Both the position numbers and the translations under genes were made by a program. From Myxococcaceae bacterium JPH2 (GTDB lineage: Bacteria > Myxococcota > Myxococcia > Myxococcales > Myxococcaceae): a DNA stretch of 64,000 nt. Positions 1 through 64,000 of the stretch are shown here, piece after piece (the first letter of the stretch is position 1; each line of letters begins with the position of its first letter). The stretch is from NCBI GenBank assembly GCA_016458225.1, contig JAEMGR010000012.1:1-64000 (forward strand). Reading direction: 5' to 3'. The notes beneath the pieces were generated by a model, which was given only the letters and a program-made list of their open reading frames with translations, ran no database searches and was not told where the DNA came from.

Positions 1-1348
1 CGGCGACCTCTTCGCCGAGCATCGGATGCGGCAGCGCGAACGCAAGGGCTTGCTGCACGGCGGGGTGTTCCAGGAGCACCGTGTCCACCTCCAGCGGGCT
101 GACCTTCTCACCGCCTCGGTTGATGAGTTCTTTCAGTCGCCCGGTGAGGCGCAGGTATCCGGCGGCGTCGAGCGTGCCCTGGTCGCCCGTGCGGAACCAG
201 CCTTGCGTGAAGGCCCGAGCGTTGGCCTCGGGATTGTTCTCGTAGCCGTCCATGACCCCGGGGCCACGGATGACCACTTCGCCGAGCGCGCCGGGCGGCA
301 GGAGTTCGCCCGTGTCTCCGAGGATGGCCACTTCGGGACCGGAGGCGATGCCCACCGAGCCGGGATATCGCGGGCGAGGTGGCAGCGGATTGGAGGCCAT
401 CTGGTGCGAGGCTTCCGTCATCCCGTAGCTTTCGATGACGGGTACGCCGAAGGTGGACTCCAAGCGCTCCATCACGACGGGTGGGAGCGAAGCGGAGGAG
501 GAGCGCAACAGGCGCAGGCGGCCCGCTTGGATGACGGCTGCGTGACGCGTCGCGCGCTCGAGGATGGCCTGATGCATGGTGGGCACGGCCGTGTACCAGG
601 TGGGCCGTGCCTCTTCGAACCAGGAGAAGAACCGCAGCGCATTGAAGCCGGGGGTGCACACCACGCTCGCGCCTGCGCTCAGGCTCGCGAGCACCGCGGC
701 CACGAGGCCGTGGATGTGGAACAGCGGCATGATGTTGAGGCACACGTCCTCGCGACGGAGCGCCAGGGTCTCGGCGATTCGCGTCGCGGAGGCAACGAGG
801 TTCCGGTGTCTGAGTGGCACCAGCTTGGGCCGCGCGGTGGTCCCGGACGTGTGCAGCATGAGCGCTACATCCTCGGGCTGTGCGAAGCCGGGCCTGGGGG
901 CCTCGGTGTTCGTGGTCGTGTCCGGTTGCAGCGTGAAGGTGCCTGTGGGGCCCTGGCTATCGACGCACAGCTCCAGCACGCGCAGGCTATGTCTCGCCGC
1001 CACGGCTCGTGCCGGACTGTCCATTCCCTGGGGAATGATGAGCGCCCGAGCGCGCCGGTCGGTGAGGGAGAACTCGAACTCCTCTTCGCGGTAGGCCGGA
1101 TTGAGGGGAGCCGTGGTCGCGCCGCAGGCCACGGCGACGAACGCGGTGGCTGCCTCGGGGCCATTGGGGAGCACCAACGCGATGCGGTCGCCTCGCCCCA
1201 GCCCCAGCTCATTCAGCGCGCGCACCGTACGGTGGATGAGTTCTCTCAGGCCGCCATGGGTCAGCCCTGGCTTTCCTGGCGCGCTCACCGCGACGTCCGA
1301 GTCCGCGCCGCGCGAGAGGAGCCCCATCAAGGTGTCCGCGAACTCCAT
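1..1348 (-). CDS. acyl-CoA synthetase (AMP-forming), C-terminus cut by window edge
   Basis: The protein begins MEFADTLMGLL and is open to position 1, so about 449 residues are present and the last part is missing. It belongs to the ANL superfamily, which activates a carboxylic acid with ATP and transfers it to CoA. The P-loop-like motif LMLHTSGTTARPK is visible. So are the region PLFHIHGL, common in FadD/Pcs60-type synthetases, and near the edge WFRTGDQG followed by GRLKELINRGGEKVSP, the hinge and start of the C-terminal domain. The ATG is supported by GGAGG four bases upstream. The nearest upstream gene is 304 bp away on the same strand, so an operon is not evident. The substrate cannot be told; a carboxylate- or oxalate-type ligase is as likely as a fatty-acid ligase. 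It lies more than 40 kb from the PKS locus and is probably unrelated to it. Confidence 0.88.
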   Translation of the reverse strand, partial: MEFADTLMGLLSRGADSDVAVSAPGKPGLTHGGLRELIHRTVRALNELGLGRGDRIALVLPNGPEAATAFVAVACGATTAPLNPAYREEEFEFSLTDRRARALIIPQGMDSPARAVAARHSLRVLELCVDSQGPTGTFTLQPDTTTNTEAPRPGFAQPEDVALMLHTSGTTARPKLVPLRHRNLVASATRIAETLALRREDVCLNIMPLFHIHGLVAAVLASLSAGASVVCTPGFNALRFFSWFEEARPTWYTAVPTMHQAILERATRHAAVIQAGRLRLLRSSSASLPPVVMERLESTFGVPVIESYGMTEASHQMASNPLPPRPRYPGSVGIASGPEVAILGDTGELLPPGALGEVVIRGPGVMDGYENNPEANARAFTQGWFRTGDQGTLDAAGYLRLTGRLKELINRGGEKVSPLEVDTVLLEHPAVQQALAFALPHPMLGEEVA

Positions 1349-1652
1349 GCCGCCTCCGTCGTTCCATCCGTGCCGGGCTCGGGCTGCTCTACGTGCGACA
1401 GGGCTCGGACCGGGTTGCTCACCTGCGAGCGGTGCGGGGACTGATCCCGAACAAGCCTGAGCCTACTCGCGCGGTGCTCCGCCGACGACGGATGTCCGTG
1501 GGGCTGCTCCCGCGAGGCCAAGGCGCTCGTCCTCGGACGCTCATCGCGAGTTCGTTTGCCGTCCCGCGGTCTGCGGTCGCTCCGCGCGAGTTCGTGAAGC
1601 TCACGGTGCTCGCGCTGGCGCCTGTGCCTCGACGTGGTGCGTTCGCTCAGCG
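1349..1652. other. gene-free stretch
   Basis: These 304 bases lie between two minus-strand genes. Short open frames exist on both strands, but none has a convincing start or recognisable protein, and all look like chance frames in GC-rich DNA. I see no clear hairpin terminator or repeat. The promoter of the acyl-CoA synthetase gene should lie here, but I could not pick out boxes. Confidence 0.5.
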
Positions 1653-2177
1653 CTACTTCGAGAGCAGCACGGAGAGCGCCGCGATGCGCTGGGCCTCGGG
1701 GGCGCGGTCGAGCGTCTCCGGGATGATGAGCTTCACGGGTGACTCGCGCCGGTCTCCGCACGCGCGCCAGCCGATGTACTCGTGCTTGTCGTGGGCGATG
1801 AGGTCGTAGCTGCACGCGCCCACGTTGCCGATGAGTTCCTCGGGACTCAGGGTCAGGTGCGAGGGCTTGCCGCCGAACGTGCCGTTCGCGGCCACGGACT
1901 CGGGCTCCTTCTGCAGCCGCAGGTCCACCGGGCCCTTGCCCGTGCTCCCTTGGATGCGAGTCCCCGCGACCTTCAGGTCCACCGGCTGGCCGTAGGCCTG
2001 CCCGCGCACGGCGGCCTGCGACAGGTCGAGCTGTAGCTCAGGGCTGGTGATGGTTCGCGGGGTGACTTCCGCCGTGACGTTGAAGTTGGGCGCGCTCAGC
2101 TCCAGGCGCTTCTCGGAGCGGGCGAACGCCAGGCTCCCCACGAGCAGCGAGGCGGCGACAATCCGGACGATCTTCAT
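1653..2177 (-). CDS. secreted hypothetical protein
   Basis: The 174-residue protein starts with a signal peptide (MKIVRIVAASLLVGSLAFA) and should be exported. The mature part is rich in short beta-prone segments (LELSAPNFNVTAEVTPRTI, VDLKVAGTRIQG) and contains two cysteines about 20 residues apart (GACSYDL and WRACGDR) that could form a disulfide. I do not recognise a family. The alternating strands with Gly turns suggest a small all-beta periplasmic or surface protein. It stands alone: the upstream neighbour is divergent and the downstream gene is 304 bp away. Confidence 0.75.
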   Translation of the reverse strand: MKIVRIVAASLLVGSLAFARSEKRLELSAPNFNVTAEVTPRTITSPELQLDLSQAAVRGQAYGQPVDLKVAGTRIQGSTGKGPVDLRLQKEPESVAANGTFGGKPSHLTLSPEELIGNVGACSYDLIAHDKHEYIGWRACGDRRESPVKLIIPETLDRAPEAQRIAALSVLLSK

Positions 2178-2427
2178 GGCCCAAAACTAGGCCGTGGCAG
2201 CTCGTGCCACCGGGGCCGCTTCACCGGCCGCTCGGAGGGCGACGCGGACGAGCAGGCCCTTCGCGCCAGAGGGGAGAGGGCGCCTGGCCCACGGTCCGCG
2301 GGGGAGGGGAGAGTCCCCCGGGACCGGGGCGCCCTGGGAAGCAGGGCTCGGGAGCGGTGCCTTCAGGGAGGAAGGACAACCCACTCCTGAAGAGGCCCCC
2401 AGCCTTCGCGCATCCCAAAAAAATGAT

Positions 2428-2443
2428 TTCCCCCTGGGGGGAA
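2428..2443. repeat. perfect 7-bp inverted repeat, possible operator
   Basis: The arms TTCCCCC and GGGGGAA flank a two-base centre. The palindrome lies 60 bp upstream of the kinase start and just upstream of the promoter-like boxes, which is where an operator could sit. The arms are homopolymer-rich, so chance cannot be excluded. Confidence 0.35.
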
Positions 2444-2460
2444 GTTGCCCTCCCTGATGC

Positions 2461-2488
2461 GGAACCCTCCGTAATTTCTAGGTTCTGA
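2461..2488 (+). promoter_or_regulatory. possible ECF-type promoter of the kinase-sigma operon
   Basis: GGAAC at 2461-2465 resembles the -35 box of ECF sigma promoters. About 17 bp later GTTCTGA could serve as the -10. The kinase ATG follows at 2504. The boxes were recognised by eye only. Confidence 0.28.
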
Positions 2489-2503
2489 TACTTTGGGGGG
2501 CCG

Positions 2504-5500
2504 ATGGGTTGCCCGGACGAAACGACGCTGAGCGACTTCCTGGTCGGCGCGCTCTCGGAGGAGCGCCGGGCGTCCGTGCTGGCGCATGTGGAGGGCTGCC
2601 CGTCCTGTCAGCGCGCGCTGGCGGCGGCGGAGGACTCGCCCCGGCTGGAGGTGCCCTGGACGGACCCTCCCGCGCTGCTCCAGCGCGGGGCCCTGTTGGC
2701 GCGCTACGTCGTGCTCGAGCCCATTGGGGTGGGGGCCATGGGCGTGGTGTACGCGGCCTACGACCCCGAGCTGGACCGCCAGGTGGCGCTCAAGCTGCTG
2801 CGCCCCGAGGGCCGGCACATGGAGGAGCTGCGGATGCGGCTCTTGCGCGAGGCGCAGTCGCTCGCGCGCCTCTCGCACCCCAACGTGGTGGCCGTGCATG
2901 ACGTGGGCGTCTGCGGCGACGGCATCTTCCTGGCGCTGGAGCTGGTGGAGGGAAACACCCTGGCGGATTGGGTGAAGTCGCCGCGCCCGTGGCCGGAGGT
3001 GCTGCGCATCTTCCTGGACGCGGGGCGGGGGCTCGCGGCGGCGCACTCGGCGGGGCTGGTCCATCGTGACTTCAAGCCCGCCAACGTCCTGGTGGGCAAG
3101 GACGGGCGCGTGCGGGTGACGGACTTCGGTCTGGCCCGACCCTCCAACCGCGGCGGTCCTCCGGTCGCGGCCCCCGTGGCGGTGCCTCTCCCGGCGGAGG
3201 GCGGAGGGGCGGACGCGCTGTTGACCCGCACGGGCGCGCTGCTGGGCACGCCCGCGTACATGGCCCCGGAGCAGCTCATGGGCCGCGGGGCCGACGCGCT
3301 GTCGGACCAGTTCAGCTTCTGCGTGGCGCTGCACGAGGCCCTCTATGGCCTGCGCCCGTTCGAGGGCGTCACCCCCGAGGCCCTGGGCGAGGCCGCGCTC
3401 GCCGGTCGGGTGCGCCCGCCACCGCGTGACAGCCGCGTGCCCGCCTGGGTGCGCGCCGTGGTGTTGCGCGGACTGAGCCCCAAGCCCGAGGACCGCTTCC
3501 CTTCGATGGAGGTGCTGCTCGGCGCGCTCACTCGTCACCCGGTGCGCCGCGTGGGGCTGTGGGCGACGGCGGTCGCGTTCGCGTGTCTGGTGGGCGTGGG
3601 CGTGGGTTACGGCGGCGCGCACCGCCGCGAGGTCCGCTGCGAGCAGGAAGCGGAGAACCTCGCCCGGGTCTGGGGGCCGGCGCAGCGTGAGCGCGTGCAC
3701 TCGGCCTTCCTCGCCACTGGCAAGCCCTACGCCGCCTCCGCGTGGGAGACCATCTCCGCCGAGCTGGACGCGCACGCGGGCCAGTGGCGCGCGCTGCGTA
3801 CCGAGGCCTGCCTCGCGACGGGAGGCTCCGCGCCCGAGGCGGCCTGGCAGACCCAGGCCTGCTTGGACGCGCGGCTGTGGCAGCTCGCCGCCATCACCGA
3901 GGTGCTGGAGAACGCGGACGCGCAGACGGTCCAGAACGCGCAGCAGATGATCTCCTCCTTGGAAGGACTGGAGGGGTGCCGCGACGCGCCGGTGCTCTCC
4001 ACCCGGCCTCAGCCGCTGGAGGCGCTCCGTCCCAAGGTGGATGCGGCCCGCCGCAAGCTCGCCGAGGCGCGTGCTCGCATGGAGGCCGGGCGTCACGCCG
4101 ACGGCATCGTGCTGACCACGGCGCTGCTCAAGGACATCGCGAGCATCGACTACCGCCCGCTCGAGGCCGAGGTCCTGCTGCTCCATGGCCACCTGCACGG
4201 CATGGCCGGCAAGCTCACCGAGGCGGAGGGCATCCTCTACCGCGCGCTCTGGGCGGCCGAGGCCAGTCGCGACGACGAGACCGTGGCTCGCGCCTGGATC
4301 CTCCTCATCTGGGTGGTGGGAGATCAGCTCGCTCGCGTGGGAGAGGCGGACCGGTTGGCCCAGCACGCCCGCGCCGCCGTGGATCGGCTGGGGCGTGACC
4401 GCTTCCCCGCCATCGCCACGGACTTGCATCTGCGACTGGGTGGCGTGTGGCTGGTGGAGGGCCGGCTGGAGCGCGCCGCCGAGGAGTTCACCGAGGGCCT
4501 GGCCCTATCGCGCAAGGCCTATGGTCCGGAGAGCCTGCGCACCTCCTACTTCGTCTCAGGGCTGGGCCGGGTCCGCTCGCGCCAGCTCCGGTCCGCCGAG
4601 GCGCTCACGCTGTACCGCAAGGCCCAGGCGCAGCGCGAGGCCATCTGGGGACCGGACCATCCCGGGCTGGCGCTCAACCTGAGCAACATCGCCGCGGAGC
4701 TGATGGCCCTGGGGCGAAGAGAGGAGGCCATCTCGGTGTGGCGCCGCTCGCTGGCGCTCCTGGAGGCCTCTCGCGCGGCGGACCATCCCAGCCTGGCGGC
4801 GCCGCTCAACAACCTGGGCTCGGTGCTGCGCGTGCTGGGCCGGCTGGACGAGGCGCGCGAGTACTTGACCCGAGCGGTCGCCATCTTCGAGCACAGCAAG
4901 GGGACCGACCACCCGAACACGGCCATCGCGCTGTCGGGCGTGGGCATGGTGGCCTACGACTCGCAGCACTTCGAGGAGGCCCTGTCCTATCACCGGCAGG
5001 CGGTGGAGCGGCTGCAGCGCGCGTTGGGCGCGGACACGTCCCGGGCCGCGCCGTCGCTCATGTACATGGGGATGGCGCAGCAGCGCCTGGGACGCAACGC
5101 CGAGGCGCGGCGCAACATGCTGCGCGCCTTGCAACTCTGGGAGACGGAGAACGGGCCGGAGAGCGCCACGCTGGGCTTCGCGCTCCGTCCGCTGGCGCAC
5201 CTGGAGCTGGCCACCGGCGTACCCAAGCAGGCGCAGGCCCACTGCGAGCGGGCCTTGAAGCTCGATGAGAAGGCGCAGGGCGCCGAGTCCCCCGATGTGG
5301 CGTTGGATCTCGCGTGCGTGGCGGAGGCGCAGCTCCAGTCGGGCGCGGTGGACCCCGCCGTGCCGTTGTTGGAGCGGGCGCTGCGGGTGCACACCATCGC
5401 CTCGCGGGATCCTCTCGACGAGGGCTGGGCCACCTTCCTGTTGGGGAAGGCCTTGGCCGCGCGAGGAGGACCTGGCGACGCGGAGCGCGCCACCGAGCGG

Positions 5501-5629
5501 GTGGAGTCCGCGCGAGCCTGCATGACGAAGCTGGGCGTGCGCGCCACCTTGGAGCTGAAGGAGGTGCAGGACTGGTTGGCCCACCCGCCCGAGGCCCCCT
5601 CCCTTGCCCGACACGAGGTGACTCCATGA
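2504..5629 (+). CDS. Ser/Thr protein kinase with TPR sensor domain
   Basis: This 1041-residue membrane receptor kinase opens with a zinc-finger-like HxxxCxxC segment (H28, C32, C35), as in anti-sigma-type N-termini. The Hanks-type kinase domain (about 65-340) has a glycine loop GVGAMGVVY, Lys97, the catalytic loop HRDFKPANVL (Asp189), DFG (Asp207) and APEQ. HRDF replaces the usual HRDL, with catalytic residues intact. One membrane span lies near 348-370. A long C-terminal region begins with the AFLATGKPYA-type segment common in myxobacterial kinases and continues as TPR repeats. The stop overlaps the start of the sigma-factor gene (ATGA), so the two are translationally coupled. The kinase probably senses a signal outside the membrane and may control the sigma factor; that link is inferred from the overlap. 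Confidence 0.95.
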   Translation: MGCPDETTLSDFLVGALSEERRASVLAHVEGCPSCQRALAAAEDSPRLEVPWTDPPALLQRGALLARYVVLEPIGVGAMGVVYAAYDPELDRQVALKLLRPEGRHMEELRMRLLREAQSLARLSHPNVVAVHDVGVCGDGIFLALELVEGNTLADWVKSPRPWPEVLRIFLDAGRGLAAAHSAGLVHRDFKPANVLVGKDGRVRVTDFGLARPSNRGGPPVAAPVAVPLPAEGGGADALLTRTGALLGTPAYMAPEQLMGRGADALSDQFSFCVALHEALYGLRPFEGVTPEALGEAALAGRVRPPPRDSRVPAWVRAVVLRGLSPKPEDRFPSMEVLLGALTRHPVRRVGLWATAVAFACLVGVGVGYGGAHRREVRCEQEAENLARVWGPAQRERVHSAFLATGKPYAASAWETISAELDAHAGQWRALRTEACLATGGSAPEAAWQTQACLDARLWQLAAITEVLENADAQTVQNAQQMISSLEGLEGCRDAPVLSTRPQPLEALRPKVDAARRKLAEARARMEAGRHADGIVLTTALLKDIASIDYRPLEAEVLLLHGHLHGMAGKLTEAEGILYRALWAAEASRDDETVARAWILLIWVVGDQLARVGEADRLAQHARAAVDRLGRDRFPAIATDLHLRLGGVWLVEGRLERAAEEFTEGLALSRKAYGPESLRTSYFVSGLGRVRSRQLRSAEALTLYRKAQAQREAIWGPDHPGLALNLSNIAAELMALGRREEAISVWRRSLALLEASRAADHPSLAAPLNNLGSVLRVLGRLDEAREYLTRAVAIFEHSKGTDHPNTAIALSGVGMVAYDSQHFEEALSYHRQAVERLQRALGADTSRAAPSLMYMGMAQQRLGRNAEARRNMLRALQLWETENGPESATLGFALRPLAHLELATGVPKQAQAHCERALKLDEKAQGAESPDVALDLACVAEAQLQSGAVDPAVPLLERALRVHTIASRDPLDEGWATFLLGKALAARGGPGDAERATERVESARACMTKLGVRATLELKEVQDWLAHPPEAPSLARHEVTP

Positions 5630-6513
5630 GCCAAGCCCGTGACTCCCTGGTGGCGGTGTTTCGGGCGCGACTGCCCGCCACGCGTCAGTCCGAGCTGGAC
5701 GCCGTGGAGGGCTTGGAGGCGCGGCTCGCGGAGTTGGTGGAGAAGGCCCACACGGCGTGGCCCGAGCTGGAGATGCGCGGAGCGGTGTTCATCGAGCATG
5801 TGGCGCGCCACCTCCCGTCGGCGCCCGTGCCGGATGCGCTGGGCCAGCTTCACGTGGCGGACCTCTATCTGGCGTGCGCGTGCGCCACGGGAGAGCGCCG
5901 GGCGCTGGCCGCCTTCGAGCAGCACGTGTTGGAGAAGGTCCCTCCTCGGCTGGGCGCGCTGCCTCCCGCCACCGTGGACGAGGTGCTCCAGGTGATGCGC
6001 CAGCGCCTGCTCCTGGGGCGTCCCGACGCGCCCGCGAAGATCGCGGACTACTCGGGGCGGGGGCCGCTCTTGGCGTGGGTGCGCATCATCGCCACGCGCA
6101 TCGTGGGGGAGCTGGCGAGCCAGGACGGACGCCAGGAGCTCTTCGACGAGCCGCCCGAGGCGCTGGCGCGGATGTTCTCGCCGGACGACCCGGAGCGCGC
6201 GCTGCTGAAGGAAGACACGCGGCAGGCGCTGGCGGAGGCCCTGCGCTCGGGACTGGCCGCGCTGTCCGAGCGGGAGCGCGCGCTCCTGCGGCTGCACCAT
6301 GTGCACGGCCTGACCATGGACCGCCTGTCCACGATGTATGGCGAGCCGCGCTCGAGCGTGGCGCGCAAGGTGACGCAGGCGCGCGAGCGGTTGTTGAAGT
6401 TGATCCGCGCGGCGCTGGCCTCGCGCACGCAACTGGAGGGCTCCGAGCTGGAGAGCCTCCTGGGGTTGGTGCGCAGTCGTCTGGACTTCAGCATCCACCG
6501 CTGGATGGATTGA
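5626..6513 (+). CDS. sigma-70 family RNA polymerase sigma factor, Myxococcales type
   Basis: The ATG at 5626 overlaps the kinase stop and gives 295 residues; an upstream extension would run inside the kinase gene and is rejected. The C-terminal half carries a region-4-like helix-turn-helix (LSERERALLRLHHVHGLTMDRLSTMYGEPRSSV read in parts, followed by ARKVTQARERLLKLI). The middle (GPLLAWVRIIATRIVGELAS) resembles region 2. The N-terminus is longer than in ordinary ECF factors, as in the Myxococcales-specific group I know as Sig-70_gmx1. Members of this group are typically found next to kinases. The protein would direct RNA polymerase to a small regulon; its targets are unknown. Confidence 0.88.
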   Translation: MSQARDSLVAVFRARLPATRQSELDAVEGLEARLAELVEKAHTAWPELEMRGAVFIEHVARHLPSAPVPDALGQLHVADLYLACACATGERRALAAFEQHVLEKVPPRLGALPPATVDEVLQVMRQRLLLGRPDAPAKIADYSGRGPLLAWVRIIATRIVGELASQDGRQELFDEPPEALARMFSPDDPERALLKEDTRQALAEALRSGLAALSERERALLRLHHVHGLTMDRLSTMYGEPRSSVARKVTQARERLLKLIRAALASRTQLEGSELESLLGLVRSRLDFSIHRWMD

Positions 6514-6516
6514 GCC

Positions 6517-7242
6517 TCAGCGCGCGGCGCGGTCTCGACCCGGCTGAGGTCGAGGCGCATCCGCCGACTCGCCCGCGAGCGCCTGGGTGATGCGCTCCGG
6601 GGACCAGCGCGGATCCAACACGGGGCAGAAGTAGCCCGGCCCGACCTGCTCGCGCACGGCCCAGGCGAAGAAGTCTCGCGCCACAGAGTGGACCTCTTCG
6701 GGAAGGAAGAGCACGGCGACGTCGTACTCGGTGAAGCGCAGCAGGCCGGGGACGCGCCATTCCCGCTCCCAGTCGAAGCGGTAGCTGTAGGGCGCGTTGT
6801 GGGTGTCACCCTGGATGTCCACGAATGGCGTCATGGCCCAGAGCGGCTCGCGCGACGCGTCCGGCGCCGCGAGCGCCTGTTGGAGCTGCTGCTTCATCGC
6901 GAGGTGCGCGGGCGAGCCGTATTGGACATACCAGACGGGGCCGCCACCTTGGGACAGCACGTAGCTCTTCCGGAACGCAATGCCATACAGGCTGCGCCGC
7001 TCGACGAGCCGGCCCAGTTGATCGAACGGAATCTCGCTGAAGCACACGGAGCGTTGGCGCTCGGCCACCGAGGGCTCGCGCCGCGCGATGCCAAAGCCCT
7101 CCGCGCCGGGGATGAGCGTGCGCATGCCCAGGATGCTCATCATGTTCTGGTAGGCGTCGTCGTACGGCGGCCCGGGCCTCGTGAAGTGCACCACGAAGTC
7201 GGACATGTCCCGCCACTGTGAATTCGCTTGATAGCCGAGCAT
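6517..7242 (-). CDS. AbiGi-like protein (putative abortive-infection antitoxin family)
   Basis: This is a 241-residue cytoplasmic protein. MSDFVVHFTRPG near the start, SVCFSEIPFDQL, YGIAFRKSYVLSQGGGPVWYV and DWEREWRV match, from memory, the layout of the AbiGi family (HFT...I, CFxDIP, YGIxxxK, EREWR), described as the antitoxin half of a phage-abortive system. No AbiGii-like nucleotidyltransferase toxin is encoded nearby, so it would be an orphan. ATG 7242 was chosen; GTG 7278 and ATG 7206 are alternatives. The gene ends 3 bp from the convergent sigma-factor gene. The fold and conserved polar positions hint at an ADP-ribosyltransferase-like or nuclease-like family, but no activity can be assigned. 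Confidence 0.5.
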   Translation of the reverse strand: MLGYQANSQWRDMSDFVVHFTRPGPPYDDAYQNMMSILGMRTLIPGAEGFGIARREPSVAERQRSVCFSEIPFDQLGRLVERRSLYGIAFRKSYVLSQGGGPVWYVQYGSPAHLAMKQQLQQALAAPDASREPLWAMTPFVDIQGDTHNAPYSYRFDWEREWRVPGLLRFTEYDVAVLFLPEEVHSVARDFFAWAVREQVGPGYFCPVLDPRWSPERITQALAGESADAPRPQPGRDRAAR

Positions 7243-7443
7243 TGCCGTCGACCCCCGCCGTCGACTGTTCCGGAGCACGTCCCACGCGGCAAGCCGTTCT
7301 TCCCACGCCCCTTCGCGGTCGCTCGAGGCACGAGCCAGCGGGCGCGACCGTTGTGTGCCTTCGCCGCCAGGGGACCGCGAGTTCGCAGGGCAGGAGTGCG
7401 ACCGAGCGGTGCTCCTGCTTCTCGCGCGCGGGCCCGCCCGGCG

Positions 7444-8763
7444 TCACCCCTCGCGGGCACGCGTCAGACGCATCAGTCCCAGTCCCGCGAGCACCGTGAT
7501 GCTGGCGACCATCGCCTCGCGGGCACTCGCTCCCGCGATGACGAGCGTCGCGCCCAGCACGAGCGTGGGCAGCGCCAGCAGCGCATGCGCGGGGCGCAGT
7601 CCCCGTTCTCCACGCCGAGCGAGCACCGCCAGCGCCGTGGCCGTCACGCCGTACTGGAGCAGCACCGCGATGCTCGACAGCGCGAAGAGCTCCGACAAGT
7701 CCCCCAGGTTGACGAACAGCACCACCAGTCCCCACGTCACCGCGAGCGCTCGCGTGGGCACTCCCGCCGCCGTCATGTGCTCCAGCCCCAGGAGCGAGCG
7801 CGACCCCGAGGCGAGCGCGGACAAGTAGCGCGGCGTCGTCACCAGCATCCCCAGACAGATGCCGAGCGCGGAGACACTCGTGCCCAGGCCCACCCACTCT
7901 TCCATCCTCGCGCCGCCCCACACGCCCGAGGCCGCCGCCAACGGAGCGGTCGCCTGCCCGAGCTGGGGCAGGGCCGCGACGCACGCCCACACCAGGCCCA
8001 CGTAGAGCCCGACGGCCGCGAGCAGCGAGCCCACGGTCGCCAGCGGCACGGTGCGCTCCGAGGACCGCACCTGTCCGGCGATGACCGGGACGATCTCGAA
8101 CCCCTGGTACGCGAACATCACCGCCAGCCCCGCGCGCAGCCACGAGGCCCCTGACTCCGCGGGGACGAGCGCCACACGAGGCCCACCGGCCATGACGAAG
8201 GCGAGGATCAATCCGGCGAGCGGCAGCAGCTTGAGCACCGTGAGCGTGGTCCACGCGCGAGCCGAGACGCGGATGCCCGAGGCCACCACCGCCGCGAGCA
8301 CCGTCGCCAACCCCGTGGCCAGCGCGCGCTGCCCCACGGCTTCCGAGAGCCCCAGTGAAGGCGCCAGGGCCCGCGCGAGCCCGGCCACCACGGCGGACGT
8401 GCTGAGGAACGCGCTGACGTACGCCACCCAGCCCACGAGGAACGACGCGCGCTCCCCAAAGGCCGCGCGAGCGAAGACGACCGGACCTCCATCCGCGTCG
8501 AAGCGACGGCCCAGCACCGCGAAGGCGAGCGCCACCGGTACGAGCGCCAATCCCGTGAGCGCGAACGCGAGCACCGCGCCGCGCCCGGGGGCCAGCGCGG
8601 CCACCTCGGCGGGCGCGAAGAAGATGCCCACGCCGACGATGCCGTTGACGCCGAGCGCCAACAGCTGCCACGGCCCCACAGGGCGTGTCTGGGACGGAGT
8701 CGCGGCGGTGGCGAGTGTGGGCACGGCGGAGCAGTTCACTACGGACGCACCCGCGCGCGCCAT
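7444..8763 (-). CDS. APC-superfamily amino acid permease
   Basis: The 439-residue protein has about 12 hydrophobic segments. The first contains GVNGIVGVGIFFAP, the glycine-rich unwound TM1 signature of APC transporters that binds the substrate amine and carboxylate. TM2-TM3 follow with GRRFDADGGPVVFARAAFG, another typical APC feature. It should import or exchange an amino acid or amine across the inner membrane; the substrate is not deducible. The upstream gene is divergent and the downstream AbiGi-like gene starts 201 bp away. The start ATG is the first in frame. Confidence 0.88.
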   Translation of the reverse strand: MARAGASVVNCSAVPTLATAATPSQTRPVGPWQLLALGVNGIVGVGIFFAPAEVAALAPGRGAVLAFALTGLALVPVALAFAVLGRRFDADGGPVVFARAAFGERASFLVGWVAYVSAFLSTSAVVAGLARALAPSLGLSEAVGQRALATGLATVLAAVVASGIRVSARAWTTLTVLKLLPLAGLILAFVMAGGPRVALVPAESGASWLRAGLAVMFAYQGFEIVPVIAGQVRSSERTVPLATVGSLLAAVGLYVGLVWACVAALPQLGQATAPLAAASGVWGGARMEEWVGLGTSVSALGICLGMLVTTPRYLSALASGSRSLLGLEHMTAAGVPTRALAVTWGLVVLFVNLGDLSELFALSSIAVLLQYGVTATALAVLARRGERGLRPAHALLALPTLVLGATLVIAGASAREAMVASITVLAGLGLMRLTRAREG

Positions 8764-8860
8764 CCCCTGCGACGTCTGCGGTTGACGCTCTTGGCGTTTG
8801 CCTTCAGGCTCCGCCGGCCGTCGTGGCTCGGGCAGAGGGGCTGGCCCAAGGGGAGGGTGG

Positions 8861-9373
8861 ATGGACGTCGTTGCGTCGCAGTGGGTGCCGCTTCACGCCT
8901 GCGCCGATGAGCCCGAAGCCGCGGTGATTCGCTCGCTGCTCGAGGCTCACGGCATCGCCTGTGTCGTCCGGGGCGGACACCATCGCGCGATGCTGGGCGC
9001 GCTGGGCAGCTACATCGAAGTCACCGTGCTCGTCACCGCAGAGGACCGCGCGCGGGCGCGCGCCCTGCTCGACGCCGAGGACATGGAGGCTCCGCCGTCC
9101 TCGGAGTCACCAGGCGCCCTGGCGGATGGGGTCTGCGCCGTCCATGGCGCGAGCGCCACGACGACCTGCACGCGCTGTGGGGTCTTCCTCTGCGAGCAAT
9201 GCACGCGCGCCGCAGCGGGGCGCTGCGAGGACTGCCAGGACCGGGCGAGCGAGACGGGGGAGCAGCGCCGCGCGAGGCGACGCAAGCTGGCGGCATGGTT
9301 CATCATCCTCTGCATGGTGATGCCTACGCTCGTGAGTCTGTGCGTCCTGACGCTGCGCAAGCTGTTTCAGTGA
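8861..9373 (+). CDS. DUF2007 domain plus B-box-type zinc finger membrane protein
   Basis: ATG 8861, preceded by GGGAGGG, gives 170 residues. Residues about 5-70 (WVPLHACADEPEAAVIRSLLEAHGI and LVTAEDRARARALLD) form the DUF2007 putative signal-transducing fold, whose usual opening is a response to a change of which copy to read. A Cys/His cluster follows (CAVHG, CTRCGVFLCEQCT, CEDC), spaced like a B-box or rhodanese-type zinc finger. A charged stretch and one C-terminal membrane span (WFIILCMVMPTLVSLCVLTL) come last. The protein is probably a tail-anchored cytoplasmic adaptor; its partner is unknown. It lies divergently from the permease and 54 bp before the S9 peptidase gene. Confidence 0.72.
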   Translation: MDVVASQWVPLHACADEPEAAVIRSLLEAHGIACVVRGGHHRAMLGALGSYIEVTVLVTAEDRARARALLDAEDMEAPPSSESPGALADGVCAVHGASATTTCTRCGVFLCEQCTRAAAGRCEDCQDRASETGEQRRARRRKLAAWFIILCMVMPTLVSLCVLTLRKLFQ

Positions 9374-9427
9374 GCGGTGGGCGAGCGCCCATCGGAGTCA
9401 TTCTTTCTCAGGGTCCCCGAGGTCCTC

Positions 9428-11608
9428 ATGCGAAGCCTCCTCGTGTTGCTTGTCATGCTGTCCACCCCGGCCCTGGCCCAAAGCCAGACGCCAGCGGGTC
9501 CGCCGTCGTTTCTCCGGCAGTTCGCGGAGACGCGCATGTTCAACAGCGGGCGCCCCGTGGCGGCGAGCATCTCGCCCGACGAGAAGACCGTCTATTTCCT
9601 GCGCGCGCCGCCCCGCTCCAACGTCATGACGCTGTTTGCCTTTGACGTGGCGACCGGCCAGACGCGCGAGGTGCTCACCCCCGCGACCGTGCTGCACGGC
9701 GCCGCCGAGACGCTGAGCCCCGAGGAGCGCGCCCGGCGCGAGCGCATGCGCATGTCCTCCGCGGGCTTCAGCTCGTATGAGCTGTCCGAGGATGGCACGA
9801 AGGTGCGGCTCACGCTGTCGGGCCGGGTGTACGTGGTGGAGACCGCCACCCAGAAGGTGACGGAGCTGCCGCTGGAGCCGGGCGTCCTCGTGCCCTCGTT
9901 CTCGCGAGACGGCAAGCAGGCGGCGTTCGTCCGCGACAACGATGTCTATCGCGTGGACCTGGCGACGGGCCGCGTGCAGCGCGTCACCAAGGGCGGCACG
10001 GCGGCCAGGAGCCACGGCCTGGCCGAGTTCATCGCCCAGGAGGAGATGGGCCGCTTCGAGGGCTACTGGTGGAGCCCGGACGCCAAGGCCATTGCCTTCA
10101 CCGAGTCGGACACGAGCGGGGTGGAGAAGCGCACCTTCGTGGACCCCATGTTCCCCGAGCGCGGCGGTGAGACGCTGTCCTATCCCCGCGCGGGCACGCC
10201 GAACGCGCAGGTGAAGCTGGGCATCGCGTCGCTCACCGGCGGCGCGACCGTCTGGGTGGACTGGGACGCGAAGGCGTATCCGTATCTCGCCACCGTCACG
10301 TGGCCCAAGAAGGGACCGCTGACCGTCCTGGTGCAGAGCCGCACCCAGACGGAGGAGCTCTTGCTCGCGGTCGATGAGAAGACGGGCAAGACGCGCACCC
10401 TGCTGACCGAGCGCGACGCCGCGTGGGTCAACCTGGATCAGCCCTTCCCCAAGTGGCTGGACGACGGCAGCGGCTTCCTCTGGTCCACCGAGCGCAACGG
10501 TGCGCCCGAGCTGGAGCTGCGCGCTCCGGATGGGAGCCTCGTCCGCTCGCTGGTGAAGCCTGACGCGGGGTATCGCGCGCTGGTGAACTACCAGCCCCAG
10601 GCGGACATCGTGGACTTCCTCGGCGGCCCCAACCCCACCGAGCGCTACCTGTACCGCGTGACGCGGGGTGGGGCGCCCACGCGGGTGACGTCCGGCGGCC
10701 CGGCCGTGGAGTCCGCGCGCACCAGCGCCCAGGCGGGCCTCTTCGTCATCACGTCCGAGGGGCTCACCCAGATGCGGCGCCAGCGCATCGTCCGCGCGGA
10801 CGGCACCGAGGTGGGCGTGCTCCCCTCGCTCGCCGAGGAGCCCTCCTTCACCCCGACCACGGAGGTGCGTCAGGTGGGCGCGGAGAAGTTCTGGACCGCC
10901 ATCACCCGGCCTCGCGACTTCCGTCCTGGCGTGAAGCTCCCCGTCATCGTGGAGATCTACGGCGCCGCCGTTCCGCTCGTGCAGCACGCCATGGCGCGCA
11001 ACCTCCTGTCCCAGTGGATGGCGGACCAGGGCTTCATCGTCGTGAAGTTCGACGGGCGTGGCACCGCGCTGCGGGGAAGGGATTGGGAGCGCGCGCTCAA
11101 GTATGACTTCGGGGGTGTTCCGCTGGATGACCAGGTGACCGCGCTGCGCGCGCTGGCCGCCGAGGTTCCCGAGATGGACCTGCGGCGCGTGGGCATCACC
11201 GGCTGGAGCCACGGCGGCTACATGTCCGCGATGGCCGTGCTCAAGCGACCGGATGTCTTCAAGGCCGCGGTGGCGGGAGCGCCGGTGGTGGACTGGCGGG
11301 ACTACGACACGCACTGCACCGAGCGCTTCCTCGGGACGCCGCAGGAGCACCCGGAGGCCTACGAGAAGACCTCGCTGCTCACCTACGCGAAGCAGGACAA
11401 GCCCATGGGCAAGCTCCTGCTCATCCACGGCACGAACGACGACAACGTCTTCTTCCTCCACTCGCTGAAGCTGTCGGACGCGCTGTTCCAGGCCGGCAAG
11501 GCGCACGAGCTGCTCCCGCTCGCGGGCTCCTCGCACATGCTGTCCAATCCCGCGGTCAGCGAGCGGCAGTGGCAGCGCGTGATGCGCTTCTTCCAGGACA
11601 ACCTCTGA
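9428..11608 (+). CDS. secreted S9-family prolyl oligopeptidase (DPP IV-like)
   Basis: ATG 9428 gives 726 residues with a type I signal peptide (MRSLLVLLVMLSTPALAQ). The first two thirds form a beta-propeller region with DPP IV N-terminal features, including GLAEFIAQEEMGRFEGYWWSPD, in which the EE pair binds the substrate N-terminus in DPP IV. The C-terminal alpha/beta-hydrolase domain shows the nucleophile GWSHGGY, the Asp in HGTNDDNV and the His in SSHML. It should release dipeptides from peptide N-termini in the periplasm or outside the cell. It is about the usual size for DPP IV-like bacterial enzymes and fits a protein-degrading lifestyle. Confidence 0.93.
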   Translation: MRSLLVLLVMLSTPALAQSQTPAGPPSFLRQFAETRMFNSGRPVAASISPDEKTVYFLRAPPRSNVMTLFAFDVATGQTREVLTPATVLHGAAETLSPEERARRERMRMSSAGFSSYELSEDGTKVRLTLSGRVYVVETATQKVTELPLEPGVLVPSFSRDGKQAAFVRDNDVYRVDLATGRVQRVTKGGTAARSHGLAEFIAQEEMGRFEGYWWSPDAKAIAFTESDTSGVEKRTFVDPMFPERGGETLSYPRAGTPNAQVKLGIASLTGGATVWVDWDAKAYPYLATVTWPKKGPLTVLVQSRTQTEELLLAVDEKTGKTRTLLTERDAAWVNLDQPFPKWLDDGSGFLWSTERNGAPELELRAPDGSLVRSLVKPDAGYRALVNYQPQADIVDFLGGPNPTERYLYRVTRGGAPTRVTSGGPAVESARTSAQAGLFVITSEGLTQMRRQRIVRADGTEVGVLPSLAEEPSFTPTTEVRQVGAEKFWTAITRPRDFRPGVKLPVIVEIYGAAVPLVQHAMARNLLSQWMADQGFIVVKFDGRGTALRGRDWERALKYDFGGVPLDDQVTALRALAAEVPEMDLRRVGITGWSHGGYMSAMAVLKRPDVFKAAVAGAPVVDWRDYDTHCTERFLGTPQEHPEAYEKTSLLTYAKQDKPMGKLLLIHGTNDDNVFFLHSLKLSDALFQAGKAHELLPLAGSSHMLSNPAVSERQWQRVMRFFQDNL

Positions 11609-11618
11609 ACGGCGCGCC

Positions 11619-12439
11619 CTACGCGTCGGTGGCCTGGAAGCGGGGCCACAGCTCGGCGGTGATGCCCGTGCGCGCGGTGATTCGGCCGCCGACACGGGTG
11701 ACGCGCTCCAGGTTGTAATACAGCGTCCAGTCGCCGCCCCGGTTGAAGCCAAACACCCGGGCCTGCGAGCTGACGTGGAGATACTGGGCCGGGCCGAACT
11801 GCGAGGTCGGCTCGCCCTTCTTCCATCCCGGCAGAAAGCCAGACATCACGGTCTCCAGCTTCCCGTAATACTTCGTGTACACCTTCATCTGGTGCACGGC
11901 GGTGGCCGCGAACTGCTCCTCCACCGTCTTCGACGCGTCGAATGCGACGACGAGCCGGGGGGAGTCATAGTTGGCGTGAGCGACCAGCGGCTTGCGCTCC
12001 AGTCCATTCACATACAAGCAACAGCCATTGAGCGGCGCGGTGGCGAAGAACTCCGTCTCCGCCGTGGCGTGCAAGGTCAGGTGATAGGCCTTGCCGGTGC
12101 TCCAGGGCAGGAAGTACGCGCGCACCTTCTTCGAGACGGGCGCGGACTGGAAGATGCTGAAGAAGCCCGTGGGCGCGGGGGGCGCTTGGAACGCGACATC
12201 CAGGCCGCCATCCCCGAGGTCGCGAAGGTAGAGGTCCCTCACGTTGTGTCGCGCTGCGTATTGCAGCGTCGCCATCTCCTCGCTCTCCACCACCAGCTTG
12301 CCCGCGGCGCTCTCCGTCTTGTTGCCGACCTTGTCGTCTGGGACTTGTTGCCGACCTTGTCGTCTGGGATGCGCACCGTCCGGGTGCCGAGATACGCCAC
12401 TGGGTCTTTCTTGAACTCACTCCACTGTGTCGCATTCAT
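11619..12439 (-). pseudogene. hypothetical gene frameshifted by a 26-bp tandem duplication
   Basis: The reading frame starts at ATG 12439 (MNATQWSEFKKDPVAYLG) but shifts at a perfect 26-bp tandem duplication (12318-12369). The rest, VESEEMATLQYAARHNVRDLY to the stop at 11619, is intact in another frame. Removing one copy joins them as a single protein of about 264 residues (VRIPDDKVGNKTESAAGKLVVE). I do not recognise the family. The body is soluble, beta-rich and has a Cys pair (GCCLY). The downstream part could still be made from an internal ATG at 12293 or 12275. The long intact frame suggests a recent lesion, a switchable gene, or an assembly error. Its 3' end lies 10 bp from the convergent S9 peptidase gene. 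Confidence 0.82.
12318..12369. repeat. perfect 26-bp tandem duplication
   Basis: Two identical 26-bp copies (12318-12343 and 12344-12369), each starting CTTGTTGCCGACC, lie head to tail inside the coding region described above. Because 26 is not a multiple of three, the second copy breaks the frame. Confidence 0.95.
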
Positions 12440-12521
12440 GCGCGGCCCCGGGCTCCCATTGCCTGACGACGGAGTCCCGTCATCTTATCCGGGGGCATTT
12501 CTCACAAAAGGAGCTTTGCCC

Positions 12522-12776
12522 ATGTTGCGACGAATTCTTGTATCGACGCTGCTCGCGGCCGGTGTCTCGCTGGGGTGTGGCGGAACCGAGCCCGTGGCGG
12601 ACGAGTCCACGACGGGGCAGCAGAAGGCGGGGCTGGTGGATTCGTGCTCGCGGCTCCAGGGCCGTGGCTGTGGCCCGTTCTCGGAGCTGCCGTGTGTCTT
12701 CAGCGACGGGACGCCCGGCACCTGCTACTGCCAGGACATCCCGTTCAATCAGTGGCAGTGCACCACGCTGGACTGA
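12522..12776 (+). CDS. Cys-rich mini-lipoprotein
   Basis: The 84-residue protein has a lipoprotein signal (MLRRILVSTLLAAGVSLGC; lipobox VSLGC) and would be anchored in a membrane through the acylated Cys. The mature part has six further cysteines in a compact 45-residue tail (DSCSRLQGRGC, LPCVFSDGTPGTCYC, WQC), enough for three disulfides in a knotted domain. AAAGGAG sits about 8 bases before the ATG. The neighbour on the other side (frameshifted gene) is divergent. The family is not recognised; short Cys-rich lipoproteins of this kind are common in myxobacteria. Confidence 0.78.
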   Translation: MLRRILVSTLLAAGVSLGCGGTEPVADESTTGQQKAGLVDSCSRLQGRGCGPFSELPCVFSDGTPGTCYCQDIPFNQWQCTTLD

Positions 12777-12790
12777 GGTGAGGCCGCGGA

Positions 12791-12813
12791 GGGCGGCGAG
12801 ACTTCAGCCGCCC
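12791..12813. terminator. hairpin between convergent genes
   Basis: GGGCGGC and GCCGCCC form a 7-bp stem with a 9-base loop that contains the stop codon of the minus-strand membrane protein. No T-tract follows on either side, so the structure may slow transcription from both directions rather than terminate it in the classical way. Confidence 0.42.
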
Positions 12814-14429
12814 TGCCGCATCTTCCGCATGTCGATGAGGATGTCGTAGTTGCGCGGCTCGGGGAGGTTGGGGCCCGCGGCGAAGCGGTAGAGGTGGCTC
12901 GGGTCGCGCTCCAGCGGGAAGCGCTCCTTCATCAGGGCCTTGAGCATCTCCTTGGCCACCCACTCGGCATCCACGGAGACCGAGCCGAACTCGTCCAGGT
13001 AGCGGCGCGGGGCGGACGTGTCCGTCTGGCGCGCGGTGAGCACGAAGACGCGCGACTGCTTCGCGGGCTCCACCTGCCGCGCGCCTTGCTCCATGAGCGC
13101 CAGCTCGCGGGCCTGGGGCAGCGCGAACAGCTCCAGGGACTGACGGTGGGCCAGCAGCGCGCCGGCCCCGACGAACAGCGCCAGCACGCTCGTCATGACC
13201 CACGGCCCGCGCCGAGGCCAGCAGCTCCCCAGGTTCATGAGCGAGCCGGCGACGAACACGCCCCACACGCCCGTGAGCGCATAGAGCGTGCGGTAGGTGG
13301 GCCACCGCTCGAAGGCGAGGAAGCTGACCGAGTACGCCGCGGCGGAGAGCGTGAGCAGCACGAGCAGCCAGCGTCCGCCCCCGCGCAGGCCCCCGCGGCG
13401 AACCTCGACGGCGAGGCCCACGGCGAGCACGGCGAGCGTCGCGGCCACCATGAACTCGGAGCCCGCGGGCATCCCGGTGGGGGTGTCGTTGAGGGCGATG
13501 AGCGCCAGCGCGTTGGGCAGCACGTGGGTGATGGCCCACAGCGTCTTGTCCACCCAGTGGGTCTCGAACGCGATGCGCGGCGAGGGCGTCACCATGCCCG
13601 TGAGGAAGAGCGTCTTGGTGACGGCGAACGCCATGAGCAGGCCCGCGCCCATGATGGTCAGGTGGCGCATGAGCCAGCGCATGGTGTCGCGGAAGTGGTC
13701 GTCGTGGCGCAGCACCAGGACGGCCGCGAGCAGCACGGCGTAGACGAGCCCGCTGGCTTGATAGATGAGCGTGGCCACCGCGATGACGCCGGCCGCGGCG
13801 ATGCGCCAGCCCACGCCGCCGGTGGCGGGCTCGGAGGGCGGGGGCAGGCCGCGGCGAGCCAGTCCGAAGGCCGCCACGCCCAGCACCAGGGCCACGGCTT
13901 GCGGCCAGCAGATGCCCCAGCTCGCGATGACCTGCGCGGAGGGCGTGAGGGTGAGCAGCGCGGCGAGCAGGGCCGAGGTAATCAGGGGCCAGCCCTCGCG
14001 GCGCAGCAGCAGGAAGAGCGAGGCGCCGAGCAGGCCCAGGCCCACGACGCCCAACAGGCGCAGCCCGCTCAAGCCATCGATGGTGTTCGCGGCGTGCGCG
14101 GACCGCTCGAGGAGCCAGCCGTAGATGGGGCGCCCCTGGGAGGCGAGCACGCGGGGAATCTTGCCCGGGTCCTCGCGCGCCTCGCGCAGGATGGCGTAGT
14201 CATCGCGCAACCCGTAGCGATGGAAGACCGCGCTCCCATAGACAACCAGCGGAAGCACGAACAGCAGGGTGGCCAATGCCAGCACGCCCGAGTCCGGGCG
14301 GCGGTGATGACGTATCGGAAGAATGGGAGACCTTCTGAAGAGCGGCGCGACACTACCAGGGCGCCGCAGCGGCTGGCGTGCTTGTTGTGGTGCCTCGGGT
14401 GTCACGACAAAGCATGCTGAGAGTCGCAT
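12804..14429 (-). CDS. polytopic membrane protein, possibly GT-C-like
   Basis: This 541-residue integral membrane protein has about 10-11 predicted spans beginning near residue 48 (LALATLLFVLPLVVYGSAVF). Right after the first span comes RYGLRDDYAILREARED, an acidic first loop with adjacent Asp residues as in GT-C-type glycosyltransferases. The C-terminal 120 residues (from about 430) are soluble and periplasmic in prediction. GGAGGGG lies just before the ATG. The divergent neighbour at 14571 is also GT-C-like, so the pair could build or transfer a surface glycan; this is inferred from topology and position only. Confidence 0.68.
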   Translation of the reverse strand: MRLSACFVVTPEAPQQARQPLRRPGSVAPLFRRSPILPIRHHRRPDSGVLALATLLFVLPLVVYGSAVFHRYGLRDDYAILREAREDPGKIPRVLASQGRPIYGWLLERSAHAANTIDGLSGLRLLGVVGLGLLGASLFLLLRREGWPLITSALLAALLTLTPSAQVIASWGICWPQAVALVLGVAAFGLARRGLPPPSEPATGGVGWRIAAAGVIAVATLIYQASGLVYAVLLAAVLVLRHDDHFRDTMRWLMRHLTIMGAGLLMAFAVTKTLFLTGMVTPSPRIAFETHWVDKTLWAITHVLPNALALIALNDTPTGMPAGSEFMVAATLAVLAVGLAVEVRRGGLRGGGRWLLVLLTLSAAAYSVSFLAFERWPTYRTLYALTGVWGVFVAGSLMNLGSCWPRRGPWVMTSVLALFVGAGALLAHRQSLELFALPQARELALMEQGARQVEPAKQSRVFVLTARQTDTSAPRRYLDEFGSVSVDAEWVAKEMLKALMKERFPLERDPSHLYRFAAGPNLPEPRNYDILIDMRKMRQGG

Positions 14430-14570
14430 GCCCCTCCGACAAGTGGCCCGGCGAACGCCTTGCGTGACAGCCCGCTGACCGGTCGCGGATTATCGTTTGT
14501 ATTCCAAGGGATGGCCCCAGGCGCGGGGCGAGCCCGGCGCGGCGGGCGGGGGGCTGACGGGCCGTGTGCT

Positions 14571-15722
14571 ATGTCGGGCCCCATGCGCGCGCTTCTCCTG
14601 GGACTCATCCTGGTGGCGGTGGCGGTGGCGGGGGCGGCATGGCAGCGCGGTGTGGCCGTCCGGCGGCTGCCTCCGGACTACGACGAGCTGACCTATCTGC
14701 CCGTGGCGTATCGCTACGAGGCGATGCTGTCGTCCGGTCACTGGGGCGAGGTGGCGACGTTCCGCGAGAACTTCGAGCATCCCCCGCTGGTGAAGCTGCT
14801 CTTCGCCACGGAGCTGTGGGTGACGGGTGCGCCCGAGCCTGAGTGGAAGCAGGTGGAGGTGGGGCACCCCCTTCCCGCGGCGGCGGTGCCTGTCTTCCGC
14901 GTGACGCGCGGCCTGTCCGCGGTGATGGGCGTGCTCCAGGTGGCGCTGGTCGCGGTCGTCTCGGCGCCGGGCGCGCTCCTGCTCGCGTTCGACGCGTACC
15001 ACGCGAAGTACACGTCCCAGGCCTATCTGGAGGCGGTGCCGGGCCTGCTGGCCGTGTGGGCGGTGCTCGCCTTCGAGCGGGCGCGGCGGACGGCTCCGGG
15101 TTCGGCGCGCGCGTTCCGGTTGGGGCTGCTCGGCCTCTCGGGCGTGCTGCTCGGCGCCGCCGCGGCGTGCAAGTACCCCTATGGGCTGGTGATTGGGCTC
15201 ACCCTGGTGCCCTTCCTCGGGCTGCCCACGCGCGCGCGGCTCGGGGCCTGGGCCGTGTTCGGAGCGGCCACGCTCGCGGCGTTCCTCCTGCTGCATCCGG
15301 CGCTGTGGTCCTCGCCCGTGGCCAATCTATGGGAGTCGGTGACCTTCCATTGGAGCTACTCCCAGAGCGCGCACGTCCAGCGCGCGGCGCTGCCCTGGTA
15401 CCAGCCCTGGCTCTACCTGACGCACGCGGAGCCGGTGCGGTGGCATGACGGCGTCTTCCTGACAGGCGCGGTCGCGTGGCTGATGGTGCCCCTGGCCGTG
15501 GTGGGCGTGCCCCGCGCGGCGCGCACGCGTCCGGTGTGGCTGGCGTGGGCGGGCGTGGGCCTGGTGTTCCTCATGGTCTGGCCCACGCGCTGGCCCCAGT
15601 ACCTTTTGCTCGTCCTCCCGGCGCTGTCGGTCTGCGCGGGCCTGGGCGTGGAGACGCTCGCGGCGCAGGTGCGGCGCGCCTGGAGGAGGCGCGCGGGGCT
15701 CGCCCTGCCGCCGACCGCCTGA
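14571..15722 (+). CDS. GT-C-type membrane glycosyltransferase (PMT/ArnT-like)
   Basis: The protein is 383 residues from ATG 14571; ATG 14583 (MRALLLGLILVAVAVAGAAW) is an equally good start. The first periplasmic loop carries PPDYDELTYLPVAYRYEA and later ENFEHPPLVKLL. The acidic D-E pair and the HPPL motif are hallmarks of the dolichyl- or polyprenyl-phosphate mannosyl/arabinosyltransferase clan. Eight or more membrane spans follow. It should transfer a sugar from a lipid carrier to a protein or lipid on the outer face of the inner membrane. At 383 residues it is shorter than ArnT or PMT and lacks their soluble C-terminal domain. Confidence 0.75.
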   Translation: MSGPMRALLLGLILVAVAVAGAAWQRGVAVRRLPPDYDELTYLPVAYRYEAMLSSGHWGEVATFRENFEHPPLVKLLFATELWVTGAPEPEWKQVEVGHPLPAAAVPVFRVTRGLSAVMGVLQVALVAVVSAPGALLLAFDAYHAKYTSQAYLEAVPGLLAVWAVLAFERARRTAPGSARAFRLGLLGLSGVLLGAAAACKYPYGLVIGLTLVPFLGLPTRARLGAWAVFGAATLAAFLLLHPALWSSPVANLWESVTFHWSYSQSAHVQRAALPWYQPWLYLTHAEPVRWHDGVFLTGAVAWLMVPLAVVGVPRAARTRPVWLAWAGVGLVFLMVWPTRWPQYLLLVLPALSVCAGLGVETLAAQVRRAWRRRAGLALPPTA

Positions 15723-15735
15723 GGGCCGCGGTCGG
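15711..15735. terminator. hairpin across a stop codon, convergent genes
   Basis: CCGACCGC and GCGGTCGG form a perfect 8-bp stem around a 9-base loop that contains the TGA of the glycosyltransferase gene. The minus-strand EEP gene ends 3 bp beyond. There is no T-tract. Confidence 0.45.
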
Positions 15736-15737
15736 AC

Positions 15738-16703
15738 TCAGGGCGCCGCGTACTGGAAGTCCGCGAACACGGCGCCGTGGTCCGAGCCACCCAGGCCGCT
15801 CCGGTCGCGCGCCACGCGGAACGAGCCGGGCACGTACGCGCCGCCGCTGCGCGCCAGGTACAGGTGGTCGATGGCCTGCAATTGCCCGTTGTAGGCATAC
15901 GTCCAGGTGTCCCCGCTGGGCCTGTCCGCGGCGACGCGTGACAGCGCGCCCCCAGCCTCCAGCGCGACGAGGGGCGGCGAGCCGGGCACGTCGTTGAGGT
16001 CCCCGCCGAGCACCACCAGCGCACGCGGCGACGCGGCCGCGGTGGCGGAGACGATGGTGCGAGCCCCGTTCGCCTCGGCCTCGCGGCGGCCGGGATCGTC
16101 GCTGACCTTCGAGCGGAAGTGCGCCGGGAACACGATGGTCTCGCCGCCCTTCGCGCTCACGTGGACCTCCAGCAGGTCTCGCGAGAAGCGCGTCGAGGTG
16201 CCATCCGGACGGGTGAGCACCTCCCGGTAGTGACTCGTCACGCGGGTGATGGGGAACGCGGAGAGCACCGCGACGTCCACCGAGGCCGGCGCTCCCGTCT
16301 CGCCCAGCACCGCGTGAGGGTAGCGCGGCAGGAGGGCCTGGAGCGCGTCCAGCGAGGCCTGCGTCTCCACCTCCTCCAGCATGACGATGTCCGCGTCGAG
16401 CGAGGCGATGGCGGTCGCGAGCTGCTGCACCTGCAGCGCGAAGGCCTCGGGAGAGGGCAGGGCCTCGTAGTTCGAACCGCCGCACGCGGCGGAGTCGCAC
16501 ACGGTGTCGAACAGGCGGTGCACGTTGTAGGCGGCGATGCGGATGACGTCTGCGCGGGCGACCGGAGGAGTCGGCGGGGGACACGCCTCGATGGCGCACG
16601 GGTCCACGTCCTCGGGCTCTCGGGCGATGGAGCGCCCGTCACATCCCGCCGCGGCGAGGAGGAGTCCGAACCACGCGCCGACGCGACACAGGAGACGAGC
16701 CAT
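15738..16703 (-). CDS. lipoprotein of the endonuclease/exonuclease/phosphatase family
   Basis: ATG 16703 gives 321 residues with a lipoprotein signal (LLLAAAGC). The EEP-fold motifs are in order: IAAYNVHRLFD (Asn), MLEEVE (metal-binding Glu), VVLGGDLND (catalytic Asp-x-Asn) and GGSDHGAVF (catalytic SDH). These enzymes cleave phosphodiesters or phosphomonoesters with Mg2+. Being membrane-anchored outside the cytoplasm, it could digest extracellular DNA, or act as a phosphatase or sphingomyelinase-like enzyme; the sequence does not decide. A 29-residue Pro/Cys-rich linker follows the lipobox. Confidence 0.88.
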   Translation of the reverse strand: MARLLCRVGAWFGLLLAAAGCDGRSIAREPEDVDPCAIEACPPPTPPVARADVIRIAAYNVHRLFDTVCDSAACGGSNYEALPSPEAFALQVQQLATAIASLDADIVMLEEVETQASLDALQALLPRYPHAVLGETGAPASVDVAVLSAFPITRVTSHYREVLTRPDGTSTRFSRDLLEVHVSAKGGETIVFPAHFRSKVSDDPGRREAEANGARTIVSATAAASPRALVVLGGDLNDVPGSPPLVALEAGGALSRVAADRPSGDTWTYAYNGQLQAIDHLYLARSGGAYVPGSFRVARDRSGLGGSDHGAVFADFQYAAP

Positions 16704-16803
16704 GGGGCTGGCAGCGTAGCACCCGCTTCGGGGGCCTCGGCCTGGCTCGGGCGCCCCGCGAGCGGTAGGGCTCGCGAGGCGTCCGGGACTTTCTGGACCG
16801 CGA

Positions 16804-18081
16804 CTACTGCGTCCAGACAGCGTAGTTGCTGCCCGAGGTGGCCAGCGTCCAGCCCGCGCCGGGCGTCCACGCGCCGGGGCCAATCTTCATCGCCACGCTG
16901 CCGCTGTTGCCCGTGATGATGGCGGCGTAGCGGCTGGTGTCCGCGACCACGATGTTCACGGCCGACGTGGACGTGATGCCCTTGGCGCGCCGCACCTGGA
17001 TGAGCTTGTTGATCTCCGGCGCCTGGTTCCAGTCGTAGTAGTGCACCCAGTACACGGTGGGCACGCCAGGGTGGGTCAGGATGTAGGCATAGCCCTGCAT
17101 GACCTTGTCGCTGGGGAACGGCCAGTGGTTCTGTCCGCCGCTCGGGTAGCTGGGGCCGGTGTCGTGGTTGTCGATGAACGTCACCGTCTTGGCCGGCCAC
17201 CAGCCCATCGCGCCCGCGGGCTTGCCCTGGCTGTCCTTGAGTCGCCAGAACTCGTTGTACTGCACCGCCTGCTGGAGCAGTCCCTTGGTGGTGAAGTCGA
17301 ACGCCGCCGAGCGCCCGCCCGTGGCATCCAGCCAGTTCATGATGAGCTGACGGTGCGCGTCGGGGTTGGCCAGGTTGAGGTCGGTCCACAGCTCGCCCAC
17401 GGAGAAGTAGGGCGACGTGGCCGCGTTGTACTGGCCCACGTAGCTGCCCGCGTAGCCCTTCACGTAGTCGTAGCGCCAGCCGTCGTACCCGATGGTCGTC
17501 TTCATCCAGTTGAGCCACGCGATGAGGTCCGTCTGGACGAAGGCCTTGCTGTGGTCGATGTCCCGCGCCGCGCTGAAGCCGTCGCCGGAGTCCGCGCCGC
17601 CGCACGCGCCGGTCCACTCGTCGCCGGCCACCACCGCGTTGCAGCCCCACGTGGGGAAGGTGAAGTCCGCCCAGCCAGTGGTGCCCACGCGGTGGTTGAT
17701 GACGACGTCCGCCAGCACGCGCACGCCCTGGCCGTGCAGCGCGGCGATGGCCGCCTTCAACTGCGCCTCGGTGCCGTAGGCGCTGTCCTGCACGGAGAGC
17801 CGGCGCGGCAGGTAGCCCTCCAGCGAGGCCGCGTCACCCGACGGCGGCAACCACACCATCGTGAAGCCGCCCGCCGCGATGCTCGAGGCGTTGGTCTGGA
17901 TGACGTTCCACCACGGCTTCGTCTCCTGCGAGCGCCAGTGGAAGCCCTGCAACATCACCGCGCTGCTGTTGCCGTCCAGCTCGCCCGCGCTGGCCGACAT
18001 GGCGAACAGCCCGGCGAACAACCCGACGCACAGCGACACCCCCACCGTCCACGCCCGATGCATCACTCGCTTCTTGTCCAT
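16804..18081 (-). CDS. secreted alpha-amylase (GH13)
   Basis: The 425-residue protein has a signal peptide ending MSASAGE. The (beta/alpha)8 barrel of glycoside hydrolase family 13 is shown by its four conserved regions: DVVINH, GWRYDYVKGY (nucleophile Asp), VGELW (acid/base Glu) and FIDNHDTG (transition-state Asp). The short C-terminal part (PEINKLIQVRRAKGITS and later strands) resembles the small beta-sheet domain of plant- and bacterial-type amylases of about this length. It should hydrolyse alpha-1,4 bonds in starch or glycogen outside the cell. The promoter lies in the AT-rich divergent region holding two direct repeats (18127-18163). Confidence 0.95.
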   Translation of the reverse strand: MDKKRVMHRAWTVGVSLCVGLFAGLFAMSASAGELDGNSSAVMLQGFHWRSQETKPWWNVIQTNASSIAAGGFTMVWLPPSGDAASLEGYLPRRLSVQDSAYGTEAQLKAAIAALHGQGVRVLADVVINHRVGTTGWADFTFPTWGCNAVVAGDEWTGACGGADSGDGFSAARDIDHSKAFVQTDLIAWLNWMKTTIGYDGWRYDYVKGYAGSYVGQYNAATSPYFSVGELWTDLNLANPDAHRQLIMNWLDATGGRSAAFDFTTKGLLQQAVQYNEFWRLKDSQGKPAGAMGWWPAKTVTFIDNHDTGPSYPSGGQNHWPFPSDKVMQGYAYILTHPGVPTVYWVHYYDWNQAPEINKLIQVRRAKGITSTSAVNIVVADTSRYAAIITGNSGSVAMKIGPGAWTPGAGWTLATSGSNYAVWTQ

Positions 18082-18126
18082 GAACGACTCCCACGTTTGA
18101 GAGGCGCGCGGGACCTATCGCTGGTT

Positions 18127-18163
18127 TTCAAGTAAATCACGTTGTTCAAGTTGTAAATCGTTG
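18127..18163. repeat. imperfect 18-19-bp direct repeat in a divergent promoter region
   Basis: Two adjacent copies begin TTCAAGT and carry the core AAATC followed by GTTG (18127-18144 and 18145-18163). They differ by short insertions. This is the only clearly AT-rich stretch between the amylase gene and the divergent DUF4173 gene, so it may be a tandem operator or overlapping promoter boxes for the amylase. Confidence 0.45.
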
Positions 18164-18315
18164 GCGGCGTGCCGAGCGGGGGCCGGCCAGGGGCGGACCG
18201 GAGCCGTTCAGGACAGCGCCCCGACCGCTCGGTCGCTCGGTTCGAACCGGAGCCCGCGCACTGGGCATGGTGGCGGTCATTGCCGCGCCGAGCGCGCGGC
18301 CCGAGGTGCGCCGCC

Positions 18316-19863
18316 ATGTCCCTGTCCGCTTCGTCTCCGTCCGAGCCCTACAAGGTCCTCTCCGCCCACCGGTCGCCGTCGTGGCTGCCCGCGGTGACGA
18401 ACCCCCGACGCATGCTGTTGGCCGCGTTGGCGGTGGGCTACGTGACGCAGGCCCTGCTGTACCAGCCCGGTATGTGGGGCGTGTCCTTCCCGCTGGTGGT
18501 GCTCGTCGTGCTCGGGGCTCTGCTGTGGATGGGGGGCCAGGAAGGGTGGGAGCGCGCGCGGCCGAACGCCTGGCTCGTGGCGCCGCTGGTGGTGGTGTCG
18601 GGGTTCGTCGCGGTGCGGGACAGCGACTGGCTGACGGTGGTGAACGTGCTGACCTCGGCCGTGTTGATGATGTTGCTGACGCACTTCTGGGCGGCGGGGC
18701 GCGTGGAGCGGTTGGGGTTGATGGGCTACCCGCGCGTGGTGCTGAACGCCGCGCTCCAGCCCCTGCGCTATCCGCAGGTGCTGGTGCGAGACGGCGTGAA
18801 CCTCCAGGGGGTGCGCCAGCACTCCGTCGGCTTGAAGGCGCTGGGGCGGGGCCTCTTGCTCGCGGTGCCGGTGCTCTTCGTGTTCGGCGTCCTGCTGGAG
18901 TCCGCGGACGTGGCGTTCAGCAAGGCGGTGGAGCGCCTGCTGTCGTCGGCGGTGCTGACGGAGTTCGTGGCGGTGGCGACGGCGCGGGGCATCGCCACGG
19001 TGCTGTCGGCGTGCGTGGCGGCGGGCATCCTCGGGCACGCGCTGCGGAGGCGGAGCTTCGTGGAGGCGGGAGAGCAGGAGGAGGCGCCGGTCGCGCCTCG
19101 CCTGGGGCTCATCGAGGCGCTCACGCTGGTGGTCACGGTGGACGCGCTGTTCCTCGTCTTCGCCGCGTTCCAGGTCATGTACCTGTTCATCGGGGACGCG
19201 ACGTCACCGGCGCCTGGGTACACCTATGCGCAGTATGCGCGTCAGGGCTTCTCCGAGCTGGTGCTCGTCTCCGCGCTGACGCTGGGGTTGGTGATGGCCC
19301 TGGCGCGATGGACGCGCCGCGAGTCTCGCTCCGCCGAGCTGCTGTTCCGTGGCGCGACGTCCGTGATGGTGGCGCTCACGCTGGTCATCCTCGCCTCGGC
19401 CGTGAAGCGGATGGGGCTCTACGAGGATGCCTTCGGCTACACGCAGCTTCGCCTCTACACGCACGTCTTCATGTTCGCGCTGGGCGGCGTGCTGACCTGG
19501 CGCGCGGTGACGCTCTGGTGGCGGCCCGAGCGCTTCGCGGTGGGCGCGTTCGTCACGGCGCTGGGTGCGGTGCTGGCGCTCAATGTCATCAACCCCGATG
19601 CGTTCATCGTCCGGCACAACCTGGCGCGCGTGGAGGGGGATGAGCTGCCGGACCTCGACTACCTGATGGGTCTGTCCGCGGACGCGGCGCCCGAGGTGCT
19701 GGCGCTGCTGTCCGAGCGAGAGCCGGAGTGGACGGCGCGGTTCTTCCATCGCTTCGTGCTGCACCCCGGCGCGGGGCCCGAGAGCGCGTGGCGGGAGTGG
19801 AACCTGGCGCGTCGGCACGCGACCTTGCTGGCGGACCGCGTCGCGAAGCCCGCCGCGGAGTAG
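18316..19863 (+). CDS. DUF4173-family membrane protein
   Basis: ATG 18316 gives 515 residues with roughly 11-12 membrane spans. The segment AFQVMYLFIGD followed by TYAQYARQGFSELVLVSALTL is the feature I associate with DUF4173 proteins of unknown function. After the last span (ALGAVLALNVINPDAFI) a conserved-looking soluble tail starts with RHNLARVEGDELPDLDYLMGLS. The function is unknown in the family. It is divergent from the amylase gene and shares its promoter region. A hairpin follows the stop. Confidence 0.7.
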   Translation: MSLSASSPSEPYKVLSAHRSPSWLPAVTNPRRMLLAALAVGYVTQALLYQPGMWGVSFPLVVLVVLGALLWMGGQEGWERARPNAWLVAPLVVVSGFVAVRDSDWLTVVNVLTSAVLMMLLTHFWAAGRVERLGLMGYPRVVLNAALQPLRYPQVLVRDGVNLQGVRQHSVGLKALGRGLLLAVPVLFVFGVLLESADVAFSKAVERLLSSAVLTEFVAVATARGIATVLSACVAAGILGHALRRRSFVEAGEQEEAPVAPRLGLIEALTLVVTVDALFLVFAAFQVMYLFIGDATSPAPGYTYAQYARQGFSELVLVSALTLGLVMALARWTRRESRSAELLFRGATSVMVALTLVILASAVKRMGLYEDAFGYTQLRLYTHVFMFALGGVLTWRAVTLWWRPERFAVGAFVTALGAVLALNVINPDAFIVRHNLARVEGDELPDLDYLMGLSADAAPEVLALLSEREPEWTARFFHRFVLHPGAGPESAWREWNLARRHATLLADRVAKPAAE

Positions 19864-19890
19864 CCGCTGCCCACCGCGCGACGCTCGCCA

Positions 19891-19907
19891 GCCCGGGAGT
19901 GCCGGGC
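19891..19907. terminator. short hairpin after the DUF4173 gene
   Basis: GCCCGG and CCGGGC form a 6-bp stem with a 5-base loop 28 bp after the stop codon. No T-tract follows. Position and symmetry suggest a weak terminator. Confidence 0.35.
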
Positions 19908-19984
19908 GCTCTCCGCGACAGCGCGCCGTGCTGGAATGGTGCGGGTGCCGAGGGTTCCATCGGCACCTCAACTCGGGGGAATCC

Positions 19985-21268
19985 ATGTCGCCACCGTCGC
20001 TGTCGCGGGTGTTGGTCTGCGTCGTGTCCCTGGCCGTGGGCGCGTCGTGTCGCACGTCGCACTCACCGCCCCCCACGCCGCCCGAGGAGACCCCGTGTCG
20101 CGCCTCGATGGTCGCTCCCACCGCGACGCGCGAGAAGTTCCTCACCGTCGCGCGGAAGGTCCCCGGTGAGTATGTCGTCGTGCTCGCCGAGCCCGCGCGA
20201 GAGCTGAGCGCGCAGGAGGTCTCCGCGAGCGTCGCGCAGCTCTCCGCGCGCCATGGCGGCACGCCGTTCCAGGTCTACGCGCACGCGCTGCGCGGCTTCG
20301 CCAGCCGCATGACCGAGGCGCAGGCGCGGGCCATGGCCGCGGCGCCCGAGGTGGCGCTCGTGCAGGAGAACGGCGTGCTGCGATTGGAGGAAACGCAGAC
20401 GGGCGCGACGTGGGGGCTCGACCGCATGGATCAGCGCGACCTCCCGTTGAATCAGCAGTACCTGTATCGCCGGAGCGGGCGCGGCGTGCACGTGTACCTG
20501 CTCGATACGGGCATCCGTCCCACGCATCGGGAGTTCGGTGGGCGGGCCGACGCTCCGTTCGACTCCGCGGAGGTGGGAGGCAAGGGCATCGACTGCCATG
20601 GCCACGGCACGCACGTGGCCGCCACGGTGGGCGGACGCATGTATGGCATGGCGAAGGACGCGCAGCTCCACGCGGTGCGGGTGCTCGGCTGCACCGGAGG
20701 CGGCACGACGGCCGGGGTGGTGGCGGGCGTGGACTGGGTCGCGGAGCACCATCAGTCTCCCGCGGTGGCGAACATGAGCCTGGGCGGACCGGTGGACGCG
20801 GTCCTGGACGAGGCGGTGCGCCGGGCTGTCCACGCGGGCGTCACGTTCGTGGTGGCGGCGGGCAACGAGAGCGAGGACGCATGTCAGCACTCTCCGGCGC
20901 GAGTCGATGAAGCGCTGAGCGTGGGCGCCACCAACGTGGGAGACGCTCGCGCCTCGTTCTCCAACTATGGCCAGTGCGTGGACCTCTTCGCGCCGGGAGA
21001 GGGCATCGTGTCGGCCTGGATTACCGATGACTCGGCCACGCAGGTGCTGAGCGGCACGTCCATGGCGAGCCCACACGTCACGGGGGCCGTGGCGCTCTAC
21101 CTGGAAGAGAACCCCACGGCCTCGCCCGAGGCGGTGGCGCGCGCGCTGGTGGACAACGCGACGCCCGACAAGGTGAGCCATGCGGGGCGCTGCTCGCCCA
21201 CGCGGATGGCGTTCTCGGGCTTCATCTCGCCCGTGCAGCAGCCCACGGTTCGTCAGGGCGCCGAGTAG
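19985..21268 (+). CDS. subtilisin-like serine protease (S8, proteinase K type)
   Basis: ATG 19985 gives 427 residues with a lipobox-like signal end (SLAVGASC), so it may be a lipoprotein or cleaved secretory protein. A propeptide-inhibitor I9 domain (PGEYVVVLAEP to VALVQENGVLRLEE) precedes the catalytic domain. The triad is visible as VYLLDTGIR (Asp), GHGTHVAATVGG (His) and GTSMASPHVTG (Ser), with the oxyanion Asn in AAGNES. The GATWGLDRMDQ start of the mature enzyme is typical of the proteinase K subfamily. It probably digests extracellular protein after self-cleavage of the propeptide. It ends 3 bp before the convergent amidohydrolase gene. Confidence 0.94.
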   Translation: MSPPSLSRVLVCVVSLAVGASCRTSHSPPPTPPEETPCRASMVAPTATREKFLTVARKVPGEYVVVLAEPARELSAQEVSASVAQLSARHGGTPFQVYAHALRGFASRMTEAQARAMAAAPEVALVQENGVLRLEETQTGATWGLDRMDQRDLPLNQQYLYRRSGRGVHVYLLDTGIRPTHREFGGRADAPFDSAEVGGKGIDCHGHGTHVAATVGGRMYGMAKDAQLHAVRVLGCTGGGTTAGVVAGVDWVAEHHQSPAVANMSLGGPVDAVLDEAVRRAVHAGVTFVVAAGNESEDACQHSPARVDEALSVGATNVGDARASFSNYGQCVDLFAPGEGIVSAWITDDSATQVLSGTSMASPHVTGAVALYLEENPTASPEAVARALVDNATPDKVSHAGRCSPTRMAFSGFISPVQQPTVRQGAE

Positions 21269-21271
21269 CGC

Positions 21272-22879
21272 TCAGGCATACGCACGCGTGAGCACGTCCT
21301 GGAGCGCCGGCGGCAGGTTGTGCTGCTGGCCCACGCGCTCCAGGTGGGTCGCGTCCACGGCGAGCGCGTCCAGCGGCACCGAGGGCGCGATGCCCGTGGC
21401 GTCCGCGAGCAGCTCGGGCACCAGTGCCGCCATGTCGCCGTGCTCCAGGTCTTGCTCCATGTCGAGCGCGAGCACGAAGGGGCGCTCGTGGGCGTCCTTC
21501 GCCCCCGCGCGATGACGTGTCTGGATGAAGCCGGGCAGGTCCGAGAGCGCGGCCTCCAGTGTGGCGCTGGCCTGGGTCAGTTTCAGGCCCGCCAGCTCGG
21601 AGCCCGGGGTCTCCAACGCGAAGGCCTTCGGCGCTCCGGCGACCGGGAGGATTTCGAGCGGCGCGCCGGGCGAGGCCCACAGGCTTCGCATCAGGTTCTC
21701 GGCGCCGCAGCGTGGCACGCCATGCACCACCACGAGCTGGACCTCCGCCTCGGTGGCATCCACGAGGAGCGAGTAGGGGTCGCCCGTCGTTCCCGCGATG
21801 GCGACCACGTCCGCCAAGGCCCCCGCGCGCAGCGTCCCCAGCTCCGCGCTCCAGCCGAGGCACGCGGCCGGCTCGCGGGTGACCAGGCTCACCAGTCGCT
21901 GCTCATCGAGGCGACCGCCCTGCGCCGCGGAGACCCACCGCGCCACCTTGAGTTCTTCCAGCAGGTTCTTGCTGCCCGTGGGCGACCAATCACAGCCGAG
22001 CGACAGCGGCACGCCCGCGTCGAGCACCGCGTTCAAGTCCAGCGTCCGCCCATAGAGCAGCAGGTTGCTGAAGGGAGACCAGACCGCCTTCGCGCCCGCG
22101 CGAGCAAGGGCCACGTAGTCCTCGGGCTGGAGCGCGAGCGCGTGCACGCCCACGAGCGAAGGCGCGAGCAAGGCGTTCGCCTGGAGGTCGACGAAGTGCT
22201 GACGCGCGCTCGCGTCGGTGCCTTCGGACAGGTGGTAGAAGAACGCCGGGTAGCGCGTGAGCGAGCGGCGGAACGCGGCGATGTCCTCGGGCACGGGGCG
22301 CAGGTCGGGCACCAGCGTGTTGGCCTCGGGGAGGCGCGCGTCGTCGGTCTGCTCGACGTTGCGCATGGCGCCGCGAAACAAGCGGATGCCGCCCGCGACC
22401 TGGGTCTTGATGCCCTGGCCCGTGGTCGTTCCCGCCAGCAGGGCCTTGGCCTCGACGTAGCGGACGATGGCGCGCGCTGTCTCCGGCACGGCGGCCAGCG
22501 CGTGCAGCGGCAGGGAGATGCTGGACTTGTATTCCGCGTGGCGCGGCCACTGGTCGCGGTTGTGATACGCGGCCGGCACGCGCCAGAGCGGCAGGATGTT
22601 GTAGGCGAAGTGATTGTGCAGGTCGATGAGGCCCGGATAGAGCGTGGCGCGGGTGTCGATGACAGGCGCGGACTCGAAGCCCGGAGGCAGCGGCTCGCCC
22701 GGGCGGAGCACCGCCTCCAGCCGACCCTGGCGAATGGCGAGCCGTCCCGCGTCGATGACCGCGTTCGCGTCGTTCATCGTCACGAGCCGTCCCTTCAGCA
22801 CGAAGGTCGAGCCCGTGTCCGTGTCCACCTCGCCCTCTCGGAGCGGCGCGGGGGCGCGGACCTTGTCGCGTGAGTTCAT
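21272..22879 (-). CDS. metal-dependent amidohydrolase
   Basis: The 535-residue protein is of the amidohydrolase superfamily (TrzA/AtzA-like arrangement). It has an N-terminal beta segment (LKGRLVTMNDANAVIDAG), the metal-binding PGLIDLHNHF at the first barrel strand, and a His in VGVHALAL. The late Asp is in LSLGCDWSPTGSKNLLEELKVA, a motif typical of deaminase/chlorohydrolase relatives. It would hydrolyse a C-N bond in a cyclic or amide substrate using a bound metal; the substrate cannot be read. The C-terminal 150 residues extend beyond the usual domain. The small gene upstream ends 9 bp before its start, so they form an operon. Confidence 0.83.
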   Translation of the reverse strand: MNSRDKVRAPAPLREGEVDTDTGSTFVLKGRLVTMNDANAVIDAGRLAIRQGRLEAVLRPGEPLPPGFESAPVIDTRATLYPGLIDLHNHFAYNILPLWRVPAAYHNRDQWPRHAEYKSSISLPLHALAAVPETARAIVRYVEAKALLAGTTTGQGIKTQVAGGIRLFRGAMRNVEQTDDARLPEANTLVPDLRPVPEDIAAFRRSLTRYPAFFYHLSEGTDASARQHFVDLQANALLAPSLVGVHALALQPEDYVALARAGAKAVWSPFSNLLLYGRTLDLNAVLDAGVPLSLGCDWSPTGSKNLLEELKVARWVSAAQGGRLDEQRLVSLVTREPAACLGWSAELGTLRAGALADVVAIAGTTGDPYSLLVDATEAEVQLVVVHGVPRCGAENLMRSLWASPGAPLEILPVAGAPKAFALETPGSELAGLKLTQASATLEAALSDLPGFIQTRHRAGAKDAHERPFVLALDMEQDLEHGDMAALVPELLADATGIAPSVPLDALAVDATHLERVGQQHNLPPALQDVLTRAYA

Positions 22880-22888
22880 GGCGTGTCC

Positions 22889-23227
22889 TCAATGGGGAAT
22901 GCGTGGGTCCTTCGGAGTGCTTCCCGACGGTTCGGACCGCTGCTCGCCACGGGCGAACACCACCAGGGGCAGCGCGTGGGGCACGGCCTCGTTCGTGTCC
23001 CGCGAGGCATGGAGCACGAGGCTGCCGTCTTCTCGCAGCGACGCACGCACCGCCACCCGCGCGGCCTGCGCGGCATCCTCTTCCGTGCGCCACGTCTCGA
23101 CCCGGTACTCATTGGCCGCGGTGCGCGCGAGGTTCCGCCCCGTGTCCAGCGCGAGGCGGATCGCGTCCGCGAGCGTGCGAACCTGGGCCACGCGCTGCGC
23201 GTCGTCGAGGATGACAGGTGCGGTCAT
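22889..23227 (-). CDS. small hypothetical protein, operon partner of the amidohydrolase
   Basis: ATG 23227 gives 112 residues; GGGGGAG lies immediately before it. The protein is soluble, starts MTAPVILDDAQRVAQVRTLADAIRLALD (amphipathic helix) and then has a beta-prone middle (YRVETWRTEEDAAQAARVAVRASL). No family is recognised. It is separated from the amidohydrolase gene by nine bases and is likely co-expressed with it. Confidence 0.6.
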   Translation of the reverse strand: MTAPVILDDAQRVAQVRTLADAIRLALDTGRNLARTAANEYRVETWRTEEDAAQAARVAVRASLREDGSLVLHASRDTNEAVPHALPLVVFARGEQRSEPSGSTPKDPRIPH

Positions 23228-23424
23228 GACTCCCCCGATACCGGCGAGGCCACGCGGCGCCACCGCCTGGCGACAGGATGCCCCGGGAGCCTTGCCCGCG
23301 CATCGAAGGTGCCTTGGCCCTCCAGGGAGGGGTCGCGTCTACCCAGGACGGTGTCTAGACTTGCGCGGCGCCGGGGGTGCCCGGGACGTCTCGAACAGGC
23401 GAGGCGGTTGAGGAAGGACCTTGC

Positions 23425-23886
23425 GTGCCCGCCACGCCGCGCTCCGTCGTGCTCGATACCAACGTCGTGTTGGATCTGTTTGTTTTCGATGACGCATGGG
23501 CTCGTCCGCTGCGAGCGCCCTTGGAGCAGGGCGAGCTGGTCGCGTGGGTGGACGCCGCGACGTTGAGAGAGCTGGAGCTGGTGCTGGCCTATCCCTCCTT
23601 CGCGCTGGAGGCGGTGGCGCAGCGTGCCGTCCTGGTGCGCTATCAATCGCTCACACGGGTGTCCTCGCTGGACGGGCCCGCCCGCGAGCTGCCTCGCTGC
23701 CGTGACGCGGATGATCAGAAGTTCCTGGAGCTGGCGGATCGCTCGGGCGCGGCCTGGCTGGTGAGCAAGGACAGACGGCTGTTATCCATGGCCGGTGGCC
23801 AGCGGCTTCCCTTCGACATCCTCTCTCCCCGGCAGGCCGCCAGACGGCTTTTGCACGTGGATCCGGAGGTCACCCCGCGGCCGTAA
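23425..23886 (+). CDS. PIN-domain protein (putative toxin, VapC-like)
   Basis: GTG 23425 is favoured over an upstream ATG because AGGAAGG sits 7 bases before it; this gives 153 residues. PIN-domain acidic residues are visible in SVVLDTNVVLDLFVF (first Asp), LRELELVL (Glu), RCRDADDQKFLELA and LVSKDRRLL (final Asp). It is the type called putative toxin-antitoxin PIN family. PIN proteins are Mg2+-dependent RNases, often inhibited by a small antitoxin encoded just upstream. No antitoxin-like gene is beside it; the only small neighbour (22889-23227) is divergent and does not look DNA-binding. Confidence 0.8.
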   Translation: MPATPRSVVLDTNVVLDLFVFDDAWARPLRAPLEQGELVAWVDAATLRELELVLAYPSFALEAVAQRAVLVRYQSLTRVSSLDGPARELPRCRDADDQKFLELADRSGAAWLVSKDRRLLSMAGGQRLPFDILSPRQAARRLLHVDPEVTPRP

Positions 23887-24048
23887 GTCAGTGTCACGTG
23901 CGATGTCTCACGGGACCCGCAGTGTCATTTGCGCCTCGCGCTCACGGGGGACGAACGCGAGGGGCCTTGCCCGCGACTGGCTTGCCATGCGCGAATTCCA
24001 TGGTGGGCACGTTCGCTGACAGTTCCCCCAACAAAGGAAGTGCTTCTC

Positions 24049-25152
24049 ATGAACAAGAGCCTGCGTGATCGTCTTGGATGGTTGGCCCTCGGAGTCTCGC
24101 TGCTGGGTGCGTGCGGTGGACCCGGCGAGGAACTCTCCGACGCCACACCGGTGCTGGCCGAGAGTGACTCGGCACTGCAGTCCTCGGATGTCTCGGTGGT
24201 GTTGAGCACGGCTCAGTCCAGCTTCGACTCCGCCGACGCCGTGAAGTTGTCCGTGAGCTTCACCAACATCTCTCCGCGCCCCGTCAGCCTGCTGCGCTGG
24301 TTCATGCCGCTGGATGGAATGGAGGAGCCGCTGTTCCAGGTCACGCTCGACGGCAAGCCCGTGCCGTTCCTGGGGCCTCACTACAAGCGTCCCATGCCCG
24401 CGGAGGTCGACTACCGCCGGCTGCATCCGGGAGAGACCATCTCGGGGCCCGTGATTCTCTCGGACCTCTATGACCTGTCTCGCTCGGGCCGCTACGTGGT
24501 GCGCTTCCGCGTGGATCGCTCGAAGCTGCACGGCTCCGGCAAGGCGGGCGCGCTGCTCCAGTCCAACGAGGTGTCGCTGTGGATCTCCGGCCGCGCCAAC
24601 GCGCGACTGGAGGCGGATGCGCCCGTGTATCCGCTCACCGCCAACCTGTCCTATACGAAGTGCGACGCCACCCAGCAGGCCACCGTCCTCCAGGCCGTGA
24701 ACGCGGCGTCGAACTATGCGAACGGCGCCACGAGCTACCTGGGCGGCCCGTCGTCCGCGACGTCGCGCTACACCACCTGGTTCGGGGCGTTCTCCTCGGC
24801 CGGCTGGAACACGGCGGCGAGCCACTTCACGTCCATCAAGAACGCCTTCGACACCAAGCCGGTGACGGTCGACTGCGGCTGCAAGAAGACCTACTACGCC
24901 TACGTCTACCCGAATCAGCCGTACAAGATTTACGTGTGCAAGGCGTTCTGGTCCGCGCCGATGACGGGCACGGACTCCAAGGGCGGCACGCTCATCCACG
25001 AGATGAGCCACTTCACCGCGACGGCTGGCACGGATGACTGGGTCTACGGCCAGAGTGGAGCGCAGAGCCTCGCCCTGTCGGATCCGAGCCAGGCGCTCGA
25101 TAACGCCGACAGCCACGAGTACTTCGCGGAGAACAACCCGAGCCTGCCGTAG
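24049..25152 (+). CDS. M35-family metalloendopeptidase (aspzincin) lipoprotein
   Basis: ATG 24049, preceded by AAAGGAAG, gives 367 residues with a lipobox (LLGAC). Residues about 45-190 form an immunoglobulin-like prodomain (VKLSVSFTNISPRPVSLLRW). The C-terminal 150 residues are the deuterolysin-type catalytic domain, with the zinc site HEMSH and the aspzincin motif GTDDWVYG, and Cys pairs (CDA, CGCKK, VCKAF). It matches peptidyl-Lys metalloendopeptidases, which cut before lysine outside the cell. It is monocistronic and followed by a clear hairpin at 25166-25190. Confidence 0.92.
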   Translation: MNKSLRDRLGWLALGVSLLGACGGPGEELSDATPVLAESDSALQSSDVSVVLSTAQSSFDSADAVKLSVSFTNISPRPVSLLRWFMPLDGMEEPLFQVTLDGKPVPFLGPHYKRPMPAEVDYRRLHPGETISGPVILSDLYDLSRSGRYVVRFRVDRSKLHGSGKAGALLQSNEVSLWISGRANARLEADAPVYPLTANLSYTKCDATQQATVLQAVNAASNYANGATSYLGGPSSATSRYTTWFGAFSSAGWNTAASHFTSIKNAFDTKPVTVDCGCKKTYYAYVYPNQPYKIYVCKAFWSAPMTGTDSKGGTLIHEMSHFTATAGTDDWVYGQSGAQSLALSDPSQALDNADSHEYFAENNPSLP

Positions 25153-25165
25153 TCCCTTGCGCATG

Positions 25166-25190
25166 CGGTGGGGACGCTGAGCCCCCACCG
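25166..25190 (+). terminator. hairpin after the M35 protease gene
   Basis: CGGTGGGG and CCCCACCG form a perfect 8-bp stem with a 9-base loop, 14 bp after the stop codon. There is no T-tract, as elsewhere in the window. Confidence 0.5.
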
Positions 25191-25320
25191 AGGCAGGTCC
25201 GAGCCCTGGCGCGCCGATGCCTGGCGCGCTGGGGACCGGGCAGGCGCAGGTCCGTACCGCGAGTCAAAAACGCGTTCAAACCTTGGAGGTGAGGGCCAAG
25301 TCGGTCCATCCTGCGCCCCG

Positions 25321-26733
25321 GTGCGTTATCCCTACTGGCTCCTCCTGGTCTGCGCGGGCTGTGCCGCGCGTGTCGTGTCCCCCGTCGCGGCTCCCGCCGC
25401 TGTCGCCGCGCGTCCGGAAGCCGCCGCGACCGCGCCACAGTCCGCCGCGCCTCCGCCCGAGGCCACCGCGCCCGTGAGCAGTGCGGCGCCCACGAGTCCG
25501 GGGGCCGCGACACCTGCGAGCGCGACCGCTGCTCCGGCACCCGCGAGCGCCACGGCCGCTCCGACCGAGGGCGCCACCGCGCTGGCTCCGTGCACCGAGT
25601 CCGCCGAGGCGCTGGCCGAGGAGGACGATGACGCCGAGAGCCTTCCGGCCGACGCCGAGACCGACGGCGAGGTCGGCGAGATGCAGGACTCCGCGACGAG
25701 CGCCGCGCCTGCGGGGCCGGTGTACACGGCGGAGCTGTCTGACTCGGAGCTGGCCGACAAGTGGAAGAAGGAGCCCGCGTCGCTGGGCTCCATGTCGGTG
25801 GGCTTCGTGGAGAGCGGGCGCATGGTGAACAGCGTCCAGTTCCCCCAGGGCAAGGACTGGATTGTCGTCTCGCCGGAGCAGGCGTGGGCCACCAACGAGA
25901 CGGTGGACGCGCTGGCGGGCGTCATCCGCGACGTGCGCTCGCGCTTCCCCAACGTGCCGCCCATCCGGGTCAACGCGATGAGCGCCAAGGAAGGCGGCTA
26001 CATCCGCCCGCACAAGAGCCACCAGAACGGCCGGGACGTGGACCTCGGATTCTACTATCCGACGGTGGACCCGGTGCGGGCCCGCGAGCGCGAGCGCTAC
26101 ATCGACGTGGCCATGAACTGGGAGCTGGTGCGCACGCTGGTGACGACCACCGACGTCCAGATGATCCTCGTGGACAAGCGGGTCCAGAAGGTCCTGTACG
26201 ACTACGCGCTGGCGCACGGCGAGGACAAGGCGTGGCTGAACTCACTGTTCAACGCGGGCCCGTCCTCCATCCTCAAGCATGCCCGGCACCACCGGGACCA
26301 CTTCCACGTGCGCTTCTACAACGCGCGCGCGCAGGAGCTGGGTCGCCGGGTGGCGCCGCTGCTGGCGCTCCAGCCCGAGCACAACCTGCTGTCGCATCGC
26401 GTGCGCTCGGGCGACACGCTGGGCGCGCTCGCGCTGCGCTACAACTCGAGCGTGGCGGGCATCAAGAAGGCCAGCCGCATGCGGAACACCTTCCTGCGCA
26501 TCGGCCAGGTGCTCACCATCCCGCTGCGAGGCCCGTGCACGCACTGCCCCATTCCTCCGGCCATGGTGTTGCCGCCGCGTCGCATGCCTCCCGCGACGCA
26601 GGCTCCCGCCGTGGCCGCGGCTTCCTCGGACGTGGCCGCGTCGCCGTCCGTCTCCGCTCCCTGTACCCCCGTAGCGCCGGCGACCGTGACGGTCCCTGCC
26701 ACGGGCACGGCCGGTCTGTCGACCGCGCGCTGA
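25321..26733 (+). CDS. MepA-like murein endopeptidase with LysM domain (lipoprotein)
   Basis: GTG 25321 gives 470 residues and a lipoprotein signal ([12 protein letters not shown]); an earlier ATG at 25168 would add a non-signal leader overlapping the previous hairpin. A 120-residue Ala/Pro-rich then acidic linker follows. Residues about 155-340 match M74 penicillin-insensitive murein endopeptidase by [18 protein letters not shown] and [11 protein letters not shown], which bind zinc and cut D-Ala-mDAP cross-links. A LysM module follows ([19 protein letters not shown] to GQVLTIP) for peptidoglycan binding. The last 60 residues are Pro/Ala-rich. The LysM addition to the MepA domain is not the usual enterobacterial layout. 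deoD starts 13 bp after its stop. Confidence 0.87.
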
Positions 26734-26746
26734 AGAGGTCTCATCC

Positions 26747-27460
26747 ATGGCTACCCCCCACATCTCCGCTGCCCCTGGTGATTTCGCTGACGTCGTCCTC
26801 ATGCCGGGGGACCCGCTTCGCGCCCGCTACATCGCCGAGCGCTTCTTCGAGAACGCCCGCAACGTGACCTCGGTGCGCAACATGCTGGGCTACACCGGCA
26901 CGTACCAGGGCCGGAAGCTGTCCGTGCTGGGCCACGGCATGGGCGTCCCGTCCATCTCCATCTACGCGACCGAGCTCATCAAGGAGTTTGGCGCGCGCGT
27001 GCTCATCCGCGTGGGGAGCTGCGGCGCCCTGCGCCAGGACGTGCAGGTGCGCGATGTCATCGTCGCGCTCGGCGCGGGCACCGACTCCAAGGTGAACCGC
27101 ATGCGGTTGATGGACCACGACTTCCCGGCCGTGGCGGACTTCGAGCTGGCGCGCAAGGCGGTGGATGCCGCGCGCAAGCGCTCGCGCTCGGTGCGCGTGG
27201 GCTCGGTGTTCACCTCGGACCTGTTCTACCACCCGCAGCCGGCGCTCAATGACGCGCTGGAGCGCATGGGCATCCTCGCGGTGGAGATGGAGGTCGCGGG
27301 CCTGTATGGCGTCGCGGCCGAGTTCGGGGCGCGGGCGCTCGGGCTGCTGACCGTGTCGGATCACCTCCGCACGGGCGCGAAGCTCACCGCCGAGGAGCGT
27401 CAGACGACCTTCGACGAGATGATCGAGCTGGCGCTCGACGTCGCCGTCTCCGAGGCGTGA
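26747..27460 (+). CDS. deoD: purine-nucleoside phosphorylase DeoD-type
   Basis: The 237-residue protein matches hexameric PNPs throughout: [18 protein letters not shown] at the start, [25 protein letters not shown], the [12 protein letters not shown] segment that contacts the ribose, and [10 protein letters not shown] with the catalytic Asp. It splits purine (deoxy)nucleosides with phosphate into base and (deoxy)ribose-1-phosphate in the cytoplasm. The length is normal. Its stop overlaps a GTG of the next gene, suggesting coupling with the AlkB-like gene; a salvage-repair link is only inferred. Confidence 0.95.
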
Positions 27461-27465
27461 GTTCG

Positions 27466-28362
27466 ATGGCGCCTCCACCTCGTCCTGGCCGTGGAGGCGC
27501 CCCGCGCCACCGGGTGAGCCAGCGCACGCCGGGCCACCACTACAACGGTAGCTTCCTGTCCGCGGTGGACCGCGGGGCCATCCTCGCGTGGCTGGGCGCG
27601 CTGCATCCGCTGTGGGAGGAGCGCTACTCCCAGCACTTCCCTCCGCCCGCGGGACAGACGCAGCGGCGCTTGCTGCGTCCGGTGTACTGGTTGGGCAACT
27701 GGCAGTTCGCGTGTCTGGACTACTACCGCCCGCCGAAGGGCGTGTGGAACCGGTGCGTGAAGGCCGAGCCCTTCCCGGACGTGCTCCAGCGTCAGGTGGA
27801 GAAGGTGGAGGCGCATGCGCGCCGCATGTTCCGAGGGCCGGACATGCCTCGGGGCTGGCACCTCAACACGTGCCTGGTGAACTTCTACGGCAACCGTCTG
27901 GAGGATGGGCGCTGGGTGGACACCGCGCGGGTGGGCGAGCACAAGGACTTCGAGCCGGGCCCCGTGGCGTCGCTGTCCTTCGGGGAGCGGGCGCTCATCC
28001 AGTTCGTCACGTCGTCCCGGCCGGGCGAGCGGGACGCGGTGCTGCTGGAGCAGTGGTTGGATGACGGCTCGCTGCAGTTGTTCGGAGGCGCGCAGTGGAA
28101 GGAGCAGACCTTCCACCGGGTGCAGCGGGTGGACACGCGCGCGGGCCATGTGTTGAAGCCGGAGCTGCCGGACTTCCAGACCCGCCGCATCAACCTCACG
28201 TTCCGCTTTGTGCCGGACGAGCACGTGACGCTGTTCGCGCGGCTGTCACCCGAGGCGCGCGAGGACGTGCGGCCGTACATGGAGACGCTCGCCCAGCACA
28301 GCGCGTTCTTCCGCGCCGAACTGGAGCGCGAAGCGGCGAAGCCGCCGCCTCCCCAGCCATGA
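27466..28362 (+). CDS. AlkB-like 2-oxoglutarate/Fe(II) dioxygenase
   Basis: ATG 27466 gives 298 residues; GTG 27457 overlapping the deoD stop would add three. AlkB features are the NTCLVNFYGN sequence before the metal site, GEHKDFEPG with the HxD iron ligands, a later His in QTFHRVQRV, and RRINLTFRFV carrying the Arg residues that bind 2-oxoglutarate. Members demethylate alkylated DNA or RNA bases. The N-terminus has an extra 60 residues relative to AlkB. It is adjacent to and overlapping deoD and ends before a hairpin shared with the convergent LysR gene. Confidence 0.85.
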   Translation: MAPPPRPGRGGAPRHRVSQRTPGHHYNGSFLSAVDRGAILAWLGALHPLWEERYSQHFPPPAGQTQRRLLRPVYWLGNWQFACLDYYRPPKGVWNRCVKAEPFPDVLQRQVEKVEAHARRMFRGPDMPRGWHLNTCLVNFYGNRLEDGRWVDTARVGEHKDFEPGPVASLSFGERALIQFVTSSRPGERDAVLLEQWLDDGSLQLFGGAQWKEQTFHRVQRVDTRAGHVLKPELPDFQTRRINLTFRFVPDEHVTLFARLSPEAREDVRPYMETLAQHSAFFRAELEREAAKPPPPQP

Positions 28363-28396
28363 ATCCGCGGTGCCCCCAGGCTCCGCGGGACTCTTC

Positions 28397-28420
28397 CGCG
28401 TCCTGACTCACGAGGACGCG
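28397..28420. terminator. hairpin between convergent AlkB-like and LysR genes
   Basis: CGCGTCCT and AGGACGCG form a perfect 8-bp stem with an 8-base loop that holds the stop codon of the LysR gene. No T-tract is present. Confidence 0.48.
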
Positions 28421-29346
28421 AGGAGCGAGCCCAGGCGGCCGGTGAAGCTTCGGGTCATCTCCGCGACCTCCGCGTGCATCCAGCGCGTGAAGTGCTGGAC
28501 CTTCGATGCCCCCTGGCTCTCGCGACTGCTCAGGAGCCGGTAGCCGTACTCGGAGTCGAGCGGCGTGAAGGGGGCGAGCACCAGCCGGCCCCTCTCCAGG
28601 TCCTCCCAGGCGAGGGAGTGCGGCACCAGCGCCACGCCGAGCCCCGCGACCGCGGCCTGCACCAGCACGCCCCCGTGGCTGTAGCTCCGCGAGAAGTCAT
28701 AGCGGCGGTCCCGAAGGCCGTGGGCCTCCAACAGGCGAAGCCACAGCTCCGGGGTGTCCTCGTAGACGAGCGGATAGCGCCAGAGGGTCGCAGGGGAGGG
28801 CGCGGGGAGTGGCCTGCGCCGCGCCGAAACCAACTCGGGGGCGTGGACCACCACGAGTCGTTCCTGGAAGAGGAGGTCGGCTGCGCCACCGCTCGCGACC
28901 CGGCCGTAGCGAAGCGCGACATCGCACGCGCCATCGTCCAGAGAGACGACGTGGTCTCCCGCCTCGACGCGCAGGTCCAGCTCGGGGTGCAGCTCGGTGA
29001 ACCGATGCATCCTCGGCACCAGCCACTTCATGGCGAAGGAGTGGGTCGCCGAGATGCGCAGGACGAGCTCGGCGTCTCCGTCCTGGAGGGCACCAATCCT
29101 CGCGTTCAGTTCCCGCAGGAGTCGCGAGACGGTGCCCGCCAGCTCGCGGCCCTTCTCGGTGACGGTGATGTGGCGTGGGTGCCTCGTGAACAGCTGGAAG
29201 CCTAGCGCCTGCTCCAGTTGCTTCACTTGCTGGCTGACCGCCGCCGGCGTCTTGTTCAGCTCCCGGGCCGCGAGCCGGAAGCTGCTCCAGCGCGCGGCGC
29301 ACTCGAAGTCCATCAAGCCCGACAGGCTGTGCAAGGGCTGCCTCAT
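28408..29346 (-). CDS. LysR-family transcriptional regulator (GcvA-like)
   Basis: ATG 29346 gives 312 residues; an upstream in-frame extension would enter the divergent promoter and is rejected. The winged helix-turn-helix is clear: LMDFECAARWSSFRLAARELNKTPAAVSQQVKQLEQALG, read in parts, with LFTRHPRHITVTEKGREL. The C-terminal effector domain (LRISATHSFAMKWLVPRMHRF) is of the GcvA type. It is divergent from the epimerase gene, 103 bp away, so it probably controls the epimerase-LysE pair in response to a small ligand. The inducer is unknown. Confidence 0.93.
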   Translation of the reverse strand: MRQPLHSLSGLMDFECAARWSSFRLAARELNKTPAAVSQQVKQLEQALGFQLFTRHPRHITVTEKGRELAGTVSRLLRELNARIGALQDGDAELVLRISATHSFAMKWLVPRMHRFTELHPELDLRVEAGDHVVSLDDGACDVALRYGRVASGGAADLLFQERLVVVHAPELVSARRRPLPAPSPATLWRYPLVYEDTPELWLRLLEAHGLRDRRYDFSRSYSHGGVLVQAAVAGLGVALVPHSLAWEDLERGRLVLAPFTPLDSEYGYRLLSSRESQGASKVQHFTRWMHAEVAEMTRSFTGRLGSLLASS

Positions 29347-29449
29347 CTCGTCGAGGCTAAGAAAAGCTGATTCAAGGTCAAGTTCTTCCGGGTTGTTGCT
29401 CCAAGGCCCCGAGCACAGCATGCCGCCATCGACGAACAGAGGTGGAGTC
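29347..29449. promoter_or_regulatory. divergent promoter region of LysR and epimerase genes
   Basis: These 103 bases contain an AT-richer patch at about 29356-29390 (GAAAAGCTGATTC, then CAAGTTCTTC) flanked by GC-rich DNA. LysR regulators usually bind such divergent regions. I could not identify a convincing T-N11-A box. Confidence 0.4.
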
Positions 29450-30391
29450 ATGGGCAAGAACATCTTGGTCATTGGTGGAACGCGCTTCTTCGGGAGACTG
29501 CTGGTGCGCGGGCTGGTGGACGTGGGGCACCAGGTCACGCTCGCGACGCGAGGTCGGGCGACCGATGCGTTCGGGAGCCAGGTCCGGCGCATCCGAGTGG
29601 ACCGTCGCGACGAGGCGGCGATGTCCGCGGCCTTCGCCGCCGCTGGGCACTTCGACGTCGTCTACGATCAGATGTGCTACAGTCCGCTGGACGCCGCGAT
29701 CTCCACCCGGGTCTTCGCGGGACGGGTGTCGCGCTACGTGATGGCTTCGACGATTGAAGTCTACCGAGCGCTGTACGGCTCGCAGGGCACGCCGTTCCGC
29801 GAGGAGGCGCTCGACCTGTCGCGCGAGCCCATCGAGCGGGCGTTCCCGTGGCATGAGTCCGAGCTGCCCGAGGCTCGGTATGGCCAGGGCAAGCGTCAGG
29901 CAGAGGCGTACTTCCAGCAGGACGGCTCGCTCCCCGTGGTCAGCGTGCGCATCGGGCATGTGCTGGCGGGCCCGGAGGACTTCACCGGGCGGCTGGCGCA
30001 CTACGTGAGGCTCGTGAAGGCGCGCGCTCCGCTCCGGTGCTCGCAGGGGGGCGCTGGGAGTTCCTTCATCGACGCCGAGGGCATCAGCGCCTTCCTTCGC
30101 TGGGTGGGGGACGGCACCTTCCTGGGGCCCATCAACGCGAGCAGCGAGGGGGCCTTGTCGGCCCTCGACATCCACCGACGGGTGGCCGAGGTGCTCGACG
30201 TGCCGCCGCTCGTGGAGACGGTGGACACGCCCGTGAATCCGACGGAGCTCAGCCCCTTCGACTATCCGGAGCCCTACGTCATGGACACGCAGCGCGCGCG
30301 GTCGCTCGGCTATCGCCTGGGACACACGCGCGAGTGGCTGGACGGGCTGATCCGCCAGCACGACGCGGCGCTTCAGGACCAGGGCCGATAG
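29450..30391 (+). CDS. NAD-dependent epimerase/dehydratase (extended SDR)
   Basis: ATG 29450, preceded by GGTGGAG, gives 313 residues. The N-terminal Rossmann motif is NILVIGGTRFFGRLLVRGL (GxxxFxG type). The second half, DFTGRLAHYVRLVKARAPL and EGISAFLRWVGDG, is the substrate-side fold of sugar-nucleotide-type epimerases and isoflavone-reductase-like SDRs. The usual YxxxK is seen as RYGQGKRQAE. The substrate is unknown. It is followed 11 bp later by the LysE gene and lies opposite the LysR gene, so both are likely LysR-controlled. Confidence 0.82.
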   Translation: MGKNILVIGGTRFFGRLLVRGLVDVGHQVTLATRGRATDAFGSQVRRIRVDRRDEAAMSAAFAAAGHFDVVYDQMCYSPLDAAISTRVFAGRVSRYVMASTIEVYRALYGSQGTPFREEALDLSREPIERAFPWHESELPEARYGQGKRQAEAYFQQDGSLPVVSVRIGHVLAGPEDFTGRLAHYVRLVKARAPLRCSQGGAGSSFIDAEGISAFLRWVGDGTFLGPINASSEGALSALDIHRRVAEVLDVPPLVETVDTPVNPTELSPFDYPEPYVMDTQRARSLGYRLGHTREWLDGLIRQHDAALQDQGR

Positions 30392-30402
30392 GAGCGCCGC
30401 GA

Positions 30403-31029
30403 ATGCTTGGCATCGACAACATCGCGTCCTTCCTGCTCGCCGCGACGCTGGTCATCATCGTCCCGGGTCCGGCGACGTTCTATGTGGCGGGCAGGGCGCA
30501 GCACTCCACCCGGAGCGCGGGCCTCGCCACCGCCGGAATCGTGGCGGGCGACGTCGTGCTCATCACCCTCGCGGGAGCAGGGTTCGCCGCGCTCGTGTCC
30601 CGATGGCCCATGCTTCTCCAGGCCATCCAGGTCTCCGGAGCGCTCTACATCGCGTATCTCGGCGTGGACCTGCTGCGCGCCAGTCCCGCGGCGGATGCTC
30701 AGGCGCGCGCGGCAGAGGCTCCTCCCTCGGGAGGCGTCCTCAAGGGCTTCTTGATCACACTCACCAATCCCAAGCCCATCCTCTTCTTCGGCGCCTTCTT
30801 CCCGGTGTTCATCGACAAGGGCGCGCAGTCGTGGATGGGGAGCTTCTATGCCCTCGGGGGACTGTTCGAGGTCATCAATCTCCTCTACTTCGCCGCGCTC
30901 ATCACCGTGTTCACCCAGCTCCGGAACACGCCGTTCTTCGTGCGGTTCGCCGCGGGAGGCTTCAAGAAGGTGAGTGGCTATGGCCTGGTGCTCTGTGGCG
31001 CAGTCACGCTGGTGGCGGCGTTCGCCTGA
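30403..31029 (+). CDS. LysE/RhtB-family exporter
   Basis: ATG 30403 gives 208 residues with six hydrophobic segments. LVIIVPGPATFYVAGRAQHSTRSAGLATAGIVAGD is read in parts and is the classic LysE/RhtB start (PGP, then the GxxxGxxxG region). LITLTNPKPILFFGAFFPVFID matches the family signature NPKxxLFFxAF. It exports amino acids or related small molecules. AGGAG lies about 10 bases upstream. It forms an operon with the epimerase gene, suggesting export of that enzyme's product or of a toxic substrate. Confidence 0.9.
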   Translation: MLGIDNIASFLLAATLVIIVPGPATFYVAGRAQHSTRSAGLATAGIVAGDVVLITLAGAGFAALVSRWPMLLQAIQVSGALYIAYLGVDLLRASPAADAQARAAEAPPSGGVLKGFLITLTNPKPILFFGAFFPVFIDKGAQSWMGSFYALGGLFEVINLLYFAALITVFTQLRNTPFFVRFAAGGFKKVSGYGLVLCGAVTLVAAFA

Positions 31030-31043
31030 GGACCGAGGTGTGC

Positions 31044-31069
31044 GCGAGGAGGCGAGAGCGCCTCCTCGC
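31044..31069. terminator. strong bidirectional hairpin between LysE and RIO kinase genes
   Basis: GCGAGGAGGCG and CGCCTCCTCGC make a perfect 11-bp stem with a 4-base loop AGAG. Outer bases GTGC (31040-31043) and GCAC (31071-31074) extend it past one bulge. It is the most stable hairpin seen in the window, but has no T-tract. Confidence 0.6.
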
Positions 31070-31078
31070 CGCACGGGG

Positions 31079-33286
31079 CTACGAACTCGTTTCCGAGGAG
31101 CCCATGTTGGGGGTGGGCTTCGGCCGGCCCACGTAGCTCACCTGTGGGCCGGAGCGCGGCTGTGACCGCGCTCCTCCGTTGCCATTAGGGCGAGGCTGGC
31201 GCGTGTTGCCCGAGGCGCGAGCGTCGTCTCGGGGGCCGCGAGGATGCCCGTTGGTGCGAGCTTCTCCGGCAGGAGCCTGCGCGTCGCGAGGAGGACGCCC
31301 GCCGTTGCCGCGCGGCCGCTCGTTGACCGGTCGTGCGTTGGAGGCGTCTCGCGTCGAGCCCTCGGCGCTTCGGTCATTCGAGGTCGGAAGGGAGGCGTCG
31401 TTGCCCCGTGCGGAGCGCGCGCCATTCCCGCCGCGCGACCTGCCTGACGCATTCGAGCCGTTGCTCTGCCCACCGTTCACGTCGCCAGAGAAGCCTGCGC
31501 TGCTGCCCTGGCCACCGGCTGCGTCGCTGGAGAAGTTCGCGCCGTTGCTCGAATCGCCGTTCGTGCCGCGAGCGTTGCCGGAGAAGTTCGCACCGTTGCG
31601 CGGTCCACCGTTCCCACGACGCGGTCCGTTGTTTCCGTTGCGCGGTCCGCCGTTCGTGTTGCGCGCGTCGCTGGAGAAGCCCTCTCCGTTGCGCGCTTCG
31701 CTGGAGACGCCTGCACCGTTGCGCGGTCCGTTGCTTCCGTTGCGCGCCTCGCTGGCGAATCCCGCCCCGTTGCGCGGTCCGTTGCGTCCGTTGCGCGTGT
31801 CGCCGGAGAAGCCCTCTCCGTTGCGTGCGTCACTGGAGAAGCCCGAGCCATTGCGCGGTCCGTTGCTTCCATTGCGTGTGTCGCTGGTGAAGCTCTCTCC
31901 GGTGTTCCCGGTGCGCGCGTCGCTGGCGAAGCTCGCACCGTTGCGCGGTCCACCGTTCCCGTTGCGCGTGTCCCCGGAAGAACTCGTGCCGTTGCGCGGT
32001 CCGTTGTTGCGCGCATCCCCGGAGAAGTTCGCGCCGTTGCGCGGCCCGTTGTTTCCGTTGCGCGCGTTGCCGGAGGCGCCCGCGCCATTGCGCGGTCCGT
32101 TGTTCCCGTTGCGCGTGTCAGCCGAACCGTTGACCGGAGCGCCGTTCGCGCTGCGCGCATCGCCCGAAGCGCGGGCGCCGTTCGGGGCACCCCCGTTGGG
32201 CCGGGCGCCGTTGGCGTTGCTCGCGTTCGCGGGACGCTGACCCCCGGGCGATGCCGGACGGTTCGGGCCTCCCGAGCGCGGGGGCGGGCGGTTGGACGAG
32301 AACGGCCGGCGACGGTTGTCTCGCGGACTCGACATCACCGCGGGCTTGCCTCGCTCGCCGCCACCCTGCTTGAGCACCAGCGCTTCCAGGGCTCGCAGCT
32401 CGGCCTCCTCCTGCTCCTCGGCGGTCAGCGCGGGCCCCGGAGTCTCCTCCACGACGGGTTCGAGGACGGGCTCCGGCCGGAACTGCGGGCGGCGCTGCGA
32501 GTCACGGAAGCCCGCTCCGCCTCCGCGACGGGGCGCGTCCCGGAACGCGCCCGAGGGCACGAACTCTGGCGTCAGGTCCCGCCGCACGTACGCGTTCCAA
32601 ATCTCCGCCGTGTCCCCACCCAGCGACCGCAGCCGCGACGAGAACCCCGCGAGGAAGTTGCGGACGTTGTCCAGGTCGCGCCGGAAGTAGAACTCCGCGC
32701 GGTTGTTGCGCGCGGCAGCCACCGTCTGCGGGAAGTCGATGATGGTCGGCCCCACGCCGCTCATCAGGATGTTGTACGGCGACAGGTCGCCGTGGATGAG
32801 GTCGCAGCACAGCGTGCGAATCACCTGGCTGCGCAGGTCCGCGTAGAGCGCTTCGGCTTCCTCGGGCGTCGTCGGCGGTGCTTCCACCAGACGCGGCGCG
32901 GGGCTGCCCTGCGCATCCACCACCAGCTCCATCAGCAGCACGCCCTCGTAGAACATCACCGGCGTGGGCACGCGCACGCCCTGGGCGTGCAGCTTGTAGA
33001 GCGAGTCCGCTTCCGCGCTCTTCCAGGCGTCCTCGGCGGCGGCTTGCCCGAAGCGGCTGCCCTTCTCCATCGCGCGGCGGGTGCGCGAGTTACGAACCTC
33101 ACGGCCCTCCCGGTAGCCGACGTTGTTGCGGAAGTTGCGCTCGTGGCGCTCCTTGTACAGCTTGGCGGCGATGACCTGGCCGGCGTGCTGGACGAGCCAG
33201 ACCTCCGCCTCCTTGCCTGTCTTCAGCTGTCCGATGACGGCGTCGATGATGCCGTCAGCGAGGAGGGTATCGAGGGAATCAGTCAT
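31079..33286 (-). CDS. RIO-type kinase with long Asn/Gly/Arg-rich tail
   Basis: This is a 735-residue protein. The N-terminal 250 residues are a RIO kinase: TGKEAEVWLVQHAGQVIAAKLYK (ATP-site Lys42), IHGDLSPYNIL (catalytic Asp167, Asn172) and TIIDFPQ (metal Asp184). RIO proteins are atypical kinases or ATPases; eukaryotic ones act in ribosome assembly, while bacterial roles are unclear. After a short acidic helix (EEQEEAELRALEALV, about 290-305) comes a tail of about 420 residues dominated by N, G, R, P, S and A. It includes about ten degenerate repeats of the form SxDARNGxNGPRNGA, and looks intrinsically disordered and RNA-binding-like. The ATG is preceded by no strong Shine-Dalgarno. Confidence 0.9.
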   Translation of the reverse strand: MTDSLDTLLADGIIDAVIGQLKTGKEAEVWLVQHAGQVIAAKLYKERHERNFRNNVGYREGREVRNSRTRRAMEKGSRFGQAAAEDAWKSAEADSLYKLHAQGVRVPTPVMFYEGVLLMELVVDAQGSPAPRLVEAPPTTPEEAEALYADLRSQVIRTLCCDLIHGDLSPYNILMSGVGPTIIDFPQTVAAARNNRAEFYFRRDLDNVRNFLAGFSSRLRSLGGDTAEIWNAYVRRDLTPEFVPSGAFRDAPRRGGGAGFRDSQRRPQFRPEPVLEPVVEETPGPALTAEEQEEAELRALEALVLKQGGGERGKPAVMSSPRDNRRRPFSSNRPPPRSGGPNRPASPGGQRPANASNANGARPNGGAPNGARASGDARSANGAPVNGSADTRNGNNGPRNGAGASGNARNGNNGPRNGANFSGDARNNGPRNGTSSSGDTRNGNGGPRNGASFASDARTGNTGESFTSDTRNGSNGPRNGSGFSSDARNGEGFSGDTRNGRNGPRNGAGFASEARNGSNGPRNGAGVSSEARNGEGFSSDARNTNGGPRNGNNGPRRGNGGPRNGANFSGNARGTNGDSSNGANFSSDAAGGQGSSAGFSGDVNGGQSNGSNASGRSRGGNGARSARGNDASLPTSNDRSAEGSTRDASNARPVNERPRGNGGRPPRDAQAPAGEARTNGHPRGPRDDARASGNTRQPRPNGNGGARSQPRSGPQVSYVGRPKPTPNMGSSETSS
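31517..32116 (-). repeat. degenerate repeats encoding NGPRNGA-type motifs
   Basis: About ten imperfect units, most near 51 bp (17 residues), encode variants of FSxDARNGxNGPRNGA; some units are shortened to FSSDARNGE. Codons vary between copies (TTGCGCGGTCC, TTGCGCGCGTC on the plus strand), so the repeat is mostly kept at protein level. Confidence 0.75.
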
Positions 33287-33632
33287 TCGAACGCGAGAGG
33301 CCGGAACGGCACGGGGCGAGGTTGTCGGTCATGGGTCTTCGCACCGGGCGGCCCCAGCTCGCCAGGGTGCGTGACGGGATGAGAACATCCCGCACCTCGG
33401 ATTTGCTGTCGCTGTCTCAGCGGCAGCGGCCCGAGGGGCCCGAGGATGCCTTGCTAGCAGCTTGCCGGGCACGGAGCCAGGGTACCCCACGTCCATCCAT
33501 TCGAACTGGCAAGGAACTTGCCGGCGGCTTATTCCCATCGGTCAACACCGCCCGGTGTTTGATACAAGCCCTGGGTCCTTCATGCCTCGGGACGGGGGAA
33601 CGCTTGCCTTGCCGCAGGCGTCCCAAGCAGGC
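33287..33632. other. divergent gene-free region
   Basis: These 346 bases lie between the RIO kinase gene and the L,D-transpeptidase gene. Apart from one palindrome (33544-33559, listed separately) and an AT-richer patch near 33520-33565, I see nothing. Open frames here are short and unsupported. Confidence 0.5.
33544..33559. promoter_or_regulatory. perfect inverted repeat, possible operator of the L,D-transpeptidase gene
   Basis: AACACCG and CGGTGTT flank a two-base centre, 74 bp before the start codon at 33633. The arms are not homopolymeric, and the site lies in the more AT-rich promoter part. This fits a dimeric regulator site, but the regulator is unknown. Confidence 0.4.
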
Positions 33633-34358
33633 ATGAGATTCCGAACCCTCGTCGTGTTGGGGTGGTGCCTGCCCCTCGTGGCGCTCGCGGAGGATCGCGT
33701 CGCGAGCGCGCGCCAGCGTCAGCTTCCCGCCGTTCGCCAGGCGTTCGCCGAGGCCGGGGTGGCCTGGCCGCCCGGAGAGCTGTACCTGCGCGCGCTCAAG
33801 GCGGAGCGGCAGCTGGAGGTCTGGGCGGGCCCCAAGGGCAAGCCGCTCCAGCGCGTGAAGACGTTCCCCTTCTGCGCGGCCTCGGGTGAGCTGGGGCCGA
33901 AGCGCGAGGAGGGCGACCTCCAGGTTCCCGAGGGCTTCTACACCATCGACCTGTTCAATCCGCGCAGCCAGTTCCACCTGTCCATGCGGGTCAGCTACCC
34001 CAACGCGTTGGATCGGCTGGTGGGACGCCCTCGGCTCGGTGGCAACATCTTCGTGCACGGCGACTGCGTCAGCATCGGGTGCATCGCCATCCAGGACGCG
34101 CCCATCGAGGCGCTGTACGTCATGGTCACCGAGGCGCGCGCCCACATGGGCAAGGACGTCCCCATCCACGTCTTCCCGCGCCAGCTCGATGCGGCGGGAA
34201 TGGACGCCCTCTCCAGGCTCCCCGATGTCACGCCCGAGCAACAGGCCTTCTGGCGCAGCCTCCAGCCCGCGTGGACCCTCTTCGAGCAGACGCACCGCCC
34301 ACCCGCGACCTCGGTCGACACCCGCGCCCGCCGATACATCGTCCGGCGGGGTTTGTAG
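33633..34358 (+). CDS. secreted L,D-transpeptidase family protein (YafK/DpaA-like)
   Basis: ATG 33633 gives 241 residues with a signal peptide (MRFRTLVVLGWCLPLVALA). The YkuD catalytic motif appears as FVHGDCVSIGCIAI, with the nucleophile Cys in the SIGC part and the His in HGD. This version matches the YafK (LdtF/DpaA) branch better than the Ybi-type SxGCxR. DpaA releases lipoprotein Lpp from peptidoglycan in E. coli, so a cell-wall editing role is likely. GDLQVPEGFYTIDLFNPRSQFHLSM is the typical lead-in. The Shine-Dalgarno is weak. Its neighbours are unrelated. Confidence 0.87.
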   Translation: MRFRTLVVLGWCLPLVALAEDRVASARQRQLPAVRQAFAEAGVAWPPGELYLRALKAERQLEVWAGPKGKPLQRVKTFPFCAASGELGPKREEGDLQVPEGFYTIDLFNPRSQFHLSMRVSYPNALDRLVGRPRLGGNIFVHGDCVSIGCIAIQDAPIEALYVMVTEARAHMGKDVPIHVFPRQLDAAGMDALSRLPDVTPEQQAFWRSLQPAWTLFEQTHRPPATSVDTRARRYIVRRGL

Positions 34359-34495
34359 GAATTGCTCTGAAGTCAACATAAGCAGATGTGTCCCGCATTG
34401 GACCCGGAGGGGCGGGCGCACGGAGCGGGATGTCCCTGGTAGAACCGTGTCCCGGCACCGGCGCTTGGGCCGGTCACGCCGAGGGACATGCGCGC

Positions 34496-35962
34496 ATGGA
34501 GACTTCCGCGTCGAGGCTCGTGTTTCAGTCCACCACGGAGCTGGCGGCCGCCGTTCGCGAGCGGCGGGTGACAGCGGTGGAGGTGCTGGAGGCGCATCTG
34601 GCGCAGGCGGCGGCGCACAACCCGGCGCTCAACGCCGTCGTCACGCGCGACGAAGCAGCGGCTCGGCAGCGCGCGGTGGAGGCGGACGCGGCGCTCGCGC
34701 GAGGTGAGTCCTGGGGGCCGCTGCACGGCGTCCCCATCACCGTGAAGGATGCCTTCTCCACGGCGGGCCTTCGCACCACGGCGAGCTTCCCGCCGCTCTC
34801 TGGCTACGTGCCCACCGAGGACGCCACGGCGGTGGCGCGGCTCAAGCGGGCGGGCGCCATCATCTGGGGCAAGACGAACCTGCCGCTCCTGGCGGGCGAC
34901 TACCAGACGCAGAGCCCGCTGTTCGGCCGCACGCAGAATCCCCACGACCTGGAGCGCACGCCGGGAGGCTCCAGCGGAGGCTCGGCGGCGGCGGTGGCCT
35001 CGGGCTTCACGCCGTTCGAGTTGGGCAGCGACCTGGGCGGTTCCATTCGCATCCCCGCGCATTTCTGTGGCCTCTTCGGGTTGAAGCCCACCGAGCACCG
35101 TGTCTCCAACGCGGGCCACATCCCGGACCTGCCCGGTGGGCCGCGCACGGTGCGGCACATGGCGTGCTCGGGGCCGCTGGCGCGCACCGTGGCGGACTTG
35201 CGGCTGGTGCTCTCTGTCATCGAAGGGCCGGACGCGCGCAACCTGGAGGTGCCGCCGCTCACGCCGCTCGCTCCGCCGAAGCCGCGCGCGGTGTCCTCGC
35301 TGCGCATCGCGTGGCTGGAGGACTTCGGAGGCGTGGTGCCGTGCCGCGAGTCGCGCGCGGCGCTCGCTCGCTTCGTCGCCGAGCTGTCCGCGCAAGGCGC
35401 CACCGTGGAGCGTGTCTCGCCCCCCGCGTTCGACTTCCACGAGGCCTGGTCCACCTGGGGCGAGCTGGAGGGCGCCGAGGTGGGCGCGCCGCTGCCCCTG
35501 TGGCACCGGCTGCGCTTCCAGCTCCAGTTCCTCGCCATGGCGGGGAAGGACCCCTTGGCGCGAGCCATCGCCCGGGGCGCGCGCTCGGACATGGCGCACT
35601 ACATGGCCATCCTCGAGCGGCGCGAGGCGCTCGTCGCGAGCCTGGAGCGGTTCCTCTCGGGATGGGACGCGTGGCTCGTGCCTGTGACGACGGGCCCTGC
35701 GATTCCTCACACGCGGCCCGGCGAGTGGGTGCGCGTGGACGGCGAGCCCCGCGCGTACCTGTCCTCCTTGGGGGCCTACACCAGCGTGTTCAACCTCACC
35801 GGCAATCCCGTCGTCGTGCTCCCGGTGGGGCGCACGCAGGCGGGCCTTCCCCTGGGCGCGCAGCTCGTGGGCCGGCGCTGGGAGGATGGGGCGTTGCTCG
35901 ACGTGGCGGAGGCGGTGGCGCCCCTGGGCGGCGGCTTCGTGCGCCCTGCCCGGTACGCCTAG
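34496..35962 (+). CDS. amidase (amidase-signature family)
   Basis: ATG 34496, with GAGGGA upstream, gives 488 residues. The Ser-cisSer-Lys triad is visible: Lys in ITVKDAFSTAG, cis-Ser in GGSSGGSAAAVASG, and nucleophile Ser in GSDLGGSIRIPAHFCGLFGLKPT. Family members hydrolyse amides or transfer ammonia (as GatA does). No gatB or gatC is nearby, and the length and TRTVADL-like segment fit a stand-alone amidase acting on small or xenobiotic amides. There is no signal peptide, so it is cytoplasmic. Its 3' end overlaps that of the convergent acetyltransferase gene by 4 bp. Confidence 0.92.
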   Translation: METSASRLVFQSTTELAAAVRERRVTAVEVLEAHLAQAAAHNPALNAVVTRDEAAARQRAVEADAALARGESWGPLHGVPITVKDAFSTAGLRTTASFPPLSGYVPTEDATAVARLKRAGAIIWGKTNLPLLAGDYQTQSPLFGRTQNPHDLERTPGGSSGGSAAAVASGFTPFELGSDLGGSIRIPAHFCGLFGLKPTEHRVSNAGHIPDLPGGPRTVRHMACSGPLARTVADLRLVLSVIEGPDARNLEVPPLTPLAPPKPRAVSSLRIAWLEDFGGVVPCRESRAALARFVAELSAQGATVERVSPPAFDFHEAWSTWGELEGAEVGAPLPLWHRLRFQLQFLAMAGKDPLARAIARGARSDMAHYMAILERREALVASLERFLSGWDAWLVPVTTGPAIPHTRPGEWVRVDGEPRAYLSSLGAYTSVFNLTGNPVVVLPVGRTQAGLPLGAQLVGRRWEDGALLDVAEAVAPLGGGFVRPARYA

Positions 35963-36420
35963 CGCGCGGGGCGGCGCATCTCGATGTGCGGGATGCCGTC
36001 CTCGTCGTAGACGTCGCCCTCGGCGTGGAAGCCGCGGCGCTCATAGAAGCCCTGCAGGTAGTGCTGCGCGGAGATGCGGGTGTCCACTCCGGGGAAGCGC
36101 GCGTCGAGGAACGCCAGGGCCTGGGCCGTCAGCGGCGCGGCGAGTCCCTGGCCTCGGGCTTCAGGCGCGACGACGACGCGGCCGAGGCTCGCCTCCCGGA
36201 ACTTGAGCCCCGGCGGCAGCACCCGCAGGTACGCCACGAGCGCGGGACGGGGGAGTGTCGTGTCCCAGCCAAGGAGGTGATGACTGTCGGGGTCCAACCC
36301 ATCCGGGTCCAGGTAGATCGAACGCTGCTCCACGACGAACACCCGCGAGCGGAGCGCGAGCACGTCGTACAGCGCATCGACGGTCAGCTCCGAGAACGTC
36401 TTCCATTGCCAGCGCACCAT
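35959..36420 (-). CDS. GNAT-family acetyltransferase (ElaA-like)
   Basis: ATG 36420 gives 153 residues (MVRWQWKTFSELTVDALYDVLALRSRVFVVEQRSIYLDPDGLD in parts), the typical ElaA opening with its ExxxFVVEQ and DxxDxxxxHL pattern. LGRVVVAPEARGQGLAAPL is the acetyl-CoA-binding Q/R-x-x-G-x-G/A loop. FYERRGFHAEGDVYDEDGIPH is the usual ending. ElaA proteins have no firmly known substrate. The gene lies just downstream of the ECF sigma gene on the same strand and overlaps the convergent amidase gene by 4 bp. Confidence 0.88.
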   Translation of the reverse strand: MVRWQWKTFSELTVDALYDVLALRSRVFVVEQRSIYLDPDGLDPDSHHLLGWDTTLPRPALVAYLRVLPPGLKFREASLGRVVVAPEARGQGLAAPLTAQALAFLDARFPGVDTRISAQHYLQGFYERRGFHAEGDVYDEDGIPHIEMRRPAR

Positions 36421-36445
36421 GCGCTGGAGCGTAGCAGTCACCGCG

Positions 36446-37717
36446 TCAGGTCTCGCGGCTCGCGTCGAGCACCTCGCGCAGCCGCTCTTCCAGGTACCTC
36501 CGCTCGGGCTGCGTGCGCACGAGCGCCAGCGCGCGTTGGTACGCGGCCGCGGCTTCCTTCCATCGCTCCAAGCGGCGCAGCAGGTCCGCGCGCGCCGCGG
36601 GCAGCAGGTGATAGCCCTCCAGCCGGCCGCTGGCCTCCAGGTCGTCCACCAGCGCGAGCCCCTGATCCGGTCCGCGCGCCATGGCCACGGCCGCGGCGCG
36701 ATTCAGCTCCACCACCGGCCCCGGGGCAATGACGCACAGGCGGCCGTAAAGCGCGACAATCTGTTCCCAGTCGGTCTCCTGCGCGCTCGGGGCCTGCGCG
36801 TGCAGCGCGGCGATGGCCGCCTGGAGCGCGTAGGGACCGCACGCGCCCAGGGAGAGCGCTATGTCGAGCTGCTCCAACCCCTCGTTCAGCTCCGCGCGGT
36901 CCCATCGCGAGCGGTCCTGGTGGTCCAGCAAGATGAGTCCGCCGTCGGGGGCCACCCGCGCATGGCGCCGCGCGTGGTGGAGCAGCATGAGGGCCAGGAG
37001 CGAGGCCACCTCCGCGTCGCGCGGCATCAGCTCTCGCGCCAGTCGCCCCAGGCGCAGCGCTTCCGCGCACAGGTCCACGCGCAGGAGCTCCGGGCCCTCC
37101 GTCGCCGCGTAGCCCTCGGAGAAGACGAGGTAGAGCGTGTGCAGGACTCCGAGCGTGCGCTCGGCCAGCATCTCCTCGTCCGGGATGATGTACGGGATGC
37201 GCGCGTCGCGAATCTTGCGCTGCGCGCGCACCAGGCGCTGCCCCAGCGTGGCGGAGGGGATGAGGAACGCGCGGGCAATCTCGTCGGTGGTGAGTCCGCA
37301 CAGCGTGCGCAGCGCGAGCGCCACCTGCGCCTCGCTGGAGAGCGCCGGGTGGCAGCAGGTGAAGAGCAGACGGAGCGTGTCGTCCGCCGTGTCTGACCAG
37401 CCCCGCTCATCCGGAGACGTGGCGGCATCCTGCTCCACCTGCGCCGCGACCTCCAGCGCGTCCACTCGCGCGTCGAGCCGCTCGCCGCGTCGCAGGCGAT
37501 CCACCGCCTTGTTGCGCGCAGCGCGCATCAGCCACGCCTTGGGCTCTCGGGGCGTGCCCTCCCGGGGCCACTGCACCAGCGCGTCGGCGAACGCCTCCTG
37601 CACCACTTCTTCCGCCGCCAGGAAGTCTCCGCCCAGCACGCGGATGACCGTGGCCACGATGCGGCCATGGTGCTCGCGATAGACGCGGTCGAGGTGAGAG
37701 GAGGGGGAGAGGTCCAT
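36446..37717 (-). CDS. ECF sigma factor with C-terminal TPR-like domain (ECF42 type)
   Basis: The 423-residue protein has region 2 (HHGRIVATVIRVLGGDFLAAEEVVQEAFADAL in parts; AWLMRAARNKAVDRLRR) and region 4 (LTTDEIARAFLIPSATLGQRLVRAQRKI). The C-terminal 230 residues (YLVFSEGYAATEG, LARELMPRDAEVASLLALMLLHHARR, VELNRAAAVAMA) form the helical TPR-like extension of the ECF42 group, which is thought to control activity in place of an anti-sigma factor. The group is almost always next to a DGPF/YCII gene, as here (37769-38131, 51 bp upstream, same strand). The start could also be GTG 37720. Confidence 0.92.
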   Translation of the reverse strand: MDLSPSSHLDRVYREHHGRIVATVIRVLGGDFLAAEEVVQEAFADALVQWPREGTPREPKAWLMRAARNKAVDRLRRGERLDARVDALEVAAQVEQDAATSPDERGWSDTADDTLRLLFTCCHPALSSEAQVALALRTLCGLTTDEIARAFLIPSATLGQRLVRAQRKIRDARIPYIIPDEEMLAERTLGVLHTLYLVFSEGYAATEGPELLRVDLCAEALRLGRLARELMPRDAEVASLLALMLLHHARRHARVAPDGGLILLDHQDRSRWDRAELNEGLEQLDIALSLGACGPYALQAAIAALHAQAPSAQETDWEQIVALYGRLCVIAPGPVVELNRAAAVAMARGPDQGLALVDDLEASGRLEGYHLLPAARADLLRRLERWKEAAAAYQRALALVRTQPERRYLEERLREVLDASRET

Positions 37718-37768
37718 CACGCGCGGGCGCCGGCCCCGGGAGCACCTGCTCCCGAGGTCCGGGGCACT

Positions 37769-38131
37769 TCAGTCCGGCATGTTCGCGTACTCGGCCACCG
37801 GGCGGACCTCGATACTTCCGGCCCGAGCGCCGGGGATGCGCGAGGCGATGGCCACGGCCTCGTCGATGTTCTTGGCATCCACCAGGTAGAAGCCGCCGAG
37901 CTGCTCACGCGTCTCCGCGAACGGGCCGTCCGTGGTCAGCCGCTTGCCGTCGCGGATGCGCACCGTGGTGGCCGTCGCCGTGGGCTGGAGGCCGTGGCCC
38001 GCGATGTAGTTGCCGCTGTTCTTGAGCGAGGCCGTGAACGCGCCGTACTCGGCCAGGAGCTGGTCGGCCTCCTTGGGGGGAAGCTCCATCCAGCCCTTCT
38101 CGTTCTCGTAGATCATCAGCAGGTACTTCAT
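37769..38131 (-). CDS. YCII/DGPF-domain protein, ECF42 partner
   Basis: ATG 38131 gives 120 residues. MKYLLMIYENEKGW, the signature TTDGPFAETREQLGGFYLVDAKNIDEA and the YCII-like fold identify the DGPF family, small ferredoxin-like dimers of unclear enzymatic role. They are regulated by, and co-encoded with, ECF42 sigma factors. Expression is probably from a promoter in 38132-38282, recognised by the partner sigma. Confidence 0.92.
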   Translation of the reverse strand: MKYLLMIYENEKGWMELPPKEADQLLAEYGAFTASLKNSGNYIAGHGLQPTATATTVRIRDGKRLTTDGPFAETREQLGGFYLVDAKNIDEAVAIASRIPGARAGSIEVRPVAEYANMPD

Positions 38132-38282
38132 GGTCGTGCTCTCGTAGGCCAGGTGGGGAGTGAAGTCTCCCCACCCAGAGGTCGAACGGCCAGCCTGATT
38201 TTCGACTGGCATTTCACGGCGCATTTCGACCCGGCCCGAGAGTGTGACCCGGAGACGACCGGCTCCAGGTCACTGCCCTGCT

Positions 38283-39683
38283 TCAGCCCTGGAATCGGGC
38301 GAGGAAGACGTCGAGCACGCCGACGTTGCCCTGGCTCTGGAAGACGTTGCCGTAGAAGTAGCCGAAGCCCGTGTACTGGCCGGCCACGCTCACGTCACCC
38401 GAGGGCCCCACGCCCAGGCGGGCCTCGAACCCGGCGTTATCGCTGACGAAGGGCAGGCCCCACAGCAGGGTGCCGGCGCTGTCGAACCTCGCGACGTAGC
38501 GCTTGAAGTCGCCCTCGTTCTCGATGGGACCTGCGCCCAGGTCGATGTAGCCCGTGTACTCGCCGCTCGTGGCGATGTTGCCCTCCGCGTCCAGCGCGAC
38601 CTGCACGCCATGCTGCGTGCCGAATGTGTCCGTGAACTGACGGCCCCACACGCCGTGGCCGGTGCTGTCCACCTTCACGAGGAAGGCGTCCGACGCCGAC
38701 TGCGCGCTCAGGCTCACCGTGTCCACCCCGAGCGTCCCCGCGAAACCACCCGTGAGCACGATGTTGCCCGCCGCGTCCGCGACCACGCCGTGGGCCACCT
38801 GATCCGCCGCGTCACCGAAGTGCCGGCCCCACATGAGGCCGCCGGTGGCGTTGTAGCGCGCGACGAACGCGTCCTGCCCGCCGTGGCTGTTCATCCCGTT
38901 GGCGCCCAGGTTCGTCGAGCCGCTGAAGCCGCCCGCCAGCACCGTGCGCCCCGCTCCGTCGATGGCCACGCCCACCGCGCTCGCGAAGGCGCCGCCGTTG
39001 GTCGTCTCGAAGCGCTTGCTCCACACGTGGTTGCCCGCGCTGTCCAGGCGCGCCACGAACACGCCCCACTGGCCGGTGGTCGTCAGCGGACCGCCGCCGA
39101 AGTTCAGCGTGCCCTGGAAGCGGCCGGCGAGCGCCACGCCGGAGCCGTTGCTCGCCACGGCGAGGCTCGGGTTCTCCACATAGGCGCCCGGGAACGCGCT
39201 GCTCCACACGCACTGCCCCGCGGCGTCCAGCTTCGCCACGAACGCGCTGCCGCTGCCCCGCGCGAGCGGCCCGCAGCCAAAGTCCGGCGTGCCGTAGTAG
39301 TTGCCCGCGATGAAGAGATTGCCGGCCGAGTCGAACGCGATGCGACGCGTGTAGTCCACGAAGCCGAAGTCATCGTCATCGATGCCAGGAATGGCTCGGC
39401 TCCATACGGCCGCGCCCGTGCTGTCGTACTTGGCCAGATAGAGATTGAAGTAGTAGCCCCCGAGCGGCAGCGCGCCAGTGCCCAGGTTGAAGGCCCCGCC
39501 CGTGTACTGCCCCACCACGGCGGTGTTGCCCGCGCCATCCACCGCGACGTCCTCGGAGAACTGCTGCGAACCGTCACCGAAGCTCTGACTCCAGAGGTGA
39601 TCGCCGGGTGTCGCGTATGCCCCGCCCGCCGCAAGACCCACCGAAACCGCCGCCACGACACTCAGCTTCTTTTGCCACTGCAT
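38283..39683 (-). CDS. secreted beta-propeller (SBBP-repeat) protein
   Basis: ATG 39683, preceded by GGAGT at 7 bases, gives 466 residues with a signal peptide (MQWQKKLSVVAAVSVGLAAGGAYA). The rest is made of about seven to eight repeats of 50-60 residues, each with a core like GNxxVxGxFxGxxxLGxGxL followed by DAFVAxxxxTGxxxWSRxF. This is the SBBP beta-propeller layout common in myxobacterial surface proteins. No catalytic motif is seen. It is likely a surface-exposed binding or scaffold protein. The TonB-like gene lies 130 bp upstream on the same strand. Confidence 0.82.
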   Translation of the reverse strand: MQWQKKLSVVAAVSVGLAAGGAYATPGDHLWSQSFGDGSQQFSEDVAVDGAGNTAVVGQYTGGAFNLGTGALPLGGYYFNLYLAKYDSTGAAVWSRAIPGIDDDDFGFVDYTRRIAFDSAGNLFIAGNYYGTPDFGCGPLARGSGSAFVAKLDAAGQCVWSSAFPGAYVENPSLAVASNGSGVALAGRFQGTLNFGGGPLTTTGQWGVFVARLDSAGNHVWSKRFETTNGGAFASAVGVAIDGAGRTVLAGGFSGSTNLGANGMNSHGGQDAFVARYNATGGLMWGRHFGDAADQVAHGVVADAAGNIVLTGGFAGTLGVDTVSLSAQSASDAFLVKVDSTGHGVWGRQFTDTFGTQHGVQVALDAEGNIATSGEYTGYIDLGAGPIENEGDFKRYVARFDSAGTLLWGLPFVSDNAGFEARLGVGPSGDVSVAGQYTGFGYFYGNVFQSQGNVGVLDVFLARFQG

Positions 39684-39813
39684 TGTGGGGACTCCTTCTC
39701 GAATGGATGACGCTCGGGCGCGCGCGAATCCCTTGCACGCCTCGAGCGCGCGCATCGGTAACATGAGCGCCTGACGAAGAGCACCGCGATTCGTGTTGCG
39801 ACCGCGTGACGAA

Positions 39814-41085
39814 TCAATAGACACGCAGCAAGCGCGGACGCACGACGAAGTGGGGATTGCGCACGTCGATGACGTCGACCTCGCCGGTGGTCTCCTCGAA
39901 GCGGCCCGCGAGCACGCCCGCGACCGCCGCTGCCGCGACGTACCAGGCATCCTGGCCGCGCATCTTCTTGAGCTTGCGAAAGTACGAGACGCGGCCCTCC
40001 ACTTCCCAGACGCTGCGGATTCCCTCGGGGCGGATGCCCGGTGCGTCCGAGGGCGGCGCCCCCAAGGCTTTCAGCGAGGGGGACACCGAGTTCAAGACAT
40101 ACGCGTCGAAGGACTTGTTGCCGCTGGGGATGAGCACCGTGGCGTCGCGCAGGGTGCCATCGGGGCCTTGGAGCAGTTCGAGCGTGACGGTGAGGCTCGT
40201 CTTGGCGACGCCATCCGCGAAGCGTTGCAGCTCCTCACCGGCCTGGATGTGGCGGCGCAGGCTGTTGAGGTTGGGGTTGTCCTTACCTCGCGCGGCGAGC
40301 AGCTCCCCGGGCGAGGGAGGCGCCGCGGCGGACATTCTTCCCGGCGCGCCGTTCTCGCCGAAGGCCTTGGCTCGCTCCGCCCAGTGTTGGAGCAGCGAGA
40401 CCGCGATCTTCGGCGTGTCGAACAGCGGCGGCTCCGCCATCTGCTTCTCCAGCGAGGCGCGGATCCGCCCGAAGTAGGGATGGATGCGGCCGGTCTCCAC
40501 GCGGTCCTGGGCAATGCGCTCCTCGACGAAGGTCCTCACGCGCGAGCTGACCCGTTCGTGCTCCTGCGCCGCGAGCACCGCGGGGGTCAGGCTGGGATCA
40601 TCGGGGTAGAGGGTCCGGCCGCGCGGCACGTCGCTGGCGCTCGGGGTGAGTCCTCCGAGGGGGGCCTGCGAGGGCGTGAGGTGCGGCGGCAGCGACCCGG
40701 GCAACTGGGCTCGGGGCGTGTCCACGCGGGGCGTTCCGCGCGGCGGCGGTGCGGAGGCGACAGGGGGCGGTGTCCCGGGGGAGGCAGCCGTCCCGCCGTG
40801 CGCCGTGGCGTGGCTGGAGGCGGGAGGGCGGGAGCGCGGCCCGTGTCCGGAAAGGGGAGGGCGGGCTGAGTCGCTGTCTTCGGGCGCTGTCGTGGCGGGC
40901 TTCGGGGAATCCGGGATGGCGTCTGTCTTCGAGGCGACGTCCATCCAGAGCGGAGGGGGCTTGGGCGGCGAGGGCGCGAGCGAAGGCGGCTGCGCCGGCG
41001 TCACGTTCCAGAGGAGCGCCAGGAGCAGGGCGTGAATGACGAGCGAGACCAGGACGGCCCGCTCGAGGCGTCGGAGGCGCCGCAT
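39814..41085 (-). CDS. TonB-like energy transducer/periplasmic protein
   Basis: ATG 41085, with GGAAGGG upstream, gives 423 residues. The N-terminal span VLVSLVIHALLLALLW with its SxxxH (here SLVIHALLL) is the TonB/ExbD-type anchor. A Pro-rich segment (about residues 30-140) spans the periplasm. The C-terminal part SLTVTLELLQGPDGTLRDATVLIPSGNKSFDAYVLNSV is a TonB C-terminal fold with its VxxxV(x)SSGxxxLDxxAL-like pattern. No exbB or exbD gene is nearby. It could serve an orphan TonB-dependent receptor or the adjacent beta-propeller protein. Confidence 0.8.
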   Translation of the reverse strand: MRRLRRLERAVLVSLVIHALLLALLWNVTPAQPPSLAPSPPKPPPLWMDVASKTDAIPDSPKPATTAPEDSDSARPPLSGHGPRSRPPASSHATAHGGTAASPGTPPPVASAPPPRGTPRVDTPRAQLPGSLPPHLTPSQAPLGGLTPSASDVPRGRTLYPDDPSLTPAVLAAQEHERVSSRVRTFVEERIAQDRVETGRIHPYFGRIRASLEKQMAEPPLFDTPKIAVSLLQHWAERAKAFGENGAPGRMSAAAPPSPGELLAARGKDNPNLNSLRRHIQAGEELQRFADGVAKTSLTVTLELLQGPDGTLRDATVLIPSGNKSFDAYVLNSVSPSLKALGAPPSDAPGIRPEGIRSVWEVEGRVSYFRKLKKMRGQDAWYVAAAAVAGVLAGRFEETTGEVDVIDVRNPHFVVRPRLLRVY

Positions 41086-41389
41086 GGGGTGACCCTTCCA
41101 GAAAGGAGGCCGTCGCTCAACCGGTGTCACGCATTCATCCTTGCGCTCGCGCCACCTGTCCGAGAGATGGCAGGACGCTGCAGGTGGCTCGACGCCAGCC
41201 GAGACTCCTGCTGTGCTGCCGCGCGCTTTCCATGTCTCGTTTCCTCACCCTTCGATGGAGCCCCGAGAGGGCGCAGGCGCCGGGCCGCGCGAGGGATTGC
41301 GCCCGGTGGCGCGTGCCCGAGGTCCGCATGGACGTCGCGGCGCGCCTGTTCTTCACGGGGTGGACTCGGGGCTCGGTGTGGGGGATTCG
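41086..41389. other. divergent gene-free region
   Basis: These 304 bases lie between the TonB-like gene (minus strand) and the kinase-less TPR receptor gene (plus strand). I looked on the plus strand for a remnant of a kinase domain (HRD, DFG, APE) and found none. No repeat or convincing promoter was seen. Confidence 0.5.
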
Positions 41390-43093
41390 ATGAAGATGTT
41401 CTGGGGCTCGAGGCGCGGGCGTGTCTGGGGAATCGCGGGGGCCTTGGTGTTGCTCGCGGCGGGGATGGCGCTCGTCATGGGCCTGCGGCGTGGTCGGTTT
41501 CCGTCCCGTGTGAGCGATTCGCATGTCTGTGAAGGCGCGGACCGTGCGTGGGCCGGAGTGTGGGACGGGCCACGGAAGACGACCCTGGAGGCGGCGTTCC
41601 TCGCGACGGGGCGACCTTTTGCCCACGAGTCGTGGAGGCATGTGCGACGCACGCTGGATGCCTATTCCCACACTTGGGACGTGACGCGGACCGCCGCGTG
41701 CGCGCGGGGCGAGGAGGAGCTCCTCTCCCAGCGCATGGCGTGCCTGGGCGCGCGGCTCGCGCAGGTGGATGCACTGCTTCGGAGCCTCATGCCCGGGGAG
41801 GAGGCTCGGGTGGAGCGTGCGCCTTTCGCGGTGGAGGCACTGCCCTCGTCGGCGTCGTGCATGAAGCCGGTGGGGACTGCTTCGGGCGTGGTGCCTGCGG
41901 ATGCGGTCGTGCTCGATGCCTGGGCCTTGTGGGCGCTCGGACTTCCGGAAGAAGGGCTGCGCCGACTGTCATCTGCTGCCGGGGCGGTGCTCGGCACGGA
42001 GGGCGCGACGAGCGCGCGCGATGAGTCTGCTGCCTCGGGTGTGCGCGATAGCGACGCCTCGGCGCGGACGCGTCACGAGATTGTTCGTGCGATCGCGCTC
42101 GGCACGGAGGCTGCGAAGGGTTCGGGTGACGAGACTGCTCGTCCGGTCGTGCTCGACACGGAGGCGGCAGCGCGCACGCTCGACGAGAGGGCTCCTGTGG
42201 GCGCGCGCGGCACGGAGGCGGCAGCGCGCGCTCTCGACGCGAGGGCTCCTGCGGGAGTTCGCGATACAGAGGCTGCGACGCGCACTCGCGACGACGGTGC
42301 TTCCGGGCGCGCAGCTGGGGCCGGTGCTTCGGCGATTGCTCGGGACTTGGTCGCGGCGGTGGATCCCGTGGGGCGTGCGTTGATCCGCGCCCGCTTGGAG
42401 GCAGCCCGTTCCGGGCCCAACGCGGAGTCCCTGTCGGTGGAGGCGGGTCGCCTTGCAGAGGCTTCGCGGGACGATGCTTCCGCTGCTCGCGCGTGGACGC
42501 TGGCCATGCACCTCGTGGGGAATCCTCCGGAGCAGGCCTCTCGGGCCCAGCAGTGGCGCGAGCGTGCCTCGGCCGCCCTGGCGCGGCTCGGTGGGGACGA
42601 CGAGTTGGAAGGCGTGCTCGCCGTGGAGGTGGCGCGGTTGTTCTCGCATCAGGACCGACTGGGAGAGGCCGCGCAGCAGCTCGCGCTCGCGCTGCCTCGC
42701 TTGGAGCGGCGCTTCGGTGCCGAGGGGTTCGAGGTCGCTCACGCGCGGGCCGAGCTGGGCGCGGTGCGGCGCGCACAGGGGCGCTATGCCGAGGCGCTGG
42801 GGTTGTACGAGCGGGCCCTCGGCACCGTGCGCGGCGCGCTGGGCCCGGACCACCCCGAGGTGGCTCGCCTGCGCCTGGAGCAGGCCGAGACCCGCGTGCG
42901 CGAGCGAGACTTCGCGCAGGCGGAGCGGCTGTCGTTGGGCGCGCTGGCGGTGCTGGAGCGGGCGCTCGGGACCGAGCATCCCCGGTTGGAGGATGCGCTC
43001 GCTCGGGTGGCCGCTGTCTTGGAGCAAGAGGGCCGCGCCGAGGAGGCGAAGCCCTACCGCGAGCGCCTCGCGCGACTGCGCGCCCACCCCTGA
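41390..43093 (+). CDS. TPR receptor resembling kinase C-terminal half but lacking the kinase domain
   Basis: ATG 41390, after GGGGGA, gives 567 residues. After 10 basic residues comes a membrane span (GIAGALVLLAAGMALVMGL). Next is the same segment found in the receptor kinase at 2504-5629: CEGADRAWAGVWDGPRKT, LEAAFLATGRPFAHESW, TLDAYSHTW, and Cys-containing R(A)C/LGARLAQVDALLRSL. Six 18-residue repeats follow (about 203-310), then TPR-type repeats (ALGLYERALGTVRGALGPDHPEVARLRL). No kinase domain is encoded. It could be an orphan sensor subunit or a remnant of a duplicated kinase gene. Confidence 0.82.
   Translation: MKMFWGSRRGRVWGIAGALVLLAAGMALVMGLRRGRFPSRVSDSHVCEGADRAWAGVWDGPRKTTLEAAFLATGRPFAHESWRHVRRTLDAYSHTWDVTRTAACARGEEELLSQRMACLGARLAQVDALLRSLMPGEEARVERAPFAVEALPSSASCMKPVGTASGVVPADAVVLDAWALWALGLPEEGLRRLSSAAGAVLGTEGATSARDESAASGVRDSDASARTRHEIVRAIALGTEAAKGSGDETARPVVLDTEAAARTLDERAPVGARGTEAAARALDARAPAGVRDTEAATRTRDDGASGRAAGAGASAIARDLVAAVDPVGRALIRARLEAARSGPNAESLSVEAGRLAEASRDDASAARAWTLAMHLVGNPPEQASRAQQWRERASAALARLGGDDELEGVLAVEVARLFSHQDRLGEAAQQLALALPRLERRFGAEGFEVAHARAELGAVRRAQGRYAEALGLYERALGTVRGALGPDHPEVARLRLEQAETRVRERDFAQAERLSLGALAVLERALGTEHPRLEDALARVAAVLEQEGRAEEAKPYRERLARLRAHP
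41995..42318 (+). repeat. six tandem 54-bp repeats in the TPR receptor gene
   Basis: Units start at 41995, 42049, 42103, 42157, 42211 and 42265, each exactly 54 bp (18 residues). Encoded units 3-6 begin TEAA; unit 4 is TEAAARTLDERAPVGARG and unit 5 is TEAAARALDARAPAGVRD. Units 4 and 5 are the most alike (about 85% at DNA level by eye), while units 1 and 2 are the most diverged. The multiple-of-three length keeps the reading frame whatever the copy number. Confidence 0.9.
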
Positions 43094-43140
43094 GGTCGCT
43101 CGCGGCGCGCGGGGCAGGGGAGCGTTATAAGGCCTGTCCC

Positions 43141-43986
43141 ATGGACGCTCCGATCGCAGCCGCTGCTGGCGTAGAGGCCCTGGCCTCGCTGTTGCGCGGG
43201 CGCCGCATCGTCGCGCTCACCGGCGCGGGGTGCAGCACCGAGTCCGGCATCCCCGACTACCGAGGCCCCGGCACCCGCGCGCGCGCCCGCAACCCCATCC
43301 AGCACCGCGAGTTCCTCACCAAGCCCGAGGTCCGGGCGCGCTACTGGGCGCGCAGCCTCCTGGGGTGGCCCCGCTTCTCATCCGCCCGTCCCAACGCCGC
43401 GCACCACGCGCTGGCGAACCTGGAGCGCGACGGACACGTGCTCGGCCTCATCACCCAGAACGTGGACCGGCTGCACCACGACGCGGGCAGCGTGCGAGTC
43501 ATCGAGCTGCACGGTGCGCTGTCGCGGGTGCGCTGCCTGGACTGTGGCGGCATGGAGACTCGGCCGGACCTCCAGAATCGACTGCTGGCGCTCAACCCGG
43601 ACTTCTCGCACACGCCGACGGAGTGGCGTCCGGACGGTGACGCCGAACTGCCCGTCGAGGCGGTGCAGTCCTTCCGAGTCCCCGCGTGCCTGCGCTGCGG
43701 CGGCACGCTCAAGCCGGACGTGGTGTTCTTCGGCGACAACGTGGCGCTCCCCATCGTCGAGGAGGCGTTCTCGCTCCTGGAGGAGGGCGACGCGCTGCTC
43801 GTGGTGGGCTCGTCGCTCGCGGTCTACTCGGGGTTCCGCTTCGTCACCCGCGCCGCCGAACGCCACATGCCCATCGCGCTGCTGAACATCGGCGAGAGCC
43901 GAGGCGACAGCCTGGCGGACGTGCGCGTGGAGGCGTCCGCCGGAGAGGTGCTGCCTCGGCTCGCGGAGCGGCTGGCCCGGGGCTGA
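43141..43986 (+). CDS. sirtuin-type NAD-dependent protein deacylase
   Basis: ATG 43141 gives 281 residues. The NAD-binding GAGCSTESGIPDYRGPGT, TQNVDRLH, the catalytic His in IELHGAL, the zinc-site pairs CLDC and CLRC, and VFFGDNV and GSSLAVYSGF identify Sir2. The layout, with a long insert between the Cys pairs (DLQNRLLALNPDFSHTPTEW), fits class II (SIRT4-like). It removes acyl groups from lysines using NAD+, possibly of metabolic enzymes. It starts 47 bp after the TPR receptor gene and ends at a hairpin facing the acylase gene. Confidence 0.94.
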   Translation: MDAPIAAAAGVEALASLLRGRRIVALTGAGCSTESGIPDYRGPGTRARARNPIQHREFLTKPEVRARYWARSLLGWPRFSSARPNAAHHALANLERDGHVLGLITQNVDRLHHDAGSVRVIELHGALSRVRCLDCGGMETRPDLQNRLLALNPDFSHTPTEWRPDGDAELPVEAVQSFRVPACLRCGGTLKPDVVFFGDNVALPIVEEAFSLLEEGDALLVVGSSLAVYSGFRFVTRAAERHMPIALLNIGESRGDSLADVRVEASAGEVLPRLAERLARG

Positions 43987-43999
43987 GCGCGCCCGGGCC
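43974..43999. terminator. hairpin between sirtuin and acylase genes
   Basis: GGCCCGGG and CCCGGGCC form an 8-bp stem with a 10-base loop that includes the sirtuin stop codon. It separates the convergent sirtuin gene from the 3' end of the PKS/NRPS locus. No T-tract is present. Confidence 0.48.
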
Positions 44000-44011
44000 G
44001 CGCTTCCTGAC

Positions 44012-46441
44012 TCACGCCTTCGCCGCGGGCTCCAGCGTCAGCGTCTGCTTCTGGTGCGCTTCCACCGCGTCGCGCGTGGCGAGCATGGGGTGGAACTTCA
44101 CGTCGCGGATGAGGTCCAACATGTCGTCGCGGTGCGGGTGGTACAGGTGCTCGGACTGCCCGGGCCCGTGCACCGACACCGACTTCGACAGGTCGCTCAT
44201 GTCGACAATCATCCGCAGCGCCGTGCCGTGCACGACGGTGAAGGGCCGGTTCCACAGGAACGACGCGCCATCCACCGAGTAGTTGTCACCGCGCGCGGGC
44301 ACCGTGCGCGTGTTGAACACGCGCCGCACCGGGCCTGGAATGGCCGGGCCGCCGAGCATGCCGTGCGCATACGTCAGCGTGTGCACCTTGCCCCACGCCC
44401 AACCCGAGGGCTGCGCCCCGAACTTCTCGATGAGCCACTTCGCCGCCTCGGCCAGGGAGCGGCGCAGGATGTCGTCCCGCGTCTCCTTCTCCGGCGTCTT
44501 CGGGTCGTCCCACCACGGGCTGTCCGGCTGGGACATCAGCCCGATGATGAAGGGCATGTGCAGGCTGCCGTGGCGCTCGTACTCGCTGGCCAGGTAGCGC
44601 TCCACCAGCTCCGGCCCCAGCTTGTGGCGCAGCACGTTGCGCAGGATGTGGATGTACCAGGCCTGGAACGCGGTCGCGCCCACGCGGTCCGTCTCGAAGC
44701 GCAGGTCCCACGACTTGAGCGCGTCCATCACGCGCGCCTGGGACTCGTCCGCGGGTGACACCGCCAGCAGGAAGGGCCTGAGGGCCTCGGCGGGCAGCGA
44801 GTACGTCTCCGACTGGATGCGCTGCATGTCCTCGACGGTGTGCTGCGTGCCCTGCGCCAGCAGGTCCGTGATGCGCTTGGCGCGGTAGCCCGGGAACCAG
44901 TTGTGCGCGATGAGGTACGGGTATTCGTCGGAGGTGATCTTGTTGTTCGCCGTGACGGCGAAGCCCGCGGGCGGGTTGAAGGACGCGGGCAGCTCCTCGA
45001 AGGGGATGTAGCCCTGCCACTCGTACTCGCCGCCCCAGCCGGGCATGGGCAGGAGGCCCTGGTGGCCGCCCGCGCGAATCGGAATCTTCCCCGTGGACTG
45101 GTACGCGATGTTCCCCGCCGTGTCCGCGTAGACGAAGTTCTGGCCCGGGCTCTCCCACAGCGCCATGGCGCCCCGGAACTCCTCCCAGTTCGTCGCCAGG
45201 TTCAGCCGCAGCAGCGAGTTGACCAACGGCTTGCACTCGAACAGCGCCCAGCGCAGCGACAGCGGCTCGCTGTCCGCCAGCACGCGGCTCATCACCGTGT
45301 TCATGATGGGGCCGTGCACGGTGGAGCGGACCTCCAGCGCCACGGGCGCCGCGCCGCGCACGGGAATCTCCTCGCGGCGGATGTCCAGGTCGTGCCACTC
45401 GCCCTGGAACAGGTACTGCCGGGGCGCCTTCACGTCGTCCAACTTCTCGATGTAGAAGTCCTGGGTGTCCGGCCCCAGGTTGGACATGCCCCAGGAAATC
45501 TTCCCGTTGTGCCCCACGACGATGAGCGGCACGCCGGGCAGCGAGAAGCCCACGTGGTGGAAGCGCCCGCCGTGCAGGCCGTTCTCGTACCAGGTGGACG
45601 GCAGCCCCAGGCCGATGTGGACGTCATTGCACAAGAGCGGCTTGCCGCTCTGCGTGCGCTGGCCGTGCACCACCCAGTTGTTGCTGCCCGAGACGATGTT
45701 GGGGTCGCCCAGCACGCCGTCGATTCCGTCCAGGCCCTCCATGGCCTTCACGCCCTGGAGTCCCGTCAGCCGGGCCTCGGGCGGGACGATGAGCGGCGTC
45801 TCGGGCGCGTTCTGCGGGAGGATGGCGTTGGCGACTTCCTCGCCAGCCTCCGCCACCAGTCTCGCGCGCAGCAGCTCCAGCCGGTGGTTGCCGCCCAGCA
45901 TGAGCGACAGCAGGTTGCCGCGGATGAGCGTGTCCATCGGCGTCCAGGCCTCGGGCGTGACACCCAGGACGCTGAACTCGTAGGACAGGGGCTCGTTGGC
46001 CACGCGCGCGTTGATGCCGGCGGCGTAGGCCTCCAGCATGGCGCGCGCCTCGGGGTCCACCTGCTCCCAGGTGCGCTCGGCGACGCGGCGCAGGCCCAGG
46101 GTGAGCATGAGCTGATCCGCCGCGACGCCCATGGGCCCCACGGCGCTGGCCAGCCGCCCGTTGCCGATGCGGCGGCCCATCTCCAACTGCCACATGCGGT
46201 CCTGCGCGTGGACGTAGCCTTGCGCGAAGAAGAGGTCGTGCTCGTCGTTCGCGAAGATGTGCGGCACGCCCCACGTGTCGCGAATCACCTCCACCTTGCC
46301 GTGGAGGCCCTGCAGCGTCCGCGAGCCCTGCGTGCGCGGCCAGCGGCGGCGGGCCAGCCAGGGACCCAGGCCGGGGCTCGCCACCGCGAAGGCGGACGGC
46401 AGCATGCGCAACATGCGCAGGATGTTGTTGAGCGCGCTCAT
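44012..46441 (-). CDS. penicillin-acylase-type Ntn hydrolase, last gene of the PKS/NRPS locus
   Basis: This 809-residue proenzyme starts RDTWGVPHIFANDEHDLFFAQGYVHAQDRMWQLE (in parts) as in the penicillin amidase/PvdQ/AHL-acylase family. Self-cleavage should occur before Ser253 in NIVSGSNNWVVHG, which becomes the nucleophile of a beta chain of about 557 residues. Later conserved parts are KPLLCNDVHIGL and GHNGKISWGMSN. No clear signal peptide or membrane span is seen (MSALNNILRMLRMLPS), although relatives are usually periplasmic. Its start overlaps the MFS stop by ATGA, so it is co-expressed with the exporter and synthases. It may remove an acyl group from the product, release it, or be unrelated in chemistry. 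Confidence 0.92.
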   Translation of the reverse strand: MSALNNILRMLRMLPSAFAVASPGLGPWLARRRWPRTQGSRTLQGLHGKVEVIRDTWGVPHIFANDEHDLFFAQGYVHAQDRMWQLEMGRRIGNGRLASAVGPMGVAADQLMLTLGLRRVAERTWEQVDPEARAMLEAYAAGINARVANEPLSYEFSVLGVTPEAWTPMDTLIRGNLLSLMLGGNHRLELLRARLVAEAGEEVANAILPQNAPETPLIVPPEARLTGLQGVKAMEGLDGIDGVLGDPNIVSGSNNWVVHGQRTQSGKPLLCNDVHIGLGLPSTWYENGLHGGRFHHVGFSLPGVPLIVVGHNGKISWGMSNLGPDTQDFYIEKLDDVKAPRQYLFQGEWHDLDIRREEIPVRGAAPVALEVRSTVHGPIMNTVMSRVLADSEPLSLRWALFECKPLVNSLLRLNLATNWEEFRGAMALWESPGQNFVYADTAGNIAYQSTGKIPIRAGGHQGLLPMPGWGGEYEWQGYIPFEELPASFNPPAGFAVTANNKITSDEYPYLIAHNWFPGYRAKRITDLLAQGTQHTVEDMQRIQSETYSLPAEALRPFLLAVSPADESQARVMDALKSWDLRFETDRVGATAFQAWYIHILRNVLRHKLGPELVERYLASEYERHGSLHMPFIIGLMSQPDSPWWDDPKTPEKETRDDILRRSLAEAAKWLIEKFGAQPSGWAWGKVHTLTYAHGMLGGPAIPGPVRRVFNTRTVPARGDNYSVDGASFLWNRPFTVVHGTALRMIVDMSDLSKSVSVHGPGQSEHLYHPHRDDMLDLIRDVKFHPMLATRDAVEAHQKQTLTLEPAAKA

Positions 46442-47847
46442 GACGGGGTGGCTCCGGGCGAGGGTGTGAGCGGGGCGACGTCGGAATCCGAGAGGCTGGC
46501 GGGCGTGGGCACCTCGGGCAGCGCGTCAGGCAGCTCGGACTCCACGTTGCGCACGCGCGGGTTGAGCCACGCCATCAGCACGTTGATGAGCACGACGATG
46601 CCCAGGAAGAGGAACAGCAGCGCGATGCCGCGCCCCGGGCCCACGCCGAACACCCGGCCGAAGCTGTTCGCCAGCAGTCCACCCGGCGCCATCCACGGCT
46701 CGAACATGTGGTCGGCGAGCGGACCCGCGGCGAGGCTCGCCAGCGGCGGCGCGCACAGCACGAACATGCGCTTGACGGAGCTGGTCCGGCCCTGGAGGTC
46801 AGGCGGAATCTTCCGCTGCCAGATGGCCGCGCTGCACGCGGACATGGGCGGGGTGCAGAACAGGTAGAGCGTCGCGGCCGTGGCGACGATGGGCACGCTG
46901 GGCAGCGGCGCGGCGAGGAACAGCACCAGGCCCGAGAGAATCTGGAACCCGAACATGCCGAGGATGAGCCGCTTGGGTCCGCCCCACACGCCCATCATCA
47001 CGCCGCCCGCGAGCGCGCCCGTGCCGGCGATGGAGAGGATGACGCCGAGCGTGGGGATGTCCGTGAAGCTCAGCACCAGCGGGGTGATGAGCACCGACAC
47101 CAGCGCGAGGATGAAGTTGGTGAGCAGCGAGTAGCACAGGAGCCCGAAGAGTCCGGGCCGCGCGCGGATGAAGGCCCAGCCCTGACGAATCTCCTGTGGC
47201 AGTGAGCCCTTGCCCACCTGGCCTTCCTTGCTGGCCGTGGGCCGGGGGAAGCGCACGAGCAGCAGCGTTCCCACCGCGAACACGAACGAGGACAGGTCCG
47301 CGAGGATGACGCCCTGCAGGCCCACGCTCGCCACCAGCGCGCCGGCGATGATGGGCGAGAGAATCTGTCCCGCGCCGTGCGCGATGTCGCCCATGGCGTT
47401 GGCGCGGCTCAGGTGCTCCTTGGGCACCACCAACGCCACGGTGGCGTAGAAGGCGGGCCAGCGGAACGCGCCGAAGCACGCGGCCAGGCCGACGGGCAGA
47501 TAGAAGTGCCACGGGCGCACCTCCATGAGCCCGTGGTTGCCGGCCACCACCAGCGCGAAGATGAGCAGCGTGCTCACGCCGCTGCCCAGGTCGGCGAGCA
47601 GCATGGCGCGTCGGCGGTCCCACCGGTCGATGTACGCGCCAGCGATGGGCGCCAGGACGACCATGGGCGCGAAGTAGAAGAAGGTGAGCATCGCGAACTG
47701 CGTGGTGGATTGGGTGTCTCGGAAGATCTGCACCCCCACCGCGAAGCTGGTGAGCCCCGAGCCGAGCAGCGAGACGAGCTGTCCCAGCCAGGTCATCCAG
47801 AAGACCTTCTGGGGATTGGTGACGGTCATGCGTTGCAGAAGGCTCAT
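46438..47847 (-). CDS. MFS exporter of the PKS/NRPS locus
   Basis: ATG 47847 gives 469 residues with about 12 spans. WMTWLGQLVSLLGSGLTSFAVGVQIF and the loop DRWDRRRAMLLADLGSG (motif A-like) are typical of the drug/siderophore exporter branch (EntS/DHA3-like). It lies 87 bp after the last PKS gene and overlaps the acylase gene, making it the likely exporter or self-resistance protein for the product. The C-terminus is a 40-residue Pro/Ser-rich tail. Confidence 0.92.
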   Translation of the reverse strand: MSLLQRMTVTNPQKVFWMTWLGQLVSLLGSGLTSFAVGVQIFRDTQSTTQFAMLTFFYFAPMVVLAPIAGAYIDRWDRRRAMLLADLGSGVSTLLIFALVVAGNHGLMEVRPWHFYLPVGLAACFGAFRWPAFYATVALVVPKEHLSRANAMGDIAHGAGQILSPIIAGALVASVGLQGVILADLSSFVFAVGTLLLVRFPRPTASKEGQVGKGSLPQEIRQGWAFIRARPGLFGLLCYSLLTNFILALVSVLITPLVLSFTDIPTLGVILSIAGTGALAGGVMMGVWGGPKRLILGMFGFQILSGLVLFLAAPLPSVPIVATAATLYLFCTPPMSACSAAIWQRKIPPDLQGRTSSVKRMFVLCAPPLASLAAGPLADHMFEPWMAPGGLLANSFGRVFGVGPGRGIALLFLFLGIVVLINVLMAWLNPRVRNVESELPDALPEVPTPASLSDSDVAPLTPSPGATPS

Positions 47848-47934
47848 TCTGGCTCTCGCTCGTCGTAGGCGCGTAGGGGAAGGGCCCACCCCCGGTTCGT
47901 ACACCGTGTGGGCCCCGTCAATCCATGGGTCGAC

Positions 47935-50900
47935 TCAGCCTTGCTCCAGCTCCGCGAGCAAGGCCTCCAACTCGGCCGGATCCACCTGCTTCGCGCTGGC
48001 CTCGACGATGGCCACGGACATGACCTCCACCGTGGGCGAGTCGAACAGCGCGCGCATGGGCAACTCGACGTGGAACGCCTCGCGGATCCGCGAGAGCACC
48101 TGCACGCCCAGCAGCGAGTGGCCGCCCAGCTCGAAGAAGTTGTCGGTGACGCCGACTTCCTCCACGCCGAGCAGGTCCCTCCAGATGCCCGCCACGCGCT
48201 CCTCGGTCTCGTCCCGAGGTGCGAGGAAGGGATTGGCCAGCGGCGGCCTCGGGTGGCGGTTCGCGGGTGTGGCGGCGCCCGCGGTGGCCTGGGCCTGTCC
48301 CGTCGTCGCGGCCTGACGGCGCGTGGCGAGCGAGCCCCGCGTCACTACCCACCGTCCACCCTGGGGCAAGGTGAGCAGTCCGCGCAGCAGGCGGAAGCCC
48401 TCGGCGGGGGGGATGACGGCCTCGGGGCGGAAGCCCTCGCCGACGCCCCACACGTCCCAGTCCACCGCGAACCAGCGCGTGCCCACGCCGCGCGCCTGGC
48501 GCGCCACGAGCGCGTCCATGCCCGCGTGCGCGGCGGCGACGGCGCTGCACGCCATGCCACCCAGCACGGTGGTGAGTGACGAGTGCACCGCCACGAAGTC
48601 TGGCTTCCGCGAGGCGAGGACGGACACGAGCTGGGTCAGTCCGCCCAGGCGCGCGCGCAACAGCGGCGCACTCGCCTCGCGAGTCGACTCGGCCACGGGG
48701 ATGCGGGCGGACATGCCCCCGTCTCCCGCCGCGTAGAACACGCCGTCCACCGTACCGAAGCGAGACTCCGCGAGCTGGAACGCGCGCTCCAGCTCACCGG
48801 GCTCGCCCGCGTCCGCGCGCAGCGCCAGCACCTGGGCTCCGGCGCGCTCCAGTCCGCGCACGCGCTCGATGGCCCGCGACGTGACGTCCTTCGCGTCGTG
48901 TCCCGAGAGCCACGCGTTCCACTCCTCGGGCGCGGGCAGTCCCTTGCGAGACAGCAGCACGAGCCGAGGCCTGGCCGCGGCCGTCAGCTCCTCCGCCAGC
49001 GCGAGGCCCACGCGTCCCAGGCCGCCCACGATGACGTAGACGCCGCCCTGCTTCAGCGACGCGGACGCGGTGGGTTCCGCCCCGGGCTCGAACGCCTCGA
49101 CGTGGCGGTGCGCGCCGCGCAGCGCGACCCCGTCGGAGCTGTCCTGAGCCAGCTCCGCCACCAGCCGCTCCACCCAGGGCGAGGTCAGTTCGGCCTGCTC
49201 CCCAGGCCACGTCACGTCCACGGCGCGAGAGCGCAGGCCCGGATACTCCTGGGCCATGACGCGGCATGCGCCCACTGCCGCGGCCTGCCACGGATCCAAG
49301 GGCTCCTCGCCCGTGACATCGCGCGCGCCGCGAGTCACCACGTACAGCGACACCGGCGCGGCCTCCGCACTCGGGCCCACCGCGCGGCCCAAGGCCATGA
49401 GGCCGTGGAACGTCACGTCGAGCGTGGCCTCGCTGGCGGGCGTGCCCATGGCCGTCAGCGGCCACAGGTACGCGATGCGCTCGGGCGTCCAGCCCTCGTC
49501 ACGCAGCCGCTCCAGCGTCTCGCCCATCGTCTCCGGGCTCACCGCGTAGCGGCGCTGCGCGGGCGCGTCACCGCGCTCGGGCGCCACCAGCGTCACCACG
49601 TCCGCACCCGCGCCCCGCAGTCGCTCCGTCACGCGCGCCGCGAGAGCCGTGTCCGACTCCAGCACCAGCCAGCGCTGGCCCTGGAGCGACGGCACCGTCA
49701 CCGAGGCCGGCGTTCGAGGCCAGACGGGCGCGGACAACTCGAGGCCTCGCACGTCCGACGAGGCTCGCACTGCCGAGGCAGCCACGGCCGCGCGAGCGGG
49801 AGGCGGTCCTCGGAGCAGGTCGAACCGCTCGCGCTGGAAGGGATAGCCGGGCAGTCCCACGCGACGGCGCGGCTCGCCCTTGTAGCCGCGCGACAGCTCC
49901 ACGCGGCCTCCCGCGAGCCACAGTCGGCCCGTGGCCTCCGTCAGGTGGCTCAGCGCGTCCTGCTGCGCGTCCCGAGGACCCGGCAGCGAGGTGAGCACCA
50001 TCGGGTGCGTGCCCGCCGGAGCGTTGCGCCGCAGCAGGGTGGCCAGCGCGTTGCCCGGGCCAATCTCCAGGAACACGCGCTCCGAGTTTTGGAGCAGCAG
50101 CGTGGCCGCGTCGCCGAAGCGCACGGCCTCGCGCAGGTGCCGCGTCCAGGCGCGTGGGTCCGTGGCCACCGCCTCCGTCACCCACGTGCCGGTGAGGTTG
50201 GACACGTAGGGAATCTTGGGCGGCGACAGGCGCACGCGCGCCACTTCGCGCGAGAACGCCTCCAGCACCGGATCCATCATCGCGGAGTGGAACGCGTGCG
50301 AGGTGTGCAGCCGCCGCGTCTCCACGCCGCGCTGGGTGAGCGCGGCCTCCAGCGCGACGATGTCCGCCTCGGGCCCCGAGGCCACCGTCAGCCCCGGCGC
50401 GTTCGCCGCCGCGATCGACACGCCCGAGGGCAACAGCGGCGACAGCTCCGCCTCCGGCAGGTGCACGGAGAGCATCGAGCCCGAGGGCAGCGCCTGCATC
50501 AGCCGGCCCCGCGTCGCCACGAGCGACAGCGCGTCCTCCAGGGAGAACACGCCCGCGAGACACGCGGCCACGTACTCACCCAGGCTGTGGCCCACCATCG
50601 CCTCGGGCTCCACGCCCAGCGAGCGCCACAGTTGTGCGAGCGCGTACTCCACCGCGAACAGCGCGGGCTGCGCCAGCTCCGTGCGCCGCAGCAGGGCCTC
50701 GGCCTCCTCGCCGCCTTGGGCGGGGAAGAGCACCGCGCGCAAGTCACGCCCCAGTCGAGGCGTCAGCGCGTCGCAGCACGCGTCCAGGTGCTTGCGGAAG
50801 ACAGGCTCGGACTCATAGAGGCCGCGCGCCATCCCCACGTGCTGCGTGCCCTGACCAGAGAACACGAACACCACCGGACGGCGCGTGTTCGTGCCCGAGC

Positions 50901-52464
50901 CACCGAGCGCACGCCGCGCATCACGCAGCGCCTCGCGGGCGTCCGCGGTGTCACGGCACACGAGCACACGGCGGTGCTCGTACGCGCGACGCCCCACTTG
51001 CAGCGTGTAGGCCACGTCGGCCAGGGGCAGGCTCGGATTCGCGTCCAGGTGCTCGGCCAGCCGGGTCGTGGCCGCCTCCAACGCGGCGGGCGTCCGAGCC
51101 GACAGCGTGAGCACGTGCCACGGGCGGCGCGATGCGGTGGCCGCGGACGGGGGAGGTGCCTCCTCCAGCACCACGTGCGCGTTGGTGCCGCCGATGCCGA
51201 AGGCGCTCACGCCCGCGCGGCGAGGTCCGCCCCGCGACTCCCAAGGCCGGGCCTCGGACGTCACGAAGAAGGGCCCGCCCGCGAAGTCGATGGCCGGGTT
51301 GGGGCGCTGGAAGTGCGGCGTGGGCGGCAGCTCGCGATTCTGGAGCGCGAGCACCGTCTTCATCACGCCCGCCACACCCGCCGCGGCGTCCAGGTGGCCG
51401 ATGCTCGCCTTGAGCGAGCCGAGCACACAGCGCTGCGCGCCGAGCTCCGTGCCACCGAACGCTTGATTCAGCGCGGCCACTTCAATCGGGTCGCCCAGGG
51501 GCGTTCCGGTGCCGTGCGCCTCCACGTACTGGATGTCGCCGGGCTCCACGCCCGCGATGCCGAGCGCCTCGGCGACGACGGCCGCCTGGCCCTCCACGCT
51601 GGGGGCCGTGTAGCCCACCTTCGCGGAGCCGTCGTTGTTGATGGCCGTGCCCAGGATGACCGCGTGGATGGTGTCCCGGTCCTTCACCGCGTCGGAGAGG
51701 CGCTTGAGCACCACCACCGCCGCGCCGGCGCCGCGCACCGTGCCCTTGGCGTCCGCGTCGAAGGCTCGGCAGTACCCGTCCGGGGAGAGGATCATCCCCT
51801 CCTGGTACAGGTAGCCCGCCGTCTGCGGGAACGACACGGAGGTGCCGCCCGTGAGCGCCATGTCGCTCTCACCCGACAGCAGGCTCTGGCAGGCCAGGTG
51901 GATGGCCACGAGCGAGCTGCTGCACGCCGTCTGCACCGCGACGCTGGGGCCGCGCAGGCCCAGTCGGTGCGACACGCGCGTGGTGAGGTAGTCCTTGTCG
52001 TTGGCCAGCATCAGCGCGTACGTGCCGGCGGTGTCCAGCAGGTCCGGCTGGCGGGTGAGCGCGCGCAGCAGATACGAACTGGGGCTCGTGGCGCCGAACA
52101 CGGCCACCGCGCCCGAGATGCGCTCGGGGTCATAGCCCGCGTGCTCCATCGCCTCGAGCGAGCACTCGAGGAACAGGCGCTGCTGCGGATCCATCAGCTC
52201 CGCCTCGCGCGGGCTGTAGCCGAACAGCGCCGCGTCGAAGTGGCTCGCATCCTCCAGCACGTACGACGCGCGCACCCACTGGGGCTGCTCGCGCATGGCG
52301 CGCGGCACGCCGGCTTCGTCCAGCTCCGCGTCGGTGGGCACCCGTCGCGCATCCGCGCCGCGCCGCAGGTTGTCCCAGAAACCCTTCAGGTCGCGCGCCC
52401 CGGGGAAGCGCCCCGACAGGCCGACAATCGCGATCCGCTCCACGCCATCCACTGCGTCACTCAT
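47935..52464 (-). CDS. type I PKS module KS-AT-KR(inactive)-ACP
   Basis: This is a 1509-residue single module. KS (about 8-435): Cys181 in TACSSSL, His317 in EAHGTGT, His357 in KASIGHLDAAAG. AT (about 532-830): Ser627 in GHSLGEY and HAFH (723-726), a malonyl-CoA signature. KR (about 1140-1340) keeps the NADPH loop GGLGRVG, but the catalytic Tyr position is Val1309 and the following Asn is His, so reduction is not expected. ACP: DNFFELGGHSLLG with Ser1450 for phosphopantetheine. There are no DH, ER or TE domains. The start overlaps the NRPS stop by 8 bp. It would add malonate to the serine-bearing chain and leave a beta-keto thioester. Confidence 0.96.
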   Translation of the reverse strand: MSDAVDGVERIAIVGLSGRFPGARDLKGFWDNLRRGADARRVPTDAELDEAGVPRAMREQPQWVRASYVLEDASHFDAALFGYSPREAELMDPQQRLFLECSLEAMEHAGYDPERISGAVAVFGATSPSSYLLRALTRQPDLLDTAGTYALMLANDKDYLTTRVSHRLGLRGPSVAVQTACSSSLVAIHLACQSLLSGESDMALTGGTSVSFPQTAGYLYQEGMILSPDGYCRAFDADAKGTVRGAGAAVVVLKRLSDAVKDRDTIHAVILGTAINNDGSAKVGYTAPSVEGQAAVVAEALGIAGVEPGDIQYVEAHGTGTPLGDPIEVAALNQAFGGTELGAQRCVLGSLKASIGHLDAAAGVAGVMKTVLALQNRELPPTPHFQRPNPAIDFAGGPFFVTSEARPWESRGGPRRAGVSAFGIGGTNAHVVLEEAPPPSAATASRRPWHVLTLSARTPAALEAATTRLAEHLDANPSLPLADVAYTLQVGRRAYEHRRVLVCRDTADAREALRDARRALGGSGTNTRRPVVFVFSGQGTQHVGMARGLYESEPVFRKHLDACCDALTPRLGRDLRAVLFPAQGGEEAEALLRRTELAQPALFAVEYALAQLWRSLGVEPEAMVGHSLGEYVAACLAGVFSLEDALSLVATRGRLMQALPSGSMLSVHLPEAELSPLLPSGVSIAAANAPGLTVASGPEADIVALEAALTQRGVETRRLHTSHAFHSAMMDPVLEAFSREVARVRLSPPKIPYVSNLTGTWVTEAVATDPRAWTRHLREAVRFGDAATLLLQNSERVFLEIGPGNALATLLRRNAPAGTHPMVLTSLPGPRDAQQDALSHLTEATGRLWLAGGRVELSRGYKGEPRRRVGLPGYPFQRERFDLLRGPPPARAAVAASAVRASSDVRGLELSAPVWPRTPASVTVPSLQGQRWLVLESDTALAARVTERLRGAGADVVTLVAPERGDAPAQRRYAVSPETMGETLERLRDEGWTPERIAYLWPLTAMGTPASEATLDVTFHGLMALGRAVGPSAEAAPVSLYVVTRGARDVTGEEPLDPWQAAAVGACRVMAQEYPGLRSRAVDVTWPGEQAELTSPWVERLVAELAQDSSDGVALRGAHRHVEAFEPGAEPTASASLKQGGVYVIVGGLGRVGLALAEELTAAARPRLVLLSRKGLPAPEEWNAWLSGHDAKDVTSRAIERVRGLERAGAQVLALRADAGEPGELERAFQLAESRFGTVDGVFYAAGDGGMSARIPVAESTREASAPLLRARLGGLTQLVSVLASRKPDFVAVHSSLTTVLGGMACSAVAAAHAGMDALVARQARGVGTRWFAVDWDVWGVGEGFRPEAVIPPAEGFRLLRGLLTLPQGGRWVVTRGSLATRRQAATTGQAQATAGAATPANRHPRPPLANPFLAPRDETEERVAGIWRDLLGVEEVGVTDNFFELGGHSLLGVQVLSRIREAFHVELPMRALFDSPTVEVMSVAIVEASAKQVDPAELEALLAELEQG

Positions 52465-55400
52465 CCATCTCTCCGTCCGTCTCCACGCGTCCCCTCGTAC
52501 TGCCCACCCGACGGTTCACCGTGCGGCGCGCTTCGGCGCGAGCCCGCCCGGCCTGCGCCGCGTCCACCGCGGGCGCCTCGTCTCGGCGCGACAGGCGCTC
52601 CGACAGCGAGCGCACCGTGGGGTACTGAAACAGCTCCGTCAACGCCAGCTTCGCTCCCAGCTCCGACGTCAACCGGCGATGCAGCTGGAGCGCCAGCAGC
52701 GAGTTGCCACCCAGCTCGAAGAAGGCGTCATCCAGACCGACCTGCTCCACATGGAGCAGCTCCTTCCACGCCTGGGCAATCTTCTGCTCCACGTCCGTGC
52801 GCGGCGCCTCGAAGGGCCGCGACGGATCCGCCTTGCCCGTCTCCGGCGCGGGCAGCGCCTTGCGGTCCGCCTTGCCGTTGGGGCTGAGCGGCATGCGCTC
52901 CAGCACCACGACATTGGACGGCACCATGTACTCGGGCAGCCGGTCGCGCAGCCACGCGCGCAAAGCGCCTGCGTCCACCGCGCCCTCGCGCGCCACCACA
53001 TACGCCACGAGCCGCTTCTGGCCGGGCTTGTCCTCGCGCGCCAGCACCACCGCCTGTCGCACGGTGGGGTGCTTCTCCAGCGAGGACTCGATCTCGCCCA
53101 GCTCGATGCGCAGGCCGCGAATCTTCACCTGGAAGTCCGCGCGGCCCAGGTACTCGACCTCCCCGTCCGGCAGCCACCGCGCCACGTCACCCGTGCGGTA
53201 CATGCGCGCGCCGGCCGTGGCCGCGTGCGGATCCGGAATGAAGCGCTCGGCGGTGAGGTCCGGCCGGGACAGGTAGCCCCGGCCCACCTGCACGCCGCCG
53301 ATGAACAGCTCGCCCGCCACGCCCTGCGGCACGGGCTGCAGCTCCGCGTCCAGGATGAGGATGCGCGTGTTCGCCACCGGCTTGCCGATGGGCACCGAGC
53401 GGCGCCCGTCGTTCGCCACGCACGCATGATAGGTCACGTCCACGGCCGCCTCGGTGGGGCCGTAGAGGTTGTGCAGCCCCGCGCCGGGCAGCTTGCGCAG
53501 GCACGTCTCCTTCAGCTCCAGCGGCAGCGCTTCACCGCTGCACACCACGCGGCGCAGCGAGACGCAGCTCTCCACGCCGGGCTCGTCCAGGAAGGCCTGG
53601 AGCATGGACGGCACGAAGTGCAGCGTCGTCACGCCCGCCTCGGTGATGAGCCGAGACAGGTACGCCGGCTCTTGGTGGCCACCGGGCCGCGCCATCACGA
53701 GCTTCGCGCCCGTCATCAGCGGCCAGAAGAACTCCCAGACGGAGACGTCGAAGCTGAACGGCGTCTTCTGCAGCACCACGTCGTGGGCGCGCAGCCCGTA
53801 AGCAGCTTGCATCCACAGCAGGCGGTTGACGACGGGGCCGTGCGCGTTCATCGCGCCCTTCGGCCGGCCCGTGCTGCCCGAGGTGAAGATGATGTACGCG
53901 AGCGAGTCCGGCGTGGGACTCGAGTCCGGCGCCGTGGTGGGCTCGCGCGCGATGGCGTCCCAGCCCGTGTCCAGCGTGAGTACCTGGGCGCCGTGCGAGG
54001 CAGGCAGCCGCGACAGCAGCCGCTCCTGCGCGAGCAGCACCGTGGGACGCGCGTCCTCCAGCATCCACGTGAGGCGCTCGGGCGGATAGCCCGGGTCCAA
54101 CGGCACGTAGGCCCCGCCCGCCTTGAGCGTGCCGAGCAGCCCCACCACCATCTCCAGCGAGCGCTCCACGCACAGGCCCACGCGAGACTCAGGACCCACG
54201 CCTCGCGCGCGCAGCGCGTGCGCCAGCTGATTGGCCCGCGCGTCCAACTCCCGGTAGGTGAGCCGCGCGCCGTCGTACTCCAGCGCGACCGCGTCCGGAG
54301 TCCGAGCCGCCTGCGCCTCCATCAGCGACGTGAGCGTGGCGCCCTCGGGCATGGGCGCCGCGGTGTCATTCCACTCCACGAGCACGCGGCGGCGCTCGGC
54401 CTCCGGCAGCACGGGGAGCTGGGAGATGGCCGTGTCCGGCCGGGCGACCACGCCCTCCAGCAGCTCGCGGTAGTGCGCGAGCACGCGCGTCGCGGTCTCC
54501 GCCTCGAACAAGTCAGTGCTGTACTCGGCGGTGACACGAAGCCCCTGGGGCAGGTCCACCACGAGCAGCGACAAGTCATACTTCGTCGTGCCCGTGTCCA
54601 CGGGCTGCGACTCCATCACCAGCCCCGGTGCCTCCAGGGGCGGCATGGGCGCGTTCTGGAGCACGAACATCACCTGGAACAGCGGCGTGTGGCTCAGGTG
54701 TCGCTCGGGCTTGAGGCCGTCCACCAGTCGCTCGAAGGGGACGTCCTGGTGCGCGTACGCGTCCAGCGTCGTCTCGTGCACGCGGCGCATCACCTCGCGG
54801 AAGGTCGGGCGTCCGGAGAGGTCCGCGCGCAGGGCGAGCATGTTGACGAACAGGCCGATGAGCCCCTCGACCTCCGTGCGCGAGCGGCCCGCGATGGGCG
54901 TGCCCACCACCACGTCGTCCTGGCCCGTGTAGCGCGACAGCAGCACCTGGAAGGCGGACAGCAGCGTGACGAACAGCGTGCGCCCCTCGCGCTGCGAGAG
55001 GGCCTTGAGTCCCTGCGTCAGCTCGGGGGACAGATGGAAGACCTGCCGCGCGCCGCGCGAGCTGAGCAGCGCGGGCCGAGCCTTGTCCGCCGGCAGCTCC
55101 AGCAGCGCGTTCGGGTTGAGCCGCTGCTTCCAGTACGCGAGCTGACGCTCCAGCTCCGCGCCCTGGAGCCAGTCGCGCTGCCACGCGGCGTACTCGGCGT
55201 ACTGGAGGGGCAGGGGCTTCAGCGGGGACGGCTGTCCCTCGGCGCATGCGCGATAGAGCGCGGCCAGCTCGCTGACGAACACGCCCATGCTCCACCCGTC
55301 CGAGACGATGTGGTGCATGTTGACGAGCAGCACGTGCTCACGCTCCGACAGCCGCAGGAGCGAGGCGCGCCACAGCGGCCCGCGCTCCAACCCGAAGGGC

Positions 55401-55789
55401 TGCTGCGAGAGCGCCACCACGCGCGCGCGGGCCTCTTCGTCGCGCTGAGCCTCGGGCACGCTGGACAGGTCCACGACCTCCAGCTCCAGCTCGGCGCTGG
55501 TCGAGATGACCTGCTGCGGCCGACCGTCGCGATCCTGGAACGTGGTGCGGAGCGTCTCATGGCGCGCCGCCAGCAGCTTGAGGCCCTGGCGCAGCGCCTC
55601 CAGGTGCACCGTGCCGGACATCCGCACCGACACGGGCATGTGGAGCGCGGCGCTGCCCGGACTCCACTTGTCCAGGAACCACATGCGCTCCTGGCCGAAG
55701 GACAGCGGCGCCTGCTTCGTCGCCTGCGCTTGCTTGTCCTTCAGCAGCAGCGCCAATCGGGCGCGCTTGTCATCGGGGTTGGACGCCAT
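52457..55789 (-). CDS. NRPS module C-A-PCP, predicted to load serine
   Basis: ATG 55789 gives 1110 residues, one base after the stop of the upstream PKS gene; the longer upstream frame runs inside that PKS and is rejected. C domain (about 25-450): HHIVSDG (His159-Gly165), LCL-like. A domain (about 480-960): A3 core IIFTSGSTGRPKG, YGPTE and TGD. The specificity residues by alignment to GrsA are D681, V682, W685, H724, V749, S751, L775, V783, D784 and K973 (DVWHVSLVDK), nearly identical to known serine codes. PCP: AFFELGGNSLLA, Ser1030. No epimerase or TE is present. It should condense serine onto the chain from the sulfotransferase-containing PKS. Confidence 0.95.
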   Translation of the reverse strand: MASNPDDKRARLALLLKDKQAQATKQAPLSFGQERMWFLDKWSPGSAALHMPVSVRMSGTVHLEALRQGLKLLAARHETLRTTFQDRDGRPQQVISTSAELELEVVDLSSVPEAQRDEEARARVVALSQQPFGLERGPLWRASLLRLSEREHVLLVNMHHIVSDGWSMGVFVSELAALYRACAEGQPSPLKPLPLQYAEYAAWQRDWLQGAELERQLAYWKQRLNPNALLELPADKARPALLSSRGARQVFHLSPELTQGLKALSQREGRTLFVTLLSAFQVLLSRYTGQDDVVVGTPIAGRSRTEVEGLIGLFVNMLALRADLSGRPTFREVMRRVHETTLDAYAHQDVPFERLVDGLKPERHLSHTPLFQVMFVLQNAPMPPLEAPGLVMESQPVDTGTTKYDLSLLVVDLPQGLRVTAEYSTDLFEAETATRVLAHYRELLEGVVARPDTAISQLPVLPEAERRRVLVEWNDTAAPMPEGATLTSLMEAQAARTPDAVALEYDGARLTYRELDARANQLAHALRARGVGPESRVGLCVERSLEMVVGLLGTLKAGGAYVPLDPGYPPERLTWMLEDARPTVLLAQERLLSRLPASHGAQVLTLDTGWDAIAREPTTAPDSSPTPDSLAYIIFTSGSTGRPKGAMNAHGPVVNRLLWMQAAYGLRAHDVVLQKTPFSFDVSVWEFFWPLMTGAKLVMARPGGHQEPAYLSRLITEAGVTTLHFVPSMLQAFLDEPGVESCVSLRRVVCSGEALPLELKETCLRKLPGAGLHNLYGPTEAAVDVTYHACVANDGRRSVPIGKPVANTRILILDAELQPVPQGVAGELFIGGVQVGRGYLSRPDLTAERFIPDPHAATAGARMYRTGDVARWLPDGEVEYLGRADFQVKIRGLRIELGEIESSLEKHPTVRQAVVLAREDKPGQKRLVAYVVAREGAVDAGALRAWLRDRLPEYMVPSNVVVLERMPLSPNGKADRKALPAPETGKADPSRPFEAPRTDVEQKIAQAWKELLHVEQVGLDDAFFELGGNSLLALQLHRRLTSELGAKLALTELFQYPTVRSLSERLSRRDEAPAVDAAQAGRARAEARRTVNRRVGSTRGRVETDGEMDE

Positions 55790-55790
55790 G

Positions 55791-58700
55791 TCAGGCCACC
55801 TCCTGGCCGCCGGACGCATCACCACCGTCCGCGCCACCCTCGGCTTCCAGGACCGCGAGCAGCTCCGCCACCTGCTCGTCGGAGAGCTGATCCAGGTTCT
55901 CGAGCAGCTTCGCCGCCTCCGCCGCGGTGGTGGCCTTCCCGGCCTGCTTCGGCTTCGCCGCGGCGCTGGGCGCGGGAGCCGCCATCGCGCCCTCCATCGG
56001 ATAGCCCAGGCGCGCGATGACCTCGTGCGTGGTGGCGTCCAGTCCGCGCGGCCACTTGATGCGCTTCCACGAGTCACCGAGGTTCTTCTCGATGCCCTGG
56101 TGCTGGAGGATGTTGGGATCCCCCAGGCCGCCCATCATGCGCTCCTTCTTGCCGTCGTACGGCTGGACCATGCGCTCGTCGAAGGGCAGCCCCAGGAAGT
56201 TGCAGACGCCCGTCATCACCTTGGTCGGATCCGCGACCAGGTCCTCGTAGCGCACCCAGTGGCAGCGCTCGCGGTCGATGCGATCGAAGAACTGGAGCAG
56301 GTTGCGGTTGGACAGCGCCCACACTGTCTCGGCGACCACGTAGGGGTCCACGTCCTGCGTGCCGAAGAGTCCCTGCGCGAAGAGCCGGTCGAAGCGCATG
56401 CGCAGCACCGACTCCATCACCGGGTACGGGTGCCGGTAGAGGTAGATGTACTTGGGCCGGTCGAACATCTCCTCGGCCCGCCACAGCGTCTCGGCCTCCA
56501 TGGCGTACGTGGGCGTCTTGTCCACGAGCAGCCGCGAGCCCGCGAGCGCCTGGAGCTGTCCGAAGACCTCCTTCGACGACACGTTGTCCGCCACCAGCTT
56601 GTCCACCAGCGCCGCGCCCGCGGTGGAGTCCAGGCCCTGCAGCTCCATGAAGGCCCACTGCAGACCGCCCGTGGTCCACTCCATCTCGCTGCCGAAGCCG
56701 ATGTTCTCCTTCCACTGCCGCATGGTCTCGAAGAACAGCAGGTTCACTTCGGGCGGGCAGAACAACTGCGGGTGTCCGGCCAGCATGACGCGGAAGAGGG
56801 TGGAGCCGGCGCGCGGGCTGGAGTGCACGAACACCATGGGCGGGTTCTTGCGCCCCGAGCCGCTCTGCTCACCCGAGCCGCGCTTGCGGTAGGGCTTGAG
56901 CGGGTAGTCCGCCAGCGGCCGGTTCTGCGCGAAGCGGAGCGGATCCGCCTGACGGTCCATCTCCACCAGCAGGTACTTGGACAGCGCGGGGATGGACGGG
57001 TTGGCCTGCACCTCGTGCGGGTAGAGCTGGAACTTGAAGTCCTGGCGCAGGCTGTACTCCAGCTCCGCGCCCAGCCGGTGCAGGTCGTACTGCTTCAGGC
57101 TCCCATCGGCGGGGAGCTGCGCGACGGGGATGCGCAGGCCCTCGGCGATGTGCTGCTGCAGGTACTCCGTCATGAGCGCCGGGCGCTCGGTGGGGAAGGC
57201 CGTGCGCAGCCGCTCCGCGATGGGCTTCTCCTTCGTGGTGGCGCGCTTCGCCAGCTCCGCCTCCACGCGCTGCGCGATGCCCGCCACCGTGGGCGTCTCG
57301 AACAGGCCGCGCAGCGACAGGTCCACCTTCAGTGCCGCGTGGATGTGATTGCGAAGCTGCGTGGCCAGCAGCGAGTGGCCGCCCAGCTCGAAGAAGTTGT
57401 CGTTGACGCCGATGCCGTCGATTCCCAGCACCTGCTCCCACACCGCGGCGACCGTCTTCTCCAACTCGTTGCGCGGCGCCACATGCGCGGTGACGAGCGC
57501 GGGGCGTGGGTGCTTCTTCTGTCCCGAAGCCCGAGCCGCCGCGCCCTGCGCCTGCGTGGGACGCGGGCGCTGGATGCGACGCGCGGCGAGGTCCGCGGTG
57601 GAGACCGCGACGCGCCCGCCCTCGACATGGGCCAGCACGCGACGCGTGGCCTCCACGCCCTCGGCGGGCTGGATGGCGAACTGTGCGAGCACCGGGCTCA
57701 GCTCGGCCATGGCGCGCGCGTCCGCGAACTGCCACGCGTCCCAGTCCACGCTCAGCCACGGGTACTCGGCCGTCTCCGAGCGCTGCTCGGCGAAGGCGTC
57801 CATGAACGAGCTGGCCGCGGCTTGCGCCACCTGCCCCAGGCCACCCAGCACCGAGGACAGCGAGGACACGAGCAGACAGAAGTCCAGGCCGCGCGCGGGC
57901 AGCACCTTCTCCAGCACGCGCACGCCGTGGACCTGCGGGCGGAAGTGCCACTCGCACTCGGTGGGGCTCGTCTCCGCGATGATGCCCAGCGTGGCGCCCT
58001 GCATGCCGCCCGCCGCGTGGATGACGCCATCGAGCTTCCCGAACCGCGCACGCACGCCCTCCACCACGGCGCGCATCCGCTCCTCGTTCGCGAGGTCCGC
58101 GGGGAACACCGCCACTTCGGCCCCGGACTCCTCCAAGCGCTGCGCGCTGCGGATGCGCAGGCTCACCGCGTCGTCCGCGCCGCGCTCCTTCACCCACGCG
58201 GCCCACTGCTCCTTCGCGGGGAAGTCCGGCGCCTCTACCAGCGCGAGCTTCGCGCGGTGCGTGCGCGCCAGCTCCGCCGCGAGCGCATGTCCAATGCCTC
58301 CCAGGCCATCCGTGATGAGGTACACGCCCGAGTCCCGCAGCACGGGCGCAGAGGTGCCTTCGAGCCGCAGCGGCTCGAACGTCTGCACCCAGCGCTGACG
58401 GCCGCGCCACGCGACGACGGCGTCGGAGGACGAAGCCGCCAGCTCCGCCGCGAGCTGCCGCGCCACCACGCCCGCATCCGAGGCCACCACGTCCACGAAG
58501 TGGCAGGTGAAGTGCGGATACTCCTGGGCCAGCACGCGGCCGGGGCCCATGAGCAGGGCCTTGTCCGCGGACAGTCGGTCCGCGCTCTCCACGCGGGCGG
58601 CCTCACTCGCCACCACCCACCACGCGAGCGGCTCGCTGCGGCCCGCCTCGCCCAGGGCGCGCGCGAGGAAGAGCTGGCTGTGGAAGCCCACCGCCAGCGT

Positions 58701-61700
58701 CGTCGCCAGCGCGGGGGCCTCCTTCGTCACGCCCCAGAGGTGCATCACGCCGTCGAAGTCACGGCCCTCGTCCTTCAGGGCGCGCAGCAGCGCGGCGTAG
58801 TCCTCCGGCCGCTCGGGGGCGATGGCATAGAGCCCGTCCGCGCGGCGCGCGAACGTTGGGCCCGGAACCACGCGCGTCACCGCGCCACCGGACAGCATCG
58901 GGGCCAGCGCCTCGGCCACGCCCGCGCCGTCCGCGAAGACGAGCCAGCCGCGTCCCGTGGTGCTCGCCTTCGCGCCGCGCGACAGCGGCGCGCGCTTCCA
59001 CGACGCCGTGTAGAACCAGTCCGCCAGGTCCGCCTTCTTCGCCAGCGAAGGCGCCTCGGCGGGACGCGCCGCGCCCCCAGCACCCAGCGGACGGGCATCC
59101 ACCCAGTAGCGCTGCCGCTCGAAGGGGTAGGCGGGCAGCGGCACGCGACGGCGCTCCTCGTGCGCGCTGAAGCCCTTCCAATCCACCGACACGCCCTGGA
59201 GCCACAGCCGCCCCGCGGTGCCCAGCAGCACGGAGAGGTCTTCCGTCTGCTCACGCGGGTGGCGCATGGCGCTGAGCACCACGCGGCCCTCTGCGTCCGG
59301 CTGCTGCCGGGCGAGCGTGGCGAGCACGTTGCTCGGGCCCACCTCCAGCAGCGCGGCCTGGGGCCACTTGCGCGCCAGCTCCTGCAGGCCCGCGGCGAAG
59401 CGCACCGCCTGCCGCAGGTGCGTGGCCCAGTAGCCCGGGTCCGTCGCCTGCGCGGCGTCGATCCACGTCCCCGTCACGTTGGACAGGAAGGGCAGCTTGG
59501 GCGCGGACAGCTTCACCTGCCGCACCCGCTCGGTGAACGCCGCGAGGATGGGGTCCATCATCGCGGAGTGGAACGCGTGCGAGGTGTGCAGGCGCGAGAC
59601 GTCCACGCCCTGCGTCTCCAGTACGGCTTGGAGCGAGTCCACCGCGGGCGTGGGGCCCGCGACCACCGTGAAGCCCGGCGCGTTGACGGCGGCCACCGAC
59701 AGCGTGGGGCCCATCAGCGGCTTGAGCGCATCCTCCGTCAGGCGCGCGGACAACATGGCGCCCGAGGGCATGGACTGCATGAGCCGACCGCGCGCGGCCA
59801 CCAGCGCCAGCGCGTCCTTCAGCTCGAAGACGCCCGCGAGGCAGGCCGCCACGTACTCGCCGATGCTGTGACCGAGCATCGCGACAGGCTTCACGCCCCA
59901 CGACATCCACAGCTTCGCCAGCGCGTACTCCACCGCGAAGAGGGCAGGCTGGGTCAGCGACGTCTGGCCCAGCTGCGTGCGCGCCTCGTCCTCTCGCGCG
60001 GGCTCGGGGAAGAGCACGGTGCGCAGGTCCAGGCCCAGGTGCGGCTGAAGCTCTTTCGCGCAGGTGTCCAGGTGCTCGCGGAACACCGGCTCGGACGCAT
60101 ACAGGCCGCGCGCCATGCCGACGTACTGCGAACCCTGGCCGGGGAAGAGGAACGCGACCGGGCGGTCTTGCACCGCGGCGGCCTGCGTCCACAGTCGCTG
60201 GCTGTCCGTGGCCTCCAGCGCGGCGACCGCATCGTCGCGGTCGCGGCACAGCAGCACGCGCCGCTGCGTCATCGGCTGACGGCCCACCTGGAGCGTCCAG
60301 GCCGCGTCCGGCAGGGAGACGCTGGGGTTCGCCTTCAGGTGCGTGGCCAGGTTGCGCGTGGCCGCCTCCAGCGCCGCGGGCGTCTTGGCGGACAGCACCA
60401 CGAGCTGGCTCGGACGCGAGGGGCTCGAGGCCGGGCGCGCGGGCGCCTCCTCCAGCACCACGTGCCCGTTGGTGCCACCGACGCCGAACGAGCTGACGCC
60501 CGCGCGGCGCGGATGCTTCGCCGGAGCAGGCCAGTCCTTCAGGGTGGTGTTGACGTAGAAGGGGCCGCCCGCGAAGTCGATTTCCGGGCTGGGCTGCTCG
60601 AAGTGGAGGCTGGGGGGAATCTGCTTCTGCTCCAGCGTCATCACCGCCTTGATGAGGCTGGAGACGCCGGCCGCGTTGGCCAGGTGTCCGATGTTGCTCT
60701 TGAGCGAGCCCATCGCGATGCGCGGCGGGTTCGCCTTCGCCGCGGCCGAGCGCGGCTTGAAGGCCTTGTTGAGCGCGCGCACTTCGATGGGGTCGCCCAT
60801 CTTCGTGCCCGTGCCGTGCGCTTCGACGTAGCCCACGGTCTCCGGCGCCACGCCCGCTGCACCCAGCGCCTCGCTGATGACGGAGGACTGTCCCTCCACG
60901 CTGGGGGCCGTGTAGCCGACCTTCAGCGCGCCATCGTTGTTGATGGCCGTGCCCTTGATGACCGCGTGGATGTGGTCACCGTCCTCGATGGCATCCGCCA
61001 GCCGCTTGAGCACCACCACGCCCACGCCGCTGCCGAACACCGTGCCGTCCGCCTTCGCGTCGAACGCACGGCAGTGCCCGTCCGGAGACACGATGCCACC
61101 GGGGACGAAGCCGTAGCCCTCCGGGTGCTTCACGTGCACGGACACGCCGCCCGCCAGCGCCATGTCGCACTCCTCGTTGAGGAGGCTCTGGACGGCCACG
61201 TGGGTGGCCACCAGGGACGTGGAGCACGCGCTCGCGATGGAGTAGCTGGGCCCGCGCAGGTTCAGCTTGTAGGCCACGCGGGTGCTGAGGAAGTCACCGC
61301 CGTTGCCCACGTCGATCTGCACCTGATCCAACCCGCTGAGCTGGTCCAGGTTCGAGACGAGGTTGTAGACGAGGTACGTGTTGGTGGCCGCTCCCGCGAA
61401 CACGCCGATGGGCCCGTCGAAGCCCTCCGGCGTGTGGCCCGCGCGCTCCATCGCCTCCCAGGCGCACTCCAGGAAGACGCGGTGCTGCGGATCCATCAGC
61501 TCCGCCTCGCGCGGCGTGAAGCCGAAGAAGCCGGCGTCGAACAGCTCCATGCCGTCCAGCGCCGCGGAGGCCTTCACGTGCTGCGGGTCCTTCCGCTGCT
61601 CCGCGCTGACCCCGAGCTTCTCCAGCTCGGCGTCGCTCACGGGGCGGATGGACTCCACGCCCTGGCAGAGGTTGCGCCAGAACGTGTCCAGGTCGGCGGC

Positions 61701-61769
61701 GCCGGGGAAGCGGCCCGCCATGCCGATGATGGCGACTGCCTGCGCGTCAATGGGGGAGTCGGATGCCAT
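55791..61769 (-). CDS. type I PKS KS-AT-KR(inactive)-ACP-degenerate ACP-sulfotransferase
   Basis: This is a 1992-residue protein. KS (about 10-437): Cys182 in SACSTSL, His318, His362. AT (about 535-830): Ser635 in GHSIGEY, HAFH 731-734 (malonyl). KR (about 1148-1345): TDGLGGIG at the NADPH loop, but Gln1316 replaces the catalytic Tyr and Ser replaces the Asn, so it is probably inactive. ACP: NFFELGGHSLLA, Ser1466. Residues about 1530-1605 resemble a second carrier domain, but HRLGAEL replaces the usual DSLxAxEL, so the modified Ser is lost. The sulfotransferase (about 1644-1925) has the PAPS 5' loop VHSSPRAGSTLF and 3' site YLYRHPYPVMES. This class is known from CurM and olefin synthases. A docking-like helix ends the protein. 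The NRPS gene starts one base after its stop. Confidence 0.93.
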   Translation of the reverse strand: MASDSPIDAQAVAIIGMAGRFPGAADLDTFWRNLCQGVESIRPVSDAELEKLGVSAEQRKDPQHVKASAALDGMELFDAGFFGFTPREAELMDPQHRVFLECAWEAMERAGHTPEGFDGPIGVFAGAATNTYLVYNLVSNLDQLSGLDQVQIDVGNGGDFLSTRVAYKLNLRGPSYSIASACSTSLVATHVAVQSLLNEECDMALAGGVSVHVKHPEGYGFVPGGIVSPDGHCRAFDAKADGTVFGSGVGVVVLKRLADAIEDGDHIHAVIKGTAINNDGALKVGYTAPSVEGQSSVISEALGAAGVAPETVGYVEAHGTGTKMGDPIEVRALNKAFKPRSAAAKANPPRIAMGSLKSNIGHLANAAGVSSLIKAVMTLEQKQIPPSLHFEQPSPEIDFAGGPFYVNTTLKDWPAPAKHPRRAGVSSFGVGGTNGHVVLEEAPARPASSPSRPSQLVVLSAKTPAALEAATRNLATHLKANPSVSLPDAAWTLQVGRQPMTQRRVLLCRDRDDAVAALEATDSQRLWTQAAAVQDRPVAFLFPGQGSQYVGMARGLYASEPVFREHLDTCAKELQPHLGLDLRTVLFPEPAREDEARTQLGQTSLTQPALFAVEYALAKLWMSWGVKPVAMLGHSIGEYVAACLAGVFELKDALALVAARGRLMQSMPSGAMLSARLTEDALKPLMGPTLSVAAVNAPGFTVVAGPTPAVDSLQAVLETQGVDVSRLHTSHAFHSAMMDPILAAFTERVRQVKLSAPKLPFLSNVTGTWIDAAQATDPGYWATHLRQAVRFAAGLQELARKWPQAALLEVGPSNVLATLARQQPDAEGRVVLSAMRHPREQTEDLSVLLGTAGRLWLQGVSVDWKGFSAHEERRRVPLPAYPFERQRYWVDARPLGAGGAARPAEAPSLAKKADLADWFYTASWKRAPLSRGAKASTTGRGWLVFADGAGVAEALAPMLSGGAVTRVVPGPTFARRADGLYAIAPERPEDYAALLRALKDEGRDFDGVMHLWGVTKEAPALATTLAVGFHSQLFLARALGEAGRSEPLAWWVVASEAARVESADRLSADKALLMGPGRVLAQEYPHFTCHFVDVVASDAGVVARQLAAELAASSSDAVVAWRGRQRWVQTFEPLRLEGTSAPVLRDSGVYLITDGLGGIGHALAAELARTHRAKLALVEAPDFPAKEQWAAWVKERGADDAVSLRIRSAQRLEESGAEVAVFPADLANEERMRAVVEGVRARFGKLDGVIHAAGGMQGATLGIIAETSPTECEWHFRPQVHGVRVLEKVLPARGLDFCLLVSSLSSVLGGLGQVAQAAASSFMDAFAEQRSETAEYPWLSVDWDAWQFADARAMAELSPVLAQFAIQPAEGVEATRRVLAHVEGGRVAVSTADLAARRIQRPRPTQAQGAAARASGQKKHPRPALVTAHVAPRNELEKTVAAVWEQVLGIDGIGVNDNFFELGGHSLLATQLRNHIHAALKVDLSLRGLFETPTVAGIAQRVEAELAKRATTKEKPIAERLRTAFPTERPALMTEYLQQHIAEGLRIPVAQLPADGSLKQYDLHRLGAELEYSLRQDFKFQLYPHEVQANPSIPALSKYLLVEMDRQADPLRFAQNRPLADYPLKPYRKRGSGEQSGSGRKNPPMVFVHSSPRAGSTLFRVMLAGHPQLFCPPEVNLLFFETMRQWKENIGFGSEMEWTTGGLQWAFMELQGLDSTAGAALVDKLVADNVSSKEVFGQLQALAGSRLLVDKTPTYAMEAETLWRAEEMFDRPKYIYLYRHPYPVMESVLRMRFDRLFAQGLFGTQDVDPYVVAETVWALSNRNLLQFFDRIDRERCHWVRYEDLVADPTKVMTGVCNFLGLPFDERMVQPYDGKKERMMGGLGDPNILQHQGIEKNLGDSWKRIKWPRGLDATTHEVIARLGYPMEGAMAAPAPSAAAKPKQAGKATTAAEAAKLLENLDQLSDEQVAELLAVLEAEGGADGGDASGGQEVA

Positions 61770-61816
61770 GAGAGTCTTCGGAAGTCAGAGGTCGGAAAGC
61801 GGAGGGACGCGGGCGC

Positions 61817-64000
61817 TCAGCGCTCTTCGTCCGGGGTCGTGTCGTCCTGGCGCTGGGCGCGGCGCGCGCGGCGGCGCTCGCCTCGGCTGAGCGCCTCGGT
61901 GGGCTCAGGGCTGGACTCCTCGTCGGAAGTCCCCTTGGCCTCCTTGAGCAGCTTGGCCAGCGCGCCCACCGTGGGGCCTTCGTAGAGGGTGACGGCGGGC
62001 AGCGCGACGCCGAACTCCTCGCGCACGCGGGCGATGAGCTTCACGCCCACCAGCGAGTTGCCCCCCAGCTCGAAGAAGTTGTCGTGGACGCCCACCTGCG
62101 CGAGCCCCAGCGTCGTCTCCCAGAGGCGGGCGATGTCCGCCTCCAGCGAGTCGCGCGGCGCCACGTAGGCGTTCTGGAGCGCCGGCCGAGGCGTCTTCTC
62201 CTGGCCCAGCGTGGCCTCCTTCTGCACCACGGCCTCCGCCTTCGCGCTGTCCGCGGGCCGGGCCCACTTCTGCGCGCGCGCCTTCAGGCTGCTGGTGGAC
62301 ACGGCGACCTGCGACACCGCGCCCAACTGGAGCAGGTGCTCGAACGCCTCCGCGCCCTCGGCGGGGGTAATCGCCAGCGAGCCGAACGGGTTGGAGGTCG
62401 CGCCCTCCGCACCCGACTCGAAGCGCCACGCGTCCCAGCCCACGCTCATCCACGGCACCGGCGACTCGTGCGCCATGCGCGCCGCGAAGGCGTCCATGAA
62501 CCGGGTGGCCGCCGCGTACGACGCCAGCCCCAGCCCGCCCAGCACCGCCGCGAGCGACGAGGACAAGAGGACGAAGTCGAGCGGACGGCCGCGCAGCACC
62601 TCCTCCAGCGCGTACACGCCGAGCACGCGGCCCTGGAAGGTCGCGCGCACGTCCTCGGGGCGCGTGTCCGGGATGGCCCGGAACAGCGCCTGCCCCACGT
62701 CACCGGCCGCGTGCACCACGCCGTGCAGCGCGCCGAAGCGAGCCACCGCCGCGTCCACCGCCGCCTGGAGCTGCGCCCGGTCGGACGCGTTGGCCGCGAC
62801 CACCAGGACCTCGGCGCCGAGCGCCTCCAGCTCGCGCACCTGCTGGATGCGGCGGCTCACCGCGTCCGTCGCGCCGTGCGAGGCGAGGTGCGCGTCCCAC
62901 GTGGCGCGCTCGGGCAGTGCCGTGCGGCTGGCGAGCACCAGCTTCGCGCCCACCTTGCGCGCCAGCACCTGCGCGTGCACGAAGCCCAGCGTGCCGAAGC
63001 CGCCGAGCAGCAGGTACACGCCGCCCGTGCGCAGCGGGAGCTGGGCGGGACGGGCCTGCTCGGCCGGGACGGGCTCGTACGTCTGCGCCCACCGCGCACC
63101 GCCTCGGTAGGCGAGCACGTTCTCCTGGCGAGACGGCGTCGCGCACTCGGACAGCAGTGCCTCCGCGAGCGCGCCCTCCTGCCAGCTCCCCGCCATGGGC
63201 ACGCTCACGTCCACGGCCTTGGCGGACAGGTGCGCATACTCCTGGGGAATCACGAGGCACGGGCCCAGCACCGTCGCCTGCTCGGGGCTGGGGCGCTCAT
63301 CGCCCAGCGCCTGCATGCGGTGCGTGACGGCCACGAGCGACACGGGCCGCGTGCCCGGCTGACGTCCCAGCGCCTGCGCGAGGAACAGCAGTCCGTGGAA
63401 GCCCTTGTCCAGCGCGGGCTCCAGCGCCGCGGCGCCGTGCTCCGGACCCGGCTGCGTGCTCCACAGGTGCAGCACGTGGTCTGGCGCGAGCCCCATCGCC
63501 GAGAGGTTGTCCAGCAGCACGCCGTGGCTCGCGGCGTCGGAGGCGTTCACGGTCCAGTGCCGCTCGGACACCTTCGCGGTGAGGATGCCGGGTGTGAGCG
63601 TGACGACGTCCTGCCCCGCATCCCCCAGCCGCTTCGCGAGCTGCGCGCCCAGGCCCGTGGCCTGGGTGTTCGGCAGGTACAGCCACCAGCACGCCTTCTT
63701 CGCGCTCCATGCGCCCGTGGGGGGCGGCAGGGTGCGCTGCCACGAGGGCAGGTAGAACCAACGGGCCACGGGCTGCTTCTGCTCGGCGGAGGCGCTCTCG
63801 GTGCGCGCGGAATCGCCCGAGTCCTTGCGCGGCTCCACCCAGTGACGCGTCCGCTCGAAGGGCGAGGTGGGCAGCGCCACGCGACGACGGCGCTCGCCGC
63901 CGAGGAAGCTGTCCCAGTTCGGCTCGATGCCCTCCATCCACAGCCGGCCCAGCGTGGCGAGCACGAACTCCACGTCCGCGTGCTGCTCCTTCGGGTGGCG
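61817..64000 (-). CDS. type I PKS, C-terminal part (end of AT, KR, ACP); 5' part beyond the window
   Basis: The frame is open to position 64000; 727 residues are visible. They start in the post-AT linker (RHPKEQHAD, then the end-of-AT-like LGRLWMEGIEPNWDSF). A KR structural half follows. The catalytic KR has GGFGTLG and SSSLAAVLGGLGLASYAAAT, which keeps the catalytic Ser and Tyr (Tyr codon 62516-62518), although the later Asn is Thr. Unlike the KRs of the next two PKS proteins it may be active. ACP: NFFELGGNSLVG. The last 50 residues are Glu-, then Arg-rich (SPEPTEALSRGERRRARRAQR), a likely docking tail. The stop is 47 bp before the next PKS start. Whether a KS, starter unit or more modules precede is not visible. 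Confidence 0.92.
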   Translation of the reverse strand, partial: RHPKEQHADVEFVLATLGRLWMEGIEPNWDSFLGGERRRRVALPTSPFERTRHWVEPRKDSGDSARTESASAEQKQPVARWFYLPSWQRTLPPPTGAWSAKKACWWLYLPNTQATGLGAQLAKRLGDAGQDVVTLTPGILTAKVSERHWTVNASDAASHGVLLDNLSAMGLAPDHVLHLWSTQPGPEHGAAALEPALDKGFHGLLFLAQALGRQPGTRPVSLVAVTHRMQALGDERPSPEQATVLGPCLVIPQEYAHLSAKAVDVSVPMAGSWQEGALAEALLSECATPSRQENVLAYRGGARWAQTYEPVPAEQARPAQLPLRTGGVYLLLGGFGTLGFVHAQVLARKVGAKLVLASRTALPERATWDAHLASHGATDAVSRRIQQVRELEALGAEVLVVAANASDRAQLQAAVDAAVARFGALHGVVHAAGDVGQALFRAIPDTRPEDVRATFQGRVLGVYALEEVLRGRPLDFVLLSSSLAAVLGGLGLASYAAATRFMDAFAARMAHESPVPWMSVGWDAWRFESGAEGATSNPFGSLAITPAEGAEAFEHLLQLGAVSQVAVSTSSLKARAQKWARPADSAKAEAVVQKEATLGQEKTPRPALQNAYVAPRDSLEADIARLWETTLGLAQVGVHDNFFELGGNSLVGVKLIARVREEFGVALPAVTLYEGPTVGALAKLLKEAKGTSDEESSPEPTEALSRGERRRARRAQRQDDTTPDEER

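Follow-up and report, generated by a model that had tools for sequence, protein, structure and literature searches.

RIO kinases of archaea and eukaryotes mature the small ribosomal subunit. Among solved structures, archaeal and eukaryotic RIO1 proteins (1zp9, 4otp, and 6zxg) are the best matches, by both fold and sequence, to the bacterial protein described here, and they share its catalytic motifs, but its bacterial host has no pre-40S particle, and the composition and motifs of its tail are unrelated to theirs. The C-termini of eukaryotic RIO proteins also diverge and probably set functional specificity (PMC8112863). We found no paper in the literature that establishes what a bacterial RIO kinase does. 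The closest named family is that of the PA4780-type RIO1-like kinases of Pseudomonadota (NF041645), whose kinase domain is 40 to 52% identical over its length and shares the same motifs, both groups being without an extra N-terminal domain. PA4780-family proteins finish in a short, mostly acidic, helix-like end, in contrast to the basic disordered tail of 80 to 655 residues found in Myxococcota.

A RIO1-like kinase with a long disordered tail

The window, that is, the whole 64,000-nucleotide stretch of DNA that we analyzed from Myxococcaceae bacterium JPH2, contains an ATG-start open reading frame (ORF) encoding 735 amino acids (aa), a RIO1-like kinase followed by a disordered tail (positions 31079 to 33286, minus strand, as are all features below unless stated). 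The kinase domain spans residues 1 to 250 (32537 to 33286), as supported by Pfam RIO1, NF041645, AlphaFold2, and Foldseek. Its match to RIO1 (PF01163; E value of 4e-33, 115 bits versus a Pfam gathering cutoff of 22) is the only one in its own genome. In a 40-sequence alignment, G24, K25, and E26 of the P-loop KTGKEA (residues 22 to 27; 33206 to 33223), the ATP-binding lysine K42 (33161 to 33163), D167 and N172 of the catalytic loop HGDLSPYN (residues 165 to 172; 32771 to 32794), and D184 of the metal-binding motif IIDFPQ (residues 182 to 187; 32726 to 32743) are invariant. These residues also align with archaeal Rio1, in which the P-loop reads TGKEA and the catalytic loop HADLSEYN. AlphaFold2 pLDDT is mostly above 90 over this domain, and in Foldseek searches, Rio proteins, including ribosome-bound RIO1, rank first by fold (RIO1, E value of 1e-13). 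The protein thus has a predicted RIO1 fold and is apparently an active ATPase/kinase. The first-pass annotation had described a RIO kinase with intact catalytic residues fused to a long low-complexity tail, and the ORF, the RIO1 match, and the invariant motifs show this arrangement to be real.

The protein is related to NF041645 but is not a member: its score of 280.8 bits lies below the curated equivalog cutoff of 350 bits, and the alignment covers positions 6 to 251 of 274, the C-terminal part being absent. Its 735 aa also fall outside the compact length of 278 to 291 aa. RIO2 was rejected as well, since the first helix and strands of the kinase start at residue 3 and leave no room for an N-terminal winged-helix domain.

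The tail after residue 250 comprises 485 residues rather than the roughly 420 first estimated, and its low-complexity disordered core extends from about residue 331 to residue 711 (31154 to 32296). AlphaFold2 folds only the kinase and one helix behind it, with pLDDT mostly below 50 in the tail, and the charge-hydropathy relationship places the tail on the disordered side. The degenerate SxDARNGxNGPRNGA units noted earlier were recovered at about residues 380 to 600 (31487 to 32149), with nine occurrences of GPRNG and nine of [DEN][AT]RN[GT], and they appear in the DNA as imperfect 45- to 51-bp repeats. The last 480 residues include 93 G, 64 N, 61 R, 57 S, 54 A, and 44 P. A classical RGG box is ruled out by the counts (2 RGG and 8 RG versus 41 NG, with aromatic residues scarce), so that the proposed likeness to the Arg/Gly tails of eukaryotic RNA-granule proteins is weak. 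The tail showed no similarity to other proteins of its own genome.

Two further observations concern the same DNA. An ORF of 353 residues lies antisense to the repeat tail (31179 to 32240, plus strand), the third codon positions of both frames coincide, and it is probably a by-product of GC-rich codons, without support of its own. The 41 Asn-Gly pairs of the tail fall within 31121 to 32149 (minus strand). Asn-Gly is prone to spontaneous deamidation, a putative process here that would lower the charge of the tail as the protein ages.

Distribution and origin of the tail

We compared the protein sequences of 97 distinct orthologues from Myxococcota with 75 from elsewhere; of the latter, 69 came from the genome collection and 6 from plasmids. 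The 75 relatives outside the phylum, nearly all from Pseudomonadota, are 278 to 291 residues long, in agreement with the expectation that bacterial RIO kinases are normally compact, and their short, mostly acidic, helix-like C-terminal end carries a net charge of −12 to +4. The Myxococcota orthologues are 330 to 905 residues long, and all 97 carry a tail, of 80 to 655 residues (in many cases only 80 to 150). A search for the kinase-tail pairing, which the first-pass annotation had suggested within Myxococcales, thus finds it phylum-wide, and instead of short unrelated tails without conserved composition, it finds tails whose bulk properties are kept. No relatives were found in phages.

The kinase-domain tree places 89 Myxococcota sequences in one clade and all 75 outside sequences in another. 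A small third clade holds 8 Myxococcota sequences, mostly from other classes, which retain the acidic helix-like stretch and have a basic tail added behind it. This topology suggests either two or more independent origins of the tail or its loss outside the phylum, two histories that the midpoint rooting does not separate. Within the family to which the window belongs, a RIO1 match exceeds the cutoff in 86 of 96 genomes, and some of these matches are only weak. A PA4780-type match is missing from many genomes of the same family (G043 to G050 and G081 to G087, except G046 and G083), so either parts of the family can do without the gene or incomplete assemblies have hidden it.

What varies and what is kept

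The repeats themselves are not a conserved trait, contrary to what the NG/RG composition of this one tail had implied. NG is common in only three genera (the window's own, Corallococcus, and Myxococcus) and is present in zero to two copies in the other genera sampled, where the repeats are quite different (HGENGQPRMNGQ, VEQRGGPRSPQ, and REGGFDGPPRSDRPR). Core units differ between genera, and lengths vary up to twofold between congeners. Net charge, on the other hand, is positive in 97 of 97 orthologues (+12 to +34), with an Arg/Lys ratio of about 25:1, and the repeat core has an omega of 0.13 to 0.44 in eight species pairs, values that depend on an uncertain core alignment. Judged from the sequences, what is kept in the tail is charge, disorder, and two short motifs, and the repeats are incidental. 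The tail is in frame with the kinase, has an omega below 1, contains conserved motifs, and is found in every orthologue of the phylum sample, which together argue that it is more than a product of chance.

The first motif, M1, is specific to a subclade and consists of a predicted helix (residues 289 to 307) running into LKQGGGERGKP (residues 305 to 315; together 32342 to 32422). The helix followed by LxQGGGERxKP occurs in 46 of the 97 Myxococcota orthologues. M1 has no nonsynonymous changes in eight species pairs (omega of 0), and its pattern has a single match in its own genome. The second motif, M2, is PQVSYVGRP (residues 714 to 722; 31121 to 31147) and lies 13 residues before the C-terminus. 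Its pattern, PxVxxVxR, is present in 70 of 97 Myxococcota tails, in none of the 75 outside relatives, and in 0.6% of shuffled tails, with a pN of 0 to 0.04 and an omega near 0 in species pairs. It is spelled PQVSYVxR in the genera Myxococcus and Corallococcus and PEVIRVxR in another family, where a strict DNA pattern for PEVIRVxR matches exactly once in each of 9 genomes out of 12, always inside the RIO gene. In the window's own genome, the pattern search places M2 in the RIO gene and returns two further M2-like DNA matches, about the chance level, one of which carries an in-frame stop. The C-terminal 30 residues gave no match when searched against solved structures. In one orthologue (L009), an M2-like element (RGPEVSFKG or RGPERSFNG) recurs at several places along the tail.

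Net charge is buffered

In five clades, we compared net charge with all other residue-class differences, 43 in total. Net charge was the least variable of these in four clades (standard deviation [SD] of 1.0 to 2.0 charges) and the second least variable in the fifth. In the genus Myxococcus, which holds Myxococcus eversor, net charge is +28.2 (SD, 2.0) in tails of 333 to 655 residues. The stretch from M1 to M2, taken by itself, gives the same picture (+29.1; SD, 2.4; 240 to 565 residues). In 43 independent contrasts computed on the kinase tree, changes in basic and acidic residues were tightly correlated (r = 0.98, slope = 0.86); the partial correlation given length was 0.91, compared with −0.43 to 0.19 for every other class pair. 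Net charge evolved about 35 times more slowly than it would with independent basic and acidic counts. The sequence pattern underlying the buffering is an acidic residue two positions before Arg ([DE]xR), which is 3.8- to 3.9-fold enriched in three genera with different units but only 1.7-fold enriched elsewhere. Across the whole phylum sample, longer tails have a somewhat higher net charge, which indicates that the charge set point differs between clades.

As a control, we examined the tails of DEAD-box helicase orthologues, which vary far less in length than the RIO tails; net charge ranked 2nd of 43 in one genus and 20th in the other. Buffering is therefore strong in the RIO tail but may be a wider feature of disordered tails rather than one peculiar to these kinases.

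Possible roles of the tail

Our leading reading, held tentatively and at somewhat less than an even chance, is that an apparently active RIO1-like kinase carries a polyelectrolyte tail that binds RNA or ribosomes and is anchored near its C-terminus. In this reading, the short acidic C-terminal end seen in compact relatives has, in Myxococcota, been lengthened by or given way to a long, disordered, polycationic tail. The target of this tail would be RNA, with rRNA of ribosomal particles or other ribonucleoproteins (RNPs) the likeliest candidates, and contact would be made by unpaired arginines whose number stays roughly fixed, the variable [DE]xR units serving as spacer. M2 would fasten the tail to one particular partner; in one subclade, M1 would fasten it to a second. 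The tethered kinase would then act locally and probably work as an ATP-driven switch, as Rio1 does in archaea and eukaryotes. Through multivalent contact with RNA, the kinase could also become enriched in RNA-rich assemblies. A stricter form, in which a ribosome- or RNA-tethered RIO kinase depends on a selected surplus of Arg over acidic residues (about 28 to 31 in the genera Myxococcus and Corallococcus) plus a clade-wide anchor, with sequence and length otherwise free, is possible but doubtful.

Several points count against RNA or the ribosome as the target. The window tail has few RGG motifs and aromatic residues, the solitary gene offers no partner by neighborhood, and charge buffering is not unique, since it recurs in the helicase tails of one genus out of two. 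DNA, membranes, and acidic proteins are further targets that polycationic tails can bind. If the RNA- or ribosome-binding reading is true, this protein would be the bacterial equivalent of RIO kinases that bind the ribosome, and its tail would be a clean natural example of a disordered region in which net charge is the trait that is conserved. A phylum-wide tail with fixed charge and a specific end motif provides a handle on the partner of the kinase, and the 97 natural variants, constant in charge but not in length or sequence, offer a ready test of selection on disordered regions.

We consider it unlikely that the tail is instead a condensate scaffold, driving phase separation of the kinase or its entry into RNP bodies so that concentration of the enzyme is the point. 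The tail is long and of low complexity, and roughly one Phe per repeat unit in the window's genus (FSSD or FASD) gives it a sticker-and-spacer look. Condensates have been demonstrated for bacterial proteins, namely, for PomY in Myxococcus (PMC10307791) and around RNase E (BR-bodies; PMC10412687), to which the RIO tail may be likened by analogy, with no sequence relation implied. However, Phe makes up about 1% of tails overall and numbers only one to four per core in the genus Corallococcus, many tails are just 80 to 150 residues long, and buffered charge together with M2 points to a defined binding role.

Binding to the nucleoid or to an acidic protein, with the polycation contacting DNA, RNA polymerase, or another acidic surface at which the kinase acts, appears decidedly unlikely. 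The charge is generic enough for such a role, and M2, which is specific to RIO, resembles a peptide that recognizes a particular protein partner, but the precedents in the Rio family are ribosomal.

Disordered tails often regulate kinases, and Ser-containing units adjoin Arg in the window's genus, yet we regard an autoregulatory tail, whether one that inhibits the kinase intramolecularly or one that the kinase itself phosphorylates, as very unlikely. Ser content varies across the 97 orthologues (median, 5%) and is not conserved, and AlphaFold2 models of this protein and a short-tailed relative (L113) leave both tail and M2 undocked on the kinase. These two predictions, limited by shallow alignments at M2, would favor an external partner. 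Least likely of all is near-neutral expansion of a slippage-prone, GC-rich appendage that is merely tolerated, which would fit the DNA-level repeats, the differing units, and the uneven lengths but not a core omega below 1, conserved M1 and M2, net positive charge in all 97 tails, and its buffering.

Genomic context and a similar tail

The RIO gene is solitary and is not linked in any conserved way to genes for ribosomal components or RNA, and we found no Rfam element or sigma-70-like promoter near it. No conserved operon or partner gene was found beyond the sister genus, except for a 2OG-Fe(II) oxygenase of the PF13532 (AlkB-like) type at varying distance (27457 to 28362, plus strand, downstream of the RIO gene). 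In the window's genus, Corallococcus, and some genomes of the genus Myxococcus, this oxygenase lies 3 to 9 kb downstream in a kept orientation relative to the RIO gene, and the other neighbors change between those genomes.

A DEAD-box helicase (L211) encoded elsewhere in the same genome (around C9:373551-374063) has an R/G-rich disordered tail of similar makeup. Like the RIO protein, it combines a folded enzyme with a disordered tail rich in G, R, P, N, Q, and S, a conserved C-terminal end (PKW), and partly buffered charge; unlike the RIO tail, its tail is about 70 to 125 residues long, contains little acid, and varies little in length. This is a resemblance only. At the very end of the helicase orthologues stands a conserved PKW[FLG], which is another candidate for a short motif closing a disordered tail.
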